Below are positions 1-64,000 of a DNA stretch of 64,000 nucleotides, one piece after another (the stretch's first letter is position 1; each line of letters opens with the position of its first letter). This stretch comes from Periplaneta americana (taxonomy: Eukaryota > Arthropoda > Insecta > Blattodea > Blattidae). Under the pieces are notes generated by a model. It was not told the DNA's origin and searched no databases. It worked only from the letters and a program-made list of their open reading frames with translations. A program made the position numbers and the translations under genes. The stretch spans positions 117,910,121 through 117,974,120 of the forward strand of contig NC_091125.1 of the NCBI RefSeq assembly GCF_040183065.1. Reading direction: 5' to 3'.

Positions 1-763
1 AATATCGAGAATCCTGGTAATATTTTTTGGGGCAGCTCCATAACACCAGACTAATCTGACATAGTATGAGCATGCTGATCCGAAACGGAAGTTAGTGGTG
101 CTAATTCAAACATTATCCATTAGAGCACAGTAAAGAATGACATATAATAAATAATAATGTAAATCTTCGCCAAAGCGGTTTTATGGCTGCTTTGGCATTG
201 TGTTATTGGTCCAGGGAAAAAACTAGCTTTTACAAAAACACTTGCAGCAGCTATAATTATTATTTACCACTTTGGCGAAATTTACCAAATAAGTAATATA
301 ATTTGCAAATAGTCTATAATTCAATGTCTATTGTTTTCTGAGATTACCAGAATTTTCTCACTTTTTCTTATAACAGGTATGAACATAAATTACTCATGTT
401 TTTCAGATGAATCTTATTAGACTGGGATTACAATCATTTGTTTTCTTTACATTTTGTTACGGTGAATTTCTTGAAGTTTGACAAATACAAGCTCCATGTA
501 TCTGATTACAGTCAACGGTAGAGTGAAAGAATGCAAGACGGGCCTGATTCAATATTATCAAGGTCTAGTTTCCACAAATGCGAAGAAACACAAGTTGAAT
601 GTCATCCAATCATGAATCAGAAGCGTGGCGACGATCTTTTGTTTTTACCTCTTTCATTGTAAATGTGTCCATATTGCCACTGAAATATTAAGTAAAATAA
701 TATTAATTTAAAATTACATAATATGAGGGACGATATTTTGATTGAATATGTCAGGTCGCATAA
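1..763. other. AT-rich flank, no gene recognised
   Basis: I see no exon, RNA gene or full transposon here apart from the short foldback at 159-285. It may be intron or upstream flank of the RNF8-type gene, but the missing N-terminal FHA exon was not found here. Confidence 0.4.
159..285. repeat. Short foldback repeat (MITE-like)
   Basis: The arm at 159-179 (containing TCGCCAAAGCGGT) is nearly the reverse complement of the arm at 266-285 (ACCACTTTGGCGA). The loop is about 85 bp. The arms are flanked by AT-rich DNA with no clear target duplication. A small non-autonomous DNA element is likely; the family is not recognised. Confidence 0.45.
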
Positions 764-767
764 ATAT

Positions 768-1538
768 TGTGACAGCGACGTGAGATTCGAACTCACGACC
801 AGCATCCCGCGAGAGATCATATCGCGCGGGCTTCACGAGGCACTGAGGGACGGCGCGCGGCAGAGAGGGGAAAGGGCCAACGCAGCGAGAGAGTGGAGAG
901 AGAGTGCCCGCGCAACTGCTGCGTATGGAGTAGTGGGGGACGGACTCTCCCGACTCTTCCAGAAGTCCGTCGAAGTGGAAATATCCAGATAATTCTCTGC
1001 ACACCTGTAGAAATTTCTCGCAATTATGATTTCGCTATAAAAGAAGAAACGCCAGCGAACTCGAGCAGTTTTTCAGTTGATTAGTCAGCCAGTCAGTGAG
1101 AAAGCCGGAGCAAGCAAGCCAGTCTTATGTACCGGAGTTCGACTCGAGTGTGCGTCCGCAACTGTATCAGCATCCGAAGGCCTGAGTTCGAGTTCAGTGG
1201 ACCGCAGTTGGAGGGACCTGAGTTCGAGTACAGTGAACTGTCTCTGAAGGTCTGTGGTTCGAGATACTGTGAACTCGAGTTACTGAGCTAGAAGAACTGT
1301 GAACGGAGAACTGATAGTTCTGATTTGTAAATAGTGCTTTGTAAATATTAGTTAAGATTAACAGTTCATTGTTGTTCGTACTAGTCCAAGTAAATTGTCA
1401 TTGTCGTCGGTGGAGTGCTATAACGAATACTGTGTTGAGTGAAAATCCAATTGTTGATGAGAGCGTTTAAGGCGAATTGTAGAAAAGAATTATTGTTGGA
1501 AGAATAAAATTCCATTGTTGAGTTGAATTAAATTTACA
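768..1538 (+). repeat. 5' LTR
   Basis: The LTR is 771 bp, TG...CA bounded, and matches 3717-4458 except for small indels near 862-874, 1232-1242 and 1455-1467 that are present only here. It contains a TATA box, a polyadenylation hexamer at 1503-1508, and several imperfect copies of a GAGTTCGAGT motif between about 1136 and 1290. Confidence 0.9.
1036..1043 (+). promoter_or_regulatory. TATA box of the 5' LTR
   Basis: TATAAAAG lies in the middle of the LTR. An initiator-like GCAGTT places a possible start near 1067, 31 bp downstream. The identical box in the 3' LTR is at 3974-3981. Confidence 0.65.
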
Positions 1539-1539
1539 T

Positions 1540-1557
1540 TGGTGTCAGAAGTGGGAT
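1540..1557 (+). other. Putative primer-binding site
   Basis: TGGTGTCAGAAGTGGGAT starts 2 bp after the 5' LTR end. TGG is the expected complement of a tRNA CCA end. I did not assign the priming tRNA. Confidence 0.7.
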
Positions 1558-1567
1558 ATTATCGACA

Positions 1568-3667
1568 ATGGAGAACCTACAGCAGATCCTGCAAGCCATC
1601 GCAGAAATGAAAGCAGAAATGAACATGCACATTAGTGAAGTAAAAGATAACATGAACGACATGAACAGGCACATCAGTGAGGTCAAGAACGATATAAGTG
1701 AAGTGAAAACAGAGATGAAAAGTGACATAAGCGGAGTGAAAGATGACGTCACTACGCAAATTGAAAGAGTTTCGGCCCACGTAGATGGAATTGCCGCCAT
1801 TGTGAAAGACGAACTTAAGGCCGATTTGGATAAACTAAACCAGAATTTTACAACTATAAACGAGACAGTAGCCGAGTTGAGAAAGGATGTAGACCATTTC
1901 GATGGCAAAATCCGCGATCTCGAGCGTCGTCAAGAGCAGACGAGCGAGTTGCTGGACAAGACGAGTGAGATGATGGACAAACACGCTGAGGAAAACAAGC
2001 ACATTCTCGCGTTGGTGGATCGCCAGGCTAGAGAACATAAACAGATAGTTGCTGAGGAGGTTCGACGTGCCATGCAAGAAGCGGCCACAGAGTTGAGGAC
2101 TCCATATAGTGGCCCTGTGGAACCATCGCCTTCAGCCAGACATTACAACGTCAAGACGCCGAAGTTCGACGGTACGACGTCTTGGGCGATATTCCGTCGC
2201 CAATTCGAGGCCACCGCTGCACATAATGGGTGGATGCCAGCGGAGAAGACTACCCAGCTGTTGACCACGCTTCAAGGACAGGCGTCGGAGATTCTTCACA
2301 GCGTGCCGAAAGATGGGACAGCCGCTGAGATTATGGCGGCCTTGGAGGGACGTTATGGTGACCATCAACTTGCTGCAGCATTCAGGACCCAATTGAAAAC
2401 GAGGGTCCAACTGTCAGGCGAGTCCCTGCAAGAATTCGCGATGGCGGTGGAACAACTTGCCCATAAGGCCCTCAGGGGCCTGCCTACTGACTTCATCGCT
2501 GGAGAGGCTGCCTACACTGGCAGCAGAGTTCGAGACCCGGAAATAAGACAACAGCTACTCCTGGCAGAGCATCGCACTATCAACGCAGCTCTGGTGGCGG
2601 CCCTCAGGATGGAGGCGGCCAAGTCGGCGGCGGGAGTCTCAACACCGCACTGGATCAGGAGCGTCACGGCGACGGATGCTGGGGGGCGCCAACCGAAGCC
2701 ACCCGAGCAGCAGTCAACGGAGCGGCGGAGACGACGGGTGCCCACCTGCTGGTCCTGTGGCAAACCAGGACACTTGAGAAGGGACTGTGACCAATCCAGC
2801 CACAGGCAGGAGAGAGAGGTGGCTGACGTCGAGGAGCGCCAGCAGTCAACGGAGCGGCAGAGACGACTGGCGCCCATCTGCTGGTCCTGCGGGAGGCCGG
2901 GACACCTAAGGAGGGACTGCGACCACTCTGGCCACCGGCCGGAGAGAGAGGTGGCAGACATCGAGAGGAGTCAACAGTCGCCTGAGCAACGGGGACGACG
3001 GGTGCCCACCTGGTGGTCCTGCGGTGAACCTGGGCACTTGCGGAGGAGTTGCGACCGACCTGGCTACAGTCAGGAGAGAGAGGGGGCCGATGCTAGGAGG
3101 AGCACGTCGGCGCCATCATCACCGTCCCCTCGGCTCGTCCTGAAACCGGTCGACAGAAGATGCGACGATGGGCTGATTGCTGAAGGACGGATAAAAGGCC
3201 GTCCATGCAGAGTACTGGTGGACACCGGGGCGATGCTCACTATCGCCAGACCAGACGTCGTGCGTGGCCTACCTGGGAGGACGCCGCTGCGCCAATACGA
3301 GCTACGGACTGCTTCAGGCGAGAGCTTGCCCATCCAGAGAGAGGTCTTCCTGGACCTGACCTTGGGGAAGAGGAAACTGGAGATGTGGGTGTTCGTCGCC
3401 AACATCACCCAGGACGTCGTCCTGGGACTCGACGCCATGTGGTTACTCGATGCGACGGTGGACGTCCGGCGCTGTATACTCCGTCTTGGTCGGGATGATG
3501 GACGCCGAGGACCAACCCGTGGCCAGCGAGCTCTCCTTGGAGGGCCAAGGGGAAAAGCAAGATGGCGCCCACGCAGAACGAGTATCGCTGCCCAGCCAAG
3601 CCAAGGATGGGGTGGCGCCACCATAAGGAGGGAGCAGCCGGAGGACCCCAAACGTTGGACCGACTAG
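1568..3667 (+). CDS. Gag-protease polyprotein of LTR retrotransposon, 699 aa
   Basis: The frame is uninterrupted from an ATG 10 bp after the PBS. Residues 1-165 are a predicted coiled coil with repeated SEVK/DI units. Residues about 190-340 resemble a retrotransposon gag capsid region (KTPKFDGTTSWAIFRRQFEA). Three CCHC zinc knuckles follow, spaced exactly 44 residues apart: 394-407 (CWSCGKPGHLRRDC), 438-451, and 482-495, where the first Cys is Trp. A retropepsin-like domain follows with catalytic D552-T553-G554 in LVDTGAM and a VLGLD flap-side motif near 618-622. The frame then runs through a basic tail and stops 49 bp before the 3' LTR. Full pol is absent. The knuckles would bind RNA, and the protease would process the polyprotein. 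An alternative explanation is an internal deletion derivative of a complete gypsy element; the intact frame suggests it spread or was recently active. Confidence 0.9.
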   Translation: MENLQQILQAIAEMKAEMNMHISEVKDNMNDMNRHISEVKNDISEVKTEMKSDISGVKDDVTTQIERVSAHVDGIAAIVKDELKADLDKLNQNFTTINETVAELRKDVDHFDGKIRDLERRQEQTSELLDKTSEMMDKHAEENKHILALVDRQAREHKQIVAEEVRRAMQEAATELRTPYSGPVEPSPSARHYNVKTPKFDGTTSWAIFRRQFEATAAHNGWMPAEKTTQLLTTLQGQASEILHSVPKDGTAAEIMAALEGRYGDHQLAAAFRTQLKTRVQLSGESLQEFAMAVEQLAHKALRGLPTDFIAGEAAYTGSRVRDPEIRQQLLLAEHRTINAALVAALRMEAAKSAAGVSTPHWIRSVTATDAGGRQPKPPEQQSTERRRRRVPTCWSCGKPGHLRRDCDQSSHRQEREVADVEERQQSTERQRRLAPICWSCGRPGHLRRDCDHSGHRPEREVADIERSQQSPEQRGRRVPTWWSCGEPGHLRRSCDRPGYSQEREGADARRSTSAPSSPSPRLVLKPVDRRCDDGLIAEGRIKGRPCRVLVDTGAMLTIARPDVVRGLPGRTPLRQYELRTASGESLPIQREVFLDLTLGKRKLEMWVFVANITQDVVLGLDAMWLLDATVDVRRCILRLGRDDGRRGPTRGQRALLGGPRGKARWRPRRTSIAAQPSQGWGGATIRREQPEDPKRWTD

Positions 3668-3703
3668 CAGCCTACCAAGGGACTGCCCGAGACGAGCAGT
3701 CCT

Positions 3704-3716
3704 AAGGAGGGAGCAA
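3704..3716 (+). other. Polypurine tract
   Basis: AAGGAGGGAGCAA directly abuts the 3' LTR, the position for plus-strand priming. A near copy (AAGGAGGGAGCAG) lies inside the ORF around 3625-3637. Confidence 0.75.
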
Positions 3717-4458
3717 TGTGACAGCGACGTGAGATTCGAACTCACGACCAGCGTCCCGCGAGAGAGCATATCGCGCGGGCTTCACGAGGCACTGAGGGAT
3801 GGCGCGCGGCGGAGAGGGGAAAGGGCCAACGTGGAGAGAGAGTGCCCGCGCAACTGCTGCGTACGGAGTAGGGGGGGACGGACTCTCCCGACTCTTCCAG
3901 AAGTCCATCGAAGTGGAGATATCCAGATAATTCTCTGCACACCTGTAGAAATTTCTCGCAATTATGATTTCGCTATAAAAGAAGAAACGCCAGCAAACTC
4001 GAGCAGTTTTTCAGTTGATTAGTCAGCCAGTCAGTGAGAAAGCCAGAGCAAGCAAGCCAGTCTTGTGTACCGGAGTTCGACTCGAGTGTGCGTCCGCAAC
4101 TGTATCAGCATCCAAAGGCCTGAGTTCGAGTTCAGTGGACCGCAGTTGGAGGGACCTGAGTTCGAGTACTGTCTCTGAAGGTCTGTGGTTCGAGATACTG
4201 TGGACTCGAGTGACTGAGCTAGAAGAACTGTGAACGGAGAACTGATAGTTCTGATTTGTAAATAGTGCTTTGTAAATATTAGTTAAGATTAACAGTTCAT
4301 TGTTGTTCGTACTAGTCCAAGTAAATTGTCATTGTCGTCGGTGGAGTGCTATAACGAATACTGTGTTGAGTGAAAATCCAATTGTTAAGGCGAATTGTAG
4401 AAAAGAATTATTGTTGGAAGAATAAAATCCATTGTTGTGAGTTAAATAAAACGTTACA
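3717..4458 (+). repeat. 3' LTR
   Basis: The LTR is 742 bp and matches 768-1538. It carries TATA at 3974-3981 and AATAAA at 4421-4426 and 4445-4450, and ends TTACA. Target duplication ATAT follows at 4459-4462. Confidence 0.9.
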
Positions 4459-4462
4459 ATAT

Positions 4463-5041
4463 ATATATTTCCTGTATATAGCATAAAATACATTTTTGTT
4501 TAATATTTAAACCATTTTGCTAACACCACAATACACAATTTTCTCCATTTCCACATCAAGTAGCTAGACACCTCAGTGGGCGATGGGTATTAAGGTTTGT
4601 GAGAACACCAGTACAAGAAGTGGAAACAGCTTCCCTGCAAGGATCAGGAAGTGTCTCTTTTCTCTGAGACACTCATGGATTTCTACCGAGAAAGGTCTTT
4701 CTTGCTCGCAGTGAACAAATGCAATAAAAATGAATGCTAGCTTAGTGGCTGTGAGAAGTGTCCCAGGCATAAGTCAAGTAAACCATTGCTGCATGTTCAA
4801 TGAGATTGAAACCCTACCACATGTGCTTAGCTTCTGTAGAAAGGGAGAACTTTTAAGGATAAACCGCCATAATAGAGTTGCAACTGCTTCAGAGAGTGCA
4901 ACAAGTTTGAAGTGCATGAAGAGATTCATTGCATTTCAAACGAAGGTTCCACTAAGAGAGCAGACATAGTTGTAATCGACAGACAGAGAAGTAAGAGGTA
5001 CAGAATTGACCCAATGGTACATTTTGAAAAAGGAGTCACTC
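4463..5041. other. Intergenic or intronic, nothing recognised
   Basis: AT-rich sequence with no exon-like frame that I can support. A plus-strand run of codons at 4730-4969 has weak similarity in feel to a LINE tail (FNEIETLPHVLSFC) but is too short to call. Confidence 0.3.
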
Positions 5042-5054
5042 AAGTACAAGATGT

Positions 5055-5494
5055 TGTTGTTGTTTTCTAATGCCAGGCATTTGACAATAAAGTCATTTGA
5101 CCTCTTGCACTCCAATATTTTTCAAAGATATTGTCATGGTTAGCCACTGACGCACAGATTTTGAGATGTTCTAAATCCATTTCTTGATTTGAGTTGCACA
5201 ATGGACAGTTAGGAGACTGATATATTCCAATTCTATGCAGATGCTTGGCCAAACAGTCATGGCCTGTTGCCAATCTAAATGCAGCTACAGACGATTTTCG
5301 TGGTAAATCGGGAATCAACTGTGGATTATGATGCAGGGAGTTCCATTTTTTCCCTTGAGATTGTGTTATCAAATTTTGTTTGTTGAAGTCTAAGTATGTA
5401 GATTTAATCAATCTTTTCACAGAGGAATACGTAGATTTAGTAACAGGTCTGTAAGTAGCAGTGCTGCCCTTCTTTGCTAAAGCATCCGCATTCT
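5055..5494 (-). mobile_element. 5'-truncated LINE (I/Jockey-type), 3' end
   Basis: It is near-identical to the 3' end of the larger LINE at 26639-27080. A 13-bp target duplication, AAGTACAAGATGT, flanks it (5042-5054 and 5495-5507). The 3' end is a GTTGTTGTTG-type repeat rather than poly(A). The minus-strand frame at 5067-5420 encodes the polypeptide after RNase H, ending near SARGQMTLLSNAWH. Confidence 0.85.
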
Positions 5495-5507
5495 AAGTAC
5501 AAGATGT

Positions 5508-6404
5508 AAATCTTGAGAAAAAACATCATGATCCTTGTTTTGTATATTTTTCACACAAATACAACATCGAGAACTGGGAAACAATTGGGTTGCTTTTTGG
5601 TGCAAGTGGAACAGTTACAAGATTTTCAGTTTATCTTTTCAACTGTTTCGGCCTGCACAGTTACCATCTTGAGGGCATCGGGCTCCAAATCTTAAGAGAC
5701 TCCTTAGCTATAGTACATAATTTTGTTTGGTGTAATGTATTGTAATAGTTTGTAATTTAGCCACCTGTGGCAGCACAGCTAGCTAGTGAACATTGAGTAC
5801 CGTGGTTTACACTAGACTGGAAGTAGCACTGCTACAGACGCTACCAGACTTTGTGAGAAATTTCTAGAACTTGAGATGCTTGGAAAACATGGAGACAGAC
5901 TGGTAGAGAGGGTGCTATGCCATTAGATTTAGATTGGTAGAGTTTAATTATGTATTTAGGTTTAGATAATAAAGTTTTCATGTAACCATGGCCACAATAC
6001 ATTTATATTCTTAAAAATCAAAATGTAATAACTTTTTGAAAGTGATAGCTGCCCACTCAAACTTACATAAAACAAAAACAGTTATTGTACTATTGCATTA
6101 AAATTATTAGCATACATAAATTAAATATTATCTTCTTTGGATTGATAAGTAGGCTGTATCTTCATGGTAACCCTTAGAAAGGGCAGCTATAACTTTTTTT
6201 TGTTATGTCTCTCTTGCATAGCAACCTGTACAATCCAGACAGCTGTGATGTTTTATATAATACATACATACATGTTTATAAGCAATTAGAATTGTTCAAT
6301 TACCAGTATTTTCTACAATTGTTCGTAGTTCGTACTGTCATAAAATTCTGTTCAATTAATGAAATATGTATGTTGCCATTTAATTTTTTTTTTTTTTTTT
6401 TCAG
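5508..6404. other. Upstream intron of the RNF8-type gene
   Basis: I recognised no exon. It ends in a long T tract and TTTTTCAG that form the acceptor of the first visible RNF8-type exon. Confidence 0.45.
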
Positions 6405-6565
6405 AGCACATTTGGAACATTTCTTAATAAAAGAAAACTGGAGAAAGACAAGCCAACCACATTAAAAGATGGTGACCAGATTGAATTCTCCACTTATAAC
6501 TTCACATTCTGCACCAAAGATACCTATTCACCTTGTAACAAAAAGATGAGGTTGGATATTAAAGT
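6405..6565 (+). CDS. RNF8: RNF8-type exon a: FHA second half
   Basis: Acceptor TTTTTCAG at 6404; donor AAAGT|GTAAGT. It is 161 nt, phase 0 in and phase 2 out. It encodes STFGTFLNKRKLEKD, aligned with the asparagine-containing last strands of FHA domains, then DGDQIEFSTYNFTFC. A canonical FHA has NG where this has FG. Confidence 0.85.
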
Positions 6566-9500
6566 GTAAGTACTTGACAATATAGGTCTACTAAAATTAT
6601 TTTGTCACATTGGTTTTATACGTGCAGTTTTGTGAACACTCCACCCTAGAATAAGATTGCATTTTCAAATCTACTACAAATAAACTGAATTCAGATATTG
6701 ACTCCTCATTCGAAATGTATAGCATCGAAATGTAAGTTACTGAGATAACCTTTTTAGGTCCCTTGCTGCAGTGTATGTATTCTCACGATATATTGCATTC
6801 TCAGGTGGGACATTGTGTTGTAGAGACATTTGTGCTTAAATCAGCAGCTAGGTGGGGCGAGAAACAGCTAGCCAGTAATTTTGTCTGAATAGGATTATTT
6901 TACATGCCATAAATTTAAAATATGGCATGTCTAGTGTTTGTTCTTCTGAAGGATTCTTAAAATACCTTGTTGATCCATCATTATTGGCCTGGTATGAAAT
7001 CTATGCTTTTGGGAGATATGATTGTTCAGATGCACTTTCTTTTTAATATATTTCGTAATTCATCTTGCACTTTGTGGTCTGGAGTTCTTTATGCACGATA
7101 ATAAAGTTTGACTTCAAAAAAAGAAACCTTTAAAATATTTGAAGATCTGCATATAGCTGATGGAGACTTATATTGTTCAAGTAAATTTGTCATTTAGGCT
7201 ACATATGTATTTCTGGTGAATTCATAATATGGAAAAACAAATCATGCCAAGTAAGGAAACTTTATCTGAAACACGATTTCTGTTAACATGGTCACATTTT
7301 AGGAAATGGTTTAGATTTGTTATAAATTAATCCACTGGATTTTGAGATGCAATGCTGTATATTGAGTTAAATATTGATAGTTTATTTTGCTTTTAAACTC
7401 AGAGTTAAAAAATGTTTAAATTTCTTACTAAATTTTATACCAGCAATATGTGATACTCAACAGTTTTATCTATTCTCATGTAATATTATGCACTGTGGAG
7501 ATATCATCTGACTGAGCAGAATATGTATGCAAATGTTGTGTTATATTGAGACATATCAGAAGTTCTAAACAAGAACAAAGAAAACTGCACAAGAACATAC
7601 TTATTATGAGAAAAAACATTTTCTTGTCACGAAATCATCATTCCAATCAATGTACTTTACCATCTTTCTCAGAGTTGAAAAAGCTCTTGCAATGAAACTG
7701 CATTCTGGGATCTTGCAGGGAATGGGGCAATTGGAACTATCCGTAATCCTGAGATTTCTGTTGCGTCTTGTTTGCATTCATAGAACAAAATTTGAATATG
7801 ATATTTCTCTTGTGTGAGGTGTGATAATGTGGTAGGCCTACAGGTTTTAGTTTTACTATTCAGACATACATACCCTTATTCTGAGATGATGTAAGACAAT
7901 AGAGAGACATGGGGTTTGTGTAGAAAAAAAAATATTTTGTTGCTAGAGGATACAACAACAAATTTTGTAAACAGCAAAACTGTGAAATAAAATATAACTT
8001 TAAAAAATTTGGTTAATTACTTTGCTTTTGGAGTGACCCTCTATTTTAAAATCTATCATCATCATCGTCCTTCCAGGTATTAGGCCTAGTGACCTGTTAC
8101 GGTCTCCGTCCATCTTTTCAGGGGACATCCCAAAGATCGTCTTCCATGTGATATATAGTGGAGAATTTGTCTTGGGAGTCTGGAACGGTCCATTCTATTG
8201 ACATGGTTAAGCCATTTTTGTTTATAGTGGTTGAGATGTTCATAAATAGATGTAATTTTCAATTGTTTTGTAATTAGTTCATTCCTTTTATGGTTAAGCA
8301 AGCTGTAGCTGGCAGTCCTCCCTAGAAATCTCATTTCCCCAGTTAGATGTTGAACATCTGAGTTTCGGACAGTCCAGGCCTCACTACCATACACGAGGAC
8401 AGGTCTTGCTAGAACTTTATAAGCTTTTAACCTGGTATGTTTTTGGGTTTTCGTTGTTGTGAAAACCTGGTTGATGGTCCTTAAGGCTCCATTAAAATGT
8501 TGAATATTTTCAGATATATCAATAACAAGTAAATATGTCAAATTATAACGTAAATATTTAAATGAGTTTACCTGTTCTAACGTATGGGTTCCAATGCAAA
8601 TTTTACTCCTAACTGGCTGTTTACCTTGGAACGCCATAAAAAATCTATAATTTCCATATGTCCGTGATTTTGAACATCTATTATAATTGCAAAAAAATCA
8701 TTAAATTAAACACACACTTTGTTGTTTGGAGATGAGTATGAACCTTCACAGAAAGTTGTCCTCTGTTTCACAGAGATACAGATACTAATCGGAATAAGGG
8801 ACAGAAAACAGCGCAGAAGATTGACCTGGAAGAGGATAGACTTCAGGACAGTGGCAGTACTACAGTGCAGAAGGCAGAGGAGAGGAGGATGTCACAGAAC
8901 ACACTTCTGAAGGTACTACTGTATGTCACTGTTCTTCAAGAAATCTCTATAATCCCCGAAAATTGTCGACTGTTGCTTTGTAATGCTGTTATGCCATTTG
9001 TCTACTTTTGCTGATTAGACTGATGCAAAAATTCATTTTCCTCACTACATAGGTAGATGTCATAGATCGTTACGTTATATCTTTTGTTATCAGTTGAATT
9101 TTACTTACACTGTACACTTATGGTTAATATTCAGTATTTCTTATGTTATATAGGAAAAACAGGTCCTGGAAGAAAAGTTAAAAGAAATGCAGAATTTGTT
9201 AGAAGAAAAAGATAAAGCCCAAGAGATGCTAAATAAGAAACTACAACAAAAGGAAGAAGAAAGACTACGCGACCTGGTAAGTAGAGGAATTCTGTTAGTG
9301 TATCTATGACATAATCTTAAGAACCAATTAGCCATTCAGAAACATATGGATGTAGTTTCGGAATAATTCAGTTTTGTGTAGAAAATTTCGAGTTTTGCAA
9401 CCATGTGTTGAGATTTAAGTTGTCCGTAATTTCGAATGCTTAAAGATTTTATCCTCATTGCAGTACCAATCACCATTAGGAAAGGATGCTGTGCTGGTGG

Positions 9501-12500
9501 GCCCATTATTTTATACAGATTCTAGGATAACCAAACATAACAGACAATGATTCTCTGAGACTGAAACCTTTAAATACAGCGCATCTGAGCCATCTAGATT
9601 GGGAAATTGGCTGGCCGTTTATCCATCAGGTTTCCACGCAACTGTTACTAGGAGGGAAACGTGATTTTAGTGGCGACAGTGTTTGTTTGGCTGTGATTAA
9701 GTGTAGAATGTTCGTTTTCTCAGTTGTGCGTGAATGGAAAACAGATCTTCATTAAGAGAACATATGCAATACATACATAAAGAATAGGAAATAGTGTGGT
9801 AAAACCAGACGTAAATATCCTGAGACCAGTACCCTTAACATTTATTTAACAGACTGATGCTGGGTTGCAAGAAACCTGTTCCATAAATTGCTATTCTCTC
9901 GTTAAGTAACGGACCTTTAAACTATTCCAGTCTTTAAAGTATAGGTCGTTGATATTTAACGATCTGTTAGCTATTCCACCTTTAAACTGTAAAAATTCAA
10001 AACGACAGAGCCATCGTAGCTGGCGCAAATAATTCGCTCATTATACATGCGTGTCGCTATGGTAATATTGTGTTTTTGGATAGTCATTGTTTTCAAACTT
10101 TGCACAAGATAGGCATCAAATACTGACCCAGGCCAACATGCAACGATTCTTGGTACAGATTGATAGAGAAGTAACCCTTCCTGTTTCGGTACATCTCATT
10201 CAAGTGTCCAATAGGGCTTTGAATTTTCATATGGCTACAGTCTATACACCAATAACGGGAAAATTGCAAATTAAGAAGAAATCCTGTTTTACTGTTTGTA
10301 CAGAATTTCCTTGAGGCACAGTAATGTATTGTTCTCTCATTCTTGCAATGCAGTCACACATCTTATTATTCTACAAACTGTAGATTTATAAACATGAATA
10401 TGATCCACTATCACATTCTGAAATGCTCCTATTGCGTAATAGCGCAAGGTTATTTACTGTGTGCGATTTGTTTTCCAATATAATGCCCTATTTCATGCAA
10501 GAGAGCCATGAATGTGTCTTTCGATAATCTAAATCTAACCTTAAAATCAATATTATCGTATTCTTCTAGAGGATTCAATCTGTGTCTCAGTATTCTTGGT
10601 CTTGGTAGATGTACCATATCAAACATAACCTCTACATCAGAGGATTCTATAATACAGTGAAACCTGCCTTTGCGGTCACTTCATTTAAACCGCCACCTGG
10701 CCAAAAGGCCAATTTTCTCTGGAACCAATTGGATTTTCCATAAGATCAATACAAATTCTCTCTTTATTTAGCGACCACCTCATGCGCCGGCTAGCGGCCG
10801 CAGTCTATTTGGATTGTAACCTGACTATAACAGTCACTGTCCAACAAAAAATCTTTTCACGGATACTGTCTGACCTATTTTTTCGATGGTTAGAGGACAG
10901 GGAGCAATATCACGAGGGCAATAGCTAAGTGTACAACAGTACACCCTCCATATCTTGGGGTTAGTTGGTTACTGTTTTATGACTCTTTTGTCACTTTCCA
11001 CTCCGACCCTACACAGCTATAAATTCTTACTCGTTTTTAAAGGATTGAAACACGGACTTTTTCCATCGAAAATGTCACAGTATGTTTTAGGTCAGTAGTT
11101 AACCATTCCAATTTTTTAAATGTTTTTTTCTCCTCTTTCTACCTTTCTCTATTGTCTATTGGACCAGCTTTTACGAATTTGTCTTCTTTTCATTCAGTTG
11201 ATTCAGAGGAACTGTGAAGTTAGTTTGAGAGAGGAATCATGTCTAACAATAAATCTAGAGTAATTTAAGAGGTGAGACGAAAAATGATTGAAGAAAGTGA
11301 GAAGGGAACATCTGCGAGAAATATTGCAGAAATATTAAAATGTTAAAGGACACACATAAACAGTATAATTAAGAATAAAGATGAAATGTTGAAAGAATGG
11401 AGAAAAATATGCGTGGTGGCCAAAAAGGAAGAGAGAATCTGTGTTTAGTAATGTGAATGATTTCGTTTACGAATGGTTCAAGTGTGCGAGGGCGAAGAAA
11501 TTGCCAGCAAGTGGGCCTTTGATTCAAGAGAAAGCTCTTGAAATTGCCAAAGAACTCAATGTAAGCAATTTTGTTGCTATTAATGGGTGATTAGAGTGCT
11601 TTAGAAAACGCCATAACATTGCATTTCGTTCTGTCTGGTGAAGGAGGTGACATTGCAACCAATGTTATTGAAGAATGGAAAAAATAGACTGCCTTCAATT
11701 CTTGCGGAATATGAACGCAGAGACATTTACAATGTTGACGAAACAGGTTTTTTTTCCAGGTACCTCCCTAACAAAACTTTAAGTTTTAAGAAAAAAGAGT
11801 GTAAAGGGAGGAAGTTGGCAAAAGACAGAATAACCCTACTCTTTTTTTTGTAATGCTGTAACCACTCTTAATGAAAGGGAAATCATTAAAACCGAGATGT
11901 TTGAAAAATGTTGACATGGGCTTATTGGGGGTGAAGTGGCTGCCATCAATAAAACATGGATGACATCATCATTGTTTGAGAATTGGCTGTGCGATTTCAA
12001 TTCCAAGATTAAATGACAAAATCGCAATGTGATCGGTGAAATTGGTGTTTCTTCCCCCAAATACGACATCACACCTCCAGTCCCTTGATCAAAGTATTAT
12101 CTAGTCATTTAAATTGAGGTACCGCAAACAAATTTTGAAAAGGCTAGTTGCAAGCATGGAAGAGGCTGACATTAATATGCACAATTGTTGTACGCGCACA
12201 GTACTAAAAAGACAATGAAATTCAGTATTTTCATGTTGATTCATAAAAAACCGCAACCTTAATCAAGCGGCCACCTCATAAAATGGCCATTTTGCAAGGT
12301 AACTTCAGATGGCCGCTTTAGACAAGTTTCACTGTAGTAGTAAAATTGTTTTATTCACAGAACTTTTCCTATACACACATGAATCTCGAGTTCATTGTGA
12401 TATGTATATTACATTTCACTTACTTCTGATGATAACATATCCATGAAATTACTTAATACTGTCAGATACAAAAACAAGAAATATACGTACAATATGGCGG

Positions 12501-14073
12501 CTAACGATTCGTTAACAGTTTATAGCTCCGATTTTCGACCTATAGTTTACAGAGTGCTTTAACGAACCAATAGCTTTAAAGGTCATTCTTGCAACGCTTA
12601 CTGACGCTAAATGAACAATAATATAGGACCAGTAGTGTTTAACGAACCTTATAAATGCTTTCTTGCAACCCAGCATTAATGAAATGGGTATTTTAAATGA
12701 CAGAAAAAAAAGACAAAAGAGCTACGTTCTTACAGAGGAAATAATCAATGAAATTGAAGCATAGTCCTCGCAAGTCTCAGAAATGTTTAGCACAGGAGAC
12801 AGGAGTTCATAAAGCATCTATAGGAGTGGCAACAAACTTATCGAACAGCAATCATTGCAACAATGAATAAAACCCAACATCATGATCCCATAACATAAAG
12901 TGTATAAAATGAATCCCCATACACTAGATGAACAGAAAGAAAATACAGGGACTGGCATAAGTCAGTGCGAGTGCTAATGTAAGTAATTTTATCTTACCAA
13001 GTATCAGTTGTTGCTGCTTATTTCCCCTGACTCACCAGCACTGACAGCCATTGTCCTACATGTACGTACACCTATAATCTTTTCACTGTAAGAAAAATCC
13101 TAATATATACAATAGGATGTGACTGAAGTGAGGTTTCATTGGCCGCTGTTTGGCGCCATAGATTCTCAGTACGTGTTCCCGCCTGCTGTTGTACATTCTG
13201 TTTCATGTTAAACATTTCCCGTTACTCGTCAAGTAGGCCTAACCTCACTACTGTGCATTCGTTTGCTTAGGAAACATTTATTTTATAATCACTGTAATTA
13301 AATTATTTTTAAGTCTTATGTCTTCACAATGGACAGTTGAGGATGCAAAAGCCATACTTCAATACCACGTGCTTACGTGAACAACTACGAGCTCAAGTGA
13401 CGCCAGCTTGTTACAAGAACAGACTACCTCGATATTACTGTTGGTATTCATCCGCGTTCATAGTACATAACAAAATATAAAAGTAGCTTTTCTTTTACAT
13501 AGCGTTTTAAATATGAGTGAAGTTATATATTTCATTGTATTTAACAACTAGAATTCAATGTTTTATTTTCAAATAATACAAGATTGTGGTTTCCAAATAC
13601 GAACTATATTTTCCTGCGTCATGTGAGTGTTTTGACTGGGAGCCAATCACGGGTATGACAGCAACGTGCTTGTGTTTACATTAGGATTTTTCTTACAGCG
13701 AAAACAGTATAGATGCCTCAGACACACTTTAGTTCCGAAACATTTGACATATTAAATCTCAGCACATGATGATAAAACCAAGCCAAAATTCTCTTTACAA
13801 CCCAATACAGTACTATGAAAGTCTGAAATATTGTTATTTCTTCATATTTGGAAGAAAGAGCAAACTTCATTTATCACATATAAAAATTTCGATATGTGTC
13901 AAATCATGGTGCAAGGCGTGATACTATCGTAATAATCTTACATTACAATACAATTTTTTTTTTTCAAGCTAAACTGTAGGCAGTGAAGCTATCTACTTGT
14001 ATCCCATTATGTTATGTTACTACAAGATTAGCACCATGAAATTTCTTAGTAATCAAATGCCTCTGTGTAATGA

Positions 14074-14136
<63 letters not shown>

Positions 14137-17100
14137 AGAAAGAATTGCAAGAACAGAAGGACAGACAGGCAGAAGCAATGCGCGAAGCACTTGAGAAAGA
14201 AGTTAGAGAAAAGGAAGAGATTCTTAGAATTCAGCTTGCTAGAGAAATTCAGAGTTTGCAGGAAGAAAAGCTGAAAATAGAGAATAATATAAGAGGTAAT
14301 AAACTTAACTACTTTTTCATTCTTGGGCACCTCAAACTATTTCGTAGTATTGAGGATCTTTCATGCATATAAATAACTGTGTAGAGATTTGTTTTGACAT
14401 CTTGTAAGTGATTATTGAAATTGCGAAAATAGGTCTCTCGGGTTAGTATATAATATTACAGTGATTCCCAATTAATGGTCTGCAGAGTCCTGGATGTCCA
14501 CATTATCCTTGCAGGGAGTCTGTGGCACTATTGACAATGAAATACTCCATTCATAAAATACGATTTTTTTTTTCTACCAGATTGAATATTTTCATGTTCA
14601 GTTAAAACAAGTCTTGTGTGGTTATATAATTATGTTAAACTATTTAGATATTTGTTATACTTGAACACACTCAGCACTAGGCTTCAATGTAATTATGTGA
14701 ACACACGTATTTATGTTGAAGAGAGGATTGAGACAGTAATTAAATAATATTGTCTAATAACAGAAACTAAGAAGAAGCTAAAAGGCACAAATTAGTTTAA
14801 TGATTATGTATTATTATATAGGTACTGATGTTCCCCAAAGCAAAAAGACTTCATCAGAAGTGGCAATTTTAATAAAGGAAATATTGAAACATAGAATACA
14901 GAGTTATAATTTTATAAATGAATGCATAATGAATATATGTATAAAAACAATTAGAGGACATTTAAATGCATTTTGTATCTGATTTTTTTTAAATCAATCA
15001 GTTATTAATTATTGCTATTTTAGATCTAATTAAATGCTGTTTCAGTTACACGTTTTTTTCTTCAGACCTCATAAAAACGTATAAATGAAGTTTTGCTGTA
15101 TTTTTAACTACGAGAATGACTTAATAACATTAATATTTTTTTTATTTTATTGTGAGATTCTATGAATACAACTTTCAACAGTTGCGCTTCTTTAATTAAA
15201 CCAAAAGAGTTTACTGATGAAAGAGTAGCATGATCTTAGTTATTGTCAATCAGTGTTCTGACACCAACCCAGATCTGTTGACCAGAAGTTCCAGTTCTGA
15301 TACTGCAAGTGAGGATGAGTGTGAGGTATAGCTATAGGTAAGGGAGTGTCTTTATAATCTGAAAGTTTAATCTTGAGTAGTTTTTAGCACAGGTGCATAT
15401 TGTATTTGCTATCACCCCCCTCCTGGGTTTTAGGATTAAAAAATTGGTGTGAATACAGTATTTTTGCATTCTTACATTTTTACAGCAAACCTTATTTCGA
15501 GCAAAATTTAATTAGAATATACAAATTAATTTTTGTACCTCCTGGAAGTTTAAAATTGATTGTTTAAGTGTGAAAAACATATAAACGAAAAACATAATTG
15601 AAATAAATTAACATGAAAAGTATAGGAATTTTGTAGAGACTTAAGAAAAAAAATATGTAAGTGAGAAACATATAGATGAAGTTTTACCGTATTAGGCAAA
15701 AGAATGATAAGAAAAAGCAAATGTAGATTAAATATATAGAATGGTCAAATTAAAGATATGATTGATAATAAAAAAAAAAGCTCACTTGAAACACTACAAA
15801 CAAACACTATCGAAAATAAAATTGAATATCAGTATAGAAGTGCAGTTGTAAAAAGAGAAATCAGGAAACTAAAACATACAATATGGGCTAATTACATAAT
15901 ATATAAGCACAATTGAACATGATTGCCATAGAGCCAAAGACTTGCCTATGAAATTGTAAGATATTTTAATTCATCTGAAAAAGATACAGAAAAATAAATA
16001 ACATCAGAAAATATATGGATTAAACATTATGAATTGTGGATGCAGAAAAATGCAATGCAGGGTTAATACCCTGAAACAAGTGATGATCCAATTGAAAGAG
16101 AAGAATTAGAAAACATACTCAAGACATTTAAAAACAAAAAATTCACTGGCATAGATAACATAAATATTGAACTGTTGAAATATGTACCTGATGAAATAAA
16201 AAGCAGACTACTATATATATTGAATGTCTGCTGGAGAAGATACAGTATCCCCGATAAATGGAAAATAGGACTAGTATCCTCCATATTCAAAAAGGGAAAC
16301 AGACAGGACTGCAATAATTATAGGGGAATGTGCTTGATAAATACAGTCAACTTCGGATATAGTGAATCTCTGCGGACTTGCGTATTTCGTTCACTAAATC
16401 TGAAATATCTCTGCCTTAACCTTAAATGACAGAAATGAATGAAATTGTGAACAATAAAATAAAATATTTCATTTCTGTGAAATGGATACATTGTATACTG
16501 TTACTCACAGTTGATTTACTTAAATTATTCTGTTGGCCCACATCCGCTCGTGAAAGACTACTTTCAATGTCATGTAATATTCACCTTGTCTTCCAAAGAA
16601 AACACTTTACCCTTCGACACTTTTATACAGGACAATCACTGTTGGAACACTAGAAACAAACTGATCAGGTAGAAATGACAAACTCTGTTATGGTGTGACT
16701 GCATACTCAGCCTTGAAATTTCCCAGGCCACTTAAAGGAAACTGGGAGGAGGTTGATGGAGTTTGAAAGCCATCAGAATCTTACCTTCATATATGCTCTG
16801 GACATAATGTCCGTCCCCTCTTAATAAAAGAAGGCAATTTTATTTTCCATTGTTTTGATGCTATCTGTCATAATGAAATGTTTCTGAGAACAAAAGGCAA
16901 CCCTTTGAAGGTGGAGGATTAGAAATAACAGTAGAGTAGTGTGCCTGAGAACAGAATGTCAACCCTTTGACAGTGGAGTGATGCAAGTCATCACGCATTG
17001 CCTGGATTTACAGTACAGCTCATTGTCTAATCCTACCTTTGTCCTTATGTCTGATTTCTACTTACTTGTTGTTTATATTTTATTATTATTATCTTATTCA

Positions 17101-17219
17101 GTTTTGTGTGTAAAATTGTAGTGTACTTTGTAAATTTGTAGTGTTTTTTGTAATGCAGTTTTACTCCTGGTTGAGTGTAGGGAAAGCCGTATAGCCTTAA
17201 CTCTGCCAGGTTAAATAAA

Positions 17220-17259
<40 letters not shown>

Positions 17260-20200
17260 AGGAGTAAGAAACTTAGAATGTTGTTCTCAACACATTCTTT
17301 CAATTTTATATAAGATCTGACTTCAAATAAGAATTTGTCAGAATATAAGGTTCACTATAAACGGAAATATTAATGTACTTTTAATGTATGTGGGTCGGGA
17401 CTAACAATTTAGGTTCACTATAGCCGAATGTTCACTATATCCATAGTTGACTGTACTACATACATGCTATATGCTAAGATAGTTACTCGACGACTTAATG
17501 TTATCAACGAATGTGTAATAATGGAAGAACAATGTGACTTTAGAAAGGGGAGATCATGTTTGGATTCTATATGTACTGTAGAACAATTAATTCAAAAGAG
17601 ACGAGAGTACAATTTGCCCACATACATGTTATTTGTGGATTACGAAAAAGCCATTGATAGAATGTCATGGGTAAAGCTGTCTCTGTATGAGCTTTCATGC
17701 AATCTTGTAAGATGTATAATATGTGAAGTTACCTTTTATTGTAGACGTATAATATGTGAAATTCCCTTTTATTGTAGACGAACATTCCAAAATAAAAGGT
17801 GAGTCAGCTGAAAACTTGAAACGACTGAAGGAAGAACTCCAGAAAGTTAAGAATGACTTGAGCAACGTGGAAGGAAAGAAGCAGTACCTGGAGAAGGAGT
17901 TGGAGGAGACGACAAAGGCAAAAGAAGAGGCATCTGAATCATGTTTGCGGGCAAAGCAGGAAATCCTGGAAAACTTCGGAGAGCTTATGGAAACCGAACT
18001 TCAGTGTGGAATCTGCAATGAACTCTTTGTCACTGTAAGTGCTAAACTAAAATATTGTATTTTTCCATTTAGCGGTAGTTTGATTTATTTTTGTTTGGCA
18101 GTCATAACATCAAACAAGTGATTTTGGACATTCATCTGTGTACAAGGATAATTATCGAGAAAAATCCCAAATATTTTTGTTTTGTTTCACAATAGTTTCT
18201 TTTTATACTTTACTAGTTTTTATCTCACGCAGAATAAGATATTTAATGTGAATCTGATGTAGAAAAAGAATAAGTTATTACCCTTTGGGTCTGAAAATTC
18301 TAATTGCATGGTTATAAATCAAATCTATATTATGTTGAAAATGGAGGTTTTTTTTTTTCTTAATTTTTTTCCCCGTTGTTAACTCTATAGCATCTATTAG
18401 TGCTTTATAGTTGTGCTAACAGCTGGAGTTACTTGTCAATAATGTGACGCTGAAACTTGTGTTCAGGTTACTGTCCAGCAATAGTCCTGATATATTTTAC
18501 AGTATTTTTTTTTATGATTAGATAATTAATATTAACCTATCACACTCACAATCACACACACATTCATACAAATTTCCAGACTCTGGATACCCAGGCAATT
18601 TTTCTTCTTCAAGAAAAATTCACCAAGAGCTGAACCCGGGACCTCCAGTCGAAATGAAGTTTACTGTCAAAGAATAAACTAAGATCCTCGACACTATCTA
18701 TCTGTTCTTGAATATATATATATATATATATATACATATATACATATCTGTGTGTGTGTGCGTGCGTGCGTGCGTGCGTGCGTGAAACTTGGGGAATATA
18801 TTCTTAACATATCACGCTAAATTATGAGTTAAAACCACGTTCAGAGATTCCATTCTATCCTTTGGAAGCCTTATTTCTATTGTGTCACACGTGATGTCAG
18901 AATGTCAGTTGACGTAAGGATATGTAATGAATTTGTCTGCCATTACTCTGACAGCCTAAGCAGCAAAAAGGTTAATTACAATTCAGTTTCAGCATAGTAA
19001 TTTTTCTTTTCATGCTGTTCTCTTCAGTCTATAAGGTAAGGTCTCTGTCACGTTGTGGAGATTAGTAGTCAGCAATATTTTGGTTGTATGAAAGATTTTT
19101 AAATTGTGAATAATCGCATCAAAGAAAAATTTGGATATTTATGAAGATGATGATTTCTTTAATTAGTTACTGCTCCACCTGTTTCTGTAATTTTTGCCAT
19201 ATAAATCACAGACACGTATTACTTGGCTTCTTTGTAAAAAAAAAAAAAAACTCATGTGGACCTTTTTTGCAGGATATTTTTACAGTAGAACATGCACAAC
19301 ACAATAAATAATTACAATTATCAGAAGATATACTTTCTGACCTTACAGTTAGAAGCTGCATACCATTTATCTTTTTGGCAGAAAATTATTTTGAAAAAAA
19401 AAAAGGAGAGCGAGATAAGACAGCATTTGAACTTAAAGAAAATTTCTCAGTGTTTGAAATATTACAGTAACTCACACATATTAGCAGTTGCTGAGAGAAG
19501 TCAAAATTTTATTTCTCACTTTTGTATAAACCAATCAGAGAAAGTCATCAATTGACATAGGCATAGATTATTAGCAATTGAATTGGAGTCGAATCTCATT
19601 TTGCCACCTATGGACAGATCTAAAGTAGTAACCCATGCCCTATCTAGGAGACAACTGGTTTATGGGGTTGATTATATATAAAAAGAAATGATGTTCGAAT
19701 GACATTTGAGATACAGGTCGTTTGGTTATTGATAAAAATAACCAGGCAACAGCTTCAACTGGCATGGTAATTTTTGCCCATTCCTAGTACTTTGATTTTT
19801 AGTCATTAAGTCACTGCATTATCTCACTTCTACTTTGACAGTTCTGAAGTACTACACTTAAATAATTATTATGACCACCCTGTACTCAGTTTAATTGAGG
19901 AAAATAGTGTGATCTCCATAAAATAAATGTGTTAACTTGTGTTTTTTTCTCTCTCGCTTTTCTCCAGGCGACCACCCTGAACTGCACACACACATTCTGC
20001 CGTTCTTGTATTCTGGAATGGAAAAAGAAGAAAAAAGAGTGTCCAATATGTCGTGCTCGAATATCTTCTGAAAATAGGTCCCTCGTTGTAGATAACTTCA
20101 TAGACCGAATGGTGCAGAACTTATCTGCAGAAATGCAAAACCGAAGACAAGAGCTTGTTGAGTCAAGACAAAGTATGTATTACTTGATATACCATATAAT

Positions 20201-23200
20201 CTGTTGCAAGAAATATTTCCAATGTTCATGTGCAAGGTATTGATAAAGTCCTTGTGCATTTTAAAATTGTGACATAAGTGGTTTTTTTTTTTAATTGGGT
20301 TATTTTACAAGGCTGTATCAACATCTAGGTTATTTAGCGTCTGAATGATATGAAGGTGATAATGCCAGTGAAATGAGCCCGGGGTCCAACACCGAAAGTT
20401 ACCCAGCATTTGCTCGTATTGGGTTGAGGGAAAACCCCGGAAAAAACCTCAACCAGATAACTTGCCCCGACCGGGATTCGAACCCTGGCCACCTGGTTTC
20501 GCGGCCAGACGTGCTGACCGTGAACCCGGGCCACCTGGTTTCGCGGCCAGATGTGCTGACCATTACTTCACAGGTGTGGACCGACATAAGTAGTCTGCAG
20601 TAAGCTAGATAGATGTAATTTGCATAAGTACCCACACAGCAGCTCATATCAGGGACCTTTTACAGTGGTCGGGATGGGAAATCCTAGAAAATCCTCCCTA
20701 CTCGATCTCAGTCCATGCAACTTGATTTCATTCTGCAGCTGTGTGGGAATGGTTTGCAAATGAGGAGAACATCTTAACAGCATTTCGGCGACATGTGGTA
20801 CACATTGATTAATCACACACAGCCAAGGGTATTTAATGCCTTTCCCATTATTGGCAAAGATGTATGGATCCTTGGGGGACTATTTTGAAGGCTGTTAGCT
20901 GTGTTTCCTTTTATGTTTAATAAAAAAATGATTTCTATTTATGAATATTTCGATTGTCCCTTGCCCCTTGGTTCCTGTGCCTGAATGTGTTAGCATTGCA
21001 AAGCACATTCCAGTGACCTTCAAATGCATTGAATTTCCATTGTTGCATCTTTATTGGCTGATATAACACAGTTGCCATGACTTATGAAACAACCCTCGTA
21101 TATAATTTACAATCAAAAAATTTGTATAAAGACAAGATAAATAATTATATTAACAAGTAATTCTATCACTTGTAATACTGACTCTTAACAAATGTAACGG
21201 CATATTTGGTTCAAAGTTCTGCATGAGTACACTACACTTTTAATATTTTCCGTGGGGCAAATCCAGTAAGTGTGTTGGTCAGACTATTGCATAAGTTCAT
21301 TCTGTGCTGATTTTCAGGATTTGAACCAAGTAAAATAGGGAGTAGTTTATGGGTGGAAAGAAAGTAACAGGGTAGACATATTGTTGATACACAGAGGGAG
21401 AACTGAACAATTTACTGAGATATCTTTTGTCAAAAGTTGCCTACTAGCGATAAATTGGCAACATGATTTTAGAGAAAGTGTAATGAAACTCATCTTGCCA
21501 AACCACGATAATCTGGTCAAGATAGGTTTCTCTAAGTGGTGACTGGAGGGGTGTAATGATAGCTTTTGTGCAGTTCTTCTCTGCATTTATTATCTTACCA
21601 TTGTTCGTTTCTCCTCATTCTGCTTTCTATTTCATTCTTTTCATTCCATCCTGAGGGCACTGTAATATCGATACATTAGGATCATCATCTTCCTCTGCAA
21701 CACTCTTTGTGATTACAGCTATAACAAAGCATTTATGAATTGATTCGGACTTCACTCTATCCCAAACATACCAAAGGAAATGCATAGCCTGGAAACAAGC
21801 AATGAAATTAGAAACGTGCAAAATGAAAGCATTTTTATATCTTGATGACACAACTTTTAACTCTATTATATCACTTGAATACAATATGTAACTTTAACGT
21901 GTTAAAAGAATGATTTGTTTTAGTTGTTTTTTTGTTGTTAGGTATCATGTGTCTATTTTTGTTTATTGTGTTCTTTATTATGGTGTGGTAGTGTGTTGTG
22001 AGGTCGTTTTTGAGTTTTGTGATGTTCTCTTTATTTTATTGTGCACATCTTGTTTGTATATGATTATGTATCTATTTAGCACGTGAAAGTTATATATTGT
22101 GTTCAAGGAATTTTTATTAAACGTGGTTTTAAATGACAATAAACGTAAAAAATACCAAATGTGTTGATATCGTTGCCTGCATGAAAAATACTATAGCCAG
22201 ACAACATTCAAAACATAGTGCTTCCATTCTTGAGTCACGCACGACATTATTGTTCTATTTGACTTACTCCCTACTCCAGTCTGACTGGTAGGAGCATTTG
22301 ATTTGTGTGCACTTCGAAATGTATGTTGTCTGGCTACAGTAATAATATTGTTTGTATAATGGATACCTGTAATACCGATCAGACTGTGTAGCATGAAATG
22401 TAGTTCAGTTTTCTGCAACTATTGGCTTGGCTTTAACATTACTTCAACAGCTTCTCGAAAGTATACATTGAGTTCGAGGTTTTTCTATGTTGTTTTTATA
22501 TGTGAGTGACTTCGGCGACACATATATCATCAATGCACAATGATGCATTTTCATTCAATAACCTGCTCTTATTGTGAATGTGTTAAATGCTAAATCTATT
22601 TTAATGCGTATTAGAAGTATTATCACCTCACTGAATAGGTTATCTTTCCCCATTGCCCACGCACCTCAACCTAGAGCTCACTGATAAATGGCATTTCTCA
22701 GCTCGCAGCAGTACCCTTCAATGGGCCATCCTTTTTCAAACTCAATGAATGCAATGTATACTACCAAGTGTGTGCATGTGTATAATCAATGAACGTAGAT
22801 GTTTTGTAAAGAAAAACATTTAAACCTTTTCATTAATCCCCAAAATTAATGTTTCAAATAAACTATTTCCTGAAATTAAAAACATAAATTTAGCAGTAAT
22901 ATTAACAAGAGTATTATTCACGCAAATAAATCATCCACTAGCAATAGGATTAGCACTATTAATCTAAACAATAATTGGTGAATCCAGCAGATCTTTTCAG
23001 CATCATAATTTACGTTTTTTCCTTGCACACTTGGATGTAGTGACCTGAAATTGAATGACTACTGTATTAGTTTAACTTCTTCCCTTGCAGATGATTTTCC
23101 TTATCATGTATTCTAGTATAATGTTTTCCTCTAATTTAACTTTAACGTGCAAAAACGAAATAATTTGTTCCTGACTGAGATATTATTTCATTAAGGTCAA

Positions 23201-26200
23201 AATTTGAATGCCGAACAAAGTGACTCAGTGGTAAAATATGTACTCACATTTGAGAGTTCACGTGTTCAAATCCTGGGATCAGAAAATCAGATCTGGATTT
23301 TTAGTGGCATCCTTGATCATAACATATGTACGAAGTTATGTAGTTATTTCAAAGGAAAATGCTGCATTTGTTTCCACTTGCACTATGTAAATACAGATAC
23401 TGTTTCACAAGACCTGAAAACTCAAAGAACATTCATGGAAGAAGTTTGAGAGTGGTTACTTCGTTTGAACATTGATAAAGTAATGCAGCTTCCGAGTTTT
23501 ACCATGCATAAGGTGCATAAGGCTGTTGAGAGTGGTGGAATATTAACTAGAAAATAGCATTTTGTTGTTGAAAAATATACAGTAAAATCTTGGATTACGA
23601 GTAACTTGGTTTGCGAGTGTTTTGCAAAACGAACAAGGAATGAGGAAACATTTTTGTTTGGTAAACGAGTGATGTCTTGCAATACGAGAAGCACGATTTG
23701 TACGTAACTTGCTTTGCTTGCGAGCAACAGCAAGAGGCAATGGAGGGGATCTCGTCTGAGGAGGAAGAGGAGAAAAGAGCAGACGAATTCCTCACTTCAA
23801 ATGAGATTAAAGAGGTGTGTAAAAAGTGGGAAGCAGTACAAATTTTTTTATATTCACCACTCTGATAAGGTTGTAGCAGTGCATGCGATAAATCTGTTTG
23901 ACAACACAATGTCACATTTCTGCAAAATTCTCAAAACGAGGCAAAAGCAGGTGTCATTGGATAGTTCTTAGTCAAAGCAAAAGATTCCAGTCAATCAAGC
24001 AGTTAGAAGTGATTCTGTTAGTGATAGTGAAAATATCTTCTTTAAATGTTCAAAAAGTTTACTAAGCAGTAAAACAGGTGAAAGACACTCAAAAACAAAA
24101 TACAGTAAAGTAATTTGTGTTGCACTAATATATTGAATTTTACCTAAATTACACCATATTTTATATGGATAAAAGGTTGTGAAACGAATTAATCTGAGTT
24201 TGCATTGTTTTTATGGAGAAAGTCACTTTGATATGCGAGTGTTTTGGATTAAGAGCACGTTTTCGAAACGAATTATGCTCGTAATCCAAGGTTTTACTGA
24301 ACTTACAATATGTTGCATTACTTTTTGGGGATACTTTTAAGAACTTAATAAACTTGGGATTTGTAGTCAGTAAAGCAACCAGTATTAAAGAGATTTTGAA
24401 TATAGTAGTTGCCAGTTCGTTCTAGGCTAGAGAATGGGAGGTTATACTAGTGTATACTGCATTGTTGTGTTTCAAAATTGATTAGTGAGTCATCATTTAA
24501 TTTCAGTTCAGGAGTTGCTAGGGCCCAAAGAAAAACCCGAGCCTTCTCGAGGGCCGCAGAGACTGCGCAGAAGACGAGGCAGGCACGATTTGTCACAAAG
24601 TAGTTCAGAAGATGCCAGGTTAGTCAGCTTAAAGCTCCTGATTAGGTTTCAGATTAGTAGATTTTAATCCATTCTTGCTTTATTTCCTAATTGGAACATT
24701 TCAGTGAAGTTCTTCCTCTTGAATCTGGCTGTGAAATTGGTTTTATTTTCTCGTACATTTTACACACCAAACTCTTGTGTCTAATGAGGTTAAGGCATGT
24801 GGGTTCAAATCTTAGCCAAGGGCAGTTGATTTTTAGGTGGAAAAAATTCAAAGTTCAGCTTCTATCAGATGATGAGTTGGCTACATGTAGTATATTTACG
24901 GTACTATATGTAGAAGATCCATGATGTATGAAAATAAAGATAGGAAAAGTTATATTCCTTGGTATCTCGTTACACTGATTTCAAATTGTGATAACAGATT
25001 TTACCATAATAGCAATTGTGAAGGCATACTAGGTTTTATACTGTGTTTGGGCTCAGTGTATCTGTTTCAGACCGGATAGTTTACCTACTTGCAGGGTGTA
25101 ATAGACCCAAAAGAGTAAGCAAACCATTATATCTGGTGATATACTTACTGTGCTGATGAAATTTGTAAGTAGTTTTGAAATTGGAGAAATTAAGTCCAGA
25201 CACACAGTATAAAATCCAAAAGTTTTGTTTAGAGCAAAATTACAATGGAAGTCTAAAATCTAGTAAAATTGTCAATGTTTCTGATAGAGATTAATGGGAA
25301 AGTAATACCATATAAACGTAAATAATCTGCACACCCTAATTTTAGGAGAGAAAATTAAAAAGAAAAAAAAAAAAGTGAAGCGGTTCCAACTTTATTTCAA
25401 ATAATATGGGCATCCTAGTTTTTCTTTGCTAAATTCCGGAAAAAATATGCACGGAGTATTCACATTTATACGGTATTTTAAAATGTCACCAGGGTCTTGC
25501 CTGAACAACAGTTCTCACTTACATTATTTATGAGTTACACACATTGAAAATGAGTAACATGACTATACCATACCTCTCTAAGTGAATTATATGTACCCAG
25601 TATATTCTGAAGAGGCATCATATCAGTGATTTTGAATAAGATGAATGTCATACTTCATAATTTGGCAAGACCTCTGGCATGGTTTTCATGAGAAACAAAT
25701 TAAAACTAGATATCCCCACATGATAGATTTGACATAGAGGAAATCTGACTTTAAAAAATGTTGCTGTCAAAATTAAACTTCCGGGCCTCATCTTGTTGCT
25801 TTATTAGGAGGAAGTAATTCTCACTTACAGATGCTGCAACTTGAAAAACTGAATTATTGTTAGATACTAATTGTGGCTAATGAAAGAACTTTAATAAACC
25901 TGGCAATTACAAATACATCCTACACTTCATTCTGTAGAGAAATAGTAAAAATAACAATAATAATGACTTTGATTTCATCAATTTAACCAAAGAAGTTATG
26001 ACTGGAACTTTCCTCATATTTTAGACATTAGTTCCATTTGTTTGTGTGTGCGTCATATTAAAACATTTAAATGAGCGTTGTTACCATTCCCTCTTTCCCC
26101 TCATAGAATTTCTGTTTGTGTGTCCCCCCCCCCCCCAAACAAAAGATACTACTCTCTTTCCTCCACTGGTCACAATAAGACATTTTTCATCTTTCATGTT

Positions 26201-29200
26201 TCTTTTCTGCATGTGATCTTTTATTCTATCCTCCTTCTTCTAATGCCGAATTGTTTCGTTTTCCTTTTTTGTATGGTATCCAGTGGAGGTGTTTCTTTGT
26301 TTATGCTCGACCATGCCGAAATGTAGTAATTATACACCTGATAGCAGCCCTTTAATGGACCTCATTGAAGTACACCTATTCATTAAAGTTCAGGTATTCC
26401 ACCAATCAGAAAACACCATTGTAGCAATATGAAAGCGCAAGTATCGATTATTCTCGGATATGCAATCGAAAGACAACTAGCAAAACGTCACGGAGGCTGG
26501 AAATCCAATACTGTCGCAGAAGGTTATGTTCTGTTACTATAATAATTAGCGTTAATTGTAAATAATATTCAAATAAATTCAATTTGTCATCTCGTTTTTC
26601 AGTGTCTAAATCAATTTCAAGGTTATATCAAGATTAATGTTGTTGTTGTTTTCTAATGCCAGGCGTTTGACAATAAAGTCATTTGACCTCTTGCACTCCA
26701 ATATTTTTCAAAGATATTATCATGACTAGCCACTGAAGCACAGATTTTGAGGTGTTCCGAATCCATTTCTTGGTTTGAGTTGCACAATGGGCAGTTAGGG
26801 GACTTTCCAATTCTATGCAGGTGTTTGGCCAAACAATCATGGCCTGTTGCCAATCTAAATGCAGCTACAGACTATTTTCGTGGTAAATCGGGAATTAACT
26901 GTGGATTTTGATGCAGAGAGTTCCATTTTTTCCCTTGGGATTGAGTTATCAAATTTTGTTTGTTGAAGTCTAAGTATGTAGATTTAATAAATCTCTTCAC
27001 AGAGTAATGCGTAGATTTAGTAACAGGTCTGTAAGTAGCAGTGCTGCCCTTCTTTGCTAAAGCATCTGCATTCTCGTTTCCCAGGATTCCACAATGGGAT
27101 GGTATCCATTGGAATACAATTCTTTTATTGAGTGATAATAATTGAGAAAGCATTTTAGTTATTTCTGCTGTTTGGGATGAAGGTGTGTATTTAGAGACTA
27201 TTGATAGAATAGCTGCTTTGGAGTCTGACAATATAACTGCATTCCTAAATTTATTGATGTGGCATAGAAGATTCCTGAGACATTCACTTATTGCAATGAT
27301 TTCACCATCAAAACTTGTTGTTCCATATCCAAGAGATCTATAAAGTGAGAAGAGACAGCAAGTAACACCTGCACCGGCACCTTGTTCTCTGGAGATCAAG
27401 GATCCGTTGGTGTATAAATGAAGCCAGTTTTGTGGAGGGTACCTAATATTAATTGTCTCTAAAGACAATTGTTTCAGTATTTCAGTGTTTACTTCTGATT
27501 TCAGTATTTCTTCTGTTAAATTTAGATTATATTCTATATTTAATAGAGTTAAAGGGTTTGGTTTAATTTGTAAGTTTTCTTTTAAATTCGGGATATTGAT
27601 TTTCTGTTTTAATTCTTGAACCATGGATATGAAACTTTTTTGAGTTTTCAATCTACAAAGAGGACTGTATGAATGCCAATTGTTACCTGGTAATCTGATA
27701 AGTTTTTCATATTGAATCAGTGCTTTTTCTTCTATTGTCATTTTGATGCTGTTAATATTAGTGAGGAATCTCATAGAATCTATTGGCGTTGTTTTGATTC
27801 CACCAGTAATGAGTCTGAGAGCTTGGTTTTGAACATATTCTATGTCGTTTATGAAAGGTGAAGTAATTAAAATTTCTCCGCAGTATGTCAGCACTGGCTG
27901 TATAAACATTTTGTATGTAGTGTTCAAAGTATTCCTAGAGCATCCCCATTTCTTTCCTGCTAGTCTTTTTAGAAGGGAGAATCTTTTACGAGCTTTTTCA
28001 GAAATGTATTTCAAATGGTTGCTCCATGTTAACTTACTATCGAAAATAACTCCAAGATATTTGGATTCATAAGTCCTAGGAAGGTGTTGGCCATTGTATT
28101 GGATATTGAATTCTCTTTCTTTTTTACCAAGTGAAAATATTTGGTAGTTACTTTTGCTTAAATTGAGTGTCATCAAATTTGATGTATTCCATTCATGTAG
28201 TTGATTTAGAGCTTTAAGAGCAGAATTTTGAATTTTGTCTCTCTGTCTGTAAGATCTGGAAGTCCACAAAACTATATCTGCAAATAGTGCTGTTTTCATG
28301 TTTGATTCCTCTAATAGGGAGGGTAAGTCATTTATATAAATATTGAATAAAGTTGTGCTGAGGACAGCGCCCTGAGGTAGACCTCGATATGTTTGTCTGT
28401 AACTAGAAAGTGAGTTATTGAATTTAGTGGCAATGAATCTTTGACTAAGGAATTCTGATATCCATCTGAACATATTGCTGGAGATACCTAATTTCTGGAG
28501 TTTTAGTAATAATTTATTTCTCCAGAGTCATATGCTAACTGAAAGTCAATAAATATTGCCAAGGTATCTTCTTTCTTGTTAAAACTGTCTTCTTGGCCAA
28601 GGCGTATGACTTGTTCATTGGTAGAGTGTAGTTGTCGAAAACCGGCTTGTCTTGGTGATAAAAGATTTTGGGATTCTAAATACCAAGTTAATCTGTTGGA
28701 GATCATGGACTCCATGGTTTTTGCTATCATGCTTAATAGTGCTATTGGTTGATAACTATTAACATCATGAGCAGGTTTCCTTTTTTGTGAATTGGTGCAA
28801 TGATTGCTTTTTTTCAAGCTGCAGGAATTGAGGTGTTCCATGATAAATTGAAAATGGATAAAAGTACAGACTTGGCTTTTTCCCCCAGATGTTTCAAAAA
28901 TTCGGAATGAATGTTGTCGGGGCCAGGAGATTTCTTGGCTTTTAAATTTTGTATAGCTAGAGTTAATTCTTTGGAAGTAAAATTTTGATGAAATATTTCA
29001 GGTTTTGTACTAGTAATATTGTTTTTATTATTTTTATATAATTCTCTTTTGATAAATTTGTCAGTTTTTTTTATATTGGGATGTAATCTGTGAGAGTTTG
29101 AGTAGTGTTTGTTAAATGCGTTTGCTATATCTCTACTATCTGTTAGTGTTTTGTTATTATGAATAATAGGTTGGCTAGTATTTTCCTGTGTATTGGAAAT

Positions 29201-32200
29201 ATTCTTCAGAAATTTATATGTTTTAGCGCTATCGGTTCTGTAATTAATATTTTCAATAAATTTGTGTGTGTCCCCCCCCCCCCCAAACAAAAGATACTCC
29301 TCTCTTTCCTCCACTGGTCACAATAAGACATTTTTCATCTTACATGTTTCTTTTCTGCATGTGATCTTTTATTCTATCCTCCTTCTTCTAATGCCGAATT
29401 CACAAGGTCAGTTCCACTCCCCAGTCAGATAAGAATAACATGAATACTTATGAATAATTTCAAGTTAGAAATATGGTCGAGCATAAAAAGTCGTATGAAA
29501 CTTGACTATAATGGTAATTAAGACGTTCATATGAAAATTATGAAACTCGCGCTCGTTTCATAAACATACTCGCGTCTTAATTACTACCATTATAGACTCG
29601 TTGCATAATGTACTATTATTTGAGTATTCATTCTTCATTTTGTATGTCCATAATATCTCAGTTATAGTTCTTCTATTTCTTGGAATATAATTTTCTTCCC
29701 ATGTGTTTTCCCTTTGTCCTCTCTTGATATTTCGTGCTGATCATCTTAGTCTATTTCCATAACCAACACTTTATGGGGGAATATGATATATCAGTAATTC
29801 AAAATACATATGCTGTAAACTTGAATCGAGAGGCCTATTTTCACAATCAGAAACATAAGATAAGGAAACTTCCATAGTAATTCTTTAGTTATATTGAATG
29901 TTTGCCATAAATTTTATTTTTAAGAGAATTTCTCTGTTAACATTGCAAAGTGATGTCATCACATTTCTACTTCCAACCTGACACTTTCAGTAGGTAATTT
30001 TTTTTTTTTTTTTTTCCTTTGTAATTGTTTGCTTCTTGTCTGAGAGAATTTTTTTTTACAAGAAAACAGTATGTTGCCACTCGATGTCTCACTCTTTATA
30101 TGGAAAAAAAAATGTTACAACATCCGTAACTAAATTGTAAAGATCACCTTTATCCCTGTTTGTGATGATAATGATAATAATAATATTATTATTTAATATT
30201 ATGTTTGGGGAAAACCTCGGAAGAAACCAAATCATGTGATGAGCCCAAGCGGAGATCGAACCCATGTATGAATACAACAGATCAGTGGGCAAACATGCTA
30301 CCACCTCAGCTACGTCTGTGGCTTCTCATTATTACTTGCTTAGAATCATTAAGAGTAATGTTGTTTTCTGGGGAAACAGTTTGAGCAGAATCATATTATA
30401 TTTGTTGTTGGTATTTCTCTTCTTGACTGTGGATGTCTTTCTCTTTGTGTATATTAATACCTGGAATAGGCTTATATTATTTGTTGTATGTAGGACATTC
30501 ATTGGTCGTTTGAGAGTTGCTACTGGTGTTTATTTTGCCAGACATTTCAATAGCAAATTATTCAGATACAGTTTCCAGGGTATTCATTTCTTTGCCTAAA
30601 ATCACGAGTCTGGTATTAATAATTTTACACTATATTTCAATGCTAAATTTATATTTATAATGTTAATAATATTTGTATTGATTTGAAAGAGCCAGTGATA
30701 TGTATATAAAATTAAACAACTTATCTGGTGTTGTATGAAGAAAAAATAGTAGAAATTTATGACCTACTTGATGAAATGCACAATAACTTTGAAAAGTATA
30801 TGAATAGAAGAAATCTAGAAATTACTAATATTTTTATAAAGTCTTCATAATATGTTATATTCTCTGGAATAATATCTTCTCATGAAATATTAATAAATTC
30901 TTGAAAATTATAAAATGTATAAGCATAAACATAAAAACTTAATGAACAATAGTTATTTTCTTCCTTTGTTGTTGTTGATGATTCAGTGCTTATCATGCTT
31001 GCATTAGAGCTGAAGTTTATGGATTGAAACCAGATCAAGGTGATAGATATTTAGGACCATTGAAATTCAACCTCATGGTCTCTTAAGATAGCTTTGAGAT
31101 CTATGTAATAGATTATAGAATATGAAAAAATCCTGCCTTTGAATGGAAGAATTCGTGGCAAAATTTTGTGGTTGTTTTTACTTTCGTCAAAATTCATTTT
31201 GGTAATCATCATCCTCACGTACCATCCTATCATCAGCATTAATGAATTTCACTCTGCAGATACTTCCACGTCAGAAATGAAATTTTCCGTAATGCAAAAC
31301 TAGCAAAATTTAAGGATTTCATTTTCATATTGGGTGGGGGTGTAGGCAATCACTTAACCATTTCCTTTCCTTTTCATAATTACATTTAATACTTTTTTTT
31401 ATCTTTAAGAAGTCCTTTATTCATTTCCAGCTGGTGGCAGTAGAATTTTAATTGTGCAAATCTTCAGTGTGATTCATATAATGAGTAAATAAAGCTGTTA
31501 GTCCCATCTAGTATATTTACTGCATGTGAAATGTCTCATTCGTCATTGATAAAAGAAAAATTCTGTGTCCAAACCTGATGTTACTTGGTTGTCAGCTCTT
31601 AATAAAGAAGTCTTGACTGGGGAGTTCAGTTAAAATTAAGTACAAAGATGTTGAGAGTTTGGAGTTTGCATGTGTAGTCTGCATGTCAATAATGTAACAA
31701 TAGTAATGAAAAGAATATTTTAGTATTCGTATAGCACTAGTGAATATTTTTTCCTTGTTTTACAGTTACATTAAATATGATAGATTTATTTCCTCAGCTT
31801 CATACAGTAAAACAGGTCACTAATTTACAATAAATCAACCAGAACCCAGACTTATATTTGCATGTTATGTCCACAGCGCGAATTCGATCATCGTCATCAG
31901 CAGCGAGAGCTCGTCCGAGTCAGATTATACAGAGAGGTCGAGGGACTCGGATTCAGAATACTTGAGTGACGAGTCAGTCCCAGGCGATCCAGATGTTTAC
32001 TATGGAGGCTATGGACACTGCTATAACTGCGGTTTGTATTGTTAATGTTTATGTATTTTGTATGCTGTGGGCTCGAATAAATAGTTGCTTATGCTCTATA
32101 TTATCTTCTATGATTGTACAGAATTCTATAAGTTACTGCAAATGTTTTTATATTTTATAAATAACAAATGCACAATAGTTATTAGCTGGGGTATAAAAAG

Positions 32201-32976
32201 AATAAGCTATTTTGCTGTTCTGTATAATTTCCTCAAATCCAGTGACAAGGTTTTAGAAGTAAGCCAACGATATTTGGATTAGGAAAATGAAAGTGAAATT
32301 GGCATTGTTGCGAAGATCCTGAAATATTTATGCGAGATCATTATAAGTTATAGATGCTGTACAACTGCAGTACAGTCAAAGCCATATAAAAGCTAACAGG
32401 TGTAATTCAAATACAATGTAGGCCTAATCCAATATGCCTCTTGGCGATAAGTGAAATTTATAAGTACATTGTGTATCATCAGATGGTTCTTTCAGACGGG
32501 CAGACATTATTGCCATTAACGGACACTTAAAACGGGCTCTTGTTCTTGACCCTACTATCCGTTTCGAAAGAAACCTAAATCAGGCCACCGAAGTTGATAT
32601 TGAGAAGAAGTCCATATATGAACCTTGTCTGCCTTATCTTTCTCAAAAGTACAACGTCCCTCTTAAACAGTGGTCTGTCATTGGTTTGCTGTTTGGCAGT
32701 AGAGGTTCTATTTCCAAATTCACATGGAATTATCTTAAGGAACTTCACATTCCTTTTGATTATGTAATGTCTGTCCTTATAAATATTATCAATGATTCTC
32801 TTCAAATATTACATCATCATCTGTATTTCAATTAATCCACTTATATTTGCCTTCAACAATTAACTTTCTTTTTTCTCTAATGTATCACATCACATTATAT
32901 TGTACATGTTTATTGTATTCAGGACCCTTGTGGTCACCCAAAATTCTTTGAGCTGATGTCTATAATTTAGAATTTA

Positions 32977-33016
<40 letters not shown>

Positions 33017-33262
33017 GATGTTAGTTAAAATATAAGGGATGCTTGCTGAACTAATGATTCATTTGATAGTAAGTAAAAGCAGTGGAAAACAGGACTGCCA
33101 TTAGAAAAGTTGACCCAACAGCATATTCGATCATCACAAAGATCAAAAACTATTTTTTTTAACAATATCTGAATATCATGAAAGCCTGAAATTTCAGAAT
33201 GGTATTAATCTCTTGTTTCAGGCAGAAGAGGTCATTGGGCAAACGGCTGTCCCAATCTTTAA
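6405..33262 (+). CDS. RNF8: RNF8-type E3 ubiquitin ligase, 3' part (9 exons)
   Basis: Nine + strand exons join in phase to 449 codons and a stop; the 5' exons are missing. Numbered from the first visible residue, 1-54 is the C-terminal half of an FHA domain (STFGTFLN, then LKDGDQIEF), the fold that binds phosphothreonine. About 60-265 is a Glu/Lys-rich coiled coil. The RING is C270-C273-C285-H287-C290-C293-C304-C307 (CGIC, CTHTFCRSC, CPIC), followed by SLVVDNFIDRMVQNLSAEM, which matches the segment after the RING in animal RNF8 as I remember it. The C-terminus has an Arg-rich stretch, a SUMO-interaction-like SIIVISSESSSESD at 388-401 and a CCHC knuckle C433-C436-H441-C446. RNF8 ubiquitinates chromatin at DNA double-strand breaks, with FHA reading phosphorylated MDC1. 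Vertebrate RNF8 ends soon after the RING, so the SIM and knuckle are additions. CHFR is an alternative FHA-RING ligase but lacks this coiled coil and spacing. Confidence 0.85.
8045..8640 (-). pseudogene. LINE reverse transcriptase C-terminus (RTE-like)
   Basis: The minus-strand frame at 8086-8637 encodes KVLARPVLVYGSEAWTVRNSD and a downstream KQKWLNHVNRM...GRRSLGCPLKRW region typical of the C-terminal part of arthropod non-LTR transcriptases. It ends in an ATG-type repeat (CATCATCATCATCGTC on +). The element is 5'-truncated and lies in the RNF8-type intron. Confidence 0.75.
8774..8912 (+). CDS. RNF8: RNF8-type exon b: linker
   Basis: Acceptor TTTCACAG; donor AAG|GTACTA. It is 139 nt, phase 2 in and phase 0 out. 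The hydrophilic linker includes TDTNRNKGQKTAQKIDLEED and ends MSQNTLLK. No domain is recognised; the call rests on phase continuity and splice signals. Confidence 0.7.
9154..9276 (+). CDS. RNF8: RNF8-type exon c: coiled coil
   Basis: Acceptor TTATATAG; donor CTG|GTAAGT. It is 123 nt, phase 0 to 0. The heptad-rich sequence begins EKQVLEEKLKEMQNLLEEKD, a dimerisation-type coiled coil as in RNF8. Confidence 0.8.
9277..9856. other. Intron, nothing specific recognised
   Basis: Intron following RNF8-type exon c. The last 70 bp may be the left half of an older transposon into which the Harbinger element inserted (see 12690-12850). Confidence 0.35.
9857..12676 (-). mobile_element. Harbinger-type DNA transposon, broken, with nested Tigger
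   Basis: Terminal inverted repeats ATGCTGGGTTGCAAGAAA (9857-9874) and its near-complement ending at 12676. Minus-strand remnants at about 10230-10620 include RILRHRLNPLEEYDNIDFKV, RFRLSKDTFMALLHEIGHYI and IDCSHMKIQSPI, which resemble the HARBI1-type nuclease. The frame is broken. Only about 1.1 kb is Harbinger; the rest is the inserted Tigger element. A clean 3-bp target duplication is not visible. Confidence 0.7.
10655..12334 (+). mobile_element. Tigger/pogo-type DNA transposon, degenerate
   Basis: TIRs beginning CAGTGAAAC at both ends, TA target duplication (10653-10654 and 12335-12336). Plus-strand fragments of transposase with several stops: EVRRKMIEESEKGTSARNIA (CENP-B-like HTH), FVAINGWLECFRKRHNIAFR, then NVDETGFFSRYLPNKTLSF (11731-11787), the first catalytic Asp region of pogo DDE enzymes. 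Inactive. Confidence 0.85.
12690..12850 (+). pseudogene. Possible transposase helix-turn-helix remnant
   Basis: Broken + strand frames read YVLTEEIINEIEA and LAQETGVHKASIGVATNL, resembling the N-terminal HTH of mariner-related insect transposases. With 9780-9856 it would be the host element of the Harbinger insertion. Weak. Confidence 0.35.
13086..13698. mobile_element. Non-autonomous DNA element (613 bp)
   Basis: 19-bp TIRs CTGTAAGAAAAATCCTAAT at 13086 and in reverse complement ending at 13698. No coding sequence. The flanking duplication is not clear. Confidence 0.6.
14076..14135. repeat. (TTA)n microsatellite at a 3' splice site
   Basis: About 20 uninterrupted TTA units run straight into ATTACAG, the acceptor of RNF8-type exon d, so the repeat replaces the normal polypyrimidine tract. 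Confidence 0.95.
14139..14295 (+). CDS. RNF8: RNF8-type exon d: coiled coil
   Basis: Acceptor ATTACAG directly follows a TTA microsatellite; donor AGAG|GTAATA. It is 157 nt, phase 0 in and phase 1 out. It begins KELQEQKDRQAEAMREALEK and continues the coiled coil. Confidence 0.8.
14296..15774. other. Intron, nothing recognised
   Basis: AT-rich intron between RNF8-type exons d and e. A short exon-like Ser/Asp-rich frame at 15251-15329 was considered and rejected on phase. Confidence 0.4.
16344..17453. mobile_element. Pogo/Tigger-type non-autonomous element inserted in the LINE
   Basis: TIRs of 22 bp with two mismatches, CAGTCAACTTCGGATATAGTGA at 16344 against the complement ending at 17453, with TA on each side (16342-16343 and 17454-17455). 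Removing it restores the LINE reading frame (INT joined to TYMLYAKIVTRRL). The interior is non-coding and holds a secondary LINE tail at 17100-17258. Confidence 0.85.
17100..17258 (+). mobile_element. Non-LTR element 3' tail with (ATT)n
   Basis: It contains GCCTTAACTCTGCCAGGTTA, a tail shared with 59440-59490, followed by AAATAAATCA and an ATT repeat. The rest of the element is not discernible. Confidence 0.5.
17714..17779 (+). repeat. Tandem 33-bp duplication of the 3' splice site
   Basis: Units 17714-17746 and 17747-17779 differ at two positions. Each ends CTTTTATTGTAG|AC, so two identical acceptors sit 33 bp apart upstream of RNF8-type exon e. Use of the first would read GAC GTA TAA, a stop. 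Confidence 0.9.
17778..18034 (+). CDS. RNF8: RNF8-type exon e: coiled coil and RING start
   Basis: Acceptor TTATTGTAG, the second of two tandem copies; donor ACT|GTAAGT. It is 257 nt, phase 1 in and phase 0 out. It begins DEHSKIKGESAENLKRLKEE and ends with METELQCGICNELFVT, the first two RING cysteines. Confidence 0.85.
18035..19967. other. Intron with microsatellites
   Basis: Intron inside the RING coding region. It holds a TA/TG/CGTG repeat at 18712-18785 and T/A tracts. No other element is recognised. Confidence 0.5.
18712..18785. repeat. Compound TA-TG-CGTG microsatellite
   Basis: Runs of TA, then TG, then about six CGTG-type units. The alternating purine-pyrimidine sequence is Z-DNA prone. 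Confidence 0.9.
19968..20172 (+). CDS. RNF8: RNF8-type exon f: RING core
   Basis: Acceptor TCTCCAG; donor CAAA|GTATGT. It is 205 nt, phase 0 in and phase 1 out. It encodes ATTLNCTHTFCRSCILEW, a run of lysines, then ECPICRARI, completing the C3HC4 RING, then SLVVDNFIDRMVQNLSAEM. Confidence 0.93.
20281..20582 (-). mobile_element. tRNA-derived SINE with duplicated head
   Basis: On the minus strand the tRNA-like head has GGTCAGCACATCTGGCC and a B box GGTTCGAATCCC, followed by a conserved tail (GCTGGGTAACTTTCGGTG, CAGACGCTAAATAACCTA) and an A tail. The B-box side segment around 20486-20550 is present twice. Same family as 50716-50972 and the 3' half of 49790-50225. Confidence 0.9.
20583..22810. 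other. Intron with old repeat remnants
   Basis: RNF8-type intron. Apart from the Penelope-like 5' region at 21840-22130, I see no defined feature. Confidence 0.4.
21840..22130 (-). mobile_element. Penelope-like element 5' region (weak)
   Basis: Minus-strand sequence is A/C-rich and contains AGTTAAAAGTTGTGTCATCAAG, similar to 53838-53860 of the Penelope fragment (GTTGTGTAATCAAGATG). No coding region is recognisable. Confidence 0.4.
22811..22981 (+). pseudogene. Nuclear mitochondrial insertion: trnP (reverse) and start of nad6
   Basis: At 22833-22849, TTAAT-CCCCAAA-ATTAA is an anticodon arm whose reverse complement has anticodon TGG (tRNA-Pro). Immediately after, the + strand read with the invertebrate mitochondrial code gives SVLFTQMNHPLAMGLALLI (about 22909-22965), the conserved N-terminal region of insect ND6. 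Gene order and orientation (trnP reverse, nad6 forward) match insect mtDNA. One codon is TAA where Gln is expected, so it is a decayed nuclear copy. Confidence 0.85.
23208..23290 (+). mobile_element. tRNA-like SINE head
   Basis: A-box-like GACTCAGTGGTAAAATATG and B-box-like GTGTTCAAATCCTGGG with tRNA spacing. The family tail is not recognised. Confidence 0.5.
23580..24299. mobile_element. Tigger/pogo-type non-autonomous element (720 bp)
   Basis: TIRs CAGTAAAATCTTGGATTACG and complement of CGTAATCCAAGGTTTTACTG. TA lies on the left (23578-23579); the right flank is AA. Subterminal repeats of GCGAGTGTTTTG occur at both ends. The interior is a decayed piece of transposase C-terminus at most. Confidence 0.8.
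24507..24618 (+). CDS. RNF8: RNF8-type exon g: basic linker
   Basis: Acceptor AATTTCAG; donor CCAG|GTTAGT. It is 112 nt, phase 1 in and phase 2 out. It encodes IQELLGPKEKPEPSRGPQRL, an arginine cluster that could be a nuclear localisation signal, and QSSSEDA. Confidence 0.75.
24619..26116. other. Intron, nothing recognised
   Basis: AT-rich RNF8-type intron. A tRNA-like B box (GTGGGTTCAAATCTTAG) at 24799-24815 may be a SINE relic. Confidence 0.35.
26117..26252. repeat. 136-bp direct repeat, left copy
   Basis: From TGTGTGT plus 13 C to GCCGAATT. The right copy at 29265-29400 has the same length and two mismatches. The pair encloses a LINE and 386 bp of other DNA. Confidence 0.95.
26639..29264 (-). 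pseudogene. LINE (I/Jockey-type) RT-RNase H, 5'-truncated and frameshifted
   Basis: Minus-strand coding in three pieces with frameshifts. 29264-28814 has the N-terminal RT region (KAKKSPGPDNIHSEFLKHLG). 28841-28503 has NSYQPIALLSMIAKTMESMI and QAGFRQLHSTNEQ. 28473-26872 is a 533-codon frame with GLPQGAVLSTTLFNIYINDL, the catalytic box reduced to FADIVLW (one Asp missing from FADD), the thumb, and an RNase H domain (LHLYTNGS with Asn for the usual Asp; IIAISECL, ILSDSKAA, ENADALAKKGS). A C-terminal zinc-finger-like C...C...H...C segment lies at 26653-26853. The 3' end is a GTT repeat. The mutated RT and RNase H centres make it inactive. It lies in the RNF8-type intron. Confidence 0.9.
29265..29400. 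repeat. 136-bp direct repeat, right copy
   Basis: Matches 26117-26252. The sequence beyond it (from 29401) differs from that beyond the left copy. Confidence 0.95.
29473..29612. repeat. Foldback repeat
   Basis: Arms containing TATAATGGTAATTAAGACG and CGTCTTAATTACTACCATTA are complementary around a centre GAAACTCGCGCTCGTTTC. The first 15 bp (29473-29487) are also the reverse complement of 26300-26314 across the LINE, so both may be parts of one older element. Confidence 0.65.
29613..31876. other. Intron with a SINE fragment
   Basis: RNF8-type intron. Besides the SINE piece at 30195-30325, T/A tracts and short ATT repeats, nothing is recognised. Confidence 0.4.
30195..30325 (-). mobile_element. 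tRNA-derived SINE fragment
   Basis: Minus strand: a tRNA-like head with B box GGGTTCGATCTCCGC and a tail start GAGGTTTTCCCCAAACA, as in 38917-39162. Truncated. Confidence 0.7.
31877..32031 (+). CDS. RNF8: RNF8-type exon h: SIM-like acidic segment
   Basis: Acceptor TCCACAG; donor TGCG|GTTTGT. It is 155 nt, phase 2 in and phase 1 out. It encodes ANSIIVISSESSSESD, a hydrophobic core followed by Ser/Glu as in SUMO-interaction motifs, and ends in YGGYGHCYNC, the first half of a zinc knuckle finished by the next exon. The GC content is clearly higher than that of the flanking intron. Confidence 0.8.
32494..32835 (+). pseudogene. Open frame resembling a LINE transcriptase C-terminus
   Basis: 113 uninterrupted codons with no ATG at the start: RRADIIAINGHLKRALVLDP, later EKKSIYEPCLPYLSQKYNVP and GLLFGSRGSISKFTWNYLKE, then TAA at 32833-32835. 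From memory this resembles the C-terminal part of polyproteins of R2/R4-like or CR1-like retroelements in insects. It lies in the last RNF8-type intron; a retained exon is less likely because no donor or acceptor pair fits the gene's phase. Moderate confidence. Confidence 0.55.
32984..33013. repeat. (TA)n microsatellite
   Basis: About 15 TA units. Confidence 0.95.
33222..33262 (+). CDS. RNF8: RNF8-type terminal exon: zinc knuckle end and stop
   Basis: Acceptor CTTGTTTCAG; phase 1 in. It encodes GRRGHWANGCPNL then TAA at 33260-33262, completing CX2CX4HX4C across the intron. A diverged tandem copy of this exon follows at 33433-33467. Confidence 0.85.
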
Positions 33263-33432
33263 ACAGTACCGGTAACTGCAGGAAGGTTTTGTCAATTTAT
33301 TTTTTATATAAATAGCTGAATTAAAAAGAAATACATTTGTAGATACTGTGTAAAATATATAATCTATTCAAATAACATTATCCCTTGTGTTTCATTTATT
33401 AATAGAGTGCCTTGAAACATTTCTTGTTTCAG

Positions 33433-33467
33433 GCAGAAGAGATCACTGGGCAAAAAGGCTGCCCTAA
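33433..33467 (+). pseudogene. Duplicate terminal exon, frameshifted
   Basis: With the same phase-1 entry it reads GRRDHWAKRLP and stops at 33465-33467. One extra A in the AAAAA run shifts the frame, so the last cysteine of the CCHC knuckle (GC in copy 1) is lost. It could still be used as an alternative last exon giving a knuckle-less protein. Confidence 0.75.
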
Positions 33468-33619
33468 TCATTGAACAATGACTGCAGAAAAGTTATGTCA
33501 ATTTATTTTTTTTTTTTAATGTAAATAGCTGAATCAGAAAGAAATGTATCTGTAGATATGTGTGAAATGTATAATTTGTTCAATAGCTCTTGTGTTTCTT
33601 TTATTTAAAAGAGAGCCTT

Positions 33620-34204
33620 ACTAATTTAAGGACTTTTAAAATTGATCATATCTCTGTTGTCAGCAAGTTATTTATGTAGTAATCATAATTATAATATGGA
33701 ACTTTAGTGAATTATACACTTAAATCTATATTATGATTTTTTGACGTTAACATACAAGGACTTGGTGGAACTTGCATGGTATAGAGTAAGCAACAATGTC
33801 CTACTCTCTCATTATAATGGGTCATTATACATACATTGGTAACAGTCATACATTCCTCAGGCAGAAATCCAACTCGAGATTGTACAATGTTAAAGTTGCG
33901 TTTCTCAGTCATTATACACCAAGTCTCTTCATCCTAATGTCAAAAACAAGAGAGTCCAAATTATACTTATCCTCAAGGCTTGCAAGACTGATTGAGAATT
34001 ACTTTGTAAACAATAACTACTTTTGTTTTCTGTGCACGATTTGATAGTTTCACATATTTCAAACAGTTCATCTTCAAATACTGAGCAGTATGAAGAGTTT
34101 ACAGTGCTGAATGAATCTCCGAATAACTGTTATAGAGTACAAAGAGATTTCCCAATTCCATATTTTGAATTTGAGTGTCCACAAAAAAGGAAATATAGTG
34201 TAGT
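33620..34204. other. 3' flank of the RNF8-type gene
   Basis: AT-rich, no AATAAA clearly placed for the RNF8-type transcript. No gene recognised. Confidence 0.4.
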
Positions 34205-34885
34205 ATAGTGTATATAGTTATTTAACTTGGTAGAGATAAGGCCATCAGGCCTTCTCTTCCCCTCTACCAGGGGATTACAACTACAATATTAAGAATAAAA
34301 TTCAAAGTACTAAAAGGTTACCTGATTAATAAAAGCTAGACAACTTATTATAGAAGTTAAGAACAAAGAAAGATTTTTTTTTTTACTGAAGCACAAATTA
34401 AAGCTAGGATAATAAAATTATATAGTGATTAAATTACAGGATATTTAAATATTTATGCTAGAATAAGATAACTGTTTACAAGAAACCATGTCTGAACAAG
34501 TCTCAGTTACTGACCAAGTGCCTAGTAAGTTTGCGTTTGAATTCAATTTTATTTTGACAGTCCCTGATGCTAGCAGGTAGCGAATTCCAGAGTCTTGCCA
34601 GGGCTGTTGTGAAACAGGATGAGTATGAGGAGGTGCGATGAGATGGTATTGTTAGTATTGTTTCATGGCGAGAGCATGTGTTCACGCTCTGTGTAGATAG
34701 AATAATTTCATTATTGTACTCTCCAAACTTAGACGACCTCAGTTCAGAGGGAAAAAGTCACATCAACATGCTCTCGATGTTTATGTTATGCAGTTGGCCA
34801 CGTCCGATAACTGAATTGCTTTATAACAGGGTTGCCAAACATAGACGCCCAAGTAGAGAGGTCAGCTTATCTTGCCGCAAGAGAT
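34205..34885 (-). mobile_element. LINE 3' end (CR1-like)
   Basis: The minus-strand frame at 34503-34685 encodes ALARLWNSLPASIRDCQNKI...FKRKLTRHL, the common C-terminus of CR1-type transcriptases. A tail with paired GGCCTGATGGCC and TACCAAGTTAAATAA follows at 34205-34280. Confidence 0.7.
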
Positions 34886-35489
34886 AACTACTAACTTTTC
34901 TGTTAAAAAAAAAAGCATCGTACTTGCCTCAGCCCAGCGACTGGGCTAATTCAGAGTAATAATGTGACAATGCTGCATAACAAGCATGCACTGTATGATT
35001 TATTATGTTCTGGGTAAGGCAGGAGACAGTAGAGTGGTGTGAGGTCATCTAAGCTTGGCGAGAACAATATGTATTTCACCAATATACAATTCTGAATAGT
35101 GTACCAGAAGACATACTGGAAGCAAGCATACTAATCTTCCGATTTAATGATAATGATAAACACACACAAATGCACATGGGATTTTGTCATTGCCACAGAT
35201 GACGTCATTATGAAATCTTGGTGTAAGTTGCCAATGAGCTTGTTCTTTTCTTACACCACTGTAGATATTTATCACACAATTCATTGCAAAGTTCACAGAC
35301 AGTTTTCAGATTTGAAACAAACTCGGGAATGTCATGATTTCTTTTACTGTTATTAAGGTTTGATTTAAAAGGCCAGTTAAAACGAAGTTTCTATTACAGA
35401 AATATCTTCAGTGGGATTGTGTGCTATCCTTTTATCATTAGTGGAAGAAAATCTCGTATTCTTTATTTCTTCTGGGCCCACTTCCTTTG
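34886..35489. other. Intergenic, nothing recognised
   Basis: AT-rich; no supported feature. Confidence 0.4.
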
Positions 35490-35494
35490 CAATA

Positions 35495-36174
35495 TATAGG
35501 AGTCTCCAACCTTTAAGGTAATAATTATACAGATGATAGCGGACTCTAAACTGAACATTTTGACATGAAGAACCATTGGTCGGAAATGGATATTTCAGAA
35601 GCCGCGAGATCTTGAAAGTGTATGTGAGGGACGTTTCTGTAAGCTGCTTTAATTTTCATAATGAACAACTGCCTGATGCTTCCATAGTGATATTTGTTAT
35701 TTGTTACTGCTTACAAAATTTCATGTGTTATAATGTGTGTATTGAGACAGGTGGTTGCCACTTTCAACAACCACTCTGAACTCTAAGTTATTGCTATGAG
35801 ATGTAGTTTTGGAAATAAAACATTAAATATCTAGTTGTTTGCAAAAGAATGTGGTTGTAACACTAACCACTTCATATCCATGATCACCTGGGCAACAGAT
35901 TCTTATCTGCTTGTCTCATTGTACAACAGACACTAGGGATGTTTAAGAGAGTGGAGAAAAATGTCGTGCATTGTTCTATGTATCAAGGCTGGTGATCACC
36001 ACTTTGAACATTTGCTATGAGTTGTAAGTTGTTTATGTGTGTAAAAAATTAAAGCAGCTTGCAAAAATGTTCTTCAAACTTGTTACTTGTTCATGACCTT
36101 ATAGCTCCCGAAATATGTGTAGAGTCCTCTAGCACTTGCATAATTTCGACTCTAAAGGTTGGAGACACACTGTA
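35495..36174. mobile_element. Possible non-autonomous hAT-type element
   Basis: The ends are inverted: GTCTCCAACCTTTAAG at 35503 and CTAAAGGTTGGAGACACACTG ending near 36173, with the CAGTG...TCTCCAACC form of hAT termini. The interior holds a degenerate repeated segment (GGTTGCCACTTTCAAC / GATCACCACTTTGAAC). No clear 8-bp target duplication. Confidence 0.45.
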
Positions 36175-36507
36175 TAATCGAAGGTGATGGCATAATATGT
36201 TAACTAATTCTGAATTCTTGGGAATAAAGCTATTAATTTTTACATATCATGATTCATCACCGCCTCAGTCACCAATATCATAAATATTACTCTAAAATCA
36301 GTTACAGATGAGGAGGCGAGACCTGGCATGTGAACTGTGCGAGAAGGAAAAGAATGAACTATCAGAGAGAGAGTTTGTTTCATTACGGTTAATATTATAC
36401 GAATCTACTGACACTGAAGTTCATCTCAGACTAAAACCTATCTTCCCCTTCCACACCCATTGATGATATAGCCACGACACATGACAGGTCTTGCCTCCTC
36501 TACTATA

Positions 36508-37100
36508 CTGGGTGTTCAGTTCAAAATGTGTCTTGGCTCGCTGTATGCCATCATGTGGCTAGCTGATGAGCCTAGAGAATTCAATCTTCCTACACTTCCG
36601 CAGCTCAGGTGTATAATCTAAGAGGCAGAGAAGTTGGCTAGCAAGTACGGCGTTCATTCTGAAGAGTATGTACCGATACGTACGGTAACGCCGGTAGTGG
36701 CAGGAATGTGAACTGTTTGGAAATACGTACTGTCGGGATATGGGGAGAGGGTTAAGACGATTACTTACGTATTTGTTGACATTAACTTCGACGGTCAACA
36801 TGGACACGGAGCATTTGATTTGTGTTGTGGAATGTTACCGTACGCAACCGATGATAACAAATACCCTGCGTATGACTTGCCGGCGCAAAACACAGTTCGA
36901 AAGAGGTTATGGTAGCACACAGACTGTACAGACCGCCATCTGTTGCTACGACGTTCAAGTTATACTGTACACGTTCTCAAGTTCAGATTGAAGAACGCCT
37001 TAAATAATAGGCAACTTCTCTAACATATAAGTTGAAACTCGCTTCAAATCGGTGACCCAACAACAGTGATGTCATGACACACTTTGAAATGAACACCCAG
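36508..37100. mobile_element. MITE with TA target duplication (593 bp)
   Basis: TIR CTGGGTGTTCAGTTCAAA at 36508, complement ending GAACACCCAG at 37100, TA at both sides. GC-richer interior without coding potential. Tc1/mariner-type by target site. Confidence 0.8.
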
Positions 37101-37549
37101 TACATCTACAACACACAACAGAATCAGGAACTCAACAATAGTGAAAACAACCTACTGGTATACCCACAGATCCTAACATGCGATATGACTACAGATGTTA
37201 AAGCATATATAAAAAATAATAAAAAAAAAGCTATTAACTTCTTGTTCTCCAATATTTCTTACACTGGGTTTAGAGGAAAGGGTTGGACATCTCTGAAAAT
37301 TATTCTGAACTATTTCTTTCTGAAGACTGCAAATGAAAAAAGTGGTAAAGAAATAATTCCAGTTTTTGTTGAAGTGTTTTGAAGTTATGCCCTGTGAGTA
37401 ATTGAAAGAATGCAACTGCACTTTTCCTTGGATACCCAGAAATTATATTTTGTTATACATTGAAACACTCCTATCTTTTATTATTTGAAATTTCGTGAAA
37501 ATGGTATGATATTATATTTTGAGTTGATTAATCTTTTAACTGTTAAAAA

Positions 37550-37810
37550 TTATAAAATTGACATGGAGTTTTGTAAGATTTTACTTCCCTTCTTAGCAAG
37601 ACGGTCAGCAGCTTCATTACCAGATAATCCACAGTGTTCCAGTACCCATTGAAAAACCATCCTTTTATTAAGCTTCATCAGGTAGTGTATAATTTTCCAA
37701 CATTTATGTGACATGATAGCATAATATAGAAGAGGCTCAACAGCCCTATGATGTATAATTTTCATTACAACATTGTTTAGTCCTCGAGTAGGTCTTGATG
37801 CTGGGAGTAG
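37550..37810 (-). pseudogene. LINE RNase H fragment
   Basis: Minus strand encodes LNKRMVFQWVLEHCGLSGNE and AADRLAKKGS, the end of a LINE-type RNase H domain. Short and truncated. Confidence 0.7.
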
Positions 37811-37824
37811 GTTTGTAAGAAAAT

Positions 37825-38235
37825 AGCTATAGTCCCATCGCTCTAATTTCCGGCAGCCAATCGCGTTGCAGGTCGGCTACATTTAAATGTGTGCGTTTTG
37901 TGATTCGCTGATTCATTTCTTAAGGCTCGATAAATACTTAATATAATTGCCTGCCATTTTAGCTCTTTCGTTGGCGTTCACAGAAAGCACACGAAGGCGT
38001 TATTTGCCGCTCAATTATTTGCTGAATTACATTGCGTTTGATTTATTATCATAGGAGCTATGACATGATAATGTTTAACGGTGTGGCAAATAGATTCCTC
38101 GTATGGTAGCTCGGCAACGTAAGAACAAAAATGGCGAACGATACTACCTACCTAGACTTTATAGAGCCTTCACTTTCTAAGACGTAAGCAAAGAGGTGGA
38201 GTCACGCCAGAAATAACAGCATCGGGACTATAGCT
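37825..38235. mobile_element. MITE with AGCTATAGTCCC ends
   Basis: AGCTATAGTCCC at 37825-37836 and its complement GGGACTATAGCT at 38224-38235, GC-richer than the flanks, no coding potential. TA may be the target duplication within the palindromic ends. Confidence 0.7.
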
Positions 38236-38468
38236 TTGTTGGCGAAGTAGTCAACATAAGGTTGTAAAGTTAATTCCAAATAAGATAACTTGTCCACTAA
38301 TTAAATTTTTTGGCGATTCATTATAAAGTTTAATAAGTCTGGTTTTTTCTCAATTTTGCATTCAACATTGCTGAAGTTTTTGTTGCCCATTAAAGTGAAG
38401 TTTGTTTATTTGTCCCCATTCAAAGATAAATTAAGTGGCCTATAAGCTTTAAAGTCTAAGGGGTCTAA

Positions 38469-38648
38469 GGGCCGTATTCATAGACATTTTTAGCGCGGGC
38501 TTCTGGTGGATGATCAGTGTTTTTCGTATTCATAAACCAGTGTTAGCGATAGGATATAATTTGAATTCTGTACTAGTAACCAGTGGATAGCCGGGGCTAG
38601 CTTAGTACGCTTGTAGCGCGTGCTGCGAAATGTCTATGAATAGCACCC
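38469..38648. mobile_element. Harbinger-type MITE (180 bp)
   Basis: TIR GGGCCGTATTCATAGACATT and complement ending AGCACCC, flanked by TAA on both sides (38466-38468 and 38649-38651), the target size of PIF/Harbinger elements. Confidence 0.75.
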
Positions 38649-38916
38649 TAAAACCCTAACAGTTTTACTAAAAAAAACGCATCATTTGCAAATTACAAAA
38701 AACTGCATCCTTCTGGAAGATATTGCTCCAAGAGTTCATCATATAATATAACTTCGAAACCTGGAATACAGTTCGATCATTAAAGGTAGCCACGCATATT
38801 TTTGTTACTAGTATTTGGTGATTTATGATGAGGTGTATTCTAAAATTATTAAAATAGCTTCCAATTAAATTATATACCGGTAAATTTATGGGACATTTCT
38901 ATCTCTCTTTTTTTTT

Positions 38917-39162
38917 AATTTAAGTTTGTTATTTAACGACGCTGTATCAACTACTAGGTTATTTAGCGTCGATGAAATTGGTGATAGCGAGATGAGGCCG
39001 AGGATTCGCCGTAGATTACCTGGCATTCACCTTACGGTTGGGGAAAACCTCGGAAAAAACCCAACCAGGTAATCAGCCCAAGCGGGGATCAAACCCGCGC
39101 CTGAGCGCAACTTCAGACCGGCAGGCAAGCGCCTTAACTGACTGAGCCACGCCGGTGGCTTC
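38917..39162 (-). mobile_element. tRNA-derived SINE, near full length
   Basis: Minus strand: GTGGCTCAGTCAGTTAAGGC (A box) and GGGTTTGATCCCCGC (B box), then a tail GACGCTAAATAACCTAGTAG shared with the other SINEs but with a different head. So the family has swapped heads on a common tail. Confidence 0.88.
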
Positions 39163-39488
39163 TCTTGTTTATAGAGTATTTTGGCCATCATGCATTGTCA
39201 GATATACCAGTTTCGAGTGACAATGTGCATCAAACTGCTTTTCTGATAACCTCTATTTTATCTTTACTACTGTACAAACTTCATCTTCCACAAGTCGTAT
39301 GGGGAAACTTTCACTTTTCTGGGTAATGCTGCTGTATTCACAGTTTTTAAGTTTGAACTGCTTTTAACGTATCTTCTTTTCATCCTTCCAAATAACTCTC
39401 TTTCCTCCTGTCATCAGTTTGTTAGAAATAATGGTTGGATGCCAACAGGTGAATCTTACACCATGCTAAGCCATTAATGTGTTATGAC

Positions 39489-41684
<2,196 letters not shown>

Positions 41685-41692
41685 GTTATGAC

Positions 41693-41928
41693 TTTCAGCA
41701 TAGAAAATATTATTTTATTAGCCTTGTTCTCTGCTTTCTTCAGAAGGATGTGTAGACTCAACAGTATGACCTATTTGTTACTACTTATTACTGATGACAG
41801 AAATGGAAACTAATGATGTTAGTAATGAAACTTGTATTAGTAGGCCAACAGCATAGCACCTAGTTTTTCCGTGATTACAGATTGTAATGGATTATAAGAT
41901 GGTACTCTCGTAATTGTGTAGTCTAGAC
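41693..41928. other. Spacer between two hAT elements
   Basis: Short intergenic stretch, nothing recognised. The last 8 bp are the left target copy of the next element. Confidence 0.4.
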
Positions 41929-42625
41929 CAGTTGTATTCAGCCTGGGGTATGCGAAGACTTTTTAGGGGGTAGTATGTAAAATTTGAAATAAGCATATAC
42001 ATTTCATGAATGATCAGAGCTAATGACGATACAAATCGGTTTTCAATCACAGCCATCAATCCCCCTGAAAGAAATTCTGCTAGAAATGTCCATTGTTAGT
42101 GCACTGAAAATAAAATTCGAAAGCTTATAAATTTCGGACTTTTGATGTTACGCTCGCAAAGAGTATATGGAACTTAGTGACACTGCAATTCCCCTCTACT
42201 TATTTGTGTGAGCAGAGTTTCTCTGCATTGACATCAATTAATGCGAAACAGAAATTGCTTGAATCCCGAATCACCTGTGGTACTCATCCTTAAGAAAATT
42301 TGACCAAGAATCAAGGAGCTGGTGTGCAGAAAACATCAGCAGACATCTCATTAACAGGACAGAACTACTTAAATTAATAAAACAATAAGTTAACTTTGCT
42401 TTCTATGATATTTTGTAATGTTGTTCCTTTAATTATTTATTTAATAGCATGATTCTCTCTTTTATGGTCTAAAATAGGTGATTTAATAATAATAATTTAT
42501 AAATTGTTGAGTTTAATTAAATTTAGATATAGTTATGTATAATTTGAACTAACAACTTTGGGATACAAGCTTGAGTGGGAAAGTGTCTCTAGTGATACGG
42601 GGAGGAAAAAGGTCGAATACCATTG
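41929..42625 (+). mobile_element. Decayed hAT element (ZBED/Charlie-like), 697 bp
   Basis: Left end CAGTTGTATTCAGCCTGGGG, right end complement AAGGTCGAATACCATTG. The flanks GTCTAGAC (41921-41928) and CTCTAGTC (42626-42633) agree at 6 of 8 positions. The interior + strand has a broken C-terminal transposase piece around 42196-42290 (YLCEQSFSALTSINAKQ), the hAT dimerisation region. Confidence 0.75.
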
Positions 42626-42633
42626 CTCTAGTC

Positions 42634-43059
42634 TAAATCAGCTTATGCAGTTGTCTGGACTCGAGTGTTGGTCAGGCCTGGGATTTTTCATAGACACTTT
42701 TGGTGGATAAGATCAGGTTTTACTCTGGGTTCTCATATTTGGTAAATGTTTACTTAGCACTTCGTAGCAACACCATATTGCACTTTTGGTCCAGAAGAAA
42801 TACTCATCTTTTACGAAGGCACTCACCCTTGCCACTTTGTAACAATATGCCATATTGTATTGAATTTATTAACATTCCATGGTATTCGTACATTGCTTCA
42901 CAACTAGAATATGGAACAAGTCAAAAAACTTAATACTGCTATAAAGTCTTAATTTATAGTCACAGTCTAGTTGAAATATATACAGAAGAGGTTTACAATA
43001 TAGTCTACTAGTACAACACAAAGTTTTATTACTGTATCAATTTCATGAAGCATTGTTGA
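42634..43059. other. Intergenic, possible Harbinger MITE relic
   Basis: TTTTCATAGACACTTTTGGTGGAT at 42687-42710 resembles the end of the 38469 MITE. Nothing else is recognised. Confidence 0.3.
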
Positions 43060-43630
43060 AAGTCATGAATTCACTTACAGAATAGAAGGCATGAGAAATT
43101 AGGTACTTCTTTAATTTGGCCCTAAATCTTATGTTTTGAGTTTCATTTTTTATGTCCATAGGAAGGCTATTAACAATTTTTACTGCCATATAATGCACTC
43201 CTTTTTGATAGCACGATAGACTTGCCGATGGAGTATGAAAGTCATTTTTTGACGCATATTTATGCTATGAACTGTTGAATTAGTTACAAAGTTTTCACGA
43301 TTACATACGAGGAAGATTATTAATGAAAAAAATATACTGACAAGCCATGGCATTATTTGTAATTTTTTTTAAATAGTCCTACACGATTTCCTAGATTGGC
43401 ATCTACTATTATTCTAATTACTCTTTTTTGTAGTATGTAGGAATATACTGTTACTATCTGTGGAATTTCCCCAGAATAGTATTCCAAAACTCATTACCGA
43501 ATGGAAGTAGGCAAAGTATATTGTATTTTCTCCAGACCAAAAATACAGTATGGTATTATTATGAAGTGGCGGTGATGCGCTGAACTTTTAATTCACATTT
43601 TCTCATGATGTGCATTAAAATCATCCCATT
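43060..43630 (-). mobile_element. LINE 3' end
   Basis: Minus strand has broken reading frames like KKECIIWQ...LLIAFLWT, the C-terminus typical of a Jockey-type transcriptase in this genome. 43297-43410 also occurs inverted at 45701-45811. Confidence 0.55.
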
Positions 43631-43749
43631 CGATTATTATATTCATAGTACTTCTGATCAATGACGTGTGGGGTCTGTATAAAACAATATGCAGATAACT
43701 AATTGATTAAATGGTGATCTTACTCGTGTTAATTGTGTAAGCATGTGCG

Positions 43750-43791
43750 GCTTACAGCTGTTTCGGTGCTTCTTCACACCATCCTCAGAGC
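43750..43791 (-). ncRNA. Hammerhead-ribozyme-like motif of the Penelope element
   Basis: On the minus strand: helix I GCT/AGC (3 bp), core CTGAGGA (CUGANGA; 43788-43782), one extra U, helix II GGTG/CACC, GAA, palindromic helix III ACAGCTGT with no loop, cleavage position A (43753). A loopless helix III is expected to form only between two molecules. The inverted copy on + (about 44272-44300) has TTGAGGA, with the first core C lost. Confidence 0.65.
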
Positions 43792-43931
43792 ATACTAGAT
43801 CTCGGCATCATATCGAACTTCGCTGCCTGTTGTGTGGGTGCATTCGATTGTTGAAATGTGGTGTCAAATAGTGTGTGTGTTGAGAATTTGATCAGGGTGT
43901 GTTTTAGTGTGTCTATATATTTCATATTGTT

Positions 43932-44318
43932 CTAGTGTGTTGAGTTTTTTGGTTGTGTGTGTAGGATTTCCATGTCTGTATTTATGTTATTGTATGTGTG
44001 ATTAGCATTAGTTATGTGTTCGGCATATGTAGATGTATTGTGTCCTCTGGTTATTGCTTTAATGTGTTCTTTGTATCGAGTTTGGAATGATCTGCCTGTC
44101 TGTCCAATGTAGAAACTGTCGCAACTATTGCATGTGAGTTTGTATATGCCTGTGTGGTTGTATTTATTTGTTTGTGTGTTGAGATGTCTTTGTAGTGTGT
44201 TTTCTGTTCTGTATGCTATATTGTATTTCTGTTTTCTGAATGAGGATGCGATCTTGTGTGTGTTTGAGGATAGTGTTAAGAACATCGAAACAGCTGTAAG
44301 CCGCACATGCTTACACAA
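43932..44318 (-). pseudogene. GIY-YIG endonuclease of a Penelope-like element
   Basis: Minus-strand frame of 128 codons. GIYKLTCNSCDSFYIGQTGR is the GIY-YIG core with the CxxC insert typical of Penelope-type enzymes, followed by SFQTRYKEHIKA (catalytic Arg and the H). A downstream Asn-rich region NTDMEILHTQPKNSTH ends the polyprotein. The first 15 residues come from the inverted end repeat, so the start is artificial and the RT is gone. Confidence 0.85.
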
Positions 44319-44350
44319 TTAAAACGAGTAAGATCGCCATTTAATCAATT

Positions 44351-44866
44351 ATTTATATTCAAGTGTTAAAAGTAGTGTACGAAAAATTCAACATGGATTA
44401 TGCAGATAACCTTAAACAGTCAAATGCTATGGATGAGAATGTACCTAGCTGGAGGTTGGTATGACGCTGATGGATGTAACCCTAGAGGTTTATCTTCTCC
44501 CTTCAGGATAATGAAATGCTGATATGATAGGGATTATATGCTCAGGTTTAATCCGCTGCAGTACTGCATATAGAATTAATGGAAAGTTACTGATAACAAA
44601 AATTCATTACAGTACCTATTAATGGCTACTGAAATAGAATACAACTTTGAATGTTTCACAATAAAATTATTATTTTAGTACCTATAATAGGCTAATACAA
44701 TTAATAATAAACTGGTATCATGAAGTTTCAGATGGCCAAACATTTCTCCAACAATAACAAAAAACAAAATTACTCTGAAGTGAAAATATAACCAATCTGA
44801 ATGCTCTTTCTGTCTTCTCTCACAAACTTGTTAATTTTCTCAAACCATTGATTAAATTTTGCTATT
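44351..44866. other. Intergenic, nothing recognised
   Basis: AT-rich; no supported feature. Confidence 0.4.
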
Positions 44867-45376
44867 TTACATTGTCTGCCTACTCTTGAAATTATTTCCT
44901 GATTTCGTTTTTGTTATTATGAAGTACTTTTCTATTTTCGATGCAGCGAGAGTATTCTGCTGAATTTTCACCTTCTTAGCTTGAATTTCTTTCTTCATAT
45001 CTTGTATTCTATTCAGCAAATATTTTTCATTCATTTGCAGTTGTTTAGTATTGTGACTTTCTTTGTCTAAAGTTTTTGTTTCTACTATATTATGACGTTC
45101 AACAGTTTTAGTTAAGTGATATGTAAATGATTTTTCTGATGTCAGTGCCAATTTAGCCCTAAATTGTTTCCACAAAATCTTCTCAATTTCACCATCAATT
45201 CCTTCATTTTCACATTTCAAATCCTGAATAGATTTGTTTAGTATGAGTATATTATAATCCAATCTAGCGATTTTATTTCCTAATTCTTCTTCATGAATCA
45301 TCTCTTCACACTTATTATTTTCTTTGTACTTAAAATTAAGTTGTATCACATCAACACTTGCCGCTTCAGTGAAATC
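44867..45376 (-). CDS. Unidentified coiled-coil frame, about 169 aa
   Basis: The minus-strand frame is open from a stop at 45377-45379 to a stop at about 44867. It lacks a convincing ATG near its start; the first in-frame ATG gives MIHEEELGNKIARLDYN. The protein is Lys/Glu-rich with heptad-like runs (QDLKCENEGIDGEIEKI, NRIQDMKKEIQAKKVKI) and a basic C-terminus. It could be the last exon of a small coiled-coil gene on the opposite strand, a processed pseudogene, or chance. It lies between two inverted LINE tails. I do not recognise the family. Confidence 0.4.
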   Translation of the reverse strand, partial: DFTEAASVDVIQLNFKYKENNKCEEMIHEEELGNKIARLDYNILILNKSIQDLKCENEGIDGEIEKILWKQFRAKLALTSEKSFTYHLTKTVERHNIVETKTLDKESHNTKQLQMNEKYLLNRIQDMKKEIQAKKVKIQQNTLAASKIEKYFIITKTKSGNNFKSRQTM

Positions 45377-45700
45377 TCATGAGTCTCTCATGGCATTTTT
45401 GATACCTATGTCAACATCATTTGCATTTAGTAGCTACAACTAACTGTTACACAGGATTAAGATTACATAGCATCTGGTTTTACTAAGACGATATAATTAT
45501 TGTAAATTAAGTGATTGGAAATGTTGATAGTTCAGAAGATCACAGATTGCTAATTACTGGTATTATTTTAGTAACACCAAACATACTAGATAATCCTACT
45601 ACTGTCCGAAACAAGCACCTTACTTTTGTACCATTGTTGATAGACGATATAATTGTTCTAGAAGATGCGATCGAAACCCTACAAACAATCGAAAGCATGT

Positions 45701-45811
45701 AGGTGCCAATCTAGGGAATCGTGTAGGACTATTTAAAAAAGGTTACAAATAATGCCATGGCTTGTCATATTTTTTTCATTAATAATCTTCCTCGTATGTA
45801 ATCGTGAAAAA
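45701..45811 (+). repeat. Inverted copy of the LINE tail at 43297-43410
   Basis: 111 bp nearly identical to the reverse complement of 43297-43410 (CCTAGATTGGCA / TGCCAATCTAGG core). The pair brackets the Penelope fragment and the coiled-coil frame. Confidence 0.85.
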
Positions 45812-45834
45812 CAATTATAGATGCCTAAACCACA

Positions 45835-45950
45835 GTCATTCTTTCATTTACTGTTCTGCCCAAGAGCAGGTCTTTCACTGCAAACCCAGCTTTCTCCAAT
45901 CTTTCCTATTTTCTGCCTTCCTGTGCCACAGTATCAACAGAAATTTTTTC
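45835..45950 (-). mobile_element. LINE 3' tail copy
   Basis: GTCTTTCACTGCAAACCCAG and CTTTCTCCAATCTTTCC match the tail at 61435-61490 (minus) and 63640-63690 (plus), the end of one LINE family. Confidence 0.65.
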
Positions 45951-46739
45951 TCTGCGTGGCTGCACAATCCCTTGCTTAAAAATGGTTAGGTATGTGTCAG
46001 AATACGTCTATAGTGGAATAGCAAAATTCAAATTCTGTCCATAAAACACTATCCAATAAACGAAGCGACTTAAAGGCATATACGACTTCAAAGAAACACG
46101 CTGAATCAGAAAATATAGTTGGAACACAAATAAGCTCAAGCTGTTATTAATTTCGCGAAGACTGCAGCGATTAAAAAGTCGAAAATTGCGGCATGTCAGT
46201 TGTAGCTATATTGTTGAACACGGTAGTATTCAGAATATAGATCATTTAACTACGGTACAGAGTGTAAAACATAATTCCTGGTGAAGTAAATGAAAACATT
46301 CAGCTTAAAATACAAAATGCTTGGCAATTATTCAAAATGTGTTGTGCCATTGTTTGTACAAGAATTGACAGATAATATTCGTGGTAGACCCTACAGTGTA
46401 TTGTTGGACAAATCAAACCACATCTCAATACCGATACATAAAAATATTTAGGTTCTATTATTATTTATTATAATAAAAAGAGTTATGTATATAATCCTAG
46501 ATCATAACTATATGATCAGGGAAATAACATGATAGAATTTTCTAAATCTGGCGGATGATTGCTCACAGGTGAGATTCGGAATAATATCGGGTTTGTGAGG
46601 GTTGGCAACACTGATTCTGATGTTTTGTTCTAGACGCAAGTAGGCGACATTGAGCGATCTTTTTAGGTTATATTGGGTCGCATGTGAAAGTTTAATATTT
46701 GGAATCTGGATTAATATAAATATAATTTTGTTGTGAGAG
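45951..46739. other. Probable 5' flank of the DDX28-type gene
   Basis: AT-rich, becoming richer in CG dinucleotides from about 46550. No TATA box near the start codon; the promoter was not located. Confidence 0.4.
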
Positions 46740-46808
46740 ATGCAGTTACGTTCACGATTTTGTGAGTTGTGCAGAAACCCATCTTTTGCGTATATTCATC
46801 ATTATGCG
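46740..46808 (+). CDS. DDX28: DDX28-type exon 1 (candidate)
   Basis: ATG at 46740 follows an in-frame TGA at 46734-46736. 23 codons, then GCG|GTTAGT donor, phase 0, matching exon 2. The donor is weak and the assignment rests on phase, position and the basic N-terminus. Confidence 0.55.
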
Positions 46809-49800
46809 GTTAGTTAAATTGTTATAATCTATGTAGGCTAATTAATTTAATGCAGTATTTTTATGCATTCGACAAACGCAGACAAATCTACTCTTTTTAG
46901 TATTTTAAGATATCATTTTCAGTGAGGAATTCGTATACTGAAATTTTCCCAAACCGCGCAAACACAAAATTTCAAATTACAACAAACAAGGGAAACAGTC
47001 ATAATGGGTCTGACATTTCCTGTGTAATTTTTTGCGCGAAGTACTTGTCATAAATCTATCTCACAAAACCTTACCCAACCTTACCACTATTAGTGAGGCT
47101 ATATGTCACTGATCTGTGTCCTCATCAAGCCCTACCTAACCTTGTCACTGACAGTGGGGCTACTTATCACTGACCTAGTTCCTCATGAAGTCCTACCTAA
47201 CCGTCCACCACTGTGGAGTAATAGTTCGCACGTCTGACCGTAAACTAGTGGGCCCAGGGTCAAATCCTGGTTGAGATTTATCTTGGAGTTTTCCCTCAAT
47301 CCATTAAGAACGAATGCTGGATGACTTTTGGTGCTGGACTCTGGATTCAAAGCCTTGAAGAAAGTAGTCTCTCTCGATTAGGAAATTCCTTCTTGAACAT
47401 AAGCTCTGCAAGATATCCATTATAACTGTTTCTTTTTCCTTCTTTATCTTGAAACCATACTGTGAACCTCATTCCATGTTACTTCCATGTTTTGCTTTTG
47501 CTCTCCACTGTGAGGATCTGTGATCAAAATAAAAAAAAATGGACCACAACCCTCAATAACCGAAAAAATTATTCCAAATAAGAATAAAACCCAAAAATGC
47601 TTTTATTACAGAAATACACTGTCACGACAACTTGTATAATTACCGAAGATTGTTTTTACACAGAATGAATGTGACCCTTATTTGAAGGATATTTTTAACT
47701 ATCATCTTCTTTTTCTGCACAGGTTTTGCCAGCAAAGGTACAAGCTGCTGTAAAAGAGAAGGAATTTAGTAAAAACAAATGCCTGAATGATATTGAATCA
47801 TCTAAACAAACTAAGGTAAAAGATGATAGTAATTAATTTGGAAGCATAATGATAGGTCTCATATGATGTTTCCGAGTTTAGCCAGACTAGTGTAATAGGT
47901 CGTAGTTGAACTGGTATGGATTGTTTCAATATTTTAATTATTTTTCATTATTATTCCTGTACATGAATACAGAATACTTAATAATCTCTGAACTTATAAG
48001 TAAAAATTTTCAAATCGAAATCTGTTTAAATATCTTCTGAAAGATGTTCTCTTCTCCTCTGGTTTATGTATAAATTAGACACTCGAAGCTCTTATCTTTT
48101 CGTCCTTACTGATCTGTACAGTAACTTTGTATTATGTTTGATTATAAAGGATTTTACTGAATCCTTGGATGTCAAGTAGTGGTACTCACAGATAGTGTAC
48201 ATCACCAAGCAAAATGATTATTTACATGTCATGTACAGTCTTAGACAAAAAAAGAATGACTGACACCATACACCTTCCGAAGACATCGGTTGATTCCGTA
48301 AGAGCTTAGGTTTACAGGTGAACGAATTTCTCATGGATGACTAGGCTCAGTTTTTTCTTTGTTTTGTTTGTTTGTTGCTTTTTTGTCTGTTTATAGCTTA
48401 ACTATTATAATTAATCTATAACAAAGGTATCTTCAAGGAGTAAATTAGGTGCAAAATAAACATCCTTTCCCTAGTTGTATGAACCAGGCGCTGCCCGAAG
48501 TGGACACAGACAAATTTACGCTACAGGAGATGGGTCATTTTTTGTGTCTAAGGCTGTACATTAATGGGATTGAACACAACATATTCAGATACATACTTGA
48601 AGATATTTAGAAGGAAATCAAGTCTATTGAATAATAAGTTCGGGTACATCATTATTACAACGCAATAACTGTAACAGTAGTGGCAACATCAAAAGATGAA
48701 AAGAAGCAATAGCTAAATGACAGGGGCCTGAGGACTGTGACAGGGTTATAGTGAGATAGATGAGGAGGTAGCTGATAGGTGACTGAGAACTGTGTCAAGG
48801 TTTGAGTGGATAATGGGATAGGTAAGTGATAGAGGACTGTGACAAAGTTGGAGTGGGTTAGGTAAGGGGATAGCTCAGTGACAGAAGGCTGAAGATGGTT
48901 AGTTGGAGATAGAGGGGATCGCTATCCCATTTACCTGCAATAGTAATCTTGAAGTAAATGTGTGGAAGCCAGTGATTTGTTCTCGATGATTTTAATCTGT
49001 CTACTTGAAGGGGTGCATTGTTACATAATACCTACCAGCAGTGTATAATATGTATTCGTGTATTGGCATATCCTCTGCATATGCTGGTAGCACTACAAAA
49101 TTGACGTCATAGGGCGGAAGTTTCCTTGTAAGGATATAGAAATTGGTCTGCTAGACGATGTGTTGAGGTATAAGAAAGGACACAATTTGGGACAAGTATG
49201 TGGGATTATAGTTTTCACTTTGTTCACATCAAGTTTCTGAAAATGCTCCTTTATTTTCAGACATGCTAGAAAATGGTGTACCCAGGCTTACCATTAATTT
49301 TTAGTCTTCCTTGTAAGCGATATATATGTCTATAACTAATATGTTATATCAATATTGTCTTAGAGCAATAATTGTTTTCATCCCATACTTCAAATTCAAT
49401 GTTATTTGGTGTAATAATGAATTATTAATAACGTGTTAAAATATCTGTTAGATTTTAGCTGCATTAGATAGTCATCCTGTGACATGTTCTTGATTATTAT
49501 TTTCAGATAAGTTGCGCTCAAAATTCTTCTGTATAAATTATAATATTGTAGGCTTACTGGAAATAATTTGGTAACTACATAGGAAGACAGTGAGACGAAC
49601 TTTTTCCAGTAAGCACGTGATATAATGGAAAACATCATTAGTTAACTGACTGTTATGATTTGCTGATAATCATTTTTCTTCTCACTTTTAGATGGACTGT
49701 TAAAAAAAAATAAGAAAATATTCCTTATGATGTCAAACCTGAGAGTATAAAATTTGAACATATTAATTTATTTAGTTGTAAATATTAGGGTTGCCCTGCC

Positions 49801-51878
49801 ACAGCAGTCCAGTAGCTAGAGCACTGGACTCATAATCCTGTGGACCCGGGTTTGATCCCCAGTGTATCGCCATTATACTTGTATTGGCCATGCTTGTGGC
49901 CCAGGTAACACAGGGGTTTTCTCTGGGAGCTCCGGTTCCCCTATGGCATCCCAACAAATTTATATCTCATCTCTAGACTAGCCTCTTGTGGTGCACCCTA
50001 GACAATAATTCTGTTGGTAATTTGGTCTATCCCGGTCGGGGCAAGTTACCTGGTTGAGGTTTTTTCCGGGGTTTTCCCTCAACCCAATACGAGCAAATGC
50101 TGGGTAACTTTCGGTGCTGGACCCCGGACTCATTTCACCGGCATTATCACCTTCATATCATTCAGACGCTAAATAACCTAGATGTTGATACAGCGTCGTA
50201 AAATAACCCAATAAAATAAAAAAAAATTGGTCTACAACAACAGGCTTCATATGGGTGAATGACGAACAGTCAAGTACCAGCCATTATTAAATATATATAT
50301 TTTTGGTTGCTTGGCCATGATTACATACTCTTGTATTCATTCAAGCAAAGCATTAAATAGGTTGTAGGTGTCCTGGCCACCCACCCACCCCAATATTTAA
50401 TAATAATTAAACATTGAACAAATGATTGATACTTCGAAAAGATATTAACTTATTGCTAATTTTGTACAAATGTTCAGTTTCTCCTCTTCTTACAAATCAG
50501 TCATATAACTTATTCTAATTCTTATACAGAATCCAGAAACTATTACTTCTTGTCCGTTTATCATTTTCTGAAAGCTAGAACAGGTAATATCCTCATATTA
50601 CACTGGATCTGTAGAATTGTTCTGACAGTAACTATTGACAACTTTCTGTTTAGTGATATTCATAAAAGAAACCATCGTTTCCATATTTTCATCGTCATCA
50701 TAAATCAGAAAGTCCACACCTGTGGAGTAACGGTCAGCGCGTCTGGCCATGAAACCAGGTGGCCCGGGTTCGATTCCCGGTTGGGACAAGTTACCTGGTT
50801 GAGGTTTTTTTCCGGGGTTTTCCCTCCGCCCAATACGAGCAAATGCTGGGTAACTTTCGGTGCTGGACCCCGGACTCATTTCACCGGCATTATCACCTTC
50901 ATCTCATTCAGACGCTAAATAACCTAAGATGTTGATAAAGCGTCGTAAAATAACCTACTAAAAAAAAAAGAATAAATCAGAAAGTATCAGTCAATACAAT
51001 ACCATACCAATAACATCTGTAAACATCTAAATAGCATGAACTCTAGTGATTTCACTTTAATTTGAAGAGGTAATTATATTTGAAATAGAGTAAGATGCTG
51101 TTTCTCTTTGTAGTCTCTTATGGAAGTTCAGCTAGATCTACTATGCAATGCATTTCAAATTACGTATTTATACAAAATTTGAAGTATTTTAAGCTACTTT
51201 AAAATAATCTGAGATTTTCGAACTTGTTCAACCATCCAGCTAGAACAGTTTTTATTCACCTGAACTTGGGACATTCTCAGTTTTCCAGGATGTATGGCCG
51301 TTCTAGACAAAATGAGAAACATAAGAACTTTGAAGAAACTGGCAGCTTTACTTTTCAAGAAGTGTTCTTTTTACTCTGTTGAACTCTACTTCCGCATCCA
51401 ACTAGGAAAAATCCTCATTTAGCATAATTTTAAGTGTGTTTAATTTTTGTTACAGAAATTAAGAATCATTTGCAAGCGATCTGAGTTCAATCTTCATGCA
51501 GGCCAGCATTACAGTAAATTTGACGATATTCCATTAGCATCCAAAGGATGGCACCATCGGAAATCTAGAGGAGACTTCTTCACAATCCAGAGCTATCGAG
51601 AGGCAAGTGGAATTTATGTGTAATTGTAATTTCTTCAGTCAAATCTTCAAGGTGTTTTGTATTATTATATTTTCATTGCACAGATATTGTTCATATTCAT
51701 TATATACGAGTTAACTTTTGAAAACATGATGTACAGACCCACAAACAAAATTTGGGCCACCTGAATTTTCCAAGTTCCAGTTATAACATACTGCACAAAT
51801 TCAGTAAACACTGAGCATGCACAGTATGTTCTAGAACTTGGAAAATCCAGATGGCCCAAATTTTGTTTCTGGGTCTGT

Positions 51879-51926
<48 letters not shown>

Positions 51927-52229
51927 GGTAAAGAAAAATGAATGATTATTTTAAATAAAAAATATCAAACAAGTCTCTCTGATCATTTTCTGTTGCATAG
52001 GATAAACTTAAAAATGAAACGGAATTTCTATAAAGGAAAATTCATATTCATTATATACGAGTTAACTTTTGAAAACATGATGTACAGACCCACAAACAAA
52101 ATTTGGGCCACCTGAATTTTCCAAGTTCCAGTTATAACATACTGCACAAATTCAGTAAACACTGAGCATGCACAGTATGTTCTAGAACTTGGAAAATCCA
52201 GATGGCCCAAATTTTGTTTCTGGGTCTGT

Positions 52230-52301
<72 letters not shown>

Positions 52302-55300
52302 GGTAAAGAAAAATGAATGATTATTTTAAATAAAAAATATCAAACAAGTCTCTCTGATCATTTTCTGTTGCATAGGATAAACTTAAATTGATGTTCTATA
52401 GAAAATTATTAGGCACAGAATTATTTATACTTTCCGTTACAATTATAGTCATAGTTTTTTTTTTTTTTTACCCTCTCTGACTAGAAAACTAAAGAAGTAG
52501 TGGGGCATCACTCTTTCTTAAAGATAAACTGTAATACTTACGCATGAGTAAATTTTCACAGATGCAGGGTCTTAAAAAGGTTTGGAATCTCATTACTGGT
52601 ATAAATTCTAATGTAGTTAACACTTTTATCACTTATTAGTGCTGGCTTTATGTGAACCTGCAAAATTAATTATCTTTACTTAAAATATACTTTTAAACAG
52701 TTTTAAAATACAGTCAGATGACACACTTTTGAATCATAAAAGAATGTTTTTGTGTCATGAGAACTGAGTATGCCAGCATCAAGGAGCTATATCCTATTAT
52801 ACTAACTATGAATGGATAAATGAAATATCATATTGAGAAATATGAGAAAAAGACACAAGTCAGGAAATGCAAGGAAGTGGCTACAGCTATCAAGTAAGTT
52901 AAATAATAGTTTTCATTTTCAAATAAACATTTAATAATAAAAAGCAAATAAATGTTCTTGACATAAATAATTACAATAATTTATTAACATGAGACATTAT
53001 TAAATAATACATATAAATGCTTTTCTATCAGCAAAGTAATTATAGTGGAAATAACACGGCAATTTATATATTAAATGTAAAAGAATCAATAACGAAAATA
53101 AGAAATCCGATTGAAGAAATGGTAGTTTTGCTGGTGAGGAATCAAATTTAAAATTTAGAAATGAAAAAGTAATGAACAGAAACCAAAAAGAATAGGGTCT
53201 GGTGTTACTGTACTTAAATGCAATACATCCCACCTGATTTGTCAAAAAAGATTGGATGGTACAGAGCAGGCAAGAAGCTAATAATAGAGAAAAAATACAA
53301 AATGTGTATGATTTGGGCATTTTTCATTAATCCTTAGCATAGTCCATTAGTGGCATTTCTTCTTATGCGCAATACAAGGTGGTAGTGGTCTCTCACATAA
53401 TCTACATATGCATTTATTCTCCAGTTCATGGAAATATATTATTTTCCATATTTTATGATGAAAATTATGAATTATTAGTGTGATGATGTTCCTTCTCATG
53501 TCTCAATTAGGTCTCATCCAGCCACTGTTGATCATAGTGTCTGTTCTGTAGAATTGCAAGCAGATTTACTCGCTCTTCTTTCTTCTAGTATTTCTTTGTA
53601 CATCCAAGTAGATGGTAGCAAGAAGTCTGTTTTCAGGTTTTGTATAACGAAGATTTCGCGTGCAAGTGTTGCTTTTAGAAATCTTGCCTGAACACCTTCT
53701 AGAGTTATTTCATTTTATACATCTTGATTACACAACTTTTAACACTACTGAAACTAGTCCACTAAGTATTAATAAATTTAGTTCGCCATTAACACGTGAA
53801 AGTGATCACCATGAATTATGTTTCTAAGTGATATACTGTTAAAAGTTGTGTAATCAAGATGTATAATCAAGGCGAGACAAGTTATATACCAATAATACAC
53901 AAATACAGGTCCACGTGAATCAAAGCCATAAAAACATCACACCACATAAGCATCAACCAAGAATGCCCAAACCAACAATTTACATCAAAGTACGCACAAA
54001 TCAACATAAAAACACATCATATCCTGCACAAAAGACAAACACTACAGCAGAAAAAACGTACATACAAAACAACATTAAACATCTACACTACACAAAAAAA
54101 TCAACATAACATAAATACATACAAACTACATTTGCAATTAGCTCGCACACTACACTACACGGAACTTATGACGTTATAACACACACAAACAGAATATCAT
54201 CACAAATAAGCCAAAAATAAAAAAAGACAGAAAAACAAAGCAGCAATGTTAAAGACACAACAACATACAGCATGAAACGCAAATTCCATCTGAGAATATT
54301 CAACACCACCAACATAACATTCAACCATAATGAAACCAGACTACTTGAGAAAGGATTGAAACACAACATACACCAAAACAACACAGGGACAAGACAATGA
54401 ACACAAAAAATCGTAAACACAGAAACAGCAATACGGAATACACAAAAATCAACATCATGAATACATGAGACAAGACATAATAAGAAACATAAGCAAAATA
54501 AAGCCATAAAAAACAAACAAGAACACAAAACAATAAGCACCTTAAAAACAAAACAAGAAGAACATAACCTAACATCTGAAGAAACTGGAAGACACAAGGA
54601 TCTCATTAGTTCTGAAGATAGCTCCTATTAAGCTGAAACTAGTCAACTAAATAGTTATAAATTTTAGTTCACCAGTAACATGTGAAAGTGATCACCATAA
54701 ATTCTATTTCACTTTAATTTCAGAATCCAGCTGTGTCCACTTCCTCAGATATAAAGAGCAGCTTCAGTGATACAGGCATAAGTGAAGAAATCACTACCAT
54801 TCTTGAGGAGCAACATATAACAAGTCCGACTGTGATTCAGGTACTATCTTCAGTTCATTACAATCCAGCATCCATTTAGTCAGTTTGTAGCTTATTAGCA
54901 CTACTATAAGAATCCTAGTCTGATTCCTGATGTATCTTGTCTGATGTAGTTTATTGAAAAGCTGAGCAGTAGGTTTTCTCGTGAGCATTGCAGTTTTCCC
55001 TGTCAAATTGACTCTAATTAGTTTTTTCATTCTTCAGTATACTCCTTGAACACTTATATAATCAGTGATGGTTTCAATAAATAAATAACGACTTAACTTT
55101 GTCAACATATTGAAATAACTTAACAATACATCACTAATTAATTTGTCCTTTAAAATTATTGTGCATGTACTTGTGTGTGACATACTCTTACATTCTTTAA
55201 ACTAAGTCCATCAGTATCACATATCGGTCGGTTAGTTGTCTTCTGGCAATATGATTTCTATGAGTACAACATAGTCACCACTTGATATTGTCATATTTGT

Positions 55301-55872
55301 AACATCTTGTAACTTATACCATGAACTGCCAATGGTTTTTGTAAATTGAAATTATGGTTTATTTAATGATGCTCGTAACTGCCGAGTTTATATCAGCATC
55401 GCTGGTGTGCTGGAATTTGTCCCACAGGAGTTCTTTTACATACCAGTAAATCTATTGACATGAGACTGTCACATTTAATGCCATCGACCTGGGCCAGATC
55501 GAATTCGCAACCTCGAGTACAGAAGGCCAGCGCTGTATCGACTGTGCTACCCAGGCCGACTGGTTCTTTATGATGGTTATCCGGAAGTGGATATGATCTC
55601 CAAAGAAGGAGCTTTATCATTCTAGCTGAATGTAAAGATATGCAAAATGTATAATAATAGAATAAATTTGAAAATATACATAACATGTATAATTAAGGAA
55701 AGCATGATTCCAGCTAGAAAACAAATTTATTAACTATAAAGTGCATAGATATAGCACTACAAATTAATACATAGAAGTAAATAATTTCTAGACCAGACGA
55801 ATGTAGTCATCTTGAAGTACCTAGGTACTTTTAATTTTCACTCAGTAGGTCTACAACCTAGTAATCTAAGAG

Positions 55873-55909
<37 letters not shown>

Positions 55910-58900
55910 AGTGCAGCCAAGGTAGGCCCAATGGCCTGTTCTGGTCTCAGTAGTTATTGAGAAGTCTTTTCATCGGTTTCCCCTGGGTTCTTTTTTCCGT
56001 GTGGTCATACTTTACAATTTGGAATGTTAGCCTGTTCCTATCCATGCGTTGTACATGTTGGATCCAATTTTCTCTATTTTTCAATTTTGTTAGTGACTAG
56101 TTTGATGTTGAGTTTGGTTAGAATTTCCTCGTTGGTTTTATAATCTTGTCAAGTATAATTTGCTGTTCTCCTTAAAAGTCTCATTTCTGCTGCAGTTATT
56201 CTTGAAGTATCAGCTTCTTTAATTGTCCAGATTTTGCATCCATATAAGGGTGTCAGAATGGCAAGGATGTTTTTGTACTTGAGTTAATGATCCCCATTGA
56301 AAGAATTTTGATATTTTGTTTAGAATATATATATAATTAAAAAATAAAACTAGAATCAGAATGTACTTCTGTTGAGAGAATAATCATATCTGAACAAGAG
56401 ACAAACTGTAAACTGAACGAGAATCTACAGCAGAGTAGATTGGCAGGAAGCAAATCCAGTGTGAGATAGCGAGAGAAAATTAGGGGAAATGAATTAGGGA
56501 AAAGAGGAGAGATGAAGACATGCATGCAGTAAGCAGAGGCAGGAGGGGAAAACTGGTGGTCTGTAGTGTGGAAAGTCAGTGCTCTAGCAATTTGGCATGA
56601 AATGTGCACTGAAAGGACAATTAATTAAGGAACTTTCACGCAACTTTGTGTTTCAGTGGCCAGGGTCTACATCTTTTGACATTTGATTGTATACTGATGC
56701 TCTTATTTCATGTTTTCAGAGTGATGGTATCCCAGTTATCCTGAGAGGCAAAAATACTCTCCTCACTGCAGAGACAGGCTGTGGCAAGACTTTAGCTTAC
56801 CTCCTGCCCATGATTCATCAGATTCTGAAATGGCAGCCATATTTAGAAGACCGCAGACCAAACAGGCCTCTTGGTGTTGTTATCTCACCCAACAGAGAAC
56901 TGGCGAACCAGATTGGAGTGAGTTTTTACCTGTCTGAGTGTGATATATTGAACTCAGTTCTAGGCAGTAGTACCTTTATTTTTCCTCCCAGTGGCTGGTG
57001 CTTGCCTTGTGCCATTCATCCAAGTGTCTCCCTCTAGGAGCAATGCACTGAAACTATAGATCCTTTTGCTGGTGTAGTATTGCCCTTGGTGCACCATGAG
57101 CGGCGATTTGTATAGCATCAGATGTCGGTGATTAATAGAGCAATGGTGGAATATGTGTTGGGGACACAGGAATACTCCTTGAAAATGTACCACTGAGCAT
57201 TGTCTTTATCACCACAAATTCCTTTTGGATTCGATGCCATTGTGAAAAACCGACACACTAGCAATTTGGGTGTGCCTGTGCATAAATGTTGCATAGGTGT
57301 AATTTATAAATTAAATTGTTACGCATTTCGAAAAGATTTAATTTAACGGAAATTTTGGCCGTAAGAACTCCTACACTGGATGTGACACAACAAAGTACAG
57401 TAATAGATGTTGCAGTGAGAGGCATGTTCTTGAGTTCAGTAAATATGTACCGTTACATACAGTTTATTTCGTGAACCAGTTTAGCTTTGTTATGCAGATT
57501 GAAAGAAATTGTTTTACTGAAGAATATAACTGTTGAGTTGTCATTGTTGGATGCTAGCGTATACTCTAATTATTTCGGCCTATATTTCATCTAAAGCTGC
57601 CTTTCTCACATGTGTACCCTACCAACTGTGCTTGATGTGGTGAGAACTGCAGAGTACGCAAAGAAACCAAAATTACAGATAAAATGGATAGAATTAAAAA
57701 GTTCAAACAAGTTCAAACTTACCTGATAAGATATTAACGTTTGCTATTTGTCATTTGTTAGTTCTTTCGATTTCGATTTATTTCCTCCAAATTTCATGTT
57801 TTGTTGCTGTACTGCTTACAAATATGATAAACATTTCGAAAAACTGGAGCAAAAATGTATTTTCATTCCAAAGTAAACACTATGTTTTTCAGCTAGCAGC
57901 AACAAACAGGCCCATATGCATGGGACTCATGTTCAAGTACTCATGTTCTGAGGTTTATCCCCAACTCTAAGGCGAATGTCAGGTAATCTAACAAATTCTC
58001 AGATTCCTTTTGCTGTCACTAATTCCATTGATGCTAGATAACTGCGCAGTTGATACATAAATAACTGATAAATAAGAAAACAGCATATGTTCCTTTTTTT
58101 TCTTTTGGTAATCTGTACAAGATCAGAATGAGGATATTTTCATCATCCTCTTCTTATGCCTCCTCTTCATCTTGATTTTTTCCTTACCCAACTTCTTTTT
58201 CATTCTCATCTCCTTTGTCTTTCTTTTCCTCGTTTCTCCCTCCTCCTCTCTTTATTTCCTTGCTCCTCACCCTCTTCTTCTACTCTCCCTTTTCTTATTT
58301 TTCCTTTCGCCATTCTCTTCCCTATTCTTTTCAGATATCATGTTTTATATCAGATGTTAGTGTCAGTTGTAGGTATTCTCATTGATGATTTATCCTAAAG
58401 TTATCTCATGTTCTTCTATTGCAGAGATACGACACAATGCACTGCTTCCTCCATATTTTCCCTAAATGCGATGTAGATGATAATGTATTAAGAAGAAATG
58501 TAGGCATTTTCGTAGCAGTCCTATCCTGCTTTTTTTTAATGCCTTTTTGCTTTGTGTCTTTCATTGTGAGAGGATCTCTTGGGAAAGTAATGTCATACAA
58601 GGTGCTGATGCTATCAAGTTATTATTTACGTGTTCTATGTAACATTTTGAAATAAATTATTTGTAATATTGTTCACTTAAAATCTCTTATTTAAGTTACC
58701 GGCAGTTTTGGTGAATTGTCTGATATACTCATGTAATAATGACAAGTTGTTGTACTTTAAGCAGTTTAATATTGCATGAAATACTATTAATTTATCATCT
58801 TTAGTAGTGTTTTGTGTAAATATTATAAATATACAGTAGTACTTTGGCATCTTTAATGAAACTTTCAATGTACAGTTAAAGAGGGTATCATTAACAGATC

Positions 58901-59323
58901 AGTTGCCTTACCTTCAAGATTTGGTAGTGCTGACTTATTCTGTCAAATATCAATACTAACTGGCTACCTGACCAGTTATTTTGTGATGTAGTCACTGCTA
59001 CAGGGCATATGTAAGCTGCATCTTGGGTTGCAGGAAGTTGCCAGTCAATTCTCCAAGAAGTTGAACTTCACCACTAAGATTCTAACAGGAGGACACACTA
59101 AACGTAAAATGTTGAACCCGACTTTTGAGCCAATGGATCTCTTGGTGGCAACATTGGGAGCTGTCAGCAAACTCACAACTACAGGTGGGTTTGTGACTGT
59201 AACTGAAATTTTATAAGATGAATATACTTCAGGATAGGTAGGGCTTAATCCACCTGGTCTGAACAAATTCTAGGCTAGCTTCTTTGTGTATGACGAAAGT
59301 TAATTGCGTGAGAAGATTGCCTC

Positions 59324-59362
<39 letters not shown>

Positions 59363-62300
59363 TAGTAACTAGCTGTTGGAGTGCATGTATTCTGCTCTTT
59401 AACTTTTTGTTAAATTTCACTGCTTGTATACTTTGTGACCTGGTAGAATGTCGGAGAAGACCCTATGGCCTTAACTCTGCCAGTATAAATAAGTATATAT
59501 TATTATATTACATTTGAATGTCATATTTTTCAACCTGCTCTTTTCAGTCATTCCAGTAATGGAAGTTTAAATTTATAAAGGGAATTTAAAATGATGGTCA
59601 GGTAGCTCAGCTCGTAGAACAATGACTACGGACTGGAAGGTTCTGGGCGCAATCTCGAATTTTGGCGGGATTTTCCTTATTGCCGAAACTTCCAGAATGA
59701 CTCTGGGGTCCATTTAGCCTCCTCTCAAATTGAGTAGTGGGCTTTTCTTAGGGATAGATGATCTGGGCATGGTATCAACTACATCGCCTTATTCTAGTAC
59801 TGAGGTCAAGGAAAGCATGGAGCTCTACCTTCATGTCTTCATAGCGTTTACAGGGCATATATATTTATCTTTACTTGAGATGGAGTAATTTAGAAAAACA
59901 TCCATACTCTGTTTTTCACATTTGATGTCCCAAATGTACCATAGTATATGGTGAGTAATGTTGATGTATTTATTTCTTGGTATATAGATACCTTACAATG
60001 GAATTAAGTTCACCTAAAAAACACACACACAGGCACACATGATAATACAGATGGGCAAGACACAAATAATCTATGCACGTTTAAAATACTTACCGAGGGC
60101 AGCAAAATTGATGGGAAGTAGGTGTTGTAGTATGGAGAATTAAAATCTAGCCAATAAATTAAAATTTACACGTACAGCAAATTACATTAAAAAAATAAAT
60201 AAATAAATAAACGGAAATTATAGAAAACATCAATATGATGATAATTAAATGGCATAAGAAACAATGATAGACTGTAGTATAGCTGATCATGTAGATTAGA
60301 GATGTCTTCAATCTAAAATTATCTGTTTTAAATAGTATTGATTAATTCAGGCTCTCAGTGGATGAAGGTGGTCTTAGTATCTCAATCGTACAGACAGTTT
60401 AGGTTGTGTGCGTGTGTTTGTACCAAAACCATAAGGGAGATACATACATTTATAGTATTAACATCATCGGAACAACAGACTTAGGCGTTATGGTCTGTTC
60501 TGTCTCCATATGTAATTCAAGAATTTTAAAAATTTGAAAGTTGATCACTTCATCTCTTGTTAGGATGACTGATGTCTCAACCTCTTTGTCTATACTGTAC
60601 TGATATATTATTTGCAGGATGGGATTTTGCTCCATTCTGAGAATATGATCATGCCATGTATTGTATGTATGTATGTATTTATTTACACTGCAAGTGGGCA
60701 AGCACCCGGTGACAGTGGTATATACAATATTAACAATACACAATAAAATGATAAGCAATACACAATAAAATTTACAATACACAATACAATTTACAACACA
60801 TATACAATTTTATGCACAATACAATAAGAATACACAATACAATTTAACACAATAATAATAAAACATAAAATAAAACACCTAATTTTACAACACAACCTAC
60901 ATAATTATGTATAGGTCCTACATAAGTTATTAGTGTTATACATGTTATATTAAGTTCTTCGCGGATTTGTTAACAAAATCTCATATTCTCTAAGTTTTGG
61001 TTGCAATATTGGTGACCAAGGAAATTAGTGAAATCCAACAATTTGTTGCAAATGCTACACAGTTAAAGTAAGGATGTTGTTGTGTGGAAAGATATAGTTG
61101 CTTTCCTTATGGTTTGACAATAATCATTAAATCTCTTAAACAACTGCCATTTTTATAACAAAGATATCTGATGGAATTGGGAAAAATAATTTGATGTGTC
61201 ATTAGAACATTGTTCCTATTAATATGGTAATTAGTTTGTGTTATGTTAAGATATTTACAGCACCAGCATTTTATGTGTGCTAAAACCTTTTAAATGGCTT
61301 TTAAAGTATCAAGAATTTTTGTAATTTTTAGAATCACTTAATCTATTTCCAAGGGAATGAAATGATTTTGCTTGAAGATATGACATTTCTTTTCCTCTCC
61401 TATTTTTGTTAGAACGTATTTCATTCATAGTATTCTGCCTAAAGATGGGTCTTTCACTGCAAGCCCAGCATTCTCCAATCTTTTTTGACTCTGCATAATG
61501 TTGCCTATCATCTGAAATCTTCTTCTGCCCTGAACTTTTCTCCTGTTCACATTCCTTCCAGTGCACCCTTTAGTAGGCAGTTTCTTTTCAGCCAGTGACC
61601 CAGCCAATTTCTTTTTCTCTTCCTGATTAGTTTCAGCATTATTCTTTCTTCACCCACTCTTTCCAACACAGCTTCATTTCTTATTCTGTCTGTCCATATC
61701 ACTCGCTCCATTCTTCTTTATATCCACATTTCAAATACTTCTAGTCGTTTCTCTTCGCTTCATTGTAACGTCCATGTTTCTGTACCATACAATGCCAAGG
61801 AAGTAATATTATCTTTAATTATTAGTATTATTAGATAATATTATTGTCTGTAACTAGGAACTGAACTGATATGTTGCAGGGATCTACAACATGGGAGATA
61901 CACACCATGTAGTTCTAGATGAGGCTGACACTCTGCTAGATGACAGCTTCAATGAAAAGCTCTGCCACTTCCTTAAACGATTTTCTGTAAGCATGAAGTG
62001 TGGTTTGCAATGGGTAAACTTATTGTATGTTAGTGGCAAGGCTTAACATGTGTGTCTTTGTTGCAGTTCCAGTTCCAAGGACCTAGCACACCAATGGTGG
62101 TGCCAGCAGGTGTACAGCTAACATTAGTCAGTGCCACAATGCCAACCAGTCTGCCTGACATACTGGGCAACATTGTTGATGTGCGTAAGACTGAAATCCA
62201 CAGTTTAGACATGCATATTCTGTGACATTTTCTGTATAAGGAGAATTTGTATATTGATTGTCTTTAGTTCAATGGCTAAGTATAAGAACATAAATATCGG

Positions 62301-62542
62301 TTAACTATCTCAGCAGTATCTGTTAGTGCATGAGCATTTCTTGCTGTTGGGTGTAGATGTTCAATGATGTTGCCATGCTTGCAGACAGACTCACTGCAGC
62401 GAGTGAGTTCAAACCAAGTCCACCATCTGCTGCCACATGTTCCACAAAAGTTCTACAGACTTGGCCAGTCCCAGAAGCCTGCACAGCTGCTTGCCATGGT
62501 GAAGCAAGATGTTGGTAGGAAACATCCCATCATTATCTTCAG
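46740..62542 (+). CDS. DDX28: DDX28-type mitochondrial DEAD-box helicase, 5' part (9 exons)
   Basis: Nine + strand exons join in phase to 384 codons. In order: Arg-rich N-terminus (MQLRSRFCELCRNPSFAYIH), compatible with a mitochondrial presequence; SKGWHHRKSRGDFFTI (about 84-99), matching the SxGW...D.F.I segment before the helicase core of vertebrate DDX28 as I recall it; Q motif ending ITSPTVIQ (142); motif I AETGCGKT; Ia PNRELANQ; Ib GG and ATLGA; motif II VLDEADTLLDDSF; motif III SATMP; LLPHVPQKFYRL; motif IV IIIFS at the last exon's end. DDX28 is a mitochondrial RNA helicase needed for the large mitoribosomal subunit. The C-terminal lobe (motifs V and VI) is beyond the window or in unrecognised exons. 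Other DEAD-box families lack the SKGW segment. Confidence 0.88.
47207..47350 (+). mobile_element. tRNA-derived SINE, diverged
   Basis: TGTGGAGTAATAGTTCGCACG (A box) and GGGTCAAATCCTGG (B box), then a tail like GAATGCTGGATGACTTTTGG. Older copy of the 50716 family. Confidence 0.75.
47723..47815 (+). CDS. DDX28: DDX28-type exon 2
   Basis: Acceptor TTCTGCACAG; donor AAG|GTAAAA. 93 nt, phase 0 to 0. VLPAKVQAAVKEKEFSKNKC; no motif, placed by phase and order. Confidence 0.65.
48717..48920. repeat. Degenerate minisatellite, ~50-58 bp unit
   Basis: About four diverged units built on GACTGTGACAAAGTTGGAGTG and GGTAAGGGGATAGCTC, purine-rich on the + strand. Confidence 0.7.
49790..50225 (+). mobile_element. 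Composite SINE (two heads, one tail)
   Basis: A first tRNA-like head at 49804-49865 (CAGTAGCTAGAGCACTGGAC; GGGTTTGATCCCC) is followed, after a spacer, by the tail of the other family from 50030 (GTTACCTGGTTGAGG, GCTGGGTAACTTTCGGTG) and an A-rich end at 50210. It is either a nested insertion or a dimeric SINE. Confidence 0.75.
50716..50972 (+). mobile_element. tRNA-derived SINE, full length
   Basis: Head with ACCTGTGGAGTAACGGTCAG (A box) and GGGTTCGATTCCCGG (B box), the common tail ending CAGACGCTAAATAACCTAAG, then GTAAAATAACCTACT and an A tail. Best-preserved copy in the window. Confidence 0.92.
50973..51455. other. Intron, nothing recognised
   Basis: DDX28-type intron before exon 3; no supported feature. 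Confidence 0.4.
51456..51602 (+). CDS. DDX28: DDX28-type exon 3, with GC donor
   Basis: Acceptor TTGTTACAG; donor GAG|GCAAGT. 147 nt, phase 0 to 0. SKGWHHRKSRGDFFTI is diagnostic. The only donor that keeps the frame is GC rather than GT. Confidence 0.85.
51734..51877. mobile_element. Foldback MITE, copy 1 (144 bp)
   Basis: CAGACCCACAAACAAAATTT at the start, complement at the end, with TA on both sides (51732-51733, 51878-51879). The arms are almost fully complementary around a short centre, so the RNA would be a long hairpin. Tc1/mariner-type. Confidence 0.85.
52085..52228. mobile_element. Foldback MITE, copy 2 (144 bp)
   Basis: Identical in length and sequence to copy 1. It arose by the tandem duplication, not by separate insertion, because the flanks are duplicated too. 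Confidence 0.85.
52388..53715. other. Intron, nothing recognised
   Basis: AT-rich DDX28-type intron; no supported feature. Confidence 0.4.
53716..54710 (+). mobile_element. Penelope-like element, 5' fragment between terminal repeats
   Basis: Direct copies CTGAAACTAGTC...GTTTC / CTATTTC at 53748-53824 and 54633-54710 flank an A/C-rich 5' region. A perfect 28-bp inverted repeat lies at 53716-53743 and 53838-53865. The + strand at 54325-54372 encodes HNETRLLEKGLKHNIH, the conserved segment N-terminal to the Penelope RT; the frame is then broken by stops. RT and GIY-YIG are absent. It lies in the DDX28-type intron and ends 13 bp before exon 4. Confidence 0.75.
54606..54650 (+). ncRNA. Hammerhead ribozyme variant in a Penelope terminal repeat
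   Basis: Helix I TTAGTT/AACTAA (6 bp), core CTGAAGA (54612-54618, CUGANGA), one unpaired U, helix II AGCT/AGCT (54620-54623 and 54631-54634) with a 7-nt loop, GAA, palindromic helix III ACTAGT (54638-54643) and cleavage base C (54644). All invariant nucleotides of the hammerhead are present. The loopless helix III suggests action as a dimer, as reported for small Penelope-associated hammerheads. Confidence 0.75.
54724..54840 (+). CDS. DDX28: DDX28-type exon 4: Q motif
   Basis: Acceptor TTAATTTCAG, 14 bp beyond a Penelope terminal repeat; donor CAG|GTACTA. 117 nt, phase 0 to 0. GISEEITTILEEQHITSPTV plus IQ is the helicase Q motif. Confidence 0.9.
54841..55344. other. Intron, nothing recognised
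   Basis: DDX28-type intron after exon 4; no supported feature. Confidence 0.4.
55345..55570 (-). mobile_element. tRNA-derived SINE, another family
   Basis: Minus strand: GGGTAGCACAGTCGATACAG (A-box-like) and AGGTTGCGAATTCGATCTGG (B-box-like), then a tail CGATGCTGATATAAACTCGG. Distinct from the CGCTAAATAACC family. Confidence 0.6.
55872..56290 (-). pseudogene. LINE 3' end (RTE-like) with (TCA)n tail
   Basis: Minus-strand codons resemble the region KYKNILAILTPLYGCKIWT before the C-terminus of RTE-type transcriptases, followed by broken frames and a (TGA)n tail. Related to 8045-8640. Confidence 0.65.
56720..56917 (+). CDS. DDX28: DDX28-type exon 5: motifs I and Ia
   Basis: Acceptor TGTTTTCAG; donor GGA|GTGAGT. 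198 nt, phase 0 to 0. AETGCGKT is the P-loop; PNRELANQI is motif Ia. Confidence 0.95.
56918..59033. other. Intron, with a long pyrimidine tract
   Basis: DDX28-type intron between exons 5 and 6. A roughly 190-bp pyrimidine-rich tract lies at 58143-58335 and ends in TTTTCAG; no exon with a matching phase follows it. Confidence 0.5.
59034..59184 (+). CDS. DDX28: DDX28-type exon 6: motif Ib
   Basis: Acceptor GGGTTGCAG; donor ACAG|GTGGGT. 151 nt, phase 0 in, 1 out. ILTGGHTKRKM and DLLVATLGAV. The usual ATPG reads ATLG. Confidence 0.9.
59326..59358. repeat. (GT)n microsatellite
   Basis: About 16 GT units in the DDX28-type intron. Confidence 0.95.
59440..59505 (+). mobile_element. Non-LTR element 3' tail
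   Basis: GGCCTTAACTCTGCCAGTAT followed by AAATAAG, the same tail as at 17180-17220. Confidence 0.5.
59595..59845 (+). mobile_element. tRNA-derived SINE, third family
   Basis: TCAGGTAGCTCAGCTCGTAG (A box) and a decayed B box GGGCGCAATCTCGAA; the tail contains GAATGACTCTGGGGTCCATT and TTCTAGTACTGAGGTCAAGG. Confidence 0.65.
59846..60659. other. Intron, nothing recognised
   Basis: DDX28-type intron; no supported feature. Confidence 0.4.
60660..60880. repeat. Low-complexity CAATACACAATA repeat with element tail
   Basis: GTATGTATGTATTTATTTAC, a conserved CAAGTGGGCAAGCACCCGGT, then about 120 bp of irregular ACAATACACAATA units. Likely the end of a retroelement on the minus strand. Confidence 0.55.
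61420..61805 (-). pseudogene. LINE transcriptase C-terminus and tail
   Basis: Minus-strand broken frames read VGEERIMLKLIRKRKRNWLG, then GRRRFQMIGNIMQSQKRLEN and AGLAVKDPSLG, the C-terminus of a non-LTR transcriptase family also present at 45835-45950 and 63600-63725. Confidence 0.75.
61880..61986 (+). CDS. DDX28: DDX28-type exon 7: DEAD box
   Basis: Acceptor TGTTGCAG; donor TCT|GTAAGC. 107 nt, phase 1 in, 0 out. HHVVLDEADTLLDDSF carries motif II, the ATP-hydrolysis residues. Confidence 0.95.
62067..62180 (+). CDS. DDX28: DDX28-type exon 8: SAT motif
   Basis: Acceptor TTGTTGCAG; donor GAT|GTGCGT. 114 nt, phase 0 to 0. GVQLTLVSATMPTSLPDILG is motif III. Confidence 0.9.
62385..62542 (+). CDS. 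DDX28: DDX28-type exon 9: start of lobe 2
   Basis: Acceptor CATGCTTGCAG; donor TTCAG|GTGATT. 158 nt, phase 0 in, 2 out. VHHLLPHVPQKFYRLGQSQK and KHPIIIFS, motif IV. The next exon is not found before 64000. Confidence 0.9.
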
Positions 62543-62756
62543 GTGATTATAAATTTATAAGCTTTGTAATAAGCTCAGTGTTGGTTATGAAATTACGAAG
62601 TATTCTAGAGAGTTCTGATATTATACTCGGTAGTGGTATTTGTCTTTGAACTTGTGTATCATTAGTTCGAGTCTTGTTGAGACTGATGTATTTTCGAATG
62701 AAAAGATCCTAATCTTCCTGCAGCAGGGAGTAAAAGCTGGAAGTTGAAATGGAGCT
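62543..62756. other. Intron, nothing recognised
   Basis: DDX28-type intron following exon 9. Confidence 0.4.
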
Positions 62757-62795
62757 TCCAGGCTAAGATGCCATGGTCTACTGGTGAAGATATTC

Positions 62796-62836
62796 CCAGA
62801 TGTTTCATCTACTACTGCGACAGACATCTTCAGTGG
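62796..62836 (-). ncRNA. Degenerate hammerhead-like motif
   Basis: Minus strand: helix I CCA/TGG, CTGAAGA (62833-62827), extra U, helix II GTCT/AGAT, GAA, helix III ACAT followed by C. ACAT is no longer a perfect palindrome (ACGT would be), so activity is doubtful. Same architecture as the other two motifs. Confidence 0.45.
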
Positions 62837-63001
62837 TGAGGTATCCTAGATCTGAGTCTTCTGCTAGGGGTACCTGTGGCAACTGATACCCTGACTGTTT
62901 GCTTGTCCTTATTTATAGAGCCAGGGATTGGCCTTGGTGTTTAGTAGACGAAACATCTGGGAATATCTTCACCAGTAGACCATGGCATCTTAGCCTGAAA
63001 G

Positions 63002-63182
63002 CACAGTCTACTATATACAGTCGCGAAACTCAACACGTAGTAAATATGCAAACATTAGATAGTTGCTCACCACTAGGATCGCTAATATCGCCTCATTACA
63101 GGCAATGCAAAATAGTACCATCACAGTCTATTGTTTCTAGCACCCTCAAAACCCAAGCTTCGTGACTATATAGTAGACTGTG
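63002..63182. mobile_element. MITE (181 bp) with 7-bp target duplication
   Basis: TIR CACAGTCTACTATATA and complement TATATAGTAGACTGTG; CTGAAAG duplicated at 62995-63001 and 63183-63189. Inserted into the Penelope repeat, so younger than it. Confidence 0.85.
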
Positions 63183-63599
63183 CTGAAAGCTTCATTTCAA
63201 TTAGACACTGGCCGTGAAAGCCTACATGCTAAAAGCTGGAAGCTCTATTTCATATGCAGTCATTAGCATATGAAAGAATATTATGACATTAAACTGATTA
63301 ATGTTGTCATCAATATGATCACACCTTAGGTCAGCCCCAGGCACATACCTCAATTGAGTCACTGTTGGCTACCCTCATGTTTTGGTCTGATATGAGTAGA
63401 CAGTCTGATAAGCGTTGCTCATTGATGGATTGTATATCATCATAGAAAATCGATTGTGCTACAATTTCCACAAGGTGTAAGAAATACAATAATTTTTGCG
63501 TTCAGAAAGGACACCATAACACAGATATGTGATATACAAATCTATAAACTAAGCCTATAACAAATTTAAATTTAAGAGGGCATTTTAAGCTGTATTATT

Positions 63600-63725
63600 C
63601 TACAATAATAATTATCAAATCTTATGCAGAGACATAGGAACAGAAGATGGGAAAGATTGGAGAATGCTGGGTTTGCAGTGAAATATCTGCCCTTGGGCAG
63701 AACACTATGAATGAATGATTTTCTT
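63600..63725 (+). mobile_element. LINE 3' tail copy
   Basis: GAAGATGGGAAAGATTGGAG and GCTGGGTTTGCAGTGAAATA match the complement of 61440-61490. Confidence 0.7.
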
Positions 63726-64000
63726 TAGGAAGAAACGAATAGCACAGCTAGAATAGCTAAAACATTTAAATGATCATATGATCGAAGAGCACAGGTGAGT
63801 CAGTGGGAAACAAAAGTCAGGGATCAAGAATCAGAAAGTTTCACATGAAATCTAGAGAAGGTGAAAAAAACGGGCAGAGAAGACGAGAAGATTCGCCAAG
63901 GAGGAGAGAAGAGGAGATTTTGCTCTCAGTGTCAAATAGCAGTTCTTTATTTCTGATAGAAAAGAACAGTAGCTGGAAAAGCTTAAATTTGAGAAGTTAG
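63726..64000. other. Window end, purine-rich, nothing recognised
   Basis: A + strand open frame (GEKNGQRRREDSPRRREEEI) runs to near the edge. It shows no helicase motif and no good acceptor in the phase needed after exon 9, so it is not called as an exon. Confidence 0.4.

Follow-up and report, generated by a model that had tools for sequence, protein, structure and literature searches.

Positions 54606-54650 (plus strand) of the window, by which we mean the whole 64,000-nucleotide stretch of Periplaneta americana DNA analysed here, read as a complete small hammerhead motif, from helix I to helix I. The motif is very probably one of thousands of small, dimer-type hammerheads of Penelope-like elements (PLEs), carried as a passenger in a decayed insertion within an intron of a DDX28-type gene. 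This class of motif is already published and the copy is an ordinary one for a PLE-rich genome; the genome search thus places a striking single motif within a family that is already known and very large.

The palindrome that replaces helix III would, in a live element, allow pairing between two PLE RNAs or between two copies in tandem. Each partner would supply the cleavage site for the catalytic core of the other, and both would be cut after C17, a mode of cutting that we carry over from the published class. The old PLE insertion would have decayed in the DDX28-type intron, leaving the hammerhead in the 3' terminal repeat with its core complete. The intronic copy would, we infer, at most cut slowly and would have no role in the host gene.

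A complete core with a loopless helix III

The motif starts with the 5' strand of a 6-bp helix I (UUAGUU/AACUAA, 54606-54611 and 54645-54650), followed by the core CUGAAGA, C3 to A9 (54612-54618). An extra U (54619) separates A9 from helix II, which has 4 bp and a 7-nt loop (AGCU/AGCU, 54620-54623 and 54631-54634, spanning 54620-54634). The core GAA (54635-54637), the palindrome ACUAGU, forming a loopless helix III (54638-54643), and the predicted cleavage base C17 (54644) complete the motif, all on the plus strand; the hammerhead model would place the cut directly after C17. The pattern CTGANGAN{5,25}GAAACTAGTC matched the window a single time and was found in 0 of 100 shuffles.

The original prediction had described all core nucleotides, a helix I of 6 bp and a helix II of 4 bp, and both the sequence and a covariance model built with the window copy held out (see below) agree. 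It was also right that ACTAGT could pair only between two copies, as is the case for a loopless palindrome of 6 nt. The main parts of that description therefore stand; it omitted the extra U at 54619, and it did not mention that the class was already published.

A large family in which helix III is a palindrome

We counted patterns over the whole 3.23-Gb genome, which contains the window, with the reversed patterns as control. CTGANGA-N(3-20)-GAAACTAGTC gave 1529 exact cores genome-wide against 7 for the reversed pattern. When the U after A9 was required and A, C or T was allowed as cleavage base, the ACTAGT core was found 1770 times (4 reversed) and the same core with ACATGT 11,799 times (12 reversed); with ACAAGT, the sole non-palindrome counted, there were 109 matches (16 reversed). 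If helix III forms between two copies, palindromes should be in excess, and two different ones, ACUAGU and ACAUGU, are. Both palindromes far outnumber the one non-palindrome counted, and the genome cleanly supports dimer action of the family. Helix III is reduced here to a loopless self-complementary stretch, one of the features of small PLE hammerheads.

Sixty-seven copies were read, the window copy included; the set retains one row that resembles chance (L127). The nucleotide after A9 was T in 65 of them, as at 54619, and C in 2. Many family copies have weak helices: helix I was unbroken over at least 6 bp in only 8 of the 67, the window copy among them, and helix II reached at least 4 bp after the extra nucleotide in 37. 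In 44 of the 67 copies the sequence reads CTGAAG-ATG, the ATG spanning A9-U-G10.1 of the ribozyme; because of the extra U, a start codon thus overlaps the catalytic core in most copies. In the 33-nt form of the family, the cut falls 26 nt after the A of this ATG. The window copy has ATA at these positions (54618-54620).

Hammerhead motifs that neighbour each other within 2 kb were mostly divergent. Among the first 100 places listed for ACATGT motifs, 31 adjacent pairs lay less than 2 kb apart, of which 19 were divergent (minus then plus), 1 was convergent and 11 were on the same strand, 10 of these 11 belonging to one array. Among the first 100 places listed for ACTAGT motifs, all 5 adjacent pairs within 2 kb were divergent. 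Divergent pairs are found for example at loci L149, L155, L181 and L228; at L181, the two hammerhead motifs are only tens of bases apart. At G000:C1:18458141-18462574, at least 11 ACATGT hammerhead motifs follow one another on the same strand, mostly spaced by 343 bp, in a tandem array that resembles a satellite or a retrozyme.

The host gene and the fate of the intronic copy

The exon that follows the motif (54724-54840, plus strand) covers the Q-motif region of a DDX28-type DEAD-box helicase and ends in ITSPTVIQ. Joined to four further open pieces of the window, it had DDX28 chains as its best match (7oi6_x, E 1.8e-35), and against Pfam the same joined pieces matched DEAD (E 4e-32). As the gene is on the plus strand, the motif is in sense orientation, just as had been proposed. 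The 3' splice site, TTTCAG followed by AAT at 54723/54724, is located 73 nt past 54650, and the predicted cut after 54644 would fall 79 nt before the exon. Literature searches that covered few subscription journals brought up no publication about the intron.

It is conceivable but improbable that the copy in the intron works as a ribozyme and cleaves the DDX28-type pre-mRNA, either through dimers of two transcripts or in trans with other PLE RNA, lowering the splicing of the downstream exon. The intact core and helices, the sense orientation and the thousands of potential partner copies in the genome would all suit such an activity, and a precedent is described in PMC10919898 for Cpeb3, where an intronic ribozyme modulates its own gene. 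However, when two copies were forced into a double hammerhead, the calculated energy was -12.8 kcal/mol versus -18.8 kcal/mol for the best dimer fold, i.e. 6.0 kcal/mol above it, in an energy model that ignores tertiary contacts and protein help. The double hammerhead was the best dimer fold in 0 of 56 copies. The window copy ranked 3rd of these 56 for the smallest gap between the two folds, a point in favour of activity; as modelled, the energy estimates do not favour an active dimer.

The position of the predicted cut also argues against an effect: the exon, only 79 nt away, would be transcribed almost at once, and a ribozyme that needs two RNAs would therefore be expected to do little. Moreover, Fong 2009, in the account of PMC10919898, reported no effect of slow intronic ribozymes on splicing, and a PLE hammerhead of Anolis was inactive without the PLE protein, according to the account in PMC11167929.

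The nearest copies, chosen by overall similarity (19 of 20 were counted, L228 being left out), kept the exact core in 9 of 19 cases, and 10 of 19, about half, were broken; thus, the intact core of the window copy needs no selection. In the same 19 copies, conservation was 0.955 in the core columns and 0.915 elsewhere in the repeat (permutation p 0.09). Judged by these sequences, the inserted copies show no clear mark of selection. Where the window copy departs from the majority at paired positions, the pairs are preserved: C to T at 54606 goes with G to A at 54650, and 54620 changes from G to A. The good helices, these pair-preserving changes and the 3rd place of 56 in the energy gap could hint at maintained activity; we read the window copy as a well-preserved fossil. 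Nothing found suggests that the DDX28-type gene uses the motif, and an effect on the host gene is unlikely.

We give very little credence to a broader version of this idea, in which expression of PLEs would provide an RNA (and the PLE protein) that completes intronic hammerheads in trans and cuts host pre-mRNAs. If true, trans cutting would tie retrotransposon activity to splicing, and genes with such introns would act as sensors of that activity; it is unsupported here.

Helix covariation and controls against chance

A resemblance by chance, with no true hammerhead behind it, is very improbable. Two results could be taken in its favour. First, monomer folds were no better than those of shuffles (z 0.20, -0.06 and -0.23), which is uninformative because the motif needs two copies. 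Second, Rfam returned nothing on the whole window at the gathering score, and no Rfam hammerhead was found in 54300-55000 up to E 10. But 6 loci with members of the family likewise gave no hammerhead with the Rfam models, so their silence on the window is also uninformative. The motif departs from the canonical type I hammerhead of the Rfam models, with a helix III devoid of a loop and no Rfam match.

Against a chance origin, the excess over the reversed patterns was about 200-fold for the first pattern (1529 versus 7), about 400-fold for the ACTAGT core (1770 versus 4) and about 1000-fold for ACATGT (11,799 versus 12). In addition, a covariance model made from 37 other copies, without the window, gave the window copy 67.3 bits (E 1.3e-17), the next-best match in the window reaching only E 0.16. 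A check with hammerhead covariance models, which the original prediction had called for, is thus positive with a model of the family and negative with those of Rfam.

These 37 copies also allowed us to follow the helices. The covariation set started from 42 copies whose spacer was 16 nt long, reduced to 38 when L122, L125, L126 and L128 were taken out and to 37 without the window; since they were picked by their exact core, they are no test of core conservation. In helix II, 82.4% of the cells were paired and all 4 pairs showed double changes; in helix I, 66.7% were paired and 5 of the 6 pairs showed such changes. For both helices together the figure was 73.0%, a value that 0 of 500 shuffles equalled, controls with slid partners giving 14-48%. 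The covariation score of 0.376 was likewise reached by 0 of 500 shuffles and fell to 0.04-0.24 when the partners were slid by 1-3 columns. Further pair types were not in excess: they numbered 17 in the 37 copies and 18.1 in shuffles, 429 of the 500 shuffles being as high. In helix I, the second and third pairs from the outer end were unpaired in 21 and 22 of the 37 copies, respectively. All together, helices I and II are backed by covariation, one measure, the further pair types, being no higher than in shuffles.

As a control, we also considered loci with the same core in IMG/VR, 120 among the matches listed, some of them near-identical. None of these 120 loci had a helix I of 6 bp; the best had 5 bp, in two loci sharing one sequence, and none combined a helix I of at least 5 bp with a helix II of at least 4 bp. 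A stricter PLE hammerhead pattern had 0 matches in IMG/VR.

The Penelope-like insertion around the motif

The hammerhead lies in the right terminal repeat, or 3' pseudo-LTR, of a Penelope-like insertion (54571-54708, plus strand), the extent of which we took from matches of other genomic copies. Places resembling 54560-54724 numbered 42 others among the matches listed, at 79-88% identity (40 of 658 candidates were scored), and 33 of these 42 stop at points equivalent to 54702-54708 of the window. Judging by these ends, 54702-54708 marks the 3' end of the shared part of the window copy, some copies running further.

A left copy of the repeat is found 885 bp upstream, in direct orientation (53748-53824, plus strand; 85.9% identity over 78 columns). 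It is truncated inside the hammerhead and retains GAAACTAGTC, with C17 at 53759. Two inverted arms of 33 nt (53715-53747, minus strand, and 53834-53866, plus strand), 97% complementary to each other, enclose most of this left copy. The insertion thus displays direct terminal repeats together with an inverted 5' arm, the architecture by which we identify a Penelope-like element. Tentatively, 53706-53717 and 54705-54716 may be a target-site duplication of 12 bp; 11 of the 12 bases are equal and the ends are ambiguous by a few bases.

We can hardly credit a reading in which the catalytic half of the right repeat cuts the substrate half of the left repeat after 53759 in the same transcript: the left copy keeps ACTAGTC, and the strand after it pairs with the 5' strand of the right helix I over 5 consecutive positions, but the first pair beside the cleavage site would be C opposite U, the left copy is without CUGANGA and helix II, and, folded together, the two pieces do best in a structure other than the hammerhead.

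PLE protein motifs were sought in 20 related loci of 9 kb. A GIY-YIG-like motif was present on the same strand as the hammerhead in three of them: about 350 bp upstream in L189 (FYIGQTGRSFQTRYREHI), at about the same distance but degraded in L205, and about 730 bp upstream in L201. None was found in the remaining 17 of the 20 loci. Against Pfam, the L189 piece matched GIY-YIG (PF01541) with E 8e-4, which is below the curated cutoff, and the L201 piece had no match. In the window's own element, a frame for reverse transcriptase or GIY-YIG was sought in three pieces between 53867 and 54628, which gave no Pfam family, as expected for a copy of about 1 kb that has decayed. The stretch LLEKGLKHNI (54221-54397), which we had taken to be a PLE N-terminal motif, was dropped for want of a significant match.

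Assignment to the PLEs is based on the relatives, the repeat structure and a published parallel, the GIY-YIG evidence being weak and derived from related copies. The proposed location of the motif in a Penelope-like terminal repeat is supported by the direct repeat, the inverted arms and the GIY-YIG-like motif in 3 of 20 related loci.

Other features of the window

Two direct repeats of 93% identity (768-1532 and 3717-4451) flank an open frame of 711 aa that contains zinc knuckles (CWSCGKPGHLRRDC) and LVDTGA. The region 768-4451 resembles an LTR retrotransposon whose repeats enclose presumptive gag and protease parts but no polymerase. On the minus strand, 39726-41318 holds an open frame of 530 aa, presumably related to DNA transposases, and a very similar stretch is present at locus L196 of the same genome. 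A segment at 51690-52387 occurs in two direct copies (93%) and is an imperfect palindrome (80.8% identity to its own reverse complement).

Comparison with known systems

The structure of the insertion recalls the Penelope elements of Adineta vaga, which, in the account given in PMC3846280, have head-to-head inverted terminal repeats, a short tail and target duplications. The two have in common the inverted 5' repeats, an optional tail and perhaps the target duplications, which measure 8-10 bp in A. vaga; the animal is a different one, and the word hammerhead appears 0 times in the main text of that article.

The type I hammerheads of newt and axolotl, as portrayed in PMC7229834, are similar in their weak, partly palindromic helix III and are efficient only as dimers. 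In contrast to the motif described here, their helix III is short and closed, its tetraloop is palindromic, there are loop-loop contacts, and they lie in tandem repeats of 330-350 bp.

A closer parallel for the start codon is offered by PAc, a Poseidon PLE of Anolis. According to the description in PMC11167929, its ORF begins at stem II, the start codon comes after C3 and G8, and the cut lies 26 bp downstream. The CTGAAG-ATG of the cockroach family has an equal start-codon geometry, whereas the window copy has ATA in place of ATG. Cleavage in PAc, as reported there, occurred only with the PLE protein present but did not require its nuclease activity.

Finally, PLE sequences are described in PMC6155905 as carrying hammerheads that are mostly minimal forms without helix III. 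Cervera 2014 and Lunse 2017 are cited on the subject. The small variants that cleave as dimers (Lunse, Weinberg and Breaker 2017, RNA Biol 14:1499, as presented in PMC7761336) form the published class to which we assign the motif. The window copy differs from them in being an old intronic insertion whose dimer cleavage is putative; it shares with them the core, helices I and II, a near-absent helix III, the location in a PLE terminal repeat and the logic of the dimer.
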